DNA of 46,708 bases, from positions 1 to 46,708 of the forward strand of contig JAJRSO010000034.1 in the NCBI GenBank assembly GCA_024278755.1. Direction: 5' to 3'. The notes beneath the pieces were generated by a model that was not told the origin of the DNA, searched no databases, and worked only from the letters and a program-made list of their open reading frames with translations. The translations under genes and the position numbers were made by a program. This document shows, piece after piece, positions 1 to 46,708 of the stretch. Numbering within the stretch: the stretch's first letter is position 1; every line of letters begins with the position of its first letter. The stretch is from Calditrichota bacterium. Lineage in GTDB: Bacteria > Calditrichota > Calditrichia > Calditrichales > Calditrichaceae.

Positions 1-1
1 A

Positions 2-97
2 ATAAAAGAGCAGGTGCGGCAACGCCTACTAAAAAGTCCGCGGTTTGAACAAGCGCGACAGATCTACCGTTCATTTACGGAAGGAAGCGGAGTATAG
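2..97 (+). CDS. C-terminal end of an unidentified protein (5' truncated by window edge)
   Basis: An open frame enters from the left edge and ends at a TAG whose last base is the first base of the next gene's GTG start (ATAGTG). About 31 residues are visible. They are charged and helical-looking (KEQVRQRLLKSPRF, then EQARQIYRSFTEGSGV). This is too little to name a family. The stop-start overlap suggests translational coupling to the flippase, so a polysaccharide-biosynthesis role such as a glycosyltransferase is a context guess only. Confidence 0.45.
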   Translation: MKEQVRQRLLKSPRFEQARQIYRSFTEGSGV

Positions 98-1548
98 TGG
101 CCGAAACCAAATTCGAAGAGATTCAGCGCAAGTCGGCAAGAGGAATTAAATGGCAGGGTATGGCCGAAATTTTTATGCGTCTGCTGCAATTCATAGTGAC
201 CATTGTTCTGGCGCGTTTGCTGATGCCCAAAGATTTTGGTCTGATTAGTGTGGCGCTTATTTTTACGCAGCTGGCTTTTGCCGTATTTGATTTAGGCTTC
301 AGCGCGGCGCTGGTGCAAAAAAAAGAAGTGCATGAAAAACACCTTTCCACTACTTTTGTAGTTAATATCTTTTCGGCCGTTGTTTTTGCTTTTCTGGTCT
401 TTTTACTCTCTTCAACCATTGCTTCGTACTTCGGCTACCGTCAGCTGAAAAGCATTCTGCGTTTAATGACGCTGATATTTTTCTTCTATGCCTTAAGCTC
501 GGTGCCGCGTGTCCTCTTAATGCGCGCGCTGCGCTTTAAACGGCTAAGCAGTTTGCAGGCCGTATCAACCGTTGTTTATGGAGCAGTGGGTATTGCACTT
601 GCCTTGACCGGCTGGGGGGTTTGGAGTATCGTATTTGCCAGCCTATGCGAGCAATTCATCCTAACATTACTTTTAAACATATTTTCGCGCTGGCGTATTA
701 AATGGAAATTCGAAAAAAATGCATTTAAAGAATTGGCCGGATTTGGCGGCCGGGTTTTGGGAACGCGTATCAGCGCCTATTTTAATAACAATATTCCGAA
801 TTTTGTTATCGGAAAATGGTTGGGCGCGCAGCAACTGGGTTATTTTTCCATTGCTTACCAGCTTACGGAATTTCCGGTACAGCGGATTTCCAAAAATATC
901 TTAAAAGTGATGTTTCCCGCCTTCTCAAAATTGCAGGATTCGTCGGAAGAGTATAACCGCTTACTCTTAAAGGTGATTTATTATTTAGCCCTGCTGGTTT
1001 TTCCCATCTTTACAGGATTGATCCTCATTGCGCCCTATTTTGTTCAAATATTTTACGGAGCGCGCTGGCAGGCGGCCATTGTGCCCATCCAACTGCTTAG
1101 CGTTGTCGGGCTCATCCGATCCTACTGGGTCATCAACAGCCTGGTCTTTCTTTCCAAAGGCCGGCCGGCCGTTGAACTTAGAATTAATATTTTCTATGCG
1201 ATACTAACTATTCCGGTCTTGATGTACGTCGTTCACTTTGATTTGAATACGGTTGTTGCGGCAGTCGTTGCCCTTATTTTTATTTTCTACCAGATTGGTT
1301 TGTACAATGCGCTTCGAATCGTCAAAGTACCCTATTTGCACTTTTTAAAAACCCTGCTGATTCCCGTGTTTGCCACTACTCTGTTTGTACTGTTCCGGCA
1401 GTTTATTTTGCTGCCGCAAACCAATCATCTGTCCGCCATTTGGCAGCTCATTTTAACCGTATTTGTATCGGTGGTTTTGTATATGGTTACGGTTGTCCTG
1501 TTGGATCGCAGTATTGTCGCTAAGCTAAAAGGGTTGATTCGATCGTGA
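97..1548 (+). CDS. Wzx-type polysaccharide flippase (MOP superfamily)
   Basis: An integral inner-membrane protein of 483 residues with about 12-14 hydrophobic segments along its whole length. It fits the polysaccharide transporter branch of the MOP/MATE superfamily, which flips undecaprenyl-linked oligosaccharides to the periplasm. The N-terminal part (about residues 15-60) has the amphipathic lead-in and first helices usual for Wzx proteins, with the segment LARLLMPKDFGLIS typical of the family. The length is normal. The start is a GTG that overlaps the upstream TAG, and GGAAGCGG a few bases upstream can serve as the ribosome site. The stop overlaps the next gene by four bases (GTGA), so the two are probably cotranslated. 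The substrate cannot be told from sequence. Family confidence is high. Confidence 0.85.
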   Translation: MAETKFEEIQRKSARGIKWQGMAEIFMRLLQFIVTIVLARLLMPKDFGLISVALIFTQLAFAVFDLGFSAALVQKKEVHEKHLSTTFVVNIFSAVVFAFLVFLLSSTIASYFGYRQLKSILRLMTLIFFFYALSSVPRVLLMRALRFKRLSSLQAVSTVVYGAVGIALALTGWGVWSIVFASLCEQFILTLLLNIFSRWRIKWKFEKNAFKELAGFGGRVLGTRISAYFNNNIPNFVIGKWLGAQQLGYFSIAYQLTEFPVQRISKNILKVMFPAFSKLQDSSEEYNRLLLKVIYYLALLVFPIFTGLILIAPYFVQIFYGARWQAAIVPIQLLSVVGLIRSYWVINSLVFLSKGRPAVELRINIFYAILTIPVLMYVVHFDLNTVVAAVVALIFIFYQIGLYNALRIVKVPYLHFLKTLLIPVFATTLFVLFRQFILLPQTNHLSAIWQLILTVFVSVVLYMVTVVLLDRSIVAKLKGLIRS

Positions 1549-2759
1549 AAAAGTTTCAGGTAGTTATTATTGGCGGCGGCCCGGCCGGCGCGGCGGCAGC
1601 GCTGTATTTTAAACAGGCGGAAATTACGGTTGCTCTGGTGGATAAGGCGGTTTTTCCGCGAGAGAAATCCTGCGGCGACGGGATTCCTTTAAAAACCATC
1701 CGTCTGCTGGAAGAACTGGGGTTTAACGAAGAGGAACTTTTTGCGGGCGGCTTCCGCATCAGCGGTATGTCGGTCTATGCGCCCTCGGGAGCGGCCGCGC
1801 ATTTTGGCAAGGCTTCCGCGGACAGCGCGACGAAAAGCGGCTGCGTTCCCCGCAGATATTTTGACAATCTCCTTTTTCAGAAAGCAAAGCAGAAAGCCGA
1901 TGCCGTGTATGAAGGCTATAAGCTAAGCGCAATGATTAAAACGGAATCCGGATGGCGGCTGAAATTGCAGGACAGATTTGATAAAAACTATATGGAGATT
2001 GAAACGGGCCTGCTCATCGGAGCGGACGGGTCTGGCTCCTTTACCGCCCGAGAAGGCGGATTGCTGCCGGTAGACACGCGCAACAGTTTTGAAGGATTGC
2101 GTTTGTACTATTCAGGGAAAAAATTCAATAACCGCGTACAGATTTTTTATGACAAGCGGATCCTTCCCGGTTATGTTTGGGTTTTCCCGGTAGCCGAAAA
2201 CAGAGCCAACGTGGGCATTATGGCGCCGCGCCGGAATAACCGGAAAAACAAAACGGGGCTGCACCGGGTGTTTGATGAAATTCTGCGTACAAATCCCGTT
2301 ATTATTGAGGCGCTCAACGGAGCCGAACCCGACAGCCCGATACGGGGCGCTATTCTTCCTTTGGGAAATATGCCGGGAGAGAGAACCGGCAATAATATTG
2401 TTTTGATAGGCTACGCGGCGGCTTCTATTAATCCGCTTACCGGCGGCGGCATCTATTTTGCTCTTCAAAGCGCCCGGGCGGCGGCGCGCGTCGGATCGCA
2501 AGCTCTGCAAAAAGGGAAGGTTTGTAAAGCAGATTTAGCGGCCTATGAAGATTGGTATCAAGAGACGCTTATGCCGGGATTCACTTATGCCGCTTGGTTT
2601 AAGAAGAAGTTTGCTTCGGAAGGCTTTGTAAACGGGTTTATAAAAAGCGCTTCCCGTTTTAAACCGGCCGCCACATTCTTTATGATGATTTACGGCCGTC
2701 CGCTGCCCAGGCGGGTGTTTTGGAATCCATTGTTTTGGGTAAAAGTCTTTTTTGGTTGA
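1545..2759 (+). CDS. FAD-dependent oxidoreductase, geranylgeranyl reductase family
   Basis: A 404-residue flavoprotein. The N-terminal dinucleotide fold VVIIGGGPAGAAAA (about residues 5-18), the following acidic VDK, and the PREKSCGDGI segment (about 38-48) are hallmarks of the geranylgeranyl reductase family. Members reduce isoprenoid double bonds or act as flavin halogenases/hydroxylases. The second FAD motif near residue 285, usually GDAAG, reads GYAAA here, so the conserved Asp is missing. The flanking NPLTGGGIYFAL is normal. The GTG start overlaps the flippase stop by four bases, which points to a joint role, for example acting on a lipid carrier or lipid-linked product (inference). A second, more canonical member of the family lies at 7231-8424. 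Confidence 0.8.
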   Translation: MKKFQVVIIGGGPAGAAAALYFKQAEITVALVDKAVFPREKSCGDGIPLKTIRLLEELGFNEEELFAGGFRISGMSVYAPSGAAAHFGKASADSATKSGCVPRRYFDNLLFQKAKQKADAVYEGYKLSAMIKTESGWRLKLQDRFDKNYMEIETGLLIGADGSGSFTAREGGLLPVDTRNSFEGLRLYYSGKKFNNRVQIFYDKRILPGYVWVFPVAENRANVGIMAPRRNNRKNKTGLHRVFDEILRTNPVIIEALNGAEPDSPIRGAILPLGNMPGERTGNNIVLIGYAAASINPLTGGGIYFALQSARAAARVGSQALQKGKVCKADLAAYEDWYQETLMPGFTYAAWFKKKFASEGFVNGFIKSASRFKPAATFFMMIYGRPLPRRVFWNPLFWVKVFFG

Positions 2760-2854
2760 TTGTAGCCTTAGTCACAGATACTTCTGGATTTGCCATTTAT
2801 ATTGCATTTTAGCGTTAATTTCGAAATTTTTAATCAAAGGTGCATAGAATCCGA

Positions 2855-4813
2855 ATGCGAAAAATATCCATTATAATACTTTTTACATTTTCGGCGATAT
2901 TGGCAAAATCTGACCCGATTTTATGGACAAAGCATGTGATTTCGGATTCATTAAGCGGAGCTAAAAAAATTGTTGCTGTGAATTTGGATAACGATTCCGG
3001 CCGCAATATGGACATTGTTGTTACGGCAAATCCGGAAGAAAACGGTGAAGAAGATGAAGCTCTCGTTAATGTTGTCTGGTTTATGAATGATGGAGAGGAA
3101 CATTTTTTACAATATAATATAGATATGAATTTTGTTGGCGCACGCGGATTAGCGGTGGGCGACTTAACAGGAAACGGTTATGCCGATATTCTTGTCGGTT
3201 CCCGCCGGGCTGACAGTTCTCTGGTTTTGTACAAGAATGACGGCGCCCCGGCGATTGGCCAGTGGCCCCGTGTGAAAATCGGAGGGCCGGCGCCCAACGA
3301 TTATAGCGTGCATATTATCGATCTCGATCAGGATGGACTGCCGGATATTGTGGACGGTATTGGCGACGACGCCGATAATGGGTCCGCAAATTCCGGAATA
3401 TTTGCAGATTCCCTGCGCTGGTTCCGGAATCTTGGAAGCGGCGAGAACGCAGAATTTCAGGCTGGATTGATAGCCTCCTATTCATCTCCCGCAGGAATTG
3501 CTATTGCGGATTTTAACGGGGATAAGCGAATGGATGTGGCAGGTGCGGCCTGGACCAACTATTCTTCAATTTCTGCCGCCACAGACGAAGATATTCGTTG
3601 GTGGAGCATGAATCCGGATACCAGTTTTTTGCAGCAGGCGGTTTTACAGCAAGCCTATGGGGCGAATGGGTTAACGGCAGCGGATATGGATGGAAACGGT
3701 ACTGTGGATTTACTTGCAGCCGGGTACAAAGTTCAAAGCATTGACTGGTTCTCCAATGATGGCAGCGGCTCGTTTGGTTCGATACAAAATGTTGTAACGG
3801 ATTTTAAATATACCCGGAATGTCTGCCCTGCCGATCTGGACGGTGACGGCGATATGGATATCACAGCGGCAGCGGATACGGATAATAAAATTTCCTGGTT
3901 TGAAAACGACGGGCAGCAAAATTTTTCCGAACATAAAGTGGACAGCTTGTTTGATTATGCCTATTTTTCGTTGGCGCAGGATTTGGACGGGGATGGCGAT
4001 ACGGATATTATTGGAACAGCGCAGGGTGCCGGTGTGCTTGCCTGGTGGGAAAATAATCTGGCCGAAGATACTTTACTTGCATCAGGAAATCCGCTTCCCG
4101 TTTCGTTTAATATGGACAGCGTAATCATAGATTTTATAAACGGTTTTTCGGGTGGAAAGACCTCTGTTTTCTACAATCACGGTCTAAATCCTAATCAAAC
4201 ACAGGTAGGCCCCGGATTAAAGAGTGTTGTCCTGAATGGGTTTTATACAATTTATACAAAAGCTTCCGCATACCAGGCCGATATTGAATTTAATTACGAT
4301 CTTGCGGAATGGAGAGGGAGTATTGAAAGTGAAGCCGACCTGCGTATTTGTTTGCAGGATGAGAACGGCTTTTGGGTGATTGTCGGCGATTCTGATCAAA
4401 TCGTGGATACGCAGTCGAAGACAATTACTATCAAGGGAATTGCCGCTGAGCTGCATAAATATTCCTGTTTTACATTGGGTAAAAAAACGTCGGCCAGCGC
4501 AATCTTAAGTGATGGGGGGAAAACGAATGCGTTACGTTTCTCGCTTGCTCAGAATTATCCGAATCCATTTAATCAAACAACGATCATTCCTGTTTTCCTG
4601 TCACAAAGGGCGGAAAAAGCAAGTCTGCAAGTGTACGATGTGCTGGGCAGGAGCATTAAAACAATTTATTCAGGAAGCCTACCGGCCGGGATTAAGCTCT
4701 TTCGCTGGAACGGGAAAGATGATTTGAATCGTTCTATGGCTTCGGGGGTGTATTTCTATAGACTCCAAGTTGAAAACCGTAGTTTTAGCAAACGTTTGAT
4801 TTTGGCGGAATAG
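2855..4813 (+). CDS. Secreted FG-GAP/VCBS beta-propeller protein with T9SS sorting tail
   Basis: A 652-residue exported protein. It starts MRKISIIILFTFSAILAKS, a clear signal peptide; an in-frame GTG 15 bases upstream (2840) is possible but would add five odd residues. Residues about 40-410 contain repeated calcium-binding blades of the DLDGDGDMDI type (FG-GAP/VCBS), predicted to fold as a seven-bladed propeller. A beta-rich region follows (about 415-550). The last ~90 residues start with LAQNYPNPFN and end in a KRLILAE strand, the FlgD-like type A sorting domain recognised by the type IX secretion system. It is therefore a likely cell-surface or released adhesion/binding protein. The ligand is unknown. 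It is a paralogue of the next gene, with 35 bp between them. Confidence 0.85.
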   Translation: MRKISIIILFTFSAILAKSDPILWTKHVISDSLSGAKKIVAVNLDNDSGRNMDIVVTANPEENGEEDEALVNVVWFMNDGEEHFLQYNIDMNFVGARGLAVGDLTGNGYADILVGSRRADSSLVLYKNDGAPAIGQWPRVKIGGPAPNDYSVHIIDLDQDGLPDIVDGIGDDADNGSANSGIFADSLRWFRNLGSGENAEFQAGLIASYSSPAGIAIADFNGDKRMDVAGAAWTNYSSISAATDEDIRWWSMNPDTSFLQQAVLQQAYGANGLTAADMDGNGTVDLLAAGYKVQSIDWFSNDGSGSFGSIQNVVTDFKYTRNVCPADLDGDGDMDITAAADTDNKISWFENDGQQNFSEHKVDSLFDYAYFSLAQDLDGDGDTDIIGTAQGAGVLAWWENNLAEDTLLASGNPLPVSFNMDSVIIDFINGFSGGKTSVFYNHGLNPNQTQVGPGLKSVVLNGFYTIYTKASAYQADIEFNYDLAEWRGSIESEADLRICLQDENGFWVIVGDSDQIVDTQSKTITIKGIAAELHKYSCFTLGKKTSASAILSDGGKTNALRFSLAQNYPNPFNQTTIIPVFLSQRAEKASLQVYDVLGRSIKTIYSGSLPAGIKLFRWNGKDDLNRSMASGVYFYRLQVENRSFSKRLILAE

Positions 4814-4848
4814 ACGGCATATTTATTTAACAGCTTTACGAGAATAAT

Positions 4849-7155
4849 ATGATTATAAAAATAGCATTAGTATTACTTACAGCTTCCATCGTGTTTGCGC
4901 AGGATCCGGTGACCTGGACAAAAAATACGGTTTCCGATCAACTGGAAAAAGCAAAAAAAAATGTTGTGGTTGATATTGATTTGGATGGTGACCTGGATAT
5001 TATCTGTACGGCCAACCCGGAAGGAAGCGGCGCAGAGGATGCGGCGGCCGACAATGTAACCTTGTATTTAAACGATGGCAGCGAAACCTATACTGAGAGT
5101 GTAATCGAATCCACTTTTCGCACTGCACGCGGGCTGGCGAGCGCCGATTTGAATGGCGACGGCTATCCCGATGTGATTGTGGGCAGCCAAAATAGTGACA
5201 GCGCGCTGGTCTGGTATGAAAATCCGACTTCCGGTTATAACAGCGAATGGAGCAAACGGGATATTGGTCCGGCGGCGCCTTTTAACTACTCTGTTTTGGC
5301 CGTGGATTTGGATGATGATGGCAATATGGATATCGTAGACGGCATCGGAGACGCCGCGGCAGGGGGCAGTGTGAGCGGCGATTATATCCGCTGGCTGGAA
5401 AGCGACGGCGGTTCCGTTCCGACCTTTACGGTGAATAATCTTATCAATTATGCTTCTCCCAGTGGAATTGCCGTAGCCGATTTTGACGGTGACTCGGATA
5501 ACGATATTGTGGGAATGGCGTGGCTGAGTTATACGAATCCTTCACCCGTAACCGACGAAGATGTGCGCTGGTGGGCTCAGGGCGCTAACATGATATTTAC
5601 CGAACAGGAAACCATAAAAACAGCCTATGGCGGAAACGATGCAATAGCGGCGGATATTGACGGGGATGAAGATATGGATATTCTTGGCGCCGGTTGGAAG
5701 GCGCAGACCATTGATTGGTGGGCCAACGATGGCGCCGGCAGTTTTGGAAGCAGTTTGCATACCATTAAAACCAGCTTTATACATAGCCGCAGCGCTATAG
5801 CCGCCGATTTGGACGGTGACGCCGATATGGATATTGTAGCATGCGCCGATAATGATAATACGGTATCCTGGTTCGAAAACGATGGCTCGGAGTCGTTTAG
5901 CGAGCATCAGATAAACACTTCATTTTCCTATGCCTATTTTGTTTCTGCCGCGGATATGGATGGAGACGGAGATATGGATGTTGTTGCAACCGCTCAGGAC
6001 GAAGATGGTGGTTCGGGAATTGCCGGACAATTAGCCTGGTGGGAAAGCGATTTGGCGGAAGAAAAATCCATTGCTTCCGGAGACCCGGCCTCAGAATCTT
6101 TTGAATCCGGAAACGTTCTGATTGATTTTCAAAGCGGCTTTAGCGGCGGAAACACATCCGTTTTTTACAATCATAATAAAAATGCTAACCGTTCGGTGTT
6201 GGGCGCCGGAATCCATCATATCGCCGTAAAAGGATTTTATACCATAGTAACGGCGGCTTCTACTTATGACGCGACAATTGATTTTTACTATTCCGGAATT
6301 TCCGAATGGTCGGCCATTTCCGATGAAAATGATCTGGTGATTTGTTATTGGGACCCGGACGCCGGCACGGCGGGACAGTGGGAGCTGTTAAAATCAGGAA
6401 ATCAGACGGTTACCCCTGCTTCGGATAAAATAACCGTAACCGGAATTACGGCGGAACTATTTAAGTATTCCCTGTTTACACTCGGTTCTTCAACCTCCGA
6501 TAATTCTCTGCCGGTTCAGTTACTTTCCTTTAAGGCCAAACTGAAACAGGAAGGAATGGAGCTTTTCTGGGAAACCGCTTCGGAACTAAACAATGCCGGA
6601 TTTGAATTGTGGCGTTCTGCAAGCACGGACAGTGTTTACCGGTTAATCGGCTCCTATAAAACCAATCCGAATTTAAGCGGGCTGGGCAGCTCCAATTACG
6701 GACAGGAATACCGTTTTACCGATACCAATATTTTGCCGGGGGGAACCTACTACTATAAACTGTTTGATGTAACCTATGGCGGGCAGCGAAACGAACTGCG
6801 CAAACTATCCGCAGAGGCGATTCCGGGAGATCTGACTCGTGTTAACGGCGGGCAACTACCCGAAACCATACAGCTTGCTCAGAACTATCCCAATCCGTTT
6901 AACGGTTTTACGATTATCGAATTTACCGTACCGGAAAATAATAAACAGGCCGTTCAGTCGGTGTCGGTTGCCATATTTGATATGAACGGTCGTAAAGTGC
7001 GGGAAATTTTTAACGGGCAAACAGCGGCCGGAACCTATCTGGGACGCTGGGACGGCAGAAACGAAGCGGGACAGCAGGTGAGTACGGGCAGTTATATTTA
7101 TCGCCTTAGCGTTAACGACGTTTCCCGGGCAAAACGGCTACAGTTTGTTAAATAA
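4849..7155 (+). CDS. Secreted FG-GAP/VCBS beta-propeller protein with T9SS sorting tail (longer paralogue)
   Basis: A 768-residue paralogue of the previous gene, similar along the propeller and the following region (shared segments such as ARGLA..DLNGDGYPD, ASPSGIAVADF and SWFENDG). It has a signal peptide ending at FAQD. Residues about 30-400 are FG-GAP/VCBS blades with repeated DxDGDxDxD calcium loops. After about residue 545 it gains a ~110-residue domain absent from its neighbour (LPVQLLSFKAKLKQEG..FELWRSAS..YYYKLFDVTYGG), which looks like the fibronectin-like module often found before T9SS tails. The C-terminal ~90 residues start LAQNYPNPFNG and form the type A sorting tail. A strong terminator hairpin lies 28 bp downstream, ending this transcription unit. 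Confidence 0.87.
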   Translation: MIIKIALVLLTASIVFAQDPVTWTKNTVSDQLEKAKKNVVVDIDLDGDLDIICTANPEGSGAEDAAADNVTLYLNDGSETYTESVIESTFRTARGLASADLNGDGYPDVIVGSQNSDSALVWYENPTSGYNSEWSKRDIGPAAPFNYSVLAVDLDDDGNMDIVDGIGDAAAGGSVSGDYIRWLESDGGSVPTFTVNNLINYASPSGIAVADFDGDSDNDIVGMAWLSYTNPSPVTDEDVRWWAQGANMIFTEQETIKTAYGGNDAIAADIDGDEDMDILGAGWKAQTIDWWANDGAGSFGSSLHTIKTSFIHSRSAIAADLDGDADMDIVACADNDNTVSWFENDGSESFSEHQINTSFSYAYFVSAADMDGDGDMDVVATAQDEDGGSGIAGQLAWWESDLAEEKSIASGDPASESFESGNVLIDFQSGFSGGNTSVFYNHNKNANRSVLGAGIHHIAVKGFYTIVTAASTYDATIDFYYSGISEWSAISDENDLVICYWDPDAGTAGQWELLKSGNQTVTPASDKITVTGITAELFKYSLFTLGSSTSDNSLPVQLLSFKAKLKQEGMELFWETASELNNAGFELWRSASTDSVYRLIGSYKTNPNLSGLGSSNYGQEYRFTDTNILPGGTYYYKLFDVTYGGQRNELRKLSAEAIPGDLTRVNGGQLPETIQLAQNYPNPFNGFTIIEFTVPENNKQAVQSVSVAIFDMNGRKVREIFNGQTAAGTYLGRWDGRNEAGQQVSTGSYIYRLSVNDVSRAKRLQFVK

Positions 7156-7183
7156 TTTTTTAAAAAAGTTTCGATGTATCCTT

Positions 7184-7212
7184 CAGGGAACGCCACCGCG
7201 TTCCCTGTTTTA
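7184..7212 (+). terminator. Rho-independent terminator after the VCBS pair
   Basis: A perfect 10-bp stem CAGGGAACGC / GCGTTCCCTG with loop CACC, followed by TTTTA. It lies between the VCBS stop (7155) and the ATG at 7231. It also rules out the upstream in-frame ATG at 7174 as the start of the next gene, since translation from there would run through the hairpin. Confidence 0.85.
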
Positions 7213-7230
7213 GTTAATTCAAAGAGCATA

Positions 7231-8424
7231 ATGGAAAAATTCGATGTTGTTATTATAGGATCCGGAATTGCCGGTTCGGTACTGGCCCGCCGTCTGGCCG
7301 AGGCGGGGCGCAATGTTTTGCTATTAGAAAAAGATTCGTTTTCGGGGCAGACAACCGCCTGCGGCGGATTATTCGATAAAGCCTATTACGATCGCTATTT
7401 TGCAGATGAAGCGCTCATCGAACAAAAGATAAAAAAAAATGTGTTCATTATGCCCTGGGGAGAAGTTGTCTTCGACTGTGATCAGGTAACGGTAAAACGA
7501 CGTAACTTTGATCGCGGTTTGGCGGAACAGGCAAAGGAAAAGGGCGCGGTTTTACGAAACCGTTCGAAAGCGCTTGATTATCAGATACGGGAAAACGGCG
7601 CCGTAACTATTCGTGTGAAAGAGCTGGAGCAGAAAACCGAATATGATGTACAAACAAAGATAATCGCTTTTGCGGATGGCCCGCAGTCTCTGGCGCGAAA
7701 TAATCCGCGTTTTAATTCGGATAAACATAAACGCTTTTGGGCCTATGCTTACGCTTACGAAACGGCCGGCGTTCCCTTTGAACCCGATAGCATCAAGATT
7801 TATTTAGATAAAGAACTCTTCCCCTGGGGCTATGGTTGGATTTTTCCCAATAAGTCCGATTCGAATATCGGCGTGGGAACGGTATTGGCCGGAAAGATCG
7901 GTAATCCGCAGATTAAGAAAAAACTGTTCCATTTTATTGATGTATACAAGCGCACGGCGGAGCTTTTGAGCGGCAGTGAAATAATTGATAAAAAGGGCGG
8001 GTTTATCCCTATGTATCTAATTGATACGTTTGCGGACGACGCGCAGGTTGTGCTTGGAGACGCCGCCGGAATGGTGAGTCCGCTGTTTGGCGCCGGAATC
8101 GATTATGCGATGGACGCCGCCGAAGCCTGTGCTCCGGTTTTAATTAAGGCGTTGGAAAAGGAAGATTTCTCTCGCGCCGCTCTGCTGGAATATGAACAAA
8201 TCATTAAAAAGAGCTTTGTTGCCGATCTGAAAAAACAGATTATGATAGCGCGGATTATTGTTTCCAGTTTGAAATTCGGCCGCCACTGGGCCATAAAAAT
8301 CCTGGCGGTGATTGCCTTCGGCGTAAAATATTCGCGCTGGAATAAGATTAAAATTTTGTTTTATCCGCTGCTGGGGAAGCCTGACAGCCTGAAAAGCGTT
8401 TTAGAAAATATGAATCATAAATAA
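7231..8424 (+). CDS. FAD-dependent oxidoreductase, geranylgeranyl reductase family (second copy)
   Basis: A 397-residue flavoprotein starting MEKFDVVIIGSGIAGSV, the FAD-binding Rossmann motif, with AAAGAG upstream as ribosome site. The cysteine-containing segment TACGGLF (near residue 47) and the motif VVLGDAAGMVSPLFGAGIDYAM (near 285) match the geranylgeranyl reductase family. The GDAAG Asp is present, unlike in the copy at 1545-2759. The family reduces prenyl chains of lipids, quinones or dolichol-like carriers, or acts as hydroxylase/halogenase; the substrate here is unknown. It lies 11 bp before the radical SAM gene and very likely forms an operon with it. Confidence 0.82.
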   Translation: MEKFDVVIIGSGIAGSVLARRLAEAGRNVLLLEKDSFSGQTTACGGLFDKAYYDRYFADEALIEQKIKKNVFIMPWGEVVFDCDQVTVKRRNFDRGLAEQAKEKGAVLRNRSKALDYQIRENGAVTIRVKELEQKTEYDVQTKIIAFADGPQSLARNNPRFNSDKHKRFWAYAYAYETAGVPFEPDSIKIYLDKELFPWGYGWIFPNKSDSNIGVGTVLAGKIGNPQIKKKLFHFIDVYKRTAELLSGSEIIDKKGGFIPMYLIDTFADDAQVVLGDAAGMVSPLFGAGIDYAMDAAEACAPVLIKALEKEDFSRAALLEYEQIIKKSFVADLKKQIMIARIIVSSLKFGRHWAIKILAVIAFGVKYSRWNKIKILFYPLLGKPDSLKSVLENMNHK

Positions 8425-8435
8425 GATGTGAGCTT

Positions 8436-9536
8436 ATGATCACGCCTACGATGAATAAAATGAACCTGCTCAAAAGACTTCCCAAAGCCCGCGGATTTTA
8501 CCGCAGGCAAACGGGGACGACGCCCTTACCCGTTAACCTGACGCTGAGTCTGCTCTATTCCTGTAATTCCCGTTGTCAGACCTGCAATGTCTATGAAAAG
8601 AGAGTCTCCAATTTTACGGTGGATGAATACGATAAGACGCTTGCCAGTCTCGGTACGGCGCCCTATTGGTTTACTCTAAGCGGCGGGGAACCGTTTTTAC
8701 GCAAAGATATTGTGGACATTTGCCGGGTGGTTTACGAACGATCCAAACCGGGCATCATCAATATTCCCACCAATGGCAGTTTGTTCCGTGTGATTCCCGA
8801 ACGGGTGGAGCAAATCATTCGTCAGAGTCCGGGCGCCGAAATAATTATTAATCTTTCTCTGGATGAAATAGGCAAAGAGCACGATAAAATTCGCGGCTTT
8901 CCCGGGAACTGGCAGCGGGCGATGGAAACCTATAAAGCGCTGAATGAGCTGCGTTCTTATCCGAATTTTACGTTGGGCATTCATACGGTTATTTCAAAAT
9001 TTAATGTACAGCGTTTTCCCGAAATTTATAAAGAGCTGATCAAACTCAATCCCGATTCGTATATTACGGAAATAGCCGAAGAGCGTGTGGAACTGGGAAC
9101 TATCGGTACGGGAATTACGCCGGAATTAGGGCAATATGGCAAGGCGGTTGATTTTTTGTCGGAAGAAATAAAAAAGAATAAGGCCAGCGGAATGGCAAAA
9201 ATATCCCGCGCCTTTCGTCTGGAATACTATGAAATGGTCAAACAGTTTTTAGCGCGTCCCGAGCAGATTATTCCTTGCTACGCGGGTGTCGTTTCTGCCC
9301 AGATTGCACCGGACGGCCATGTTTGGCCCTGCTGCATACGGGCGGATTCGATGGGCAATCTGCGCGAACATGACTATGATTTTAACGCGGTTTGGAATAG
9401 CGCCAAAGCGGCTGAAATCCGGCGTAGTATAAAAAAGAAAGAGTGCGCCTGCCCCTTGGCCAATGCCGGATACACCAATATGCTGTTGCACCCTAAATCG
9501 ATGGCTAAGATTTCGCTGCATTTACTGGGTGTGTAA
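8436..9536 (+). CDS. Radical SAM protein with SPASM-like C-terminus
   Basis: A 366-residue radical SAM enzyme. Cys43, Cys47 and Cys50 form the CX3CX2C cluster (CNSRCQTC) that binds the 4Fe-4S centre and cleaves S-adenosylmethionine. The SAM-binding GGEPFL motif follows. The C-terminal part has further cysteines (PCYAG, WPCCIRAD, CACP) in the pattern of a SPASM/twitch auxiliary-cluster domain, common in enzymes that modify peptides or in sugar/lipid maturases. Three candidate starts exist (8436, 8451, 8460); none has a strong ribosome site, and the first is kept. It sits 11 bp after a GGR-family flavoprotein, suggesting a joint pathway. No small precursor-peptide gene was seen next to it. The substrate is unknown. 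Confidence 0.83.
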   Translation: MITPTMNKMNLLKRLPKARGFYRRQTGTTPLPVNLTLSLLYSCNSRCQTCNVYEKRVSNFTVDEYDKTLASLGTAPYWFTLSGGEPFLRKDIVDICRVVYERSKPGIINIPTNGSLFRVIPERVEQIIRQSPGAEIIINLSLDEIGKEHDKIRGFPGNWQRAMETYKALNELRSYPNFTLGIHTVISKFNVQRFPEIYKELIKLNPDSYITEIAEERVELGTIGTGITPELGQYGKAVDFLSEEIKKNKASGMAKISRAFRLEYYEMVKQFLARPEQIIPCYAGVVSAQIAPDGHVWPCCIRADSMGNLREHDYDFNAVWNSAKAAEIRRSIKKKECACPLANAGYTNMLLHPKSMAKISLHLLGV

Positions 9537-9597
9537 GATTTTTACATAGAAACACAGATGCCCTTATTCAAATCCTTATAATTCGCCATTTTGTTCT

Positions 9598-9612
9598 TGG
9601 CATATATTTTGC
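9598..9612 (+). promoter_or_regulatory. Possible sigma-54 (-24/-12) promoter of the PorV-like operon
   Basis: TTGGCATATATTTTGCGC contains GG and GC separated by exactly ten bases, matching the -24/-12 pattern (TGGCAC-N5-TTGC). It lies 31 bp before the ATG at 9644, a sensible spacing. No enhancer-binding activator gene is in the window. This is a sequence match only. Confidence 0.4.
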
Positions 9613-9643
9613 GCTTGGAGCGGGAAAGAGGAATGGATTCTGA

Positions 9644-10870
9644 ATGATTCTGAAATTTAAAATAAGTCTGCTCATTTTAATCTTTGCAAGCGTAGTTGGT
9701 GCACAGCAGCCCGCATCAAATGCCGGAACAGCCGGGGGACAGTTTTTGCGGATGGATTTAAATCCGCGCAGTTCGGCGCTTTCCGGCGCTTTTACCGCGA
9801 TTGGCGGCGATCAAAACGCCCTGTTTTTTAATCCGGCCGGCTTGGCGGAACTTTCGAACGGCTCCTTAAGTTTGAACCATACCCAATGGTACGAAGATAT
9901 CCGTATGGATAATGTACTGCTCGGTTATAATTTTGATCGGAAATTCGGCGCGGCAATCAGCGCCTCCTATTTATGGATGCCGCCGATTCAGGGCAAAGAT
10001 GCATACGGAGCAAATACCTCAAAACTCACGGTTTCCAGCAGCATCCTGCATTTGGGCTTCGGATATAAAGTGCATCCCAGTTTGTTTATCGGACTCGGGA
10101 TTAAATACTTTCAGGATAATCTGGCTGGATTTACGGCCGACGGTTATGCGTTTGACGCCGGTCTTTTTATCCATCTTTTTATTCCTGGTTTGTCTTTTGG
10201 CGCCGCGGTACAAAATACAGGCGGGAAAATTCAATACGATAAAGTTCGTGAACGGATACCTTTTTCCTATCGTTCGGGATTGGCCTATAAAATACCCGGC
10301 GTCGGGCTGCGCTTTGCGGTAGATGTTATTAAAGGGATTGATACAGACCTGCAATTTGCCGCTGGTGCGGAATATATTTTTAAGCGTTCTTTTTTCCTGC
10401 GTCTTGGTAACCGTTTTACCAACAGTCAGAATATACTGCCGTCGTACGGCGCCGGTTTTAAAATTGCCGGAAAATATATTTTTGAATATACTTTTCTCGC
10501 CCATGAGCAACTGGGCTATACGCATCGCGCCGGATTCACTCTGACTTTTAATACGCCGGCCTCGCAAAAATATCGTTATTCTACCGTGCAAAAGAGCGTC
10601 CGACTTTCTCCTCCCCGTATGGTTACTACGGCGATAACCTCTTCCAGTTTAATTGTAAAATGGGATAAAGTGTTCGGCGCGCGTTATAATGTATATGCCC
10701 GGATTTCCAGAAAAGAAAAGTGGAAAAAATTAAATCGTCATCCTTTATATTCGGCCAGTATGGAGTTTAAAAAACCTAAGCACAGTGCCATGATTTATAT
10801 TGTTGTTACCAGTATTGTTAACGGAAAAGAAAGTTCCCATTCAAAAGAGGCCACCATTGAAATTCGTTAG
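9644..10870 (+). CDS. PorV/PorQ-like outer-membrane protein with C-terminal fibronectin-like module
   Basis: A 408-residue predicted outer-membrane beta-barrel. It has a signal peptide (about residues 1-20, ending VVGAQ) followed by the family signature FLRMDLNPRSSALSGAFTAIGGD and FFNPAGLAEL, characteristic of the PorV/PorQ (UPF0164-like) family. In T9SS organisms PorV collects cargo by its sorting tail at the outer membrane. Residues about 50-310 alternate in barrel fashion. About residues 320-408 add a fibronectin type III-like module (SPPRMVTTAITSSSLIVKWDK). The gene overlaps the start of a giant T9SS cargo by 14 bp, so it may be that cargo's dedicated partner. The SUF/PorV assignment is good; the specific role is inference. 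Confidence 0.8.
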   Translation: MILKFKISLLILIFASVVGAQQPASNAGTAGGQFLRMDLNPRSSALSGAFTAIGGDQNALFFNPAGLAELSNGSLSLNHTQWYEDIRMDNVLLGYNFDRKFGAAISASYLWMPPIQGKDAYGANTSKLTVSSSILHLGFGYKVHPSLFIGLGIKYFQDNLAGFTADGYAFDAGLFIHLFIPGLSFGAAVQNTGGKIQYDKVRERIPFSYRSGLAYKIPGVGLRFAVDVIKGIDTDLQFAAGAEYIFKRSFFLRLGNRFTNSQNILPSYGAGFKIAGKYIFEYTFLAHEQLGYTHRAGFTLTFNTPASQKYRYSTVQKSVRLSPPRMVTTAITSSSLIVKWDKVFGARYNVYARISRKEKWKKLNRHPLYSASMEFKKPKHSAMIYIVVTSIVNGKESSHSKEATIEIR

Positions 10871-13721
10871 CGAACGACTAATAAAAGCGTTACCTGCGCT
10901 ACTGATTGCTGTGCAAATAGTGGCGGCACAAACAAATGCTCTACAGCTTGAGTGGGACGCCAATCCCGAAACCGATATGTATCAATACCGGATTTATAAA
11001 GGCACCGCTCCGCATCCGGAATCAATGATAAACAGCGTTAATCATCCGACAACTTCCTATAATGACCAACAGGCGGATAAGGGGGTGTTGTATTATTACA
11101 GAATCCGGGCGGTCGACTTTTCATTGAATCTTAGCGAATATTCCGATGAGCTTTCGGCAGCGATTCCAAAAATAAGCAATTTTCCCGCGAATGATGTTTT
11201 ACCGGCCGACACGACGGTTGTTCTGCAATTAGATGATTACGTATATGATCCCGATCATGCGGACGATCAGCTTATCTGGGCGGTATCCGGTAACAACCGC
11301 TTGCAGGTTGCCATTAATGCATCCACACATGTTGCGACTATTTCCACTCCAACAGGCTGGAATTCACAGGAGACGCTGGTGTTTACAAGCACCGATCCGG
11401 ACCGGCTGTCGGATGCCGTTTCCTACCATATCACTTCGCCCGCGGTTATGGAATCCGCGCCGCAGTTTAGCGCCGTTCCGGAACAGGTGACGAACGAAGA
11501 TACCTCCTTCGAACTAAATCTACTTGACTATGTAATCGATAACGATTCACAGGACAGCGATTTAACCTTTAGCGCCGAAGCGGGCGCACATCTGAGTACA
11601 TCACTCAACGGCGCTGTGTTAACGATTACGCCCGAAACGAACTATTTCGGCAGCAGCGGCGTTCAGGTCACCGTTACGGACGAAACGGGTTTAAGCGATC
11701 AAACCTGGATCGATGTGCGGGTAAAGGCGGTCAATGACGCGCCTGTTATTTTGGCTCTGCCCGAAGAGACTATGCCGCAGGATTCGTTGATTGTCGTTGA
11801 TCTTTCGCAGCGTGCAGATGATATTGACGATGCCAATACCTCGTTAAGCTGGACGTTTGGAAACTATTCCCATGTAAATCTTTCGTACAATGATAATTCT
11901 AAACTGCTTACCATTTCCAGCGGCACGGACTGGTCGGGTTTCGAATATATTCAGGCCACGGTAAGCGATCCTTCCGGAGCGAGTAGTATGGATACGCTGC
12001 TGGTTCGGGTTACCGACACCTCGTTTCCGCCTGAAATCTCCAATTTCCCCGAAGTTCAGTTTAATGAAGACGGTTCGGCGCTTTTGCATTTGAATACTTA
12101 TGTCTCTGATAAGGATACGCCGGATGAAAACTTATTTTGGCAGGCGACGGGGAACAGACATACTTCCGTTTCCATAGATCATAATCTGAATACGGCGGCA
12201 TTTAATGCGGAAGCCGATTGGTTTGGCCATGAACAAATTACCATGACCGTTAGCGATCCGGATCAGAACAGCAGCAGTGTACTCGTTACGGTTAAAGTGG
12301 CCGCAGTGAATGATCCTCCAAAGATTTCCGCGTTGCCCAATATAGATTTATCCGAAAACAAAATACGGGTTTTGGCGCTTAACCAATATGTAAACGATGT
12401 GGACGACAATGTGGCTGATTTAAGTTGGAGTTCGACGGGGAACCGGGATGTACAGGTCAGTATTTCCGAAGCGAATGAAGCCACTATTTCTGCTGCGGAC
12501 GGTTGGGAAGGTCTGGAAGAAATTCGATTTATTACACAGGACAATGCGTCCGGACGCGATACCAGCAGTCTGTCTGTATTCAGCCAGGACCCGGCAAAAG
12601 CGCCGCAGATTTCCGGTATTCAAGATTTGGAAATGCTGGAAGATGCTTCGGGACAGATTGATATGCAGCAGCATGTGAGCGATCCCGATAATTCCATTGA
12701 TGAATTGAATTTGAGTTTTTCCGGGAATGAACATCTGCAATTATCGTATAATCAGGAAACCTATATACTAGTAATCACTCCGGAAGCCGATTGGAATGGT
12801 ACCGGGAACGTATTTATTAAGGTAGAAGACCCGGGAAAACGCGTCGCCTTTGATACGTTAAATGTGGTTGTCGATGCCGTAAACGATGCACCGCAAATTT
12901 CACAAATTCCGGCGCAGGTAATTACGGGCAGCCAGGCCTATACTTTGGACCTGAAAAATTATATCAGTGAACCGGATGGGTATTCCGACCTAAGTACCGT
13001 GGAACTGCTGGGCGGAGGAAACAGTTTTATTGGCTGGTATCTGGATCGAGATAATTTACTGGTAACCTTTTTTACCCCCGCTGACTATACCGGACACGAG
13101 ACGTATTTTCTGAGAATCGCGGATTACGCCGGCTTGCAGGCCGCCGTTGCTTTCACGGTTCAGGTATTTCGGGACAATGTAACCGGAGCGGCTTCCGTAG
13201 CCTATTTTGGAAGTGAAACGGAAGTGCGAATCGAATGGCAATCCTTTACACGGTCAATTGACTATATCGAATTTGGAGTAAACGCATCGTATGGCCGGGA
13301 AACGGAAATCGATGCGGACTTTGGGTGGGAGCACAGCGCGCTGTTACGAGAATTGGAAGAAAATACCACATACCACTATCGAATTGTTTCTAAAAATGAA
13401 AATGAAAAGCTGAGTTTTTCACCGGATTCTACCTTTACCACCGGCAGCGCTTCCGATAAAGTAAATGTTTTCCCGATTCCTTATCGAAGCGCCCAAAGCA
13501 GCGCCGGAATTCAATTTACCAATATCCCGGAAAACGGGCAGGTCTTAATTTATACGCTAAGCGGTGATCTGCTTTATAAACAAAATTATAACGGAACCTA
13601 TACCTGGTGGAACGTTAAAAATCAGGCAGGAAAACGGGTAGCTTCCGGTATTTATTTATATGTCATAAGAAATAATGCGCATAAAAAGAAATCTTCGGGC
13701 AAACTTATCGTCATAAATTAA
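10857..13721 (+). CDS. Large secreted cadherin/Ig-repeat protein with T9SS sorting tail
   Basis: A 954-residue surface protein. The start is set at TTG 10857, inside the end of the PorV-like gene. AAAAGAGG sits seven bases upstream, and the resulting N-terminus (KFVSERLIKALPALLIAV..AAQ) is a good signal peptide; longer readings in this frame lie in the preceding gene and lack one. A fibronectin III domain comes first (LEWDANPETDMYQYRIYKG). About six tandem cadherin/Ig-like repeats follow, each of ~95-100 residues, with repeated NDAP/NDPP and DYV..D signatures. A second fibronectin-like domain (IEFGVNASYGRETE..TTYHYRI) and a FlgD-like T9SS tail (VFPIPYR..GIYLYVI..KLIVIN) complete it. A likely role is adhesion or surface-layer structure. 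Confidence 0.83.
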   Translation: MKFVSERLIKALPALLIAVQIVAAQTNALQLEWDANPETDMYQYRIYKGTAPHPESMINSVNHPTTSYNDQQADKGVLYYYRIRAVDFSLNLSEYSDELSAAIPKISNFPANDVLPADTTVVLQLDDYVYDPDHADDQLIWAVSGNNRLQVAINASTHVATISTPTGWNSQETLVFTSTDPDRLSDAVSYHITSPAVMESAPQFSAVPEQVTNEDTSFELNLLDYVIDNDSQDSDLTFSAEAGAHLSTSLNGAVLTITPETNYFGSSGVQVTVTDETGLSDQTWIDVRVKAVNDAPVILALPEETMPQDSLIVVDLSQRADDIDDANTSLSWTFGNYSHVNLSYNDNSKLLTISSGTDWSGFEYIQATVSDPSGASSMDTLLVRVTDTSFPPEISNFPEVQFNEDGSALLHLNTYVSDKDTPDENLFWQATGNRHTSVSIDHNLNTAAFNAEADWFGHEQITMTVSDPDQNSSSVLVTVKVAAVNDPPKISALPNIDLSENKIRVLALNQYVNDVDDNVADLSWSSTGNRDVQVSISEANEATISAADGWEGLEEIRFITQDNASGRDTSSLSVFSQDPAKAPQISGIQDLEMLEDASGQIDMQQHVSDPDNSIDELNLSFSGNEHLQLSYNQETYILVITPEADWNGTGNVFIKVEDPGKRVAFDTLNVVVDAVNDAPQISQIPAQVITGSQAYTLDLKNYISEPDGYSDLSTVELLGGGNSFIGWYLDRDNLLVTFFTPADYTGHETYFLRIADYAGLQAAVAFTVQVFRDNVTGAASVAYFGSETEVRIEWQSFTRSIDYIEFGVNASYGRETEIDADFGWEHSALLRELEENTTYHYRIVSKNENEKLSFSPDSTFTTGSASDKVNVFPIPYRSAQSSAGIQFTNIPENGQVLIYTLSGDLLYKQNYNGTYTWWNVKNQAGKRVASGIYLYVIRNNAHKKKSSGKLIVIN

Positions 13722-13817
13722 AAATATTCATAAAAAACAGTTACATTTGTCACAATCGGACGCTTATAAACTTTTTATACTTCTTTCCCTATAGAAATAT
13801 TTAATAAACGGAAAGCG

Positions 13818-14546
13818 ATGTATAAAAGTATAATTGTCAGCGACGACCCGCAGGTTACAACAGAATGCAACGGTTTAATATCGGAAATCGGGAATATCCG
13901 TTTAAAAAATTTAAGTAAAATCGATGAGCTGGAACGGATAGAAAACGACTACAATCATCTGTTTATTCTGATAAATGATTTTACCGGAATCAGCGCAAAG
14001 AAAGTACGTATGTTACGGAATTATTTTCCAACCGTCCCGTTTATTCTTTACTATCGTTCGTTTTTTACAAGTTCACTGGAAAGTATTAGTGATTTATCCG
14101 ATATTCATGTAATTATCGGTGAAAACCGTCTGGAAAAGTTAAGAGAGACGTTGATTCGGATAAAAGATTCGCACTGGCGCCGCCTGCCGCTAAACGATTT
14201 TCATATTGACAGGGAAAGTCTCTCACCAAGAATTCAGAACGCCATCCTTTTTATTGAAGAGAATAAACTGGATCGCTGTACTTTGGTGAATCTTTCAAAA
14301 CATGTAGGTCTTAGCGCCGGTTATTTCAGTCAGGAATTTAAACGAGAAACGGGCTATTCTTTCCGTTCTTTTATCCAGCGTGTTCTCGTTTATTATGAAG
14401 AGGAAATATTTCCGAAACTAAACCTGTCGGCAGTTAATATGGCCCGTTTGTTAGGGTATAGCGAATTATCCAGTTTTAGCCGATCTTTTAAAAAGAGACA
14501 AGGCGTTTCTCCCGCGGTATTTAGAAAAAAATTTAAAGTTAATTAA
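13818..14546 (+). CDS. AraC-family regulator with degenerate receiver-like N-terminus
   Basis: A 242-residue transcription regulator. Residues about 140-242 form an AraC/XylS double helix-turn-helix, with the second-helix signature MARLLGYSELSSFSRSFKKRQGVSPAVFRKKF. Residues 1-125 have the alternating strand/helix pattern of a response-regulator receiver (IIVSDDPQ at the N-terminus, FILIND at the third strand), but the usual Thr/Ser and Lys of the active site are not recognisable, so phosphorylation is doubtful. It stands alone 96 bp after the cadherin-repeat gene, before the deacetylase gene. Control of the neighbouring surface genes is plausible but not shown. Confidence 0.78.
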   Translation: MYKSIIVSDDPQVTTECNGLISEIGNIRLKNLSKIDELERIENDYNHLFILINDFTGISAKKVRMLRNYFPTVPFILYYRSFFTSSLESISDLSDIHVIIGENRLEKLRETLIRIKDSHWRRLPLNDFHIDRESLSPRIQNAILFIEENKLDRCTLVNLSKHVGLSAGYFSQEFKRETGYSFRSFIQRVLVYYEEEIFPKLNLSAVNMARLLGYSELSSFSRSFKKRQGVSPAVFRKKFKVN

Positions 14547-14576
14547 GTTCTGCATATTTAATCCGTTTGTATATTC

Positions 14577-15428
14577 ATGAAAAATATCCTTTCCATAGAT
14601 GTGGAAGAATGGTTCCACCCCGAAGCGGTACAACATCTTTTCCCCCCGGATTCCTGGGATGAACGGGAACCGCGCGTAGAGCGGAATGTTGAAAAACTAC
14701 TTGAATTGTTTGATTCTAAAAAGACAAAAGCTACATTTTTTGTGTTGGGATGGACGGTTCGCAAATATCCGCAGCTGATTAAAAGAATGGCCGAGGCGGG
14801 ACATGAAGTGGCTTCTCACGGCAACAGCCACCGCATGGTTACAAAGCTAACCCCCGATGAATTTAGGGAAGATTTAGCCGAATCCATTGCTGCCATTCAG
14901 GAGATTACCGGAAAAAAAGTATTAGGGTTTCGGGCGCCTACTTTTTCTATCGTTAAGGAAACGCGGTGGGCCTGGGAAATTATGCTGGAGCTGGGCCTTG
15001 CATACGATTCATCGGTCTATCCCATCTGGCACGATCGCTACGGCATTCCCGATGCGCCGCGTCATCCCTATATTGCTCTGGAAAAAGAGTCGCAAAAACT
15101 AATTGAATTCCCGATGCCCACTCTGAAAATCGGAAATAAAAACTTCCCATTTGGCGGCGGCGGATATTTACGTATATTCCCGCTGTGGTTCACAAAATAT
15201 GCCATTAAAAAATTTAACAAAGAGGGGTTGCCGGCCATTATTTATGCGCATCCCTGGGAGTTTGACCCGGAGCAGCCGCGATTGGAACTGGGTAAAGTTC
15301 AGACCTGGCGCCACTACTATAATATCAATACAAATCTGAATAAGCTGGATGTTTTGTTGGATCGCTTCGAATGGATGTCGTTTAAGGATTTTTTTGAGCA
15401 GGAAACGTTAGATAATTTTTTAATTTAA
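14577..15428 (+). CDS. Polysaccharide deacetylase, XrtA/PEP-CTERM-locus type
   Basis: A 283-residue carbohydrate esterase family 4 protein. Catalytic features are visible: the SIDVEEWFH motif with Asp8, the metal-binding pair His81 and His85 (SHGNSH), and GFRAPTFS with Arg119. The SIDVEEWFH opening and the C-terminal DUF3473-like part (YAHPWEFDPEQPR..LGKVQTWRHYYN) match the deacetylases of exosortase/EPS loci. It would remove N-acetyl groups from an exported polysaccharide. No signal peptide is seen. No exosortase is in the window, so the link to protein sorting is not supported here. The flippase ~13 kb upstream could belong to the same polysaccharide pathway. Confidence 0.87.
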   Translation: MKNILSIDVEEWFHPEAVQHLFPPDSWDEREPRVERNVEKLLELFDSKKTKATFFVLGWTVRKYPQLIKRMAEAGHEVASHGNSHRMVTKLTPDEFREDLAESIAAIQEITGKKVLGFRAPTFSIVKETRWAWEIMLELGLAYDSSVYPIWHDRYGIPDAPRHPYIALEKESQKLIEFPMPTLKIGNKNFPFGGGGYLRIFPLWFTKYAIKKFNKEGLPAIIYAHPWEFDPEQPRLELGKVQTWRHYYNINTNLNKLDVLLDRFEWMSFKDFFEQETLDNFLI

Positions 15429-15488
15429 AAGCTAAACATTTACCCGTACTTGTCCGATATTAAGAGGGGTTGAAAAATAGGAGCAGAT

Positions 15489-15965
15489 ATGTCAGAAATG
15501 CGTAAAATTCTCGTAGTCGATGATGAAGAAGATGTACGGGATACGTTATATAACGTTTTAAAAAGCTTAAACTACGAACCGTACACGGCTGCCAGCGGCG
15601 CGGAAGCGCTGGAAGTGATTAAAAATACGCCCATTGATGTGGTGCTTTCCGATTTGTATATGCCGGAAATGGACGGGATTGAGCTGCTTAAACGGATTCG
15701 CGCGGTTGACCCGAAGATGGTTTTTTTAATGATTACGGCACATCCCACGGTGGAAACTGCGGTAGAAGCCATTAAAAAGGGCGCGTATGATTATTTAACC
15801 AAACCGTTTCATATCGAAGAGGTGCGGCTAAAAATAAACCGGGCGCTGGAGAAAAAGGGCATGGCCCATTCCTTAAAAACGGCAAACGGCATCATCTGGG
15901 CGCTGCTTATCTCCATTCCTATCTGGCTTGTACTCGGTATTATTCTGGCCTCATTCTTAGACTAA
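15489..15965 (+). CDS. Response regulator receiver domain with C-terminal transmembrane anchor
   Basis: A 158-residue protein. Residues 1-120 are a complete CheY-like receiver: Asp11/Asp12, phospho-acceptor Asp55 (LSDLYMPEMDG), Thr83 and Lys105 (YLTKPF) are all present, so it should be phosphorylatable. There is no output domain. Instead residues about 134-156 form one hydrophobic segment (IIWALLISIPIWLVLGIILA), so the receiver would be tethered to the inner face of the membrane. AGGAG upstream is the likely ribosome site (AATAGGAGCAGATATG). No histidine kinase is adjacent. A terminator follows the stop. Confidence 0.85.
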   Translation: MSEMRKILVVDDEEDVRDTLYNVLKSLNYEPYTAASGAEALEVIKNTPIDVVLSDLYMPEMDGIELLKRIRAVDPKMVFLMITAHPTVETAVEAIKKGAYDYLTKPFHIEEVRLKINRALEKKGMAHSLKTANGIIWALLISIPIWLVLGIILASFLD

Positions 15966-15989
15966 TAATAAATTTTCTTTTTCCTTCTT

Positions 15990-16013
15990 AAGGCGCTTCG
16001 GCGCCTTTTTTTA
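15990..16013 (+). terminator. Rho-independent terminator after the receiver gene
   Basis: A seven-bp perfect stem AAGGCGC / GCGCCTT closed by a UUCG tetraloop (15997-16000), followed by a run of Ts. It lies 24 bp after the receiver stop codon. Confidence 0.92.
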
Positions 16014-16092
16014 TTTTAGCGCTTCCGTTTGATGTATCTTGTTCGCTTAAAAAAAATACTTGTAAAATTGTGCCAAAGGAAGCAGATTATTT

Positions 16093-16127
16093 CAATAACC
16101 AATAACCAATAACCAATAACCAATAAC
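16093..16127. repeat. Heptanucleotide tandem repeat (CAATAAC)x5
   Basis: Five perfect, uninterrupted copies of CAATAAC lie directly upstream of the YjbQ-family gene, 25 bp before its ATG. The unit has no coding sense in this position. Copy number could vary by slippage and change leader spacing. Confidence 0.95.
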
Positions 16128-16152
16128 CAGCGATTAAACTGTGGGAGACGAT

Positions 16153-16572
16153 ATGAAAATTCAGAGTGCTCAGGTTGAAATCCGAACCAAAGGTTTTACG
16201 GATATCATTAACATCACCAATGAGGTGCATCATTTTATTTCGAAAAATGATTGCCATGAAGGGCAATTACTGGTTTTTATAGATGGTTCCACGGCCTCGG
16301 TCAGTTCCATCGAATATGAACCGGGACTTTTGCGGGATCTGCCGGAGTTACTGGAAAAATATATTCCAATGGATAACCGCTACCATCATGATGATACCTG
16401 GCACGACGGCAACGGCTATGCCCACCTGCGTTCTACTTTAATCGGAACCTCGATGACCATTCCGGTGCTAAACGGCAGAGTGATGCTGGGTACCTGGCAG
16501 CAAATTATTTTAATTGATTTTGACAACAAACCGCGCCGGCGTAATGTAGTTTTACAGTTTACCGGAAATTAA
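16153..16572 (+). CDS. YjbQ family protein (secondary thiamine-phosphate synthase-like, UPF0047)
   Basis: A 139-residue protein of the YjbQ/UPF0047 family. The conserved core RYHHDDTWHDGNGYAHLRSTL, then IGTSMTIPVLNGRVMLGTWQQIILIDFD and the final RRRN are diagnostic. The usual HTTA motif reads GSTA (residues about 45-48), a known-looking variant, so activity may differ from the weak thiamine-phosphate synthase activity reported for the family. The ATG at 16153 is preferred over GTG 16141 because GGGAG lies five bases before it. Its 3' end overlaps the convergent cmoB by 14 bp. The cellular role of the family is not settled. Confidence 0.85.
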   Translation: MKIQSAQVEIRTKGFTDIINITNEVHHFISKNDCHEGQLLVFIDGSTASVSSIEYEPGLLRDLPELLEKYIPMDNRYHHDDTWHDGNGYAHLRSTLIGTSMTIPVLNGRVMLGTWQQIILIDFDNKPRRRNVVLQFTGN

Positions 16573-17584
16573 AATTAACAGGCAGGGGTAATGAGGTATG
16601 AGAATCAAAAGTTATGGTTTTTTTTGCCGAAAACATAGCCCGCAGCGGGGCAGGATAGCCTTCGATAGTCTGGTTTGGATTTTCGGGGTCGAGGAAATCC
16701 GGTAGAGATTCATAGGCCATCCATGCGGTAGAACGCTGCTCCTCGATGGTGGTTCTGCTTATGTTTAACAGCCGGATATTTAAAAATCCGGCCCGCTCTA
16801 ACCATGATTGCAAAGCGGCGGTTGAAGGCAAAAACCAGACATTGCGCATCTTGGCGTAACGGTCTTTTGGTACCAGCGCCTCTTTGTCTGTTCCCTCGAT
16901 TATTAACGTTTCCAAAACCAGCTCTCCGCCCGTTTTCAAAAAAGATTTCAGTTGAAATAAATGATCCAAGGGCGAGCGGCGGTGGTAGAGCACGCCCATG
17001 GAAAAGACCGTATCGAATAGCTGTAAATTATCGGGTAAATCCTGCACGCCAACAGGCAAAACATAAAAGGGTTGTTCTCCGATAAAATGGGAAATTGCCT
17101 CGTACTGGAGGACATTCTTTAAAAACGGTTCAATGCCCACCACTGTCTCGGCTCCGGCCCCCAGCATCCGCCAGCCGTAATAACCGTTTCCGCAGCCCAC
17201 ATCCAAAACCCATTTATCGCGCAAATCTACCGACTCCTTTAGACGATTCCATTTTAAATCCGAGCGCCACTCCGCATCGATTTCGACGCCGTAGATATGA
17301 AACGGCCCTTTACGCCAGGGATGGAATTGCAGTAACGCTTGTTTGAGCTGCTGGATCGTTTGCGGATGAATGATCTGGTTTGACGAAACAGAGACCGCAT
17401 CATTGTTCAGATTGATGATATCCGCGGGCAGATCGGGCAAAGCGTTTAATATTTTTTGCCATCCGGCCAAATCGCCGTGAGTAGCGGATGAAAGAATCTG
17501 TGGAATTTCCGAACGCAGTTTTTGTGCCCACTGTGCTGCGCCGGCTTGTTCCAGCTTATCGTAAAGAACATTGTAATTTTTCAT
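16559..17584 (-). CDS. cmoB: tRNA U34 carboxymethyltransferase CmoB
   Basis: A 341-residue methyltransferase-fold enzyme that transfers the carboxymethyl group of carboxy-SAM to 5-hydroxyuridine at tRNA position 34, giving 5-oxyacetyluridine for wobble decoding. The sequence shows DAEWRSDLKWNRL followed by the SAM/Cx-SAM motif VLDVGCGNGYYGWRML and the substrate region MGVLYHRRSPLDHL, all typical of CmoB. The start ATG 17584 overlaps the cmoA stop by four bases (ATGA), so the pair is coupled. An in-frame start 42 bases upstream would lie inside cmoA and is not needed. Length is close to the ~323 residues of the E. coli enzyme. Confidence 0.93.
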   Translation of the reverse strand: MKNYNVLYDKLEQAGAAQWAQKLRSEIPQILSSATHGDLAGWQKILNALPDLPADIINLNNDAVSVSSNQIIHPQTIQQLKQALLQFHPWRKGPFHIYGVEIDAEWRSDLKWNRLKESVDLRDKWVLDVGCGNGYYGWRMLGAGAETVVGIEPFLKNVLQYEAISHFIGEQPFYVLPVGVQDLPDNLQLFDTVFSMGVLYHRRSPLDHLFQLKSFLKTGGELVLETLIIEGTDKEALVPKDRYAKMRNVWFLPSTAALQSWLERAGFLNIRLLNISRTTIEEQRSTAWMAYESLPDFLDPENPNQTIEGYPAPLRAMFSAKKTITFDSHTSLPLPVNFNFR

Positions 17585-18309
17585 TTGATAGCAATGATGG
17601 AGGCAAAACTGAAAAAACGCTGCCAAAGGTGAATGGTTTCGAAACCGGCGTTTTGCAGCCGCAGTTGATGCGTTTGCCAGGAATCGGGAATCAAAACATT
17701 TTCCAGGGCGCTGCGTTTTTGACTGATTTCCAGTTTGCTGTAGCCGTTAAATGCTTTAAAGGCGTGGTACCAGTCGGTCTGAAATTCCTGCTCCTCTCTA
17801 TCCTCAAAAGCGATTTTTTCCGAAAGCAGCAGGCCGCCGCCGGGAAGGAGCCCCGAATAAATGGTGTTTAGTAAATCCATTCGCTCTTCCGGGGCCAAAA
17901 ACTGCAGTGTATAGTTTAGCACAACAAGGGAAGCGTTTTCAATTTTTACACCGCGGATATCGGCGCAAATAAGATGAATTGAATCCCCATGCGCTGTTTT
18001 TTTAATAATCTTTTCGGAACGGCGGATCATCGAGAGCGAATTATCCACGGCAATAATCCGAACATTTCTGGCCGAATTACCTTCCGCCAGCGCCAGGGAA
18101 GCGGCGCCAAGCGACGAGCCGAGGTCGTACATTCGGCTGTCGTTTTTACCCAGGCGGGAAGAAAACAGGGCAATCATTTGCAAAGAGACGTCATATCCCG
18201 GGATGGAACGTTTCAGCATATCCGGAAAGACGTCGGCTACCTGTTCATTAAAAACAAACGGCTCTCTCTTTGTTTTCTTTGTGGAAAAAACGGTATCTCG
18301 TTTTGGCAT
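17581..18309 (-). CDS. cmoA: Carboxy-S-adenosyl-L-methionine synthase CmoA
   Basis: A 242-residue enzyme that converts S-adenosylmethionine and prephenate to carboxy-SAM, the donor used by CmoB. Residues about 15-45 (FVFNEQVADVFPDMLKRSIPGY) and the nucleotide motif YDLGSSLGAASLAL are characteristic, as is VVLNYTLQFL further on. Length matches E. coli CmoA (247). It is the first half of a cmoA-cmoB unit with a four-base overlap and follows the thioredoxin-like gene by 26 bp, so it probably belongs to the same minus-strand operon. Confidence 0.94.
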   Translation of the reverse strand: MPKRDTVFSTKKTKREPFVFNEQVADVFPDMLKRSIPGYDVSLQMIALFSSRLGKNDSRMYDLGSSLGAASLALAEGNSARNVRIIAVDNSLSMIRRSEKIIKKTAHGDSIHLICADIRGVKIENASLVVLNYTLQFLAPEERMDLLNTIYSGLLPGGGLLLSEKIAFEDREEQEFQTDWYHAFKAFNGYSKLEISQKRSALENVLIPDSWQTHQLRLQNAGFETIHLWQRFFSFASIIAIK

Positions 18310-18335
18310 TCTTAAATCCGGGCTATACGGTAAAA

Positions 18336-18638
18336 CTATCCGCTCATACGCGTTAGAAATTCTTCAAAATCCCGCAGCGAAATATGGCGACTGTAACGCT
18401 TGGCCTCCCTGCCTTCGTAAAACAGGATAATGGTGGGTACGGCAAAAACCATAAACTGGCCGGCGATTTCCATACTCTCTTTTGTATTCACATATAAAAA
18501 GGCTGCATCTTTAAAACCGCTGACGATTTCCCGTACCTGTGGTTTGAGCACTTTGCACACATTGCATTCGTCGTGCGAAAAATAGGTTACCAGTACCGGA
18601 TGCTTTTTTAACTCTGTCTCAAATTCTTCGTGTGTCAT
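18336..18638 (-). CDS. Thioredoxin-family protein
   Basis: A 100-residue single-domain thioredoxin fold without signal peptide, so cytoplasmic. The active site is Cys25-Asn-Val-Cys28 (DECNVCK) instead of the classic CGPC, and the cis-proline loop FAVPTIILF is present. AAGGAAG precedes the ATG. It sits eight bp after the small membrane protein gene and 26 bp before cmoA. The substrate is unknown; the non-standard CXXC suggests a specialised reductase and not the main thioredoxin. Confidence 0.86.
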   Translation of the reverse strand: MTHEEFETELKKHPVLVTYFSHDECNVCKVLKPQVREIVSGFKDAAFLYVNTKESMEIAGQFMVFAVPTIILFYEGREAKRYSRHISLRDFEEFLTRMSG

Positions 18639-18646
18639 TTTCTTCC

Positions 18647-19234
18647 TTAAAACTGAATGGATAAAATACGAAATTGTTTATTAAAATTTTCCTTACGGTC
18701 TGTCGGGCGCAGCTGCAGGGTTGGTATTCCGGCGCTCATTTGCCCTTCCCTAAAATTAAGCAGGGCGTTTCCCGGAGGCGAAGCCCAGCGTCTGGTAAGG
18801 TTATGGCCCATTACGGCGCCCACCGGCGGTAGAATAAAATATAAAACGCCCAGTTCACTAATATCGGTTAAAGCAACCAACGAGACCGTAACGGCCACCC
18901 CGGCGGCGCTGCCACCGAGGGTTGCCCAAAAGGAGCCTTTTTCATTTCCTGTGTTTCCCACATAATACGCGCCTGCCGTACAACCGATTGGATAGGCGAT
19001 TCCGCCGACCAGTAACGCGCCGGCCAGCTGGTCCCAACCATTGCTGTTTTTATTTAAACCGGCATAAATGAACACAGTGGCCAGCGCCAGCCCGGCTCCG
19101 GTAAGGGTAGAAGATGTTAGTTCGGCAATAATTTTTCCCGGTTTTACAGGCGGTTTGTTTTGGGTAGGCGCCTGCTGTGCATATAAAAGCGGGATATATA
19201 AAAATAATAAAACAGATATAATTTTTTTATTCAT
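18647..19234 (-). CDS. Hypothetical membrane-associated protein with signal peptide
   Basis: A 195-residue protein I do not recognise. It starts with a signal peptide (MNKKIISVLLFLYIPLLYAQ), then a proline-rich stretch, and has three or four glycine/alanine-rich hydrophobic segments between about residues 45 and 150 (such as LTGAGLALATVFIYAGL and GGSAAGVAVTVSLVAL), resembling glycine-zipper membrane hairpins. The last ~50 residues are polar. It lies between the ABC-F gene and the thioredoxin gene on the same strand with short gaps (44 and 8 bp), so it is probably cotranscribed. No function is proposed. Confidence 0.7.
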   Translation of the reverse strand: MNKKIISVLLFLYIPLLYAQQAPTQNKPPVKPGKIIAELTSSTLTGAGLALATVFIYAGLNKNSNGWDQLAGALLVGGIAYPIGCTAGAYYVGNTGNEKGSFWATLGGSAAGVAVTVSLVALTDISELGVLYFILPPVGAVMGHNLTRRWASPPGNALLNFREGQMSAGIPTLQLRPTDRKENFNKQFRILSIQF

Positions 19235-19278
19235 CGGATTTTCCCTCTATCCTTCCTGTTTGAATGAGGCGCCCTTTG

Positions 19279-21243
19279 TTACGCCGGTAAATTGCTTAAT
19301 AATTCTTCCAATTTCAAATGGGCGTTTTCCCAGGCCGCTTCCACTTCGGGAAGCATTTTTAAAACCGTATCGTATTCTTTTTGTAATTGAAGGAACAGCT
19401 CCGTTTGGCTATAGGTTTGCGGATCGGCAAGCTGTTGCTCCAGAGAATCCTTTTGCTCCGTCAGAACTTCCATTTGTGTTTCCGCGTTTTTAATTATTTC
19501 GCTAAGCCGTTTGCGCTCTTTGCTAATTTTTTGCCGGGCGGCGGCTTCCTGCTGCTTTTGTTCCTTTGTTTTACGCTGGCTTCCACCGGATACAGGTTTT
19601 TTATCGCTTTTGCCGGAAGGAACTATTTCTGCGGCTGTAGCAGCCGTTTCGGCCTCGCGTTTTTCCAGATAATGGCTGTAACTGCCGTTGTATTCTTTTA
19701 GTTTGCCGTCTTTTATTTCGATAACCCGGTTTACCAGTTTATCCAAAAAATAGCGATCGTGCGATATAAGCAACAGGGTGCCGTCGTATTCCATCAACGC
19801 TTTTTCCAGCGAAGCTCTCGAGGCGGCGTCCAGATGGTTGGTAGGTTCATCCATAATTAAAAAATTGGAAGGAGAGAGCAGGATTTTAGCCAGCGACACC
19901 CGCGCTTTTTCGCCTCCGGAAAGCACCCCAATACGTTTTTGTACATCGTCGTTGCTGAACTGGAACAGCCCCAAAATATCACGCAGTTTGGGCTGGAAGG
20001 AAAGCGCGGCTGTGGAGGCCACCTCTTCATAAATAGTTTTCTCAAGATTGAGCACATCAATTTGATGCTGGGCGTAGTAGCCGGTATGCACTCGCTGACC
20101 CAAAACCAACCGCCCCTTTTGCGGTGTTAATTCTTGGGAAATCAGCCGTGTAAAAGTTGTTTTACCCGCTCCGTTAATGCCGACCAGGGCCGTCTTTTCA
20201 CCGCGGTACATACGCAGAGAAATATCGTTCAGCACCCAGGGTTGTCCGTAGCGAAACCAGAGATCGTCTACCGTTAGCACCTCTTTGTAACTTTGCACGT
20301 CTGCCTTGATACTGAAACGAATGGTTTTTTGCCGCGGTGGGATTTCGATGGTTTCCATTTTTTCCAGCCGTTTGATTCGGCTTTGCACCTGTACGGCTTT
20401 GGTCGCTTTGTAGCGAAAACGGTTAATAAATTTTTCCAGCCTTTCCCGTTCTTCCTTTTGTTATTCGTACCGTTTAAGAAGCTGCTCCTGATCCAGCGCT
20501 TTTTTACGCTCGAAAAAATGGTAATTCCCGGCATAGTGGGTTAAACGTCCCATCTGAATTTACACAATTTCCTGTGCCAGGCGGTCGATAAAAAAACGGT
20601 CGTGCGTAACGATAATAATACTGCCGGGAAAGTTTTTAAGGTAGTTTTCCAGCCATTCCAATGACGGCAGATCCAGATGGTTGGTGGGTTCATCCATTAA
20701 CAACAGATCGGGTTGCTGCAGGAGCAGCCGCGCCAGATGTACGCGCATGCGCCAGCCGCCGCTTAAGGTGGAAACGGACTTAATAAAATCTTCCGTGCCG
20801 AAGCCCAGCCCCATCAGAATTTTTTTGGTCAGCGATTCCAGCTCATACCCGCCCAACAAATTGTATCGTTCTTCAAGCTGTCCTAATTTTTCCAGTTGCG
20901 ATTGGCTGGCAGCGGATTGCATTTCCATCTGTTCGTGGAGGGATTCGATTTCCGCTTCCAAACTTAAAATTTCTTCGTGGCCTTCCATGGCTGCCTGCAG
21001 TACATTTCCGCGCGCTGTAACGGATTCTTCCTGGGGCAGGTAACCGATGCTGTATTCGCGCGGTTTGGTAATCACTTTTTCCGCAATTTCAATTTCGCCG
21101 CAGAGGATGCGCAGCAGGGTGGTTTTCCCAGCGCCGTTTGCGCCAACGAGGGCAATTCTTCTACCGGGATGAATGGTCCAGTGTACCTGTTTTAGAAGGT
21201 CCCGTTCGCCGATACTGTAGTTGAGGTTTTGTATTTGCAGCAT
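19279..21243 (-). pseudogene. ABC-F family ATPase interrupted by two in-frame TAA codons
   Basis: One frame from ATG 21243 to the stop at 19279 would encode a ~654-residue duplicated ABC ATPase of the ABC-F (Uup/YheS-like) type, a ribosome-associated translation factor. The N-terminal half has Walker A GANGAGKTT, signature LSGGWRMR and Walker B LLLMDEPTNHLD. The C-terminal half has GINGAGKTT, LSGGEKAR, MDEPTNHLD and a C-terminal coiled coil (KEQKQQEAA..KERKRLSEI). Two TAA codons at 20560-20562 and 20461-20463 fall in the interdomain linker; all other sequence, including the linker motif FRYKATKA, is intact and in frame. Separate translation of the halves (21243-20560, and 20388-19279 from a GTG) is possible but would lose part of the linker. 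Sequencing error is another explanation. Confidence 0.75.
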
Positions 21244-21806
21244 GATTTCTATTTTTGTTTATTCTTTATTCAGCGCCAGGCGCGTCCGGTTTTTCCGTAA
21301 AAGCAGTTATTGAAAAATTTATGGATTGCTAAATTCTTTCATTCCAATAATTAAAAATAGCATTCCCGAATGTTTTTGTAGGAATCTCTTTGAAACAGCG
21401 CGAAACGCATTGCATGTAAAGAAACCCGCAATTCGGCGGATTGCGTTACACCTAATTTAGCGCATTATTTAAGGTTCCATTACTCCGCTAAACCGTTCAC
21501 GATTGATTAAGCGCAATAATTTAGGCAGAGAAGGTCTTTTTTGCTAAAATATTTTTGTCGATTTGCGGAGTAAGACTGCTTTAAAATAAAAAGTAGATTA
21601 TGTCATTTTGTGTGGATAACAGATTAAAAAAATGCCACAAATTTATGAAGATTTTCACGGATAAGGTTAAAAAGAATCTACGACAGATTTTTAGTTTTTA
21701 GCTTAGTGATTCCTGAATGCATTCTAAATCGTTCAACGACTGAAATATTTACCGTTTCAATTTCTTACTTGCATTTTCAGTAACAAATATGTTATCCTTT
21801 TTCTCT
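21244..21806. other. Non-coding stretch upstream of the ABC-F gene
   Basis: No supported gene. A short inverted repeat CGCAAT / ATTGCG near 21429-21447 and AT-rich, degenerate-looking sequence are all I can see. The minus-strand promoter of the ABC-F operon should lie at its left end. Confidence 0.6.
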
Positions 21807-22027
21807 ATGAATTGGAGCATTAAATACTTCAATAGTAAGGTAGAAAAATCTATTTTAAATTTGCCGATGGGTTACTTGCAAGGTATTTACGATTAGCAGA
21901 CTTGATACTGGGATTTGGACCGAACTTAGGGATGCCGCATACGAAAGTTTTCAAAGAAGGTCTGTTTGAGTTTCGTATATAAAGTAAAGAGGGGTTTGTC
22001 CGAATATTTTATTGTACTATCATTAAT

Positions 22028-22381
22028 GAGTTCACTACATTAATGTCCGGTTAAATTTAGAAAATTTATTCTGTTAAGGGAATTGTTTTAAAAACTCTCC
22101 CCCGAGCCCCGATTTCACGGGACTCGTCCCCTCCCTTGACGCTTCAAGGGATGGGGATGGGGGGTGGGATCCGAATCAAGTCCTGTTAATTCGTATTTCC
22201 CTTAATTTCCTGGAATTACAGAATTTCCAGACACTTGTTATTTTTTAACCGGACACTATTGAGTTCACTATAAAAACCACGAATTCCACGAATTTCCACG
22301 AATCTATTCAATGTAATTTCTATAAAAACAATCCGTGTCTTTCTGTGGAAATCAGTGGCTATGCCTTTTTAGGCTGGACTC
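22028..22381 (+). mobile_element. MITE-2 copy A (about 121 bp once the nested MITE-1 is removed)
   Basis: A non-coding element with imperfect inverted ends GAGTTCACTATAAAAA and (reverse) GAGTCCAGCCTAAAAA. It is flanked by a 6-bp direct repeat ATTAAT (22022-22027 and 22382-22387). Deleting it restores the toxin reading through the insertion point. It is split by MITE-1 after its tenth base. An inverted second copy lies at 39917-40025. Confidence 0.85.
22038..22261 (+). mobile_element. MITE-1 copy A (224 bp), inserted inside MITE-2
   Basis: Ends CATTAATGTCCGGTT and AACCGGACACTATTG (two mismatches in the left end compared with copy B), flanked by the 9-bp direct repeat AGTTCACTA (22029-22037 and 22262-22270). 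It carries no open frame. It contains a C-rich/G-rich hairpin CTCCCTTGA-CGC-TTCAAGGGA and about 29 bp not found in copy B, themselves with a CCCG...CGGG palindrome. Confidence 0.88.
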
Positions 22382-22486
22382 ATTAATAAAAAGATTTATA
22401 TGCTCCATTTTTTCATAAAAAAACTCAAAAAATTCCTAAAAAGGAATTGAAACTTGCAATGTCAATATTGAAAGTGGTGAAAGAAA

Positions 22487-22774
22487 ATGACACATAGTGA
22501 ACTTAAAGAAAAAGCATTAAAACGAAAAGGCGTTGATGCTGAATATGAACCTCTCGAACCAGAGTTTGCGTTATTACGATCGATGTTGCTTGCTCGTCAG
22601 AAAGCAGGATTAAGTCAGGCTCAAATTGCAGAACGAATGGGAACAAAACCACCGGCAATCACGCGCTTAGAATCTTCATTATCCGGCGGAAAGCATTCAC
22701 CGTCTATTGCTACATTAAAAAAATATGCGGAAGCCGTTGGGCACCATTTAGAAATAAAATTTGTTGAAAATTAA
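22487..22774 (+). CDS. XRE-family antitoxin (HigA-like), orphaned
   Basis: A 95-residue DNA-binding protein. Residues about 30-85 form a Cro/C1-type helix-turn-helix (ARQKAGLSQAQIAERMGTKPPAITRLES, with the SPSIATLKKYAEAVG tail helix), as in antitoxins paired with Gp49/HigB toxins. GTGGTGAAAG precedes the ATG. It starts inside the last codons of the destroyed toxin gene, showing the former toxin-antitoxin operon. The antitoxin frame is intact although its toxin is dead, so it may survive as a regulator or simply be recently orphaned. Its original promoter lay upstream of the toxin; the MITEs now separate the two. Confidence 0.88.
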   Translation: MTHSELKEKALKRKGVDAEYEPLEPEFALLRSMLLARQKAGLSQAQIAERMGTKPPAITRLESSLSGGKHSPSIATLKKYAEAVGHHLEIKFVEN

Positions 22775-22952
22775 ATTGGAAATGGTAATTATTGCTTAGT
22801 ATAAATCTTTTCTGCAAAACTCCTTCCAGGCCATTCCTACAAAACAGGCTGATGTTGTTTCTAATTAAGCCGTAAAGCGCACAATGTCGCCTTGCCTTAC
22901 AGAGGTGTTCACCGTAAATTCTGGCCTGATAAAAAAAGAAAGAGAGCCGTGT

Positions 22953-23672
22953 GTGCCGGTCGACTGGACGCAGTTTATACTTATCTATGTGATTGTAACA
23001 ATGGGAGCCGTGCTTCAGGGTTCTTTGGGTTTTGGTCTGGGTCCATTAGCGGTTCCGCTGTTATTGTTAATCGATCCGGGATTCATTCCGGGGCCCATGC
23101 TACTCGTTTCCATCTTCCTGACCTTCTCGGTCTTTCGCCGGGAGCGCAGTGATTTTCACAAAGAGGGATTCGGCTGGGTCATTCTGGGCAGGATCGTCGG
23201 TTCGGCGGCGGGAGCCGGTTTACTGATTATTGTTCCTAACGAAAATTTAAATTTGCTGTACGGCAGCCTGATTATTTTGGCGGTGCTGTTAAGCGTTTCC
23301 GGTTGGCGTCTGAGAATGGTTCCGAAAAATTTTCTGTTTGCCGGAACCTTATCCGGAATGATGGCCACCGCCGCGGCCATTGGCGGCCCCCCCATGGCGC
23401 TGGTTTATCAGCATGGCAGCGGGCCGCGTCTGCGCAGTACGCTTTCGGCCATTTTTTTGATTGGATCGCTCATTGCACTTATCTTTCTTTTTTTTGCGGG
23501 GAAATTAGGAGTTCCCGAGTTGATACGGGCGTTTATTTTGCTGCCCGGAATTGTAACCGGGTTTTATTTATCCCGATTCAGTAAAACGGTTCTGGATAAA
23601 AAATTGTTACGGCCGGCAATATTAACCGTTTCTTTTTTTGCAGCGACAGTGCTGGTAATCAATAATCTGTAA
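22953..23672 (+). CDS. TSUP family membrane transporter (TauE/SafE)
   Basis: A membrane protein of about 239 residues with seven to eight hydrophobic segments, of the sulfite exporter TauE/SafE (TSUP) family. These export sulfur oxyanions or organosulfonates or move related small acids. The first-helix signature GSLGFGLGPLAVPLLLLIDP and the mid-protein GGPPMALVY fit the two-fold repeat. The start is uncertain: GTG 22953 has AGAGAG eight bases upstream and begins just before the first helix; ATG 22884 would add 23 polar residues without a clear ribosome site. It stands alone. Substrate unknown. Confidence 0.82.
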   Translation: MPVDWTQFILIYVIVTMGAVLQGSLGFGLGPLAVPLLLLIDPGFIPGPMLLVSIFLTFSVFRRERSDFHKEGFGWVILGRIVGSAAGAGLLIIVPNENLNLLYGSLIILAVLLSVSGWRLRMVPKNFLFAGTLSGMMATAAAIGGPPMALVYQHGSGPRLRSTLSAIFLIGSLIALIFLFFAGKLGVPELIRAFILLPGIVTGFYLSRFSKTVLDKKLLRPAILTVSFFAATVLVINNL

Positions 23673-24043
23673 AGATTGTCTTTGAGGCTTAAATCTTAGC
23701 CAAAAATTAATAAAGACTGTGAAGGGGCTATAAACTTCATTTACTTTCTGGTTAAAATATTTTGGCGAAAGTAAACAAAACCTGACTGGAGCGATAATTC
23801 CTTTAGATCGTTATTGAACCTGTCCTTGTGATCCCGAAGCATCGGGAGTGGCAATCTTACCGTAGATCGCCACGTTCGCTTCGCTCACTCGCGATGACAA
23901 CGCAAGAATCGCTCAATTTAGGTAAAAGTATCTTACCCTAAAGGAGAAAAACGGTTTGAAATTTAAGCAATTGTTTTTTTGATAAATGATTGATTTTTGT
24001 TGTTTGTGCTTTAATTTTTTAATTATAAATTCTTGGAGAAGCC
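23673..24043. other. Intergenic stretch with REP-like palindromes
   Basis: No gene. It contains the hairpin TCCCGA-AGCA-TCGGGA (23832-23847) and a GATCGCCACGTTCGCTTCGC..TCGCGATGAC segment (about 23866-23899) that looks like the widespread repeats built on GCGATGACA/TTCGCTTCGCTC. GGAGAAGCC before 24044 is the ribosome site of the next gene. Confidence 0.6.
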
Positions 24044-26056
24044 ATGACCAATTTTGATATTTCAAACGCAATGACCGTAAAACTCCCGGCGGAGCTGCCG
24101 CCCAAAACGGAATTTTTACCCGGTATCCGCCGCGCGCCGGATCGCGGACTGAATCTAACAAAGGCCGAGATGGTGACCGCCGTGAAGAATGCGCTGCGCT
24201 ATCTGCCCGAAGAACTGCACGAAACCCTGGCGCCTGAGTTTCTGGAAGAATTAAAAACCATGGGCCGGATTTACGGCTATCGGTTTCGTCCCCAGGGGAA
24301 AATATATGGGAAACCGATCGACCGGTACAAAGGTATTCTCGAAGCCCGCGCAATGCAGGTGAATATCGATAATAATCTTGATTTTAATGTGGCGCTGTAT
24401 CCGTACGAATTGGTCACCTACGGCGAAACCGGTCAGGTTTGTCAAAACTGGATGCAGTATCTTCTGATTAAAAAATACCTGGAAATTATGACCGATGAAC
24501 AGACCCTGGTTATTAGTTCCGGACATCCTGTAGGGCTGTTTCCGTCTCATAAAATGGCGCCGCGGGTTATTTCCACCAACGGTTTACTGGTGGGGGAATG
24601 GGACGATCCGCAGAATTTTAAAAAGCTGGCGGCTATGGGCGTTTCCAATTACGGACAGATGACGGCAGGCGGCTGGATGTACATCGGGCCGCAGGGAATT
24701 GTGCATGGCACCTATATTACCCTGTTAAATGCCGGACGGCTTTACCTGAACATTCCGGAAGATAAAGATTTAAAAGGTGTTTTTTATGTAACTTCCGGTC
24801 TGGGCGGGATGTCCGGCGCGCAGGCCAAGGCCATCGAGATAGCCGGCGGAATCGGTGTGATTGCCGAAGTGGATTACAGCCGCATCGAAACCCGCCATTC
24901 GCAGGGCTGGGTGGGTAAAGTGTCCGCTAATCTGGATGAAATTGCCGCCTGGATGCAGGAATTCAAAGCAAAAGGCGAAGCCGTATCCATTGCTTATCAC
25001 GGCAATGTGGTGGAACTGCTGGAATATCTGGATCAAACTAATATTCATGTGGAACTGCTATCCGATCAAACCTCTTGTCATGCGGTTTACGAAGGCGGTT
25101 ACACACCGGCCGGTGTATCCTTTGATAAGGGCCGGCAAATGATTAAAGAAAATGCCAAGCAGTTTGAAAAATTAGTGGATGAATCGCTTATCCGCCATTT
25201 CCGGGTTATTAAACGACTCACCGAAAAAGGAACCTATTTTTGGGATTACGGAAACAGTTTTATGGCCTCGGTGTTTGAGGCGGGCGAAAAAAGCATTGCC
25301 ACAAATGGGAATGATACTTCCGATGGATTTATCTGGCCCTCCTATGTGGAAGATATTATGGGTCCCATGTGCTTCGATTACGGATTCGGTCCCTTTCGCT
25401 GGGTCTGTTTAAGCGGTAAAGCGGAAGATTTGCATAAAACCGATCAGGCGGCCATGTCCTGTATCGATCCGACCTTAAGTTCTATGCACCGCGATAATTA
25501 TCACTGGATAAAAGAGGCGGAAAAAAACAAACTGGTGGTGGGCACACAGGCTCGCATTTTATACTCCGATGAAGTTGGACGGGTGGAGATAGCCCTTAAA
25601 TTTAATGCAATGGTACGGAACGGAGAAATTGGCCCTGTGCTGATGGGACGCGATCACCACGATGTTTCCGGCACCGATTCACCCTATCGCGAAACGGCCA
25701 ATATTTACGACGGCAGCCGTTTTACCGCCGATATGTCCGTACAGTGTTTTGCCGGCAATGTGGCCCGCGGAATGACGCTGGTCGTTTTGTCCAATGGCGG
25801 CGGCGTGGGAATCGGTCGGGCCAGCAACGGCGGAAACGGCATCGTTCTGGATGGCAGCGCCAAAGCGGATGAAATCGTGCGTAGCGGGCTTTCATGGGAT
25901 GTGATGGGCGGGGTTGCCCGGCGCAACTGGGCGCGTAACGAAAATGCCATATCGACTTCCGCTAAATGGAATGAAAAAAATAAGGCAAAAGGCCATATTA
26001 CTTTGCCCTTTATTCCCAAAGAAGGTTTAGTGGAAAAGCTGCTGGAAGGAAAATAA
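24044..26056 (+). CDS. hutU: Urocanate hydratase (long form)
   Basis: A 670-residue cytoplasmic enzyme that hydrates urocanate to imidazolonepropionate in histidine breakdown, using tightly bound NAD+. Recognisable blocks are GQVCQNWMQYLLIKKYLE, SSGHPVGLFPSH, NYGQMTAGGWMYIGPQGIVHGT, TSGLGGMSGAQAKA and, near the C-terminus, VVLSNGGGVGIGRASNGG. Length matches the long form seen in animals and some bacteria; the E. coli-type enzyme has ~555 residues. TTGGAG precedes the ATG. No hutH, hutI or hutG is in the window, so the rest of the pathway must be elsewhere. A terminator follows the stop. The PepD gene 1 kb downstream could supply histidine (inference). Confidence 0.95.
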   Translation: MTNFDISNAMTVKLPAELPPKTEFLPGIRRAPDRGLNLTKAEMVTAVKNALRYLPEELHETLAPEFLEELKTMGRIYGYRFRPQGKIYGKPIDRYKGILEARAMQVNIDNNLDFNVALYPYELVTYGETGQVCQNWMQYLLIKKYLEIMTDEQTLVISSGHPVGLFPSHKMAPRVISTNGLLVGEWDDPQNFKKLAAMGVSNYGQMTAGGWMYIGPQGIVHGTYITLLNAGRLYLNIPEDKDLKGVFYVTSGLGGMSGAQAKAIEIAGGIGVIAEVDYSRIETRHSQGWVGKVSANLDEIAAWMQEFKAKGEAVSIAYHGNVVELLEYLDQTNIHVELLSDQTSCHAVYEGGYTPAGVSFDKGRQMIKENAKQFEKLVDESLIRHFRVIKRLTEKGTYFWDYGNSFMASVFEAGEKSIATNGNDTSDGFIWPSYVEDIMGPMCFDYGFGPFRWVCLSGKAEDLHKTDQAAMSCIDPTLSSMHRDNYHWIKEAEKNKLVVGTQARILYSDEVGRVEIALKFNAMVRNGEIGPVLMGRDHHDVSGTDSPYRETANIYDGSRFTADMSVQCFAGNVARGMTLVVLSNGGGVGIGRASNGGNGIVLDGSAKADEIVRSGLSWDVMGGVARRNWARNENAISTSAKWNEKNKAKGHITLPFIPKEGLVEKLLEGK

Positions 26057-26063
26057 ACACAAA

Positions 26064-26103
26064 TAACCTTGCGAAACTTAAACGTTTCGTAAGGTTCCTT
26101 TTT
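26064..26103 (+). terminator. Rho-independent terminator after hutU
   Basis: A 13-bp stem AACCTTGCGAAAC / GTTTCGTAAGGTT with one G-U pair, loop TTAAAC (26077-26082), then CCTTTTTTG. It lies directly after the hutU stop. Confidence 0.88.
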
Positions 26104-26316
26104 GATTTCTATGAATTTAAAAAGGATTCGTAAAGCTGCTTTGAAAATTTTTAAATTTTGAGAAATACCACTTGTTTTGCCAATATTTTTTTATATATTG
26201 TTACGTTCCGATAAAACCTAAAATAAATAATTAATTCTCAAACGCCTCGTATGAGAGTTCGCTTATTCAGAAACTGGTTTTAATTAGATATAAATTGTTT
26301 AATTAATGGAGGCTTT

Positions 26317-26367
26317 ATGAAAAAAAAATATATGGGAATTAGACTAATGACTATGTCTTTAGCTTAG
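26317..26367 (+). CDS. Possible 16-codon mini-ORF, or remnant of a gene
   Basis: ATGGAGGC, an ideal ribosome site, lies six bases before an ATG followed by MKKKYMGIRLMTMSLA and a TAG. The N-terminus resembles the start of a signal peptide. The last codons lie inside the left arm of an inverted-repeat element, so the frame may be a gene truncated by that element and not a real short peptide. No homology can be judged. Confidence 0.3.
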   Translation: MKKKYMGIRLMTMSLA

Positions 26368-26516
26368 CTATTTTGTTTAGATTGCTTCGCTTACGCTCGC
26401 AAAGACGGGTAAAAGCAGCATTGCGAGGTGCGAAAAAGGAGCAACGAAGCAATCCCCTGATCTTACTGAAATTAAAAAGTCTATTGCTGAGCTAAAGATA
26501 TAAACGGTTAGACTAA
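26339..26516. repeat. Nested inverted-repeat element
   Basis: Outer imperfect arms of about 34 nt (26339-26372 and 26483-26516, sharing TCTTTAGCT and TTAG-CTAA) enclose inner arms GATTGCTTCG (26380-26389) and CGAAGCAATC (26445-26454) around GCTCGCAAAGAC..GCATTGCGAGG. The inner part resembles the widespread GCAATGACG/CGAAGCAATC palindromic repeats. It overlaps the ends of both adjoining frames. Confidence 0.7.
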
Positions 26517-26729
26517 AATATCCAAAATTTTATTTGATGTTTCCACCATTGTCTTTATATTTTCAGCCTGAATCTTCGCATTTTGCTGGGCCAGCATCAG
26601 TTTGGTAATTTTTTCGGCATCAGGATTACCTGCCGCCACACGGCCAGCCTGTTTGTTTAAATCTCTCATCGATTCATTTAAACCGTTCAAGGCAGAATTC
26701 AAACCGCTGCCGGATATACGATTGATCAT
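26508..26729 (-). CDS. Small conserved-looking protein resembling flagellar rod/hook termini
   Basis: A 73-residue polar, helical protein with no signal peptide. AAGGAG seven bases before the ATG supports it as a real gene. The N-terminus (ISGSGLNSALNGLNESMRDLNKQA) and C-terminus (KLMLAQQNAKIQAENIKTMVETSNKILDIL) recall the paired N- and C-terminal helices of axial flagellar proteins (FlgE/FlgG type). Short single-domain proteins of this kind occur in other bacteria, annotated as FlgE-related. No other flagellar gene is in the window. The relationship is a visual impression, so function is left open. Confidence 0.6.
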   Translation of the reverse strand: MINRISGSGLNSALNGLNESMRDLNKQAGRVAAGNPDAEKITKLMLAQQNAKIQAENIKTMVETSNKILDILV

Positions 26730-27046
26730 AATTTCTCCTTAGGCTCTCTTCCTATGAATATCGACGGAATTGCGGAAAGATGAAATCTAAAGAGGTTTTA
26801 TGGACAATTTTATCAGAATAATTATTTTGTTACTAATCAAGACACTTCGTTTAATACATAACATTTTTATAAACAATAAGATAGGTTTGTCAAAACAAAA
26901 AATTCTTCCTTTTTGCCCATATTTTCCGTACCTTACACCTCTTATAATTGCGATGAACTCGAAATGTGCAGCAGTCCTATGACATAAACACTTTAGTTTA
27001 CCTGATTTTTTAAAGATAATAGAATGCAGATATAAAAGGAGGCAAC
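26730..27046. other. Divergent intergenic region
   Basis: Carries the upstream regions of the small minus-strand gene and of pepD. A 60-codon open frame at 26800-26982 lacks a ribosome site and looks like AT-rich chance sequence. AAAGGAGG at 27036-27043 is the pepD ribosome site. Confidence 0.6.
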
Positions 27047-28501
27047 GTGAAAGAAATTATTGAGGCTTTAGAGCCTAAAGCCGTATGGAAACATTTTTAT
27101 GCATTAAATCAAATACCGCGCTGTTCCAGGCATGAAGAACAGGTCTCAAAATTTGTGACCGATTTTGCCGAAGAATGTGGCTTAACCTGGAAAGCAGATA
27201 AGGTAGGAAACCTGCTGATTTCGAAACCGGCTACAAAAGGAATGGAAGATCGTCCGGCTCTCGTTATCCAGGGACATTTGGATATGGTCTGCGAAAAGAA
27301 TAACGATACGGAACACGATTTTTCCACAGACCCCATTAAGATGCTGGTGGAAGACGACTGGGTTACGGCAGACGGAACCACACTCGGAGCCGATAACGGA
27401 ATCGCTGTGGCCATCGGAATGGCTGTGATGGAAGCAAAAGATCTGGTACACCCGCCGATGGAATTTTTATTTACCGTGGATGAAGAAACGGGTCTGACCG
27501 GCGCCAATGCGTTGGAAAAGGGTTTCGTTAAGGGACGTATTTTACTGAATATCGATTCCGAAGAAGAAGGCGCTTTGTACATTGGCTGTGCCGGTGGATT
27601 GAATACGCTGCTTACCGGAAAAATAGAATGGCAAAAGGCCTCCAATGATTATATTACCTATAATTTAAAAGTCGGTGGTTTACGCGGCGGTCATTCCGGT
27701 TTAAATATTCACGAAGGTTACGGCAACGCAATTATCCTGCTGGGCCGTTTGTTAAAGGCGATTTCCTGCAAAGTAAATATGCGTATGGTGGCGGTAAATG
27801 CAGGCAGCAAGCATAACGCCATTCCTCGTGAAGCGGTAGCTGCTATCCAGATTATGCCGGATCAGTTAATCACTGCTAAGGAAATTATCCGTGAATATGA
27901 GCAGATTTATAAAAATGAATTTAAACTGATTGAAGAAGGTATTTTTATCTCTCTCGAAGAAACCGGCCGCGTTGTACGTGTCTTTTCAGATGATTTTACC
28001 TCACGTTTAATTCGTTTGATGTATGCCATTCCTAACGGTGTGATGGCCATGAGCCATGCCATTGAAGGATTGGTTGAAACTTCTACCAATCTGGCGATTA
28101 TCGAAACAAAAGAAAAACATGTGGAACTGCTTACTTCACAACGTTCATCTATTGCCAGCGCCGTTGATGATACCGCCGAAAAAGTGAAGGCTATTGCCGA
28201 ACTGGCCGGTTTTCGTGTGGAATATAATGACGGTTATCCGGCCTGGGAACCAAATCCCGATTCCAAATTACTGGCGGCCTGCAAAAAAATATATCAGGAT
28301 AAGTACGGAAAAGAACCGGATGTGAAAGCCATCCATGCCGGCCTGGAATGCGGAATTATCGGTGAACATTATGATGGAATGGATATGATCTCATTTGGTC
28401 CGGACATCGAAGGCGCCCATTCGCCGGACGAACGGCTGCGCATCAGTTCTACGCAACATATCTGGGAATATTTACTGGAAATAATGAAGACTATTCAATA
28501 G
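27047..28501 (+). CDS. pepD: Aminoacyl-histidine dipeptidase PepD (Xaa-His dipeptidase, M20 family)
   Basis: A 484-residue zinc metallopeptidase of the M20C family that cleaves Xaa-His dipeptides such as beta-Ala-His. Metal-binding and catalytic motifs are visible: VIQGHLDMV (metal His plus Asp), GADNGIA (bridging Asp), DEETGLTGA (catalytic Glu and metal Glu), and the C-terminal IHAGLECGIIG. Length equals E. coli PepD (485). The start is GTG, supported by a perfect AAAGGAGG five bases upstream. No signal peptide, so cytoplasmic. A 15-bp terminator hairpin follows at once. Monocistronic. Confidence 0.94.
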   Translation: MKEIIEALEPKAVWKHFYALNQIPRCSRHEEQVSKFVTDFAEECGLTWKADKVGNLLISKPATKGMEDRPALVIQGHLDMVCEKNNDTEHDFSTDPIKMLVEDDWVTADGTTLGADNGIAVAIGMAVMEAKDLVHPPMEFLFTVDEETGLTGANALEKGFVKGRILLNIDSEEEGALYIGCAGGLNTLLTGKIEWQKASNDYITYNLKVGGLRGGHSGLNIHEGYGNAIILLGRLLKAISCKVNMRMVAVNAGSKHNAIPREAVAAIQIMPDQLITAKEIIREYEQIYKNEFKLIEEGIFISLEETGRVVRVFSDDFTSRLIRLMYAIPNGVMAMSHAIEGLVETSTNLAIIETKEKHVELLTSQRSSIASAVDDTAEKVKAIAELAGFRVEYNDGYPAWEPNPDSKLLAACKKIYQDKYGKEPDVKAIHAGLECGIIGEHYDGMDMISFGPDIEGAHSPDERLRISSTQHIWEYLLEIMKTIQ

Positions 28502-28540
28502 CTAAAAGAGGGATGCCAATCGCATCCCTCTTTTAGTTTT
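28502..28540 (+). terminator. Terminator after pepD
   Basis: A perfect 15-bp inverted repeat CTAAAAGAGGGATGC / GCATCCCTCTTTTAG with loop CAATC, followed by TTTT. The A-rich left side means it could work in both directions, but the opposing gene ends 230 bp further on. Confidence 0.9.
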
Positions 28541-28773
28541 AAACCTTACGCAATAAAAAGGGTACTATATCGTTTTGTGTGGCTAGTTTTTTATTAAAAG
28601 CCGCGAATGAACACTGATTTTCGCCGATTAAATTTATTTGCGTTCATTGGCGCATTCGCAGCTAAGATTTATTTTTTAAGCGCGAAGCGCGCAAAGTTTT
28701 GTCAGGAAACACTAAAGATTGGCTCCTTTTCCTCACTTGTTCTGTTTTCTATACAGAATATTCCGGGCTTGTG

Positions 28774-30927
28774 CTAGAGATGTAACTTAAAATAGTCCGT
28801 AATTTTTTGATATAGATGCAAACGGTCTTTGCCGCGCATATTGTGTTCGTCGCCCGGATAGACAAAATAATCCAGCTGCTTACCGGCGTCAATGGCTTTG
28901 CGCAAATACAGCAGGCTGTTCTGCCAGACGACAGTGGGGTCGACGGCGCCGTGAATAATCAGCAGGCTGCCATCCAGATTATCGATATAATTAAATAAAC
29001 TTGCCGTTTCATATCCGTCGTAATTCGATTGCGGCGTATCCATGTAACGTTCGCCATACATCACTTCGTAATAGCGCCAGTCGATTACGGGGCCTCCGGC
29101 AACGCCCGCCTTAAAGATACCCGGATTTCGTGTCATCATCGAAATGGTCATAAAGCCGCCGTAGCTCCAGCCGTGAACACCGATTCGGGTCGTATCCACA
29201 TGGGCCAGCGATTTTAAATATTTTATGCCCACCATCTGGTCTTCTACTTCGAGAGTGCCTAACTGACGATGAACAGCCTGCTCAAATGCCAGTCCCCGAT
29301 TGTTGGTGCCGCGGTTATCCATTGTAAAAACAATATAACCCTGTTCCGCCATATACTGAAACCAGAGCCGCCAGCCGCCAATCCAGCTATCGGAAATCAT
29401 CTGACCGTGAGGACCGCCGTACACATAGACAATTACCGGATATTTTTTTGAATCGTCAAAATGAATGGGCAAAATCATACGCGCGTTTAAGGCGGTACCA
29501 TTTTTATTTTGAAGTTTTAAAAACCGTGCGTCTCCAAGCGTATATTCTTCCAAAGGATTTGCGGCATTCAGCAAAGTTTGTACTGTTCCGCTGGCGGTTT
29601 TAATAAGATCAATTCGGCGTGGAACGCTGTGGCTGCTAAAGCGGTCAATAAAGTATTTTCCTGATTTTGAAAAAGCGGCGCGGTGGATTCCGGGAACGGA
29701 AGTCAGTTTTTTCATTTTTCCGGAATGGAGTTTGACTCGGTAGATATGGCGTTCCATTCCGTCGGATGAGGAGCCGCTGATAAACGCGTAGTTCCCGTTT
29801 TTATCGAAGGAAAGAAGAGCGGTTACATCCCAGTTGGTCTTTGTTAGCTTGCGGATTAATTTACCGTTTGTCTTGTAAAGATAGAGCTGATTAAATCCCT
29901 CCCGTTTGGAAAACCACAGGAAACGGTCGTTTTGACCCGGGATGAAAACCGGTCCGTGTTCCGGTTCCACCCAGTGTGGATTCTTTTCTTCGAAAAGTGT
30001 TTTTAACGGCAGGCCGGTGGAGGCGTCATACTGAATTAGTCTGAGATGATTTTGATCGCGGTTTAGATGAACGACGTAAATATATTTTTCATCCGGACTC
30101 CAGGTGACGTGCGGTAAATACTGATCTTCTGGCTGACCGGTTTGCAGATAGACCGTTGAACCGGTATTCAGATTGTATACGGCAATTTGTACCTGTTCGC
30201 TGGTCATGCCGGTCATGGGGTAGCGGATATTACGTACATTTGCCGGACGGGTATCTAAGTCTACCAACGGAAATTCGCTGACCATACTGCGGTCTAAGTG
30301 GTAGTAGGCCAAAAAATTTCCTTCCGGTGACCAGAAAGTCCCTTTATAAATACCAAATTCATTACGATGTACCGTGTTGTTGCCGTTGGAAATTCCGGGC
30401 GCCGTATCGTATGTAATTTGTACGGTCTGGTTTTTATCATAAGCGATATACAGGTTGTTGTCTTTTACATAAGCCGTTCGAAAAGTCTTTTTATGAATAT
30501 CCGGATTTTCCGCTTTTTCTTCGGTTTGATTAACAAAAGAAAGCTGACTTGTGGCCAACCGGTAAGTAAAGATTTGTTGATTGCTGGTAAATCTCAATGT
30601 TTCATCATCGACCCAGCGAATGGACGGAAAGCGTTTAAGCGCTGTATTGCCTGCGCGCTCAAGAACATGGTTCAGCGAATCATGAGAAAGAAGCATACGT
30701 TTCTGATTGGTTTCGGCTTCGACCGAAATTAAACCGTAGCTACCATCGAGTGAATCGATAAGGCAGAGTAGATTCGAATTTCCCTGCCATTGAAGACCGT
30801 TAAGGTTCTCAATCTTCAGGTTGCTACGACTACCCAGAATGGCGTCTTTCAGAGTTAAAAGTTTATCTTGTGCTAACAGTGTGGTGAGCGTAAAAAACAA
30901 GATAAATAGTGTTCGTGTAAGATACAT
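28774..30927 (-). CDS. Dipeptidyl peptidase IV-like exported serine peptidase (S9B)
   Basis: A 717-residue exported prolyl dipeptidyl peptidase. It has a signal peptide (MYLTRTLFILFFTLTTLLAQ). Residues about 35-460 form the DPP-IV beta-propeller, with the motif FWSPEGNFLAYYHLDRSMV that carries the usual DPP-IV region. The C-terminal alpha/beta hydrolase has the triad Ser588 (GWSYGGF), Asp663 (GAVDPTV) and His695 (DEHNM). It removes Xaa-Pro/Ala dipeptides in the periplasm. GGAGG precedes the ATG. The motif containing the paired glutamates that grip the peptide N-terminus is not clearly the classic DPP-IV one, so an alternative S9 specificity is possible. Confidence 0.9.
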   Translation of the reverse strand: MYLTRTLFILFFTLTTLLAQDKLLTLKDAILGSRSNLKIENLNGLQWQGNSNLLCLIDSLDGSYGLISVEAETNQKRMLLSHDSLNHVLERAGNTALKRFPSIRWVDDETLRFTSNQQIFTYRLATSQLSFVNQTEEKAENPDIHKKTFRTAYVKDNNLYIAYDKNQTVQITYDTAPGISNGNNTVHRNEFGIYKGTFWSPEGNFLAYYHLDRSMVSEFPLVDLDTRPANVRNIRYPMTGMTSEQVQIAVYNLNTGSTVYLQTGQPEDQYLPHVTWSPDEKYIYVVHLNRDQNHLRLIQYDASTGLPLKTLFEEKNPHWVEPEHGPVFIPGQNDRFLWFSKREGFNQLYLYKTNGKLIRKLTKTNWDVTALLSFDKNGNYAFISGSSSDGMERHIYRVKLHSGKMKKLTSVPGIHRAAFSKSGKYFIDRFSSHSVPRRIDLIKTASGTVQTLLNAANPLEEYTLGDARFLKLQNKNGTALNARMILPIHFDDSKKYPVIVYVYGGPHGQMISDSWIGGWRLWFQYMAEQGYIVFTMDNRGTNNRGLAFEQAVHRQLGTLEVEDQMVGIKYLKSLAHVDTTRIGVHGWSYGGFMTISMMTRNPGIFKAGVAGGPVIDWRYYEVMYGERYMDTPQSNYDGYETASLFNYIDNLDGSLLIIHGAVDPTVVWQNSLLYLRKAIDAGKQLDYFVYPGDEHNMRGKDRLHLYQKITDYFKLHL

Positions 30928-30944
30928 TGTTCCTCCTTGGTCAT

Positions 30945-30973
30945 CTTTACGAAACTTTTAAAGTTTCATAAAG
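30945..30973. promoter_or_regulatory. Palindrome just upstream of the DPP-IV gene
   Basis: CTTTACGAAACTTT-T-AAAGTTTCATAAAG: 14-nt arms with one mismatch around one base, ending 18 bp from the DPP-IV start. It resembles the hutU terminator stem (CTTGCGAAAC..GTTTCGTAAGG), so it may be an operator, an RNA hairpin in the leader, or a repeat-family member. Confidence 0.45.
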
Positions 30974-31112
30974 CTATGGTTTCAATCTCAACGAATCCTG
31001 CAAGGCTTCGCAGAGCGGTTCCGCGGAAGGTAATTTAAACAGATTTTTATTAAAACAAAAATTAGCTTAAATTGCGGAATACAGTTCAGTACCGAAAAAT
31101 GGGAAATAGGCT

Positions 31113-32483
31113 ATGCAAAAAATTCTGATACAAAACGGTGAAATCATCAATGCTCAAAAACGCTTTAAAGCGGATATTTTGATCAAGGATGAAAAAATAG
31201 AAAGAATAGAATATAAAATGGAAGCGGAGGCCGATACGGTAATTAATGCGTCCGGTAAACTTATTTTCCCGGGATTTATTGACGCGCACACCCATATGGG
31301 GATTCCCGTTCGGGGAACCGAATCGGCGGACGATTTTGACTCGGGCACAATAGCGGCTCTGCACGGCGGCGTTACGACGGTAATGGATTTTACCGTGCAG
31401 GAAAAAGGCGAGTCACTGGTTTCCGGTCTGGAACGGCGTAAGAAGAAAGCCGCGGGGAAGGCCCATGTAGATTACACTTTTCACTGCAATGTGACCGATC
31501 TGAATGATAAGCGGCTGTTGGAAATTCCGGAAATCATCAGGCAGGGGGTAATTAGTTTTAAAGCCTTTTTGGCTTACAAGGAAGCGGGTATGCAACTGGA
31601 TGATCGTCAGATTCTGGAATTGTTAAGAAGCGTACGGGATGCCGGAGGGACGGTGATGTTCCATGCAGAGAACGGAGACCTGGTTGAATTTTTAACCGAC
31701 ACGTATCTGAAATATCAAAAAACAACAGCCAAATACCATGGTTTAAGCCGACCCGCCGAAGCCGAAATTGAGGCGGTAACCCGAGTTTTAACCTTAAATC
31801 GTTTTGTGGAATGTCCCATCTATTTTGTGCATTTAAGCACCACCGAAGCAGCGCAGTTAACCTTCATGGCCAAGGAAAACGGACAACCGGTTTTTCTGGA
31901 AACCTGCCCCCAGTATCTGCTGTTTGAAGAAGCCGTCTATGAACAGGAAAACGGACATCGTTTTATTGCCTCGCCGCCCTTCCGAAAACAAAATGATTTG
32001 GCCTATCTGTGGATGGCTTTGAACCAGGGTGTGATGGATGTGGTGGGAACCGATCACTGCCCGTTTACAATTGCACAGAAAGACGCCGCCGGGGGCGCTT
32101 TTCATTTAACGCCCAACGGTCTGGACGGTGTGGAAACGCTGTTTCCGCTTTTATATAGCGAGGGCGTTAAAAAAGGAAGGTTGCCGTTGCGCAAGATGGT
32201 CAGTCTGATAGCCGAAGAACCGGCGCGGCTCTTTGGTTTGTTTCCGCAAAAGGGGATTGTAATGCAGGGCTCTGACGCGGATCTGGTTATTTTCAATCCT
32301 GAAGGAGAAAGTACGATTAGGGCAAAAGAGTTACATTCGGCGGCCGGTTGGTCGGTATACGAGGGAATTCAAATAAATGGTGAAATCGAATCGGTTATGC
32401 TGCGGGGGAACTGGCTGCTAAAAGACGGGGAACTTCAGGAAGAAAACTTAAATAAGGGACAGTTTATAAAAGCGCTGATTTAA
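31113..32483 (+). CDS. hydA: Dihydropyrimidinase / hydantoinase
   Basis: A 456-residue amidohydrolase that opens the ring of dihydropyrimidines or hydantoins. All active-site residues of the D-hydantoinase/dihydropyrimidinase group can be placed: His59 and His61 (DAHTHMG), carbamylated Lys150 and Tyr155 (SFKAFLAYK), His183 (FHAENGD), His239 (VHLSTTEA) and Asp313 (GTDHCPF). The cyclic-imide specificity loop region LETCPQYLLF is also typical. Length is normal. It is alone on this strand, divergent from the DPP-IV gene; no beta-ureidopropionase, carbamoylase or uracil reductase gene is next to it, so pyrimidine breakdown versus hydantoin use cannot be decided. Confidence 0.92.
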   Translation: MQKILIQNGEIINAQKRFKADILIKDEKIERIEYKMEAEADTVINASGKLIFPGFIDAHTHMGIPVRGTESADDFDSGTIAALHGGVTTVMDFTVQEKGESLVSGLERRKKKAAGKAHVDYTFHCNVTDLNDKRLLEIPEIIRQGVISFKAFLAYKEAGMQLDDRQILELLRSVRDAGGTVMFHAENGDLVEFLTDTYLKYQKTTAKYHGLSRPAEAEIEAVTRVLTLNRFVECPIYFVHLSTTEAAQLTFMAKENGQPVFLETCPQYLLFEEAVYEQENGHRFIASPPFRKQNDLAYLWMALNQGVMDVVGTDHCPFTIAQKDAAGGAFHLTPNGLDGVETLFPLLYSEGVKKGRLPLRKMVSLIAEEPARLFGLFPQKGIVMQGSDADLVIFNPEGESTIRAKELHSAAGWSVYEGIQINGEIESVMLRGNWLLKDGELQEENLNKGQFIKALI

Positions 32484-32505
32484 AGGAGTATTTATCAGCC
32501 TTTTT

Positions 32506-33327
32506 CTATTTGATTTTAAAGGCGATTTGAACCATTGGCGGACGGGAAGCCGAGAGTTGAGGAGAAATGGTTAGTTTACTTGTTTTTTTATCCCGGTCGC
32601 GATCAACCATAAATCGGCCAATTGCATATCCAATTAATGCGCCGGCGGTGACATCCGAAAGCCAGTGTTGGTCATGGTAGATGCGGGCTGTACTGGTTAA
32701 CAGAGCCGCGCTAAACCAGGCGGTTTGCCAGAAAATATTGTCGATTCGCGAAGCCATTACCGTGGAAACGGCAAATACAGTGGAAGCGTGTCCGGAAAAA
32801 AAAGAACGACTGGGTTCTTTAAATCGAAACGGGTGAAAATCATAAGGACCTGTGTTACGGTAGGGCCGTGAACGGCCGAATAGTTCCTTTATAAAAACGG
32901 CTGTTAATCCGGTATAAAACCATGCTTCGGCTGCCAGCAACCCTGTCTCGCGCAGACCTTTGCTCCCGCTTAATAATCCTGCAGAATAAAGGACGGCAAT
33001 TCCGCCGGCCGTGTACCATTTATCACCGTAATAATTATCAATGGAAAAGAGAGAATTACCGAATGCGCTTTGATTTTCCTGTGCAAAAGAGCGTATTTTT
33101 TTATCCAGCAAACTAATGCCGATCACTCCGGCGCCGATTAGGGCGGCGTTGACATAACAGCGCTTTTCCGCTGTAAAAAGGGTTCCGTAAAATTCTTTTC
33201 CACTCTTCAAAAATTCGTTCGCATCAGTTTTAATATGCGGCCAAATCTGAGCTTCTGCCTGCAGAGTGAATCCGATTAAAAAAAGAAGTAGAATTGTAGT
33301 TTGTCTGCGCATAAAGGTCATTTCCAT
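32506..33327 (-). CDS. PAP2-superfamily phosphatase, exported
   Basis: A protein of about 268-273 residues with a signal peptide and several membrane segments. The three PAP2 motifs are visible: KELFGRSRP, SFFSGHAS (FSGH in place of PSGH) and ARIYHDQHWLSDVTAG. Such proteins remove phosphate from lipid phosphates such as undecaprenyl pyrophosphate or phosphatidylglycerophosphate. The start is uncertain among ATG 33327, 33321 and 33312; the last gives MRRQTTILLLFLIGF, the cleanest signal peptide. It converges on hydA with only 22 bp between stops. Substrate not determinable. Confidence 0.87.
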   Translation of the reverse strand: MEMTFMRRQTTILLLFLIGFTLQAEAQIWPHIKTDANEFLKSGKEFYGTLFTAEKRCYVNAALIGAGVIGISLLDKKIRSFAQENQSAFGNSLFSIDNYYGDKWYTAGGIAVLYSAGLLSGSKGLRETGLLAAEAWFYTGLTAVFIKELFGRSRPYRNTGPYDFHPFRFKEPSRSFFSGHASTVFAVSTVMASRIDNIFWQTAWFSAALLTSTARIYHDQHWLSDVTAGALIGYAIGRFMVDRDRDKKTSKLTISPQLSASRPPMVQIAFKIK

Positions 33328-33367
33328 AAATGTTAAGCGGTAAACTATACTTTTTATTAAAACAGAG

Positions 33368-33408
33368 CAAAAAAAAGGATACCGGCGAGCGAAAACAACC
33401 GGTATCCT
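33368..33408 (-). terminator. Terminator after susC-susD
   Basis: On the minus strand, a perfect 10-bp stem AGGATACCGG / CCGGTATCCT with a 13-nt loop is followed by an eight-T run (33368-33375 on the plus strand as As). It ends the SusC/SusD transcript 22 bp after the SusD stop. Confidence 0.9.
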
Positions 33409-33430
33409 AAAATTTAAAATAAAAGAAAGA

Positions 33431-34687
33431 TTATGGATTTGCCGGTGTATTCGGATTGGAATCGCGTTCTAACTGCGGGTAAGGCAGCCAGGCTACCTTT
33501 GCCTGATTAATTTTCCCGAAACGTCTTAGGTCTTCGAGACTCACACCGGTTGCAAATAATTCATACTGTCTTTGTTTGAGAATCTCGTCCAGTACCGCTG
33601 CCTGCTCACTGCTTGCAAAATTAGCAAGACCGGCGGCGCTGCGGATTATATTAATATTTGTAACGGCGGTGGGTAAATCGTTGGTACGGGCGGCAGCTTC
33701 CGCCTGAATCAGAACCGCTTCACCATATTTAAACAGGTCGTAAGGGTCTTGTTCACCGGCCCAAAGGTTTAACGAATAAATATTATTTTCATCTGCGTTC
33801 GGCCAATCCAATCCGCCATTATAAGAAGTGGCGCTGAACAGGACATCGATGCGTGTGTCGCCCGCTTCGGCGTCTGCGCGCCAGTTTGCCGGCACGCCAA
33901 ACATATTCCGTGTATGAAAATTATCGGTCAGAGGGTTTTTATTAATAGCGCTATATGCCAATTGGGATGTTGCCCCGGCGTCGACGCTGGCGGCAAAGGT
34001 AGCCGCATTTGCATAGTCGCCTTTCATTAAAGAAAGCCGCGCCTGATACATTTTAATGGTATTCATCAGGTCAAATCCGGCGCCGAGAATATCCGAATTA
34101 AATTCATCGGAAACATTGGCTGCCTTAACCTTCGCATCGGCAAGTAGGGTTAAAGCGCGATCCATTGCCGCGTCTTTTGTAACATATTTAGGCGCTTTGG
34201 TGTTATATGTTTCAACAGGAATCTGCTGAAATCCACTCTGTAGCAGAATCGTAAATTCAATGGCCTTAATCGTCTTAGCCAGAGCGGTCATCCCGTTTCT
34301 GGTGCCATCCGAAAGGGTAACATCGTCGATATTAAAAAGAATATCATTGGCCGATTTTATAGTTTGATAGGCATGTGACCATAGCAGACGAACGGATGCA
34401 TTATCTTCAATAATTACCGCATCCTGAAATTCACGGTCATTGGCAAACGAGTTACTGTTGGCGCTAAATTCACCGGCTAATAATCCGGGAATAATAATGG
34501 GATCGTCAATACCGATAGCGAGGCGTCCCTGCATTCCGACAGAGACGGCTTTCAGACCTTCGGCCGTTGTCAGCACCTGCTCTTCGGTAGGAGTGTTAGG
34601 GTTGGTGATATCCAGATTGCAACCGGTAAAGGCGGCAAAGGCAAGAATCACCAGTAATTGCAGCGTTAATTTTATTTTTTTCATCAT
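33431..34687 (-). CDS. SusD/RagB-family outer-membrane lipoprotein
   Basis: A 418-residue surface lipoprotein. The N-terminus has a lipoprotein signal with lipid-anchor Cys23 (AAFTGCN). The following NPNTPTEEQVLTTAEGLKA region and the tetratricopeptide-like helices (EAVLIQAEAAARTNDLPTAVTNINIIR, then QRQYELFATGVSLEDLRRFG) are typical of SusD proteins, which close over SusC and capture the nutrient. It is somewhat short for the family (usually 450-550). It lies 15 bp after the SusC gene and shares its terminator. The ligand is unknown; no glycoside hydrolase is adjacent. Confidence 0.9.
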   Translation of the reverse strand: MMKKIKLTLQLLVILAFAAFTGCNLDITNPNTPTEEQVLTTAEGLKAVSVGMQGRLAIGIDDPIIIPGLLAGEFSANSNSFANDREFQDAVIIEDNASVRLLWSHAYQTIKSANDILFNIDDVTLSDGTRNGMTALAKTIKAIEFTILLQSGFQQIPVETYNTKAPKYVTKDAAMDRALTLLADAKVKAANVSDEFNSDILGAGFDLMNTIKMYQARLSLMKGDYANAATFAASVDAGATSQLAYSAINKNPLTDNFHTRNMFGVPANWRADAEAGDTRIDVLFSATSYNGGLDWPNADENNIYSLNLWAGEQDPYDLFKYGEAVLIQAEAAARTNDLPTAVTNINIIRSAAGLANFASSEQAAVLDEILKQRQYELFATGVSLEDLRRFGKINQAKVAWLPYPQLERDSNPNTPANP

Positions 34688-34702
34688 TGTATTCCTCTCT
34701 AA

Positions 34703-37651
34703 TTAGAATTTTACCTGGATTCCAAAATTCCAGCTGGCGGGAATCGGAACGGTTGCAAAATCAAAACCGCGTACCATGGTACTTTGTGCGGCCACATTTA
34801 CTTCCGGATCCATTCCGGAATATTTGGTAAAGGTTAATAAGTTTCTGCCAACCAGGCTAAATTCAACCGCTTCAACACCCAGCGCATCTACAAACGGCTG
34901 GTGCAGACGGTATTTGATGGCCAGATTTCTTAGTTTGACGAAACTTCCGTCTTCGATGTAGTTTTCGTATGTTTTGCGAACGGTATTGTAATAGCCGACC
35001 GGAACTTCGCCTTTAATTTCACGGTCATAAGCCGTACCCACGGCAAAATAAGGAGTTTGCAGCATACGTTCGGTAAAATTGAAAACATCCTGTCCCATCA
35101 TCGCGTCAAACTGAATATTGACGGAAAAATTGGAAAATATTTTGAAATCATTGATAAAAGACCACACATAATCAGGGTTCGGATTTCCGATGATCGATTT
35201 AGTAGGACTCTTTACGGGAATTCCGGTTCTCGGGTCAATTTCGTAGTGTCCGTCCATAGTGCCATCGCCATCTAAATCAAGGTCGCCGCCCTGGGTGTAA
35301 CCATAAAAATATCCCGGCACCTGACCTTCATCCACCCATACAATGCCCCAGCTCCCGGGCAGTGCAAAGGCGCCGCCGTCGCTCAGTGTTTCGATAAGCG
35401 GGGTGTTTTTGGAGAAAGTAAAGGAAGAGGTCCAGAGGAAATCTTCGGAAGTGTAATTGATGGTGCGCAGCATAATTTCGATACCTTTATTCGAAAGGAC
35501 GCCGACATTGGCCAACTGCTCGGTATATCCGGTGGAGAGGGCTACATTTTTAGGAAGGATTAAATCGTGCACTTTACTATTATAATAGGTCAGTTCAACA
35601 CCGATACGGTTGTCTAAAAAGGCCAAATCGGTACCAATTTCAAATTCTTCCATTCGTTCCGGTTTAAGATCGGGGTTGCCGCCGCGCAGAGCGTTTACAA
35701 CACCGGCCTGACCCGAGTATTCCTGAAACTGATAATTGGAATACTGGCTGTAACTATCTACCGGCTGCCCACCGGAAAAACCGTAAGCCGCGCGGAATTT
35801 CATATTATCATTATAACTGTAGGATGTGCTGAATTTGGGGAACATCTGCCAGCGCACATCGGAACCAAAGGTGGAAGAAGCGTCCATTCTCAGCGAACCG
35901 GTTACATAAAGCTGGTCTTTCCAGCCCACGGTCTCCTGAAAATAATACCCAAGGGTTTTACGGGTATCCACAAATTCACCGGCAAACTGGGTTTCACCCT
36001 GTACAAGTTCTACCAGCATGGTCAGGTTTTGTGCGGTGGAGGAAACAATATCCGCGTAATTGGACTGATAGTTAACGCCGGCGGTGGAAATAGACTGAAT
36101 ATCCGGTGAAATATCGATGGTGTAGGTCGCGTCTGCATCCACATTCAATAATTTGGATGTTTTAACTGCCGATTTCGAATAGCCGTCTTTGCGGGCCGGA
36201 GCCGATGCGTTTTTCGGGGTATATTCTTTTGCGGTTTGTGTGTATGTATCGTATCCCAGGTTTAAATTCATATTCAGGTTTTTCATCGGGGTTAAAGCAA
36301 ATTTAATTCCTCCGATAAAACGATCGATTTCCTGCGGGGCGCTCCAGTTTCGAATCACATCAAGCGGATTGGCCGTAAAAATACCATAATTAGTGGCATC
36401 CGGATAAACGCCTGTTTCCGGATCGGGCCGGTAGTCGATGATGTTCGGTCCGAAAATAAGATTGGTAAAAACACCGTAAAAACCAACCAGACCACCATTG
36501 GGCACCAAATTGGCATAGGAATGGATGTAATTGGTAGATGCCGAAAGAGACAACCATTCGTTTACATATTGATTAAGATTTAAACGTACGTTTTGTTTGC
36601 GGTAATCGGTTCCGCGCATAACGCCTTCCTGATTCAGGCGTGAACCGGAAAGGTAGTACTGTGTCTTTTCGTCGCCGCCGGACATGGAAAACGCGGTGCT
36701 GTTCGTCCAACCGGTCCGGTATATTTCATCATTCCAGTCATACCGTTCCACAGAGGTCAGGTTGTTTTGATCGTAGTAAGTCCAGCCGGATGTGGGGTCT
36801 GTTACGGTTGTATTGCCCCGATACGGGAAAGAAGAAACTTCGAGTTTACTGCTTTGAGCGTCAAAGCCGACACTCTGTTTAAAATCGACTTTTAGTTTCC
36901 CGGCTTTACCGCGTTTTGTAAAAATCTGGATAACACCGTCGTTGGCGCGGGAACCATACAAAGCGGCTGCTGCTGCGCCTTTGATAACTTCGATATGATC
37001 GATATCGTTCGGATCCAGGTCAGCGATACGGTTTGAGCGGTAGCCGCCCAAATCAATCAGTTCGGAGGAACTGTTGTCCACAACAACGCCGTCGATAATG
37101 TAAAGCGGTTCGGCGCTACGGGAGATGGAAGAGGTGCCGCGCAGACGAACGCTGGTGCCGCCGCCCGGTGTACCGGAGTTTACCTGCACCATAGCGCCGG
37201 CAACTTTTCCGGATAATGCGGCGTCAATCTGTGCGCTTCCGTTGTCAATAGCTTTGCCGGTAACCATTCCGATACTGTTGCCGAGTTTTTTCTTCTGCCG
37301 CGGATCGGCGGTACCCGTAACGACAACGGCTTCCATTTCCAGAATATCATAATCCAGCTTAAAATTTACTTCGATTGTCCCATCGAGTTGTGTAATGGTC
37401 TTTCGCTGGTTTTTATACCCAATATACTGCGCTTCCAGGATGATTTCTCTTGTAGTAGAGGGAATTTCAATGGAATATTCGCCGTCGAGATTAGCTGTAG
37501 TACCAAAATTGGTATTCACCACAATGAGATTTGCGCCGGCCAGTCCTGCGCCGCGCTTATCTGTAATTTTTCCTTTTACGACTAACTGCGCCCAACTGAA
37601 TACAGTGGTCAGAGTTAGAACTAAAAGTACCGTCGTTAGTTTTTTGTGCAT
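34703..37651 (-). CDS. SusC/RagA-family TonB-linked outer-membrane transporter
   Basis: A 982-residue TonB-dependent transporter. Signal peptide (ending FSWAQ), then a carboxypeptidase-like regulatory domain (about residues 25-105; VVKGKITDKRGAGLAGANLIV), then the plug (about 115-230) with the SusC signature LYGSRANDGVIQIFTKRG, then a 22-stranded barrel ending in ...WNFGIQVKF with a terminal Phe. It imports a ligand captured by the adjacent SusD. GGAGG lies before the ATG. No sigma/anti-sigma pair is next to it, and the plug is not preceded by an STN domain, so control is probably not by cell-surface signalling. Confidence 0.93.
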   Translation of the reverse strand: MHKKLTTVLLVLTLTTVFSWAQLVVKGKITDKRGAGLAGANLIVVNTNFGTTANLDGEYSIEIPSTTREIILEAQYIGYKNQRKTITQLDGTIEVNFKLDYDILEMEAVVVTGTADPRQKKKLGNSIGMVTGKAIDNGSAQIDAALSGKVAGAMVQVNSGTPGGGTSVRLRGTSSISRSAEPLYIIDGVVVDNSSSELIDLGGYRSNRIADLDPNDIDHIEVIKGAAAAALYGSRANDGVIQIFTKRGKAGKLKVDFKQSVGFDAQSSKLEVSSFPYRGNTTVTDPTSGWTYYDQNNLTSVERYDWNDEIYRTGWTNSTAFSMSGGDEKTQYYLSGSRLNQEGVMRGTDYRKQNVRLNLNQYVNEWLSLSASTNYIHSYANLVPNGGLVGFYGVFTNLIFGPNIIDYRPDPETGVYPDATNYGIFTANPLDVIRNWSAPQEIDRFIGGIKFALTPMKNLNMNLNLGYDTYTQTAKEYTPKNASAPARKDGYSKSAVKTSKLLNVDADATYTIDISPDIQSISTAGVNYQSNYADIVSSTAQNLTMLVELVQGETQFAGEFVDTRKTLGYYFQETVGWKDQLYVTGSLRMDASSTFGSDVRWQMFPKFSTSYSYNDNMKFRAAYGFSGGQPVDSYSQYSNYQFQEYSGQAGVVNALRGGNPDLKPERMEEFEIGTDLAFLDNRIGVELTYYNSKVHDLILPKNVALSTGYTEQLANVGVLSNKGIEIMLRTINYTSEDFLWTSSFTFSKNTPLIETLSDGGAFALPGSWGIVWVDEGQVPGYFYGYTQGGDLDLDGDGTMDGHYEIDPRTGIPVKSPTKSIIGNPNPDYVWSFINDFKIFSNFSVNIQFDAMMGQDVFNFTERMLQTPYFAVGTAYDREIKGEVPVGYYNTVRKTYENYIEDGSFVKLRNLAIKYRLHQPFVDALGVEAVEFSLVGRNLLTFTKYSGMDPEVNVAAQSTMVRGFDFATVPIPASWNFGIQVKF

Positions 37652-37869
37652 GTGTCATGCCTCCTTGTGTTGGTTAGTGAACGGTTACTTACTTTTTAAC
37701 AAAATATACAACTGACAATGCAACCATTGAACAACCGTACGTGCCCTGGTTGAGAATGTAATCATCCGTAATGCTATTTTTATTATGGGGTTCTATTAAA
37801 TAATAGATGGATAGAATAGTAATGAATAAAAAATCAAAATTCAAGAAAATTATACATTGTTGATTGAGC

Positions 37870-39174
37870 CTATGCGAAACGAAAGATATTTTTTTTTGCC
37901 AGCAGGGTTAACGAAATACCGCGTATGGCCATAAATAAGAGCATGGCCAGCCACATACCGTCATTTCCCAGATAGGGAACAGCGATATAGTAGACCGGAA
38001 GAAAAAAGAGAAACAGAGCCAGCAGCATCGTGTTGCGCATGGCTTTTGAAGCGGCCGCACCAATATAAATACCATCCCAGATATAACTAATACTGTTTAT
38101 AACCGGTGCGGCTACGGTCCAGCCCAGATAGCGAATCGTTGTTTCGATAATGGCCGTCTGGTTTGTGAACAGAGAAATAATTTCCCGGCCGAATGCAAGT
38201 AAGGCAAGAGAAAAAAACGCTCCGAGTCCGGTGCCCCAAAGAAATATAAAACCGACGGTACTTTTAAGATGCTCGGTGTCACGGGCGCCGAAAAAACGGC
38301 CGGTTAGACTTTCGGCGGCAAAAGCGAACCCGTCGATACCGTATGAAAATACGCTCCAGAGCTGCAGTAAAATGGCGTTAACGGCCAGGATTTTATCGCC
38401 GAGCGAAGCGGATTCCGCCGTAAAAAAGGAAAAAGTAAAAATCAAACATAAGGTGCGGATAAAAATATCGCCATTCAGTTTAAAGAAACGAATTAATTCG
38501 TTTTTATGTAAAATCTGAGCAAGACTGAAACGGCGGATATAGTTTGAAAAATAACGTTTTAGAAAATAAAAGGCTAACAGTAATCCCGTGTATTGCGAAA
38601 TGACGGTTCCCCAGGCAGCGCCGTCGGACCCCATGCCCAAGCCCAGTACAAACCAGGCGTCAAAAGCAACATTTAAAATATTTACAACAATGGTTACAAC
38701 CATTGGGAAGCGTGCATTTTGCATGCCCAAAAACCAGCCGGTTAACGCATAGAGCGCGAGTGTGGCCGGCGCGGCCAGGATGCGGATATAAAAATAACTT
38801 TTTGCAAAATATTCCACGTTATCGGAAGCATGGATTAAACCGAAACTGATTTCGGCAATAAGATACTGAAAGAGTAGCAAAAAAAGCGCGGCTATTCCGG
38901 CGACCAGCAAAGCCCGGGTTAAAATCATACTGCTCTCTTTGTCATCTTCTTTGCCGCGGGCCTGGGCGGTGAGACCGGTTGTGCCCATTCGCAAGAATCC
39001 GAATCCCCAGTACACAAAATTAAAAACCATGCTGCCAACGGCCACCGCCCCGATAGACCAGCTGTTGGGCAGGTGTCCCATTAAAGCGGTATCCACAACG
39101 GATAGCATAGGCACGGAAAGGTTGCTGATAATATTAGGAATGGCCAGTCGTAGTATTTGTTTGTTTATGGTCAT
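37870..39174 (-). CDS. MATE-family efflux transporter (DinF-like)
   Basis: A 434-residue protein with about 12 membrane helices in two similar halves. The N-terminal motif LAIPNIISNLSVPMLSVVDTALMGHL is the classic MATE/DinF signature, and MQNARFPMVVTIVVNILNVAFDAWFVLGLGMGSDGAAWGT corresponds to the loop-helix 4/5 region. Members export cationic drugs or metabolites with Na+ or H+. It lies 218 bp upstream of susC on the same strand without a visible terminator between them. Substrate unknown. Confidence 0.9.
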   Translation of the reverse strand: MTINKQILRLAIPNIISNLSVPMLSVVDTALMGHLPNSWSIGAVAVGSMVFNFVYWGFGFLRMGTTGLTAQARGKEDDKESSMILTRALLVAGIAALFLLLFQYLIAEISFGLIHASDNVEYFAKSYFYIRILAAPATLALYALTGWFLGMQNARFPMVVTIVVNILNVAFDAWFVLGLGMGSDGAAWGTVISQYTGLLLAFYFLKRYFSNYIRRFSLAQILHKNELIRFFKLNGDIFIRTLCLIFTFSFFTAESASLGDKILAVNAILLQLWSVFSYGIDGFAFAAESLTGRFFGARDTEHLKSTVGFIFLWGTGLGAFFSLALLAFGREIISLFTNQTAIIETTIRYLGWTVAAPVINSISYIWDGIYIGAAASKAMRNTMLLALFLFFLPVYYIAVPYLGNDGMWLAMLLFMAIRGISLTLLAKKNIFRFA

Positions 39175-39437
39175 GTTACTTGCGATTTTGTTTTGCGTGT
39201 ACTGTTCTGAAAAATCCGTGAATTAATACAAATTAGCACGGATAAAACTACAAAAAAATTGCAGATGCTTTGTATGCCTGGCCCAGTGTTTTGTAAATAC
39301 AGATGAACCTTTTCAGTGCCGTTTAAAATAGATACAAAACAAGCATGTTGTAAAAATACAGAAAAAGTAGGAATCGGCAAAAAACATTTACGAGAATACG
39401 AGAAAGTTTTTATGGCGTATTATCAGTTATAATTGGT

Positions 39438-39632
39438 CAATAGTGTCCGGTTTAATTTAGAAAATTTGTTCTGTTAAAGAGATTATTTTAAAAACTCGCC
39501 CCCTCCCTTGACGCTTCAAGGGAGGGGGATGGGGGTGGGTTCCGAATCAAGCCCTGTTAATTCGTATTTCCCTTAATTTCCTGGAATTACAGAATTTTCA
39601 GACACTTGTTATTTTTTAACCGGACACTATTG
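39438..39632 (+). mobile_element. MITE-1 copy B (195 bp)
   Basis: Perfect terminal inverted repeats CAATAGTGTCCGGTT / AACCGGACACTATTG, flanked by the exact 9-bp direct repeat ATAATTGGT (39429-39437 and 39633-39641). The body has a strong hairpin CCCCTCCCTTGA-CGC-TTCAAGGGAGGGG. No reading frame. Highly similar to copy A (22038-22261), same orientation. Confidence 0.92.
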
Positions 39633-39916
39633 ATAATTGGTAGTAGATGAACATTAATTTTCCCTTTTCTTAGGATAATACGAAAAGAAATTTTTTAGCT
39701 GCGAAAGAGCGCGAATTAACGCGAATACAATGAGCAACCCCGCCGCAAGTTAAAAATACCGATTTATCGGTGCAATGGGGTATTCAAATGGAAAGGAGTT
39801 TCAACAGTAAAAAGCAAAAAAATTATATATTCTTATGAACCATTGCTACAACTGACTTCGTATTTTAAAACTAAATTTCGCCAGGGTTTTTGCCTCTTTG
39901 TGGTTAATCAAAAGAT

Positions 39917-40025
39917 GAGTCCAGTCTAAAAGGCATAGCCACCGATTTCCACAGAAAGACACGGATTGTTTTTATTGAAATTCATTGAATAGATTCTTGG
40001 AATTCGTGGTTTTTATAGTGAACTC
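39917..40025 (-). mobile_element. MITE-2 copy B (109 bp, inverted relative to copy A)
   Basis: Ends GAGTCCAGTCTAAAA and (reverse) GAGTTCACTATAAAA, flanked by the 6-bp direct repeat AAAGAT (39911-39916 and 40026-40031). Its reverse complement matches 22271-22381 closely, including AATCCGTGTCTTTCTGTGG and GTGGCTATGCCTTTT. It lacks about a dozen bases (one CACGAATTTC unit) present in copy A. Confidence 0.88.
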
Positions 40026-40322
40026 AAAGATGGATAAAAAAAACCTCTTTTCCCTTGGCAGGCCGATACCAAAGACTTAATAAAGAAGAACCCGTCGGAA
40101 GTCGGGCAAACCAAAAACACCAGACGTACAGAGAAGAATGTAAACTTCTCAGAATGACTCGCTAAAAATCCTTAAACTCGTCCCGCAAGCGCCGGATAGC
40201 TGACCGGGCTTATTTGTATAAGAAATTCAGAATCTGTATATTTTATCATTCTGCTCTCAGAAGAGGGCAACGGATGTGAAAACAGTTTAATCAAGTCGTC
40301 TCTTTTATAAATGTCGGGAAGT

Positions 40323-40910
40323 ATGAACACTAAAAAACCAGCGAAGCAAAAGAATGAGCTCGATATTGTTGATAAAATTCGTAACGGCGATGCGTATGCG
40401 TTTAAAGAATTATTTAAAACCTATTATAAACCGTTGCTAAAAAATGCGCTCCGCTATGTCCGCAAAATACAAATAGCCGAAGATATTGTGGAAGATGTGT
40501 TTCTTAAAATCTGGGAAGAACGTAAACGGTTAAACATAAATGTAAGTCTTAAAGCGTATTTATTTCAAATGGTGCGGAATCATTCTTTAAACTATTTAAA
40601 AGGAAAGAAAATTGAACTGACCGATGCGTTTTTTTTAGATATTTCTCTGCAAAGTGATATTACAACAGACCAACAAGCAAATATCAATGAAATAACGGAG
40701 CATATTCAAAAAGCAATATCCGAGCTTCCGGAACGTTCCCGCAGCGTATTTACCATGCACAGGTACGATAGTTTAAAATACTCGGAAATTGCCGAAGTGC
40801 TGAATATAACGGAAGGTACGGTCGAAACACATATGGTTCGCGCTCTGAAATTCCTGCGGAAGCGGCTTGCATTTTTACTTTCGGTACTGACTGTCCTTAG
40901 CAAAATGTAA
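40323..40910 (+). CDS. ECF-type RNA polymerase sigma factor (FecI-like group)
   Basis: A sigma factor of about 195 residues with region 2 (YAFKELFKTYYKPLLKNALRYV..AEDIVEDVFLKIWE) and region 4 (LPERSRSVFTMHRYDSLKYSEIAEVLNITEGTVETHM) and no region 3, as in extracytoplasmic-function sigmas. ATG 40323 is preferred (GGGAAGT just upstream); ATG 40311 would add four residues. It is followed by a FecR anti-sigma gene and a TonB receptor with an STN domain, so it should be released when the receptor senses its ligand and then transcribe the receptor operon. Confidence 0.92.
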   Translation: MNTKKPAKQKNELDIVDKIRNGDAYAFKELFKTYYKPLLKNALRYVRKIQIAEDIVEDVFLKIWEERKRLNINVSLKAYLFQMVRNHSLNYLKGKKIELTDAFFLDISLQSDITTDQQANINEITEHIQKAISELPERSRSVFTMHRYDSLKYSEIAEVLNITEGTVETHMVRALKFLRKRLAFLLSVLTVLSKM

Positions 40911-40975
40911 ATAAATTATTTTTTTGTATAGGTAATTTTATTTTAGATTGTCTATACAGTTAGAGAAGGGTAAAT

Positions 40976-42019
40976 ATGAACGATTCCGTAACAATGAAAC
41001 TTATACTAAAATATTTATCGGGTTCAATAAGCCAAGAGGAAAAAAACGAATTAACCGCTTGGTTAGAATCGGATATAAAAAATAAAAAAGCGTTAACCCT
41101 GTACGAACGTGTTTGGAGCACGCAGGAAAAAGAAGGTGAGAATGTAAATATGCAAACCGCCTGGAATAATGTAGCAAAAAAAGCAGGAATCGCCTTACCT
41201 TTTGAAGAGACCACGATCAATACCTTACCCGTACAAATTCCAAAGAGTCAAACAATCACCCGCTATGGGTATCAATTTTTACGTTATGCCGCTGTGTTTT
41301 TAGTGGCTGTTTCTCTTTTATTTTTATTTAAAAAAACAACACAAACCACTCAGGCGCCGGAGCAGCAACAGATTCTTGTACAATACGGAAAACAAAATAG
41401 CGTTGTATTGCCGGATGGTTCCAAAGTTATTCTGGACGCCGGCAGTAAGCTGAGTTTCCCGAAGGGATTTGACGGAAATGTACGCGAAGTGTTTTTAAGC
41501 GGCGAAGCCTATTTTGAGGTTACACACAACCCCAAAAAACCGTTTGTTATTTATGCCAATAAAGGAATCGTTACCGTACTCGGGACAAAATTCAATGTAC
41601 GCGCCTGGCAATTTGACAATGAGGAGGTGAAAGTAGTGGTGGCGGAAGGCACTGTTTCTTTGCGGGCAAATACAACGAACAAAGAGGCTGGCGCTATAAT
41701 CAATAAAGGAAAAATGAGTTATTTGACAGACGCCCATTTAACAGCCAGCGTTCCCACAGAAGTAAACGTTAATACGTATTTGGCCTGGATGAAAAGAGAT
41801 TTGATATTACAGAATACACCCCTAAATGAAGTATTGGACAGGCTTTCACGCTGGTATAATTTACAGTTTAAACTTCCCAGTCCGGTATATAACAGAGTAC
41901 GCATTACCGGAACATTTCATAAAAAATCGGTTGCTCATATTCTGGAAGCAATCGGTTTAATGACGCATTTAAATTATACGCGCGAAAACAATACGATAAA
42001 GTTTTATCAAAGTAAATAA
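40976..42019 (+). CDS. FecR-family anti-sigma factor
   Basis: A 347-residue inner-membrane regulator. Residues 1-75 form the cytoplasmic sigma-binding part (FecR N-terminal, KYLSGSISQEEKNELTAWL). One membrane span lies at about 102-118. The periplasmic FecR domain (about 130-230; VVLPDGSKVILDAGSKLSFP..REVFLSGEAYFEVTHNPKKPFVIYA..VTVLGTKFNVRAW) is followed by a C-terminal DUF4974/STN-like module (about 265-345; LNEVLDRLSRWYNLQFKL). The receptor's STN domain contacts this region to relieve inhibition. GAGAAGGG precedes the ATG. 65 bp after the sigma gene. Confidence 0.93.
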   Translation: MNDSVTMKLILKYLSGSISQEEKNELTAWLESDIKNKKALTLYERVWSTQEKEGENVNMQTAWNNVAKKAGIALPFEETTINTLPVQIPKSQTITRYGYQFLRYAAVFLVAVSLLFLFKKTTQTTQAPEQQQILVQYGKQNSVVLPDGSKVILDAGSKLSFPKGFDGNVREVFLSGEAYFEVTHNPKKPFVIYANKGIVTVLGTKFNVRAWQFDNEEVKVVVAEGTVSLRANTTNKEAGAIINKGKMSYLTDAHLTASVPTEVNVNTYLAWMKRDLILQNTPLNEVLDRLSRWYNLQFKLPSPVYNRVRITGTFHKKSVAHILEAIGLMTHLNYTRENNTIKFYQSK

Positions 42020-42080
42020 GATCGAACTCAATACATAACCATCCTATAATTAAAACGTTAGGCAGAAAACGTAATAAACA

Positions 42081-42121
42081 ACCTGTCTTTCAGAACCGAT
42101 GCAGCGGTTTTCTGGACAGGT
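42081..42121 (+). promoter_or_regulatory. Imperfect hairpin in the leader of the TonB receptor gene
   Basis: ACCTGTC / GACAGGT form a 7-bp base, and AGAACCG / CGGTTTT an upper helix above a small internal loop, about 125 bp before the receptor ATG. No T-run follows, so it is not a normal terminator. Its function is unknown. Confidence 0.4.
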
Positions 42122-42245
42122 GCGTATTGCCCAGGGATTTCTATGGGAAAAATGGTTACTGCATAAACCGTATTTACGTATGTTTAGTATCTTTTTTGCC
42201 GAAAAATTATGGGTGATCCAGTTGAACAAAGCAGAGGTAAAACGA

Positions 42246-44984
42246 ATGAAAAAGAAAAAGATGATACCAACGATTTTCTTGTTAATGCTTTCTTTTTTCT
42301 TAAGCGCTTCTCTTATGGCGCAAAATAATACGGACGTACCAAAGCAACTGCAAAATCGTGTTACGTTAAACATGGAAAATGTGCCATTAAACGATGCGCT
42401 TAATAAAATCGCAGAAAAAGGCGGCTTTCAGCTGCTTTTTAGCGAAACCTTCATTCCTACAAACCGCATCGTATCGGTCAATTTTAATAATGTACCGGCA
42501 GCGGAAGCGCTACAAAAAGTTCTTGCGCAAACGTCTACTGATTTTAAGGTAACAGGCGCCGGACAAATTGTTTTGGTGCCTTCCGAAGCAACTTCTCAGC
42601 AAAGTCCGGTAAAAAATGGTACGATTGCAGGCAGCGTTTATAATTCCCAAACAGACGAACCGTTGGCAGGCGCCAATGTTTATCTGGAAAACACCTCGTT
42701 TGGGGCTGCAACAGATGAAGACGGTATGTTTATTATTATGAATGTCCCTTCCGGAAGTTATACGGTTGCCGTTAATTTTGTCGGTTTTAAAAAACAAGCA
42801 AATAATATTACGCTGGAAGCGGGTGATAAAGCGAAACTGAATTTTGCCATGCAACCCAGCCTAATGGATTTGGATGCCATCGTTGTGACCGGTAGTCAGG
42901 GCGGAAGGGAAAAAAGAGCTTTGGCAAGTCCGGTTACGGTTGTATCGGAAAATGATTTGAAACTTATGCCCATCGAAAGCACCAATGACCTGTTTGAAGG
43001 GAAAGTACCGGGCGGATACAATCTGGATATAGGGTTTGCTTCGAGAAACAGACAAACCATTGCCTTACGAGGCAGCCAGGCTTTTACAACTTACAACAAT
43101 ACGGTAAAAACCTACATAGACGGCGTTGAAGTGGCGGACTATGGGTATAGTCCTCTGGCGTCTTTAGATTATAATGATATCGAAAAAATAGAAATTCTGC
43201 GCGGCCCAATGGCATCAACGTTATATGGCTCCGGTGCAAGTGGCGGTGTCGTCCAGATCTTTACAAAAAGAGGTAGCCGTAAAGGGGCAAGAATTAGATT
43301 TAAAAGTTATGCGACCGCAACATCTACTCCGTATTTGGATAAAACGCCTATCGGGCAAAACTATTCTTTAAATCTTTCCAGTGGTTCGCCCGGTAAAGAC
43401 TTTACAATTGGTGTTTCTCGTTCCAAATCGGATTTGCCTTATCCTAATAATGGTATTAAAGATGAAAAATGGCGGTTTAACGGCGGCGCAAATATTACCA
43501 GCGGCCCGTTTATCATCAATATGAATGCTTCTTTTGGTTCCAGCGTTTACGGTTCGGTAAATAATCCCTATAAGGTAAAACTTGCGGAAGAAAGAGGCTG
43601 GACGAATGCACCGGATTCGTGGAACGATGTAAGTGACCGTCGATATACAAATTCCGATCAACTGGCAAGTATGAGTATCCGGCATATCATTTTGCCTAAT
43701 TGGTATCAGAATTTAACACTTGGCTATAACAAATCAACTATCGAGAACAACTCACTCTCTTCCGATTTGGTTTGGGTTTTTGATCCGTCTGTGGGATGGA
43801 CGCAGGTGGATAAGTTTTATTATTTAAATCGTAACTGGACCAAACGCACTTTAAAATGGTTTACAAATACCAAACAGACTTTCGGTGAAGATTTTTCCGC
43901 AGATATTACGGCGGGTTTTGAGCATACATTGCAAAGCGTTGAATATTTAAACTCAAACCTTGATGTGGATCCCGAAACAGTGAGCGGGTTATCTCTGGAT
44001 AATGGCATCTTAACCAATTATGATGAAACCAATACCGGGTATTTTGCCGAAACGGTGTTTGGTTATAAAAACCAGTTGTTTTTAACGGCAGGAATTCGTC
44101 TGGAAGATAATAGTTATTACGGTGATGAATATGGTTTGGAAAATAATCCCCGGCTCGGATTGTCTTATGTTTATGAAAATGGAAGTATTATGGCGAAACC
44201 GAGATTTGCCTGGGGTAAATCTACTAAGGCTCCGAAAGTTTTACAAAAAGACTACAGAGAGACAGCCTGGGCCATATTCTTAGCCAATCCCGATCTCGGT
44301 CCGGAATCACAATCAGGATATGAAGTGGGCACCGACTTTTATTTTGGCGACATCTTTTCGTTTGAAATGACCTACTATGATCAGTTGGTTAAAAACGGAA
44401 TAACAACCGTAAACGTCGATGATACAACTACAACAAAGAGAGAGTACCAATACCAGAATATCAATGAATTTTTTAATAAAGGCTGGGAGTTTGCCGGCAA
44501 ACTGCTTCTCAATCCATTTACAGTGAACTTTACTTATACGATTAATAACAGCAAGTATGGCGATAACCAGAGTTCATCTAACTGGCGATACAAAGAAGGA
44601 GCAAAAAAACTATACACTCCGGATAATACCGCTTCCCTGGGACTTTCGTACAAAATTCCGGCGCTTATTCCCGGTTCTAAAAAAGGCGGGTTTGTGGGAA
44701 TGGATCTGACCTATACCGGGAAAATGCTGGTTGATAATATTCTAAGACAGTACGATGGCTATTATAATCCGAATATCGATCGCCTAAGTTCCGATGATCC
44801 GGAAAACCTTAAAGAAAAAGAAGGGTATTATAAATTGCGCCTTCGCGGAAACTACTGGTTTACGGATTATCTCTCTCTTTTTGTGGATATTATTAATCTT
44901 ACCGATTACCAAAAAAGCGGATATAATGAAATCACTCCTTCGCTTGGCAGAGTTACAAAAATCGGTTTGGATATTCAATTGTAG
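42246..44984 (+). CDS. TonB-dependent receptor with STN signalling domain
   Basis: A 912-residue outer-membrane transducer. ATG 42246 is the start: AGAGG lies eight bases upstream and it begins MKKKKMIPTIFLLMLSFFLS, a signal peptide; the frame is open further upstream to 42099 but that part lacks signal-peptide character. Domain order: STN (about 33-105; VTLNMENVPLNDALNKIAEKG), carboxypeptidase-like regulatory domain (about 115-200), plug (about 210-350; IEILRGPMASTLYGSGASGG), barrel to the C-terminus (IGLDIQL). The STN domain signals to FecR. The ligand could be an iron chelate, vitamin or glycan; nothing in the window decides. Terminator follows. Confidence 0.93.
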   Translation: MKKKKMIPTIFLLMLSFFLSASLMAQNNTDVPKQLQNRVTLNMENVPLNDALNKIAEKGGFQLLFSETFIPTNRIVSVNFNNVPAAEALQKVLAQTSTDFKVTGAGQIVLVPSEATSQQSPVKNGTIAGSVYNSQTDEPLAGANVYLENTSFGAATDEDGMFIIMNVPSGSYTVAVNFVGFKKQANNITLEAGDKAKLNFAMQPSLMDLDAIVVTGSQGGREKRALASPVTVVSENDLKLMPIESTNDLFEGKVPGGYNLDIGFASRNRQTIALRGSQAFTTYNNTVKTYIDGVEVADYGYSPLASLDYNDIEKIEILRGPMASTLYGSGASGGVVQIFTKRGSRKGARIRFKSYATATSTPYLDKTPIGQNYSLNLSSGSPGKDFTIGVSRSKSDLPYPNNGIKDEKWRFNGGANITSGPFIINMNASFGSSVYGSVNNPYKVKLAEERGWTNAPDSWNDVSDRRYTNSDQLASMSIRHIILPNWYQNLTLGYNKSTIENNSLSSDLVWVFDPSVGWTQVDKFYYLNRNWTKRTLKWFTNTKQTFGEDFSADITAGFEHTLQSVEYLNSNLDVDPETVSGLSLDNGILTNYDETNTGYFAETVFGYKNQLFLTAGIRLEDNSYYGDEYGLENNPRLGLSYVYENGSIMAKPRFAWGKSTKAPKVLQKDYRETAWAIFLANPDLGPESQSGYEVGTDFYFGDIFSFEMTYYDQLVKNGITTVNVDDTTTTKREYQYQNINEFFNKGWEFAGKLLLNPFTVNFTYTINNSKYGDNQSSSNWRYKEGAKKLYTPDNTASLGLSYKIPALIPGSKKGGFVGMDLTYTGKMLVDNILRQYDGYYNPNIDRLSSDDPENLKEKEGYYKLRLRGNYWFTDYLSLFVDIINLTDYQKSGYNEITPSLGRVTKIGLDIQL

Positions 44985-45011
44985 AATCCCGATTTACCCC
45001 ATACCTCCACT

Positions 45012-45044
45012 ACGAATAGCCCATCCCCTTATGGGCTATTCGTT
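45012..45044 (+). terminator. Terminator-like hairpin between receptor and lipoprotein genes
   Basis: A perfect 13-bp stem ACGAATAGCCCAT / ATGGGCTATTCGT, loop CCCCTT. Only three Ts follow, so termination may be partial and the hairpin may set the ratio between the receptor and the downstream lipoprotein. Confidence 0.75.
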
Positions 45045-45067
45045 TCAATAAATGTATCGAGGATAAA

Positions 45068-46708
45068 ATGAAAAAGAATGTTCTTTTGGTTTTAAGTTTT
45101 CTGTTTTTATTACTAATTGGCTGTCAGCAAGAAGTGCCAAAGAAAAGTATAATTAAAGTTCAACCCGAACATCCTTTGCAAAAGAGTACTATGACGATTT
45201 TGTTCACTCCCGGAAACGAATCTTCTCTTGCACAGGCAGACAGTATTACGCTTCAGGCGCTTTTTGTTCCGGTAAATCCAACGGACAGAGAGATACTTGA
45301 GAATGGAGCGATAAATGAAATACCCATGGAAAGACAAGGAATCTCTTGGGAAGCGAAGCTGACACCGAAGCAAACAACCGGCTGTATTATTTTCCAGTTT
45401 GAAGCTCAGGATAAATATGAAAATAACAATCAAAAAGGTTGGGAAGTCCTTTTGTACTCCAAAGATGGAAAACCGGTACCCGGCGCTTATTCGGCGTTAT
45501 CTCAGGCAACGGGTGAAGGAATGGTTTCGTTTATTTTAAATTTAAGACGACTGGACGCCGATTCTGCATTGGCCTTATATCATAAAGAAATTATGATGTA
45601 TCCGGAAAACTGGCGGGCAAGAGCGGTAAGTTCCAATATCCGCTATCGCAAAGCCGCAAAGGAAAATGATAAAAAGGCTACAGCAGAGATAGAAAACGAG
45701 CTTAGCGCTTACATTGCCGATCATCCCACCGATATAAAACTTCTGGAATTCGCCTATTCTTTTTATTACCGTCCGAATCCCAAAAAGGCAGAACAAATTG
45801 TAGAGCAGATAGGAAAGATTGCTCCCAAACATCGCTATGTCCTTAACAAAGAGCTAATCCGAATCAGAAAAATTAAAAATACAACAAAACGCCTAAACGA
45901 ATTATTAAAAATGGAAGACAGCGTTCGGGGGAGTAGTTTTTACTGGAGTTGGGCGCGCTATGTCCTGCCGGATTTGGCAAGTTTAAAAAAATGGGATTCC
46001 GTCATTGAAATTGCTAATAAGATGATTAATGAAATTAATTCCGATGACCTCGTTTATCCCACTTACACTCAAAAGAAGAAAGAAGCAAAGAGAAAATCAT
46101 TTGTATATACGCCTCTCAGCGAAATGGCTACGGCTTATCACAAATTAGGAAAAAACAAAAAAGCGCAGGAGTGCTTTGATAAATTAAGTAAAGCAAAACT
46201 GTATCCGCACCAGGAAGTGGCCTTCCGGGAAAAATATCTTCAGTTTTTGATCGATATGAAAGACTGGAATAAAGCGGTTGCTATCGGAATTACCGCCATC
46301 GAAAAAGCAAAGTCCAATGATAAAATAATTGAATTGTTTAAACGCGCCTATACAAAAAAAACCGGTGATGCCAAAAGCGCTGAACAAATGATTGCGGAAG
46401 CCAAGAAGAAAAGCGGCGCCTATCGCGAAGAAGAAATCGCCAAAACATTTATTTCAAATGCAAAAATGGCCCCGCAATTTACACTTAAAAATCTAAACGG
46501 CGAAGAAGTATCTCTTGCTTCGCTGCGCGGCAAAACAGTCATTGTCGATTTCTGGGCAACCTGGTGCAGCCCCTGCAAGGCCTCCTTCCCCTATTTGCAA
46601 AAGTTCTGGGAAGCACATCAAAACGACAAAAATATAGCCTTGTTTGCCATCAATACAAGCGAACAAAAACAGGGGGATGCGCGAATTAAGGCTATTAAAA
46701 AATTTATG
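45068..46708 (+). CDS. TlpA-like thioredoxin lipoprotein with long helical N-terminal region (3' truncated by window edge)
   Basis: An open frame of 547 codons running off the right edge. The N-terminus is a lipoprotein signal (MKKNVLLVLSFLFLLLIGC; Cys19). Residues about 35-130 look beta-rich. About 150-440 are helical, with tetratricopeptide-like pairs (SEMATAYHKLGKNKKAQECFDKL, then DWNKAVAIGITAIEKAK). From about 465 the AlhpC/TSA-type thioredoxin fold starts (MAPQFTLKNLNGEEVSLASLRGKTVIVDFWATWCSPC, redox Cys at about 497 and 500). Such proteins follow TonB receptor/SusCD operons in Bacteroidota-like genomes and act as periplasmic disulfide reductases. The fold is sure; the substrate is not known. 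Confidence 0.88.
   Translation, partial: MKKNVLLVLSFLFLLLIGCQQEVPKKSIIKVQPEHPLQKSTMTILFTPGNESSLAQADSITLQALFVPVNPTDREILENGAINEIPMERQGISWEAKLTPKQTTGCIIFQFEAQDKYENNNQKGWEVLLYSKDGKPVPGAYSALSQATGEGMVSFILNLRRLDADSALALYHKEIMMYPENWRARAVSSNIRYRKAAKENDKKATAEIENELSAYIADHPTDIKLLEFAYSFYYRPNPKKAEQIVEQIGKIAPKHRYVLNKELIRIRKIKNTTKRLNELLKMEDSVRGSSFYWSWARYVLPDLASLKKWDSVIEIANKMINEINSDDLVYPTYTQKKKEAKRKSFVYTPLSEMATAYHKLGKNKKAQECFDKLSKAKLYPHQEVAFREKYLQFLIDMKDWNKAVAIGITAIEKAKSNDKIIELFKRAYTKKTGDAKSAEQMIAEAKKKSGAYREEEIAKTFISNAKMAPQFTLKNLNGEEVSLASLRGKTVIVDFWATWCSPCKASFPYLQKFWEAHQNDKNIALFAINTSEQKQGDARIKAIKKFM

Follow-up and report, generated by a model that had tools for sequence, protein, structure and literature searches.

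A predicted PorV/PorQ-family barrel and a long surface protein encoded as an overlapping gene pair behind a conserved sigma-54 site in a Calditrichota bacterium

A predicted outer-membrane barrel and a long, probably secreted surface protein (the cargo) appear from their sequences to form one overlapping gene pair behind a conserved sigma-54 site in a Calditrichota bacterium. The closest account of the pair is a private PorQ/PorZ-like dock and its client, to which a probability of about 0.6 is given. The window, which is the whole stretch of DNA analysed, is contig JAJRSO010000034.1 of assembly GCA_024278755.1 (46,708 nucleotides), and the studied positions are 9598-13721. The initial annotation had described a gene pair behind a sigma-54-like site, and barrel, FN3 module, overlap, sorting tail (CTD) and site were all recovered. 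Its interpretation holds for the dedicated pair, and fails where the FN3 module was tied to cargo pairing or to holding the cargo.

Features of the locus

9598..9613, + strand: predicted sigma-54 (-24/-12) promoter, TGGCA-N6-TTGC (pattern, ortholog conservation, RpoN in genome)
9644..10870, + strand: PorV/PorQ-family outer-membrane barrel with C-terminal FN3, 408 aa (NF033709, AlphaFold model, PDB matches)
9860..10549, + strand: 14-stranded barrel, residues 73-302 (DSSP on AlphaFold model, pLDDT mostly 80-95)
10622..10864, + strand: FN3 domain of the barrel protein, residues 327-407 (beta-sandwich in model, profile search of PDB)
10846..10850, + strand: AGAGG Shine-Dalgarno within the barrel coding sequence, 6 nt before the cargo TTG (sequence)
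10857..13721, + strand: T9SS cargo, 954 aa, with signal peptide, N-terminal FN3, cadherin/Big_9 repeats, FN3-like module and CTD (domain models, orthologs)
10929..11171, + strand: conserved N-terminal FN3 of the cargo (10-ortholog alignment, 56% mean column identity)
13467..13712, + strand: CTD (type A model 26-28 bits; PorZ model 55 bits on the C-terminal 190 aa)
14577..15428, + strand: XrtA-type polysaccharide deacetylase, associated, outside the pair (TIGR03006, 342 bits > 276)
15489..15965, + strand: lone response-regulator receiver with C-terminal membrane helix, associated (Response_reg, 2.9e-31)

Barrel protein

The barrel scores 135 bits with the NCBIfam PorV/PorQ family NF033709 (cut-off 90) and is thus a member of this family. 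Its AlphaFold model contains 14 strands, with PorV and FadL as the top folds. The nearest solved structures are the PorV chains 8gl6_F and 6h3i_F, and the top match is PorV within the T9SS translocon with CTD bound. The same genome holds SprA, PorU-like, PorV and PorQ genes. The barrel was rejected as the genome's PorV (NF033710, 50 bits against a cut-off of 250), a place taken by C50:12168 at 259 bits, and as its PorQ (NF033711, 99.5 bits against 220), where C50:62172 scores 232.5. Judged by these models, it is neither PorV nor PorQ, which the genome encodes separately. The barrel has no match to the PorP/SprF model TIGR03519 at E <= 0.01. All 15 of the scanned barrels match both the PorQ and the PorV models; for the window's barrel the PorQ model scores higher than PorV, and does so also by best E-value among the scanned barrels.

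Cargo protein and its CTD

The start of the cargo is placed at TTG 10857 in preference to 10800, where the frame has its first TTG, because the signal peptide begins at 10857; no signal peptide lies directly behind 10800. With this start the overlap with the barrel gene is 14 nt. GAGG/GGAGG-like stretches occupy the equivalent junction position in many orthologs. The TTG start and the ribosome site inside the barrel gene, both proposed earlier, are upheld. A domain search identifies the repeats as Big_9/Cadherin_5, and the cargo scores 26 bits with the T9SS type A model TIGR04183 (cut-off 23). These results agree with the earlier reading of a cadherin-repeat T9SS cargo; "giant" is misplaced, as 954 aa is not giant among T9SS cargos.

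The tails of 12 of 12 orthologs match the type A model at E <= 0.01, and 12 of 12 match the PorZ model. All complete paired cargos (18/18) end in an alignable CTD. Among T9SS chains, the cargo CTD profile finds PorZ (5m11) at E 1.2e-5, as against 0.49 for the RemA CTD (8glj). By sequence comparison, the CTD is nearest to that of PorZ. The whole cargo reaches 51 bits with the PorZ model NF052228 (cut-off 260), matched by the CTD region only, and is thus not PorZ. Foldseek with the CTD model retrieves general FN3/Ig folds only. Of the 108 type A matches in the genome, the window CTD belongs to the 8 with the lowest scores, and five of these eight adjoin barrels.

Sigma-54 promoter

The site TGGCATATATTTTGCG at 9598-9613 is the sole match with at most one mismatch to the 16-base sigma-54 consensus in the whole window. 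It has GG-N10-GC in a conserved context and is kept in orthologs, and RpoN is encoded in the same genome (200 bits). As a bare pattern, the site does not exceed chance. Its conservation across loci exceeds chance by a statistic that ignores shared descent: a site in promoter position precedes 14 of 22 paired FN3-barrel genes, and a site is present at 8 of 9 genes of a sister FN3-barrel clade and at 5 of 213 control genes. The blind count was 15 of 22 paired loci, with one site (G005) lying 100 nt inside coding sequence and left out. G006, a complete genome on a single contig, has the pair but lacks the site. Genome-wide, the strict pattern shows no clear excess over a reversed control (10 vs 10; second count 12 vs 9), so the case for the site is one of conservation only. 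On this ground, together with RpoN, the earlier assignment stands.

Conservation of the pair

The paired barrels form one clade (support 100/99) with 22 loci, which were ordered by mechanical ORF calling and a greedy filter. In 21 of 21 assessable loci the cargo gene directly follows the barrel gene; G014, where the sequence ends inside the barrel, was left out of this count. The two genes overlap in 19 of 21 assessable paired loci, with ortholog overlap lengths taken from the most upstream start and possibly too long, while the window uses TTG 10857. G003 holds two copies of the barrel, both with a paired cargo. This linkage gives good support to the dedicated carrier-cargo pair of the initial annotation, which had named loss of the overlap as evidence against it.

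FN3 module and the sister clade

A profile of 17 barrel C-terminal domains retrieves titin FN3 from the PDB (E 7.8e-11), and the domain is a beta-sandwich in the model. This confirms the fibronectin module proposed earlier, even though a single-sequence Pfam search does not detect it. Its homology to the N-terminal FN3 of the cargo is weak (hhalign probability 58%). FN3 barrels of either clade were not found in 11 of 40 class genomes, including G002 (same family, 96% complete).

In the sister clade, the adjacent cargo is absent in 9 of 9 loci. The FN3 module therefore does not go with cargo pairing, contrary to the initial proposal, which had named FN3 barrels standing apart from cargo as its own counter-evidence. 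Other barrels beside CTD genes give no indication of an FN3-type module by protein length or ends, and with the sister clade they rule the module out as a companion of cargo pairing. The sister barrels also suggest that some role of the barrel family does not depend on a cargo. We infer that the C-terminus of a 14-stranded FadL-type barrel lies on the periplasmic side, where the barrel FN3 should thus be found. In this position it is ill placed to hold a surface cargo, and the suggested anchoring of the cargo through the module is probably incorrect.

Neighbouring genes

Of the 22 paired loci, 7 have the motif of the XrtA-type deacetylase 3.7-4.0 kb downstream, and it is also present in G019. 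Polysaccharide genes adjoin the pair in G021 and, by likeness, in G023 and G037. This locus content suggests a role with surface polysaccharide. The genome (95.8% complete) has no match to the exosortase model PF09721, and the locus is thus not assigned to a PEP-CTERM/exosortase system; the XrtA-type deacetylase is present although the exosortase is absent. The receiver is found downstream in 10 of 22 paired loci; in the sister clade, 6 of 9 loci have it close to the barrel. A PrsR-type regulator found no support, as none of the 79 matches to TIGR02915 is above the cut-off. STAS, receiver/HATPase and SpoIIE-type genes adjoin sister barrels.

Comparison with known systems

The pair appears, on its sequence features, to be closer to PorQ-PorZ than to PorV with its clients. 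In Porphyromonas gingivalis, a PorV/PorQ-family barrel likewise accompanies a surface protein that keeps its CTD, with the CTD bound to the barrel (passages of PMC10202324). The higher PorQ score of the barrel and the PorZ-like CTD are shared traits. Unlike PorQ, the window barrel carries FN3, falls below the PorQ cut-off and coexists with a separate above-cut-off PorQ; the cadherin-like cargo body, the sigma-54 site and the overlapping genes also differ. Passages of the same review propose that cognate PorV-like barrels may shield CTDs from cleavage (PMC10202324).

In published models, one PorV shuttle serves type A CTDs, all of which are said to be recognised by PorV in Bacteroidota, and private barrels serve type B CTDs (PMC12618676). 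The PorV shuttle shares the fold and is the top structural match, but the low score of the window barrel and the separate PorV set the two apart. PorP/SprF shuttles and type B CTD adhesins (SprB and others, Flavobacterium johnsoniae) likewise comprise a dedicated outer-membrane barrel adjoining its cargo gene, and such a barrel is needed for cargo secretion and location (passages of PMC12618676, PMC9143113). The window barrel is instead of the PorV/PorQ family, its gene precedes that of the cargo, and the cargo CTD is recognised by the type A and PorZ models. RpoN-dependent PEP-CTERM/XrtA exopolysaccharide proteins share a sigma-54 promoter, a nearby XrtA-type deacetylase and a secreted surface protein (passages of PMC9850573), whereas the window's genome lacks an exosortase and the sorting signal of the cargo is a T9SS CTD.

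Proposed mechanism and alternatives

In the dock-and-client reading, RpoN and an NtrC-type activator would switch the pair on, and translational coupling would give near-equal amounts of barrel and cargo. Both proteins would cross the inner membrane by Sec, and the cargo would exit through SprA/Sov by its CTD. There the PorQ-like barrel of the pair, in place of the housekeeping PorV, would take the CTD and keep it uncleaved, as PorQ does for PorZ, so that the FN3/cadherin-like chain remains displayed on the surface. The barrel FN3, which should face the periplasm, may connect the dock with the cell wall, with the T9SS ring or with some periplasmic partner, and not with the displayed cargo. The conserved sigma-54 site, the internal start and the joint inheritance of the pair support this reading. 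Co-transcription alone could account for the linkage, which counts against it.

It is unlikely that the two are co-regulated neighbours only, with PorV carrying the cargo like any other type A client and the barrel doing other work, such as attachment or the handling of polysaccharide. The CTD scores above the type A cut-off, so the ordinary PorV could carry the cargo; sister barrels exist without cargo, and the tail-anchored receiver and XrtA deacetylase show other functions at the locus. Against this stand the invariable adjacency, including both copies in G003, the low rank of the CTD among type A matches with its barrel-adjoining company, and the recurrence of similar pairs around other barrels. 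Still less probable is a second PorQ-PorZ-like attachment platform, in which the cargo presents surface polysaccharide from the XrtA-type genes, as PorZ does for A-LPS, joining other proteins or matrix. The PorQ-like barrel, the PorZ-like CTD and the deacetylase and polysaccharide genes agree with it; the deacetylase is absent from most loci, however, the match to the PorZ model is confined to the CTD region, and PorZ carries beta-propellers where the cargo has cadherin-like repeats. Very improbable is a sensor of envelope or secretion state, with the receiver as the conserved partner of the FN3 barrel and the cargo as regulated output. The receiver near 16 of 31 FN3 barrels, the signalling-type genes beside sister barrels and the sigma-54 site in both clades are consistent with it, but the receiver has no output domain, no known part bridges the inner membrane and a periplasmic FN3, and the receiver is not nearby in 15 of 31 loci, several of which have little flanking sequence.

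Other barrels beside CTD genes

As a tentative and somewhat doubtful extension of the dock-and-client reading, Calditrichota may possess a third T9SS sorting branch. Each genome would have roughly a dozen PorV/PorQ-family barrels, every one of them the private dock of a single neighbour with a PorZ-like CTD distinct from the ~100 ordinary type A CTDs. The window pair would be its sigma-54-controlled member, replacing the exosortase/PEP-CTERM protein in an XrtA-type exopolysaccharide locus. If multiplied barrels do stand beside proteins with partly PorZ-like tails in this way, private docking would have arisen in the PorV/PorQ family too, and comparisons inside a single genome could test what keeps some CTDs uncleaved. 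One such dock would be connected with surface polysaccharide through the sigma-54 site and the XrtA-type locus.

Of the 15 other PorV-like matches in the window's genome, 11 have as immediate neighbour a gene that encodes a CTD-like tail, and these tails are mostly unlike the ordinary type A CTDs. The variation on the T9SS shuttle proposed at first is not a lone one, since the lineage has several barrel/CTD pairs. The CTD-like tails of C3 and of both C15 genes rest on in-house models, with no NCBIfam CTD match at E <= 0.001. A neighbouring barrel predicted for the pair-like CTDs C77:6599 and C10:40687 was absent (0/2). In six other genomes, 12 of 20 hand-picked, non-random barrels directly adjoin a gene with a CTD-like tail. 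The in-house pair class was built from 18 paired cargos, and the generic class from 20 of 39 tails of the window's genome (40 stretches taken, one without a usable frame). In loci chosen around barrels rather than sampled at random, pair-class tails lie beside a barrel in 22 of 25 cases, as against 12 of 36 for the generic class.

Barrel and cargo genes

Features in the window (forward-strand coordinates):
9644-10870, barrel gene, passing the PorV/PorQ family model
10857-13721, cargo gene, with a TTG start, a signal peptide at that start and a T9SS CTD
15489-15965, lone response-regulator receiver whose C-terminal membrane helix is conserved

The two genes are real and overlap as initially annotated, by 14 nt if TTG 10857 is the cargo start. 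The signal peptide starts at this TTG, and AGAGG lies 6 nt before it, within the barrel coding sequence. The two genes would be translationally coupled. The cargo comprises an N-terminal FN3, Big_9/Cadherin_5 repeats, an FN3-like module, and the CTD.

The barrel scores above the cut-off of the PorV/PorQ family model in a profile search, and none of the separate PorV, PorQ, and PorV2 models was passed (PorQ 99.5 bits, PorV 50 bits). In the AlphaFold model (mean pLDDT 82.8), a β-sandwich comes after 14 strands. The best Foldseek matches are 8gl6_F (E 5e-15, the top match, from a translocon with the RemA CTD bound) and 6h3i_F, both PorV chains, with FadL after them. The PorV-like identity holds for the fold and the family, but not for the PorV model itself. 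In a profile search the sandwich is an FN3 domain (titin FN3, E 7.8e-11), which bears out the C-terminal fibronectin module of the initial annotation. It is predicted to be periplasmic, because the strand number is even and the topology is of the FadL type.

Conservation of the pair

The search covered 60 genomes including the window's own, 40 of them from the same class. FN3 barrels of the paired or sister clade are present in 29 of these 40, and neither was seen in the other 11. In a tree of 45 barrels the paired clade (22 loci, 21 genomes) has support of 100/99, the sister clade (9 loci) 100/100, and the two joined 99/97; one genome, G025, holds both. Nearly all named matches of a second search were Calditrichota MAGs.

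The expectation that a T9SS-tail gene always follows an FN3 barrel is true of the paired clade, where the cargo is the next gene in 21/21 assessable loci (in G014 the sequence stops inside the barrel), but not of the sister clade (0/9). The overlap is conserved in 19 of the 21, with G003a (+79) and G012 (+2) non-overlapping, and the TTG start with a 14-nt overlap recurs in G015, G017, G018, G020, and G025a. Each of the 18 complete cargos has an alignable CTD at its end; lengths range from 292 to 1045 aa, and the N-terminal FN3 and CTD are constant. A further FN3-bearing barrel, G029b (L087), clusters with PorQ and lies directly behind a metalloprotease-like gene with a CTD-like tail.

Among the PubMed Central papers listed, no description of such pairs was found, judged by titles and abstract starts, and a search there found no report of Calditrichota (Calditrichaeota) with type IX secretion. 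None of the papers listed in wider searches on PorV and PorQ (20 of 65) and on the T9SS (15 of 310) named Calditrichota.

Sigma-54 promoter

A site was counted when GG and GC were fixed, the score was at least 10 of 12, and it lay near a gene start. 15/22 paired and 8/9 sister barrel genes have such a site, compared to 5/213 other genes of these loci (Fisher 6e-21 for the pooled 23/31, shared descent ignored). The G005 site sits within coding sequence, leaving 14/22 paired genes with a site in promoter position. The others are G005, G006, G003a, G003b, G013, G014, G025a, and G012, where the upstream DNA is beyond the contig end; in the sister clade only G028 lacks a site. RpoN is encoded in the window's genome, and the sigma-54-like site first noticed before the pair is a recurrent one. 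The bare pattern has no clear genome-wide enrichment. Other such sites in this genome (L047, L049, L052, L054, L055, L123, L129) are near flagellar-like, dnaK-like, CheY-like, porin-like, and T9SS cargo genes, named from their translations.

Proposed docking and tail classes

The pair is best explained as a private T9SS dock-and-client unit resembling PorQ/PorZ. Among T9SS chains in the PDB, the cargo CTD is closest to 5m11 (PG93, PorZ; E 1.2e-5), compared to 0.49 for the RemA CTD. The PorZ and type A models were each matched by 12/12 ortholog tails. With the barrel scoring higher for PorQ than for PorV, both halves lean toward PorQ-PorZ. According to the available text of PMC10202324, the PorZ CTD stays on PorQ and is retained. 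The cargo would likewise dock on its cognate barrel, and its CTD would be retained. Dedicated PorP/SprF shuttles, in the available text of PMC12618676 and PMC9143113, serve type B CTDs.

The genome has 108 type A matches, and the window's cargo and four others beside barrels are among the lowest eight; several barrel-adjacent tails were undetected by this model. When an in-house pair model was compared with a generic one, 37 of 39 generic tails favoured the generic model by >50 bits and another by 18, with the last favouring the pair model. Eight of 12 barrel-adjacent tails outside the training set favoured the pair model, the rest being the gene beside PorV (-42), C6 (-15), PorU (-10), and C37 (-0.5). 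Not all pair-class tails have a barrel in the vicinity. L175:6590-10666 and L176:5278-6933, whose proteins bear pair-like CTDs and which no barrel adjoins, are possible candidates for this genome's PorZ.

Other T9SS genes and barrels

The T9SS set of the genome contains PorV (259 bits), PorQ (232.5), SprA, and a PorU-like gene (336 bits, under the cut-off of 420). Since the genome has its own PorV and PorQ, the barrel is a further paralog. Eleven of 15 other PorV-like matches, two of which (C6, C74) score under the family cut-off, directly adjoin a gene with a CTD-like tail; a twelfth, C18, comes after another barrel, and PorQ, PorV2-like C27, and FadL-like C74 are not beside such a gene. Twenty barrels were also picked from six other genomes: the gene before the barrel has a tail favouring the pair model in 12 cases, is another barrel in 3, and is receptor-like in 1, and the remaining 4 barrels are in PorQ's cell-wall-gene context.

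The C37 protein (L101:8287-10173), which adjoins a CTD-like-tail gene, has a PorV-family barrel to which TPR-like repeats and a weakly PorE-like stretch are added, a further barrel whose appendage is likely periplasmic. Tandem PorV-family barrels occur in L091 (where a CTD-like-tail gene precedes them), L181, L187, and L197; in the window's genome such a tandem is near SprA on contig C18.

Surroundings of the pair

Genes 3′ of the pair comprise one of AraC type, one for a polysaccharide deacetylase of the XrtA type (342 bits against a cut-off of 276), and that of the lone receiver with its membrane helix. The deacetylase motif is found in 7/22 paired loci, with an eighth seen in G019. The receiver is linked to FN3 barrels of both clades (10/22 paired and 6/9 sister, 16/31 loci), and also occurs at L082:6367-6873, L081, and L084-L086. 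Exosortase was not found in the window's genome. In Aquincola, the available text of PMC9850573 describes exopolysaccharide kept bound by an RpoN-dependent PEP-CTERM protein. By analogy, the pair may parallel this protein and have a polysaccharide link.

Tandem FG-GAP T9SS cargos occupy 2840-4813 and 4849-7155 of the window. FG-GAP/CTD genes, a geranylgeranyl-reductase-like gene, and a radical SAM/SPASM gene (8436-9536) recur 5′ of the pair in relatives. In G029 (L079:8659-11639), STAS, receiver/HATPase, and GAF-SpoIIE genes adjoin a sister-clade FN3 barrel, forming a partner-switch-like module beside an outer-membrane barrel.
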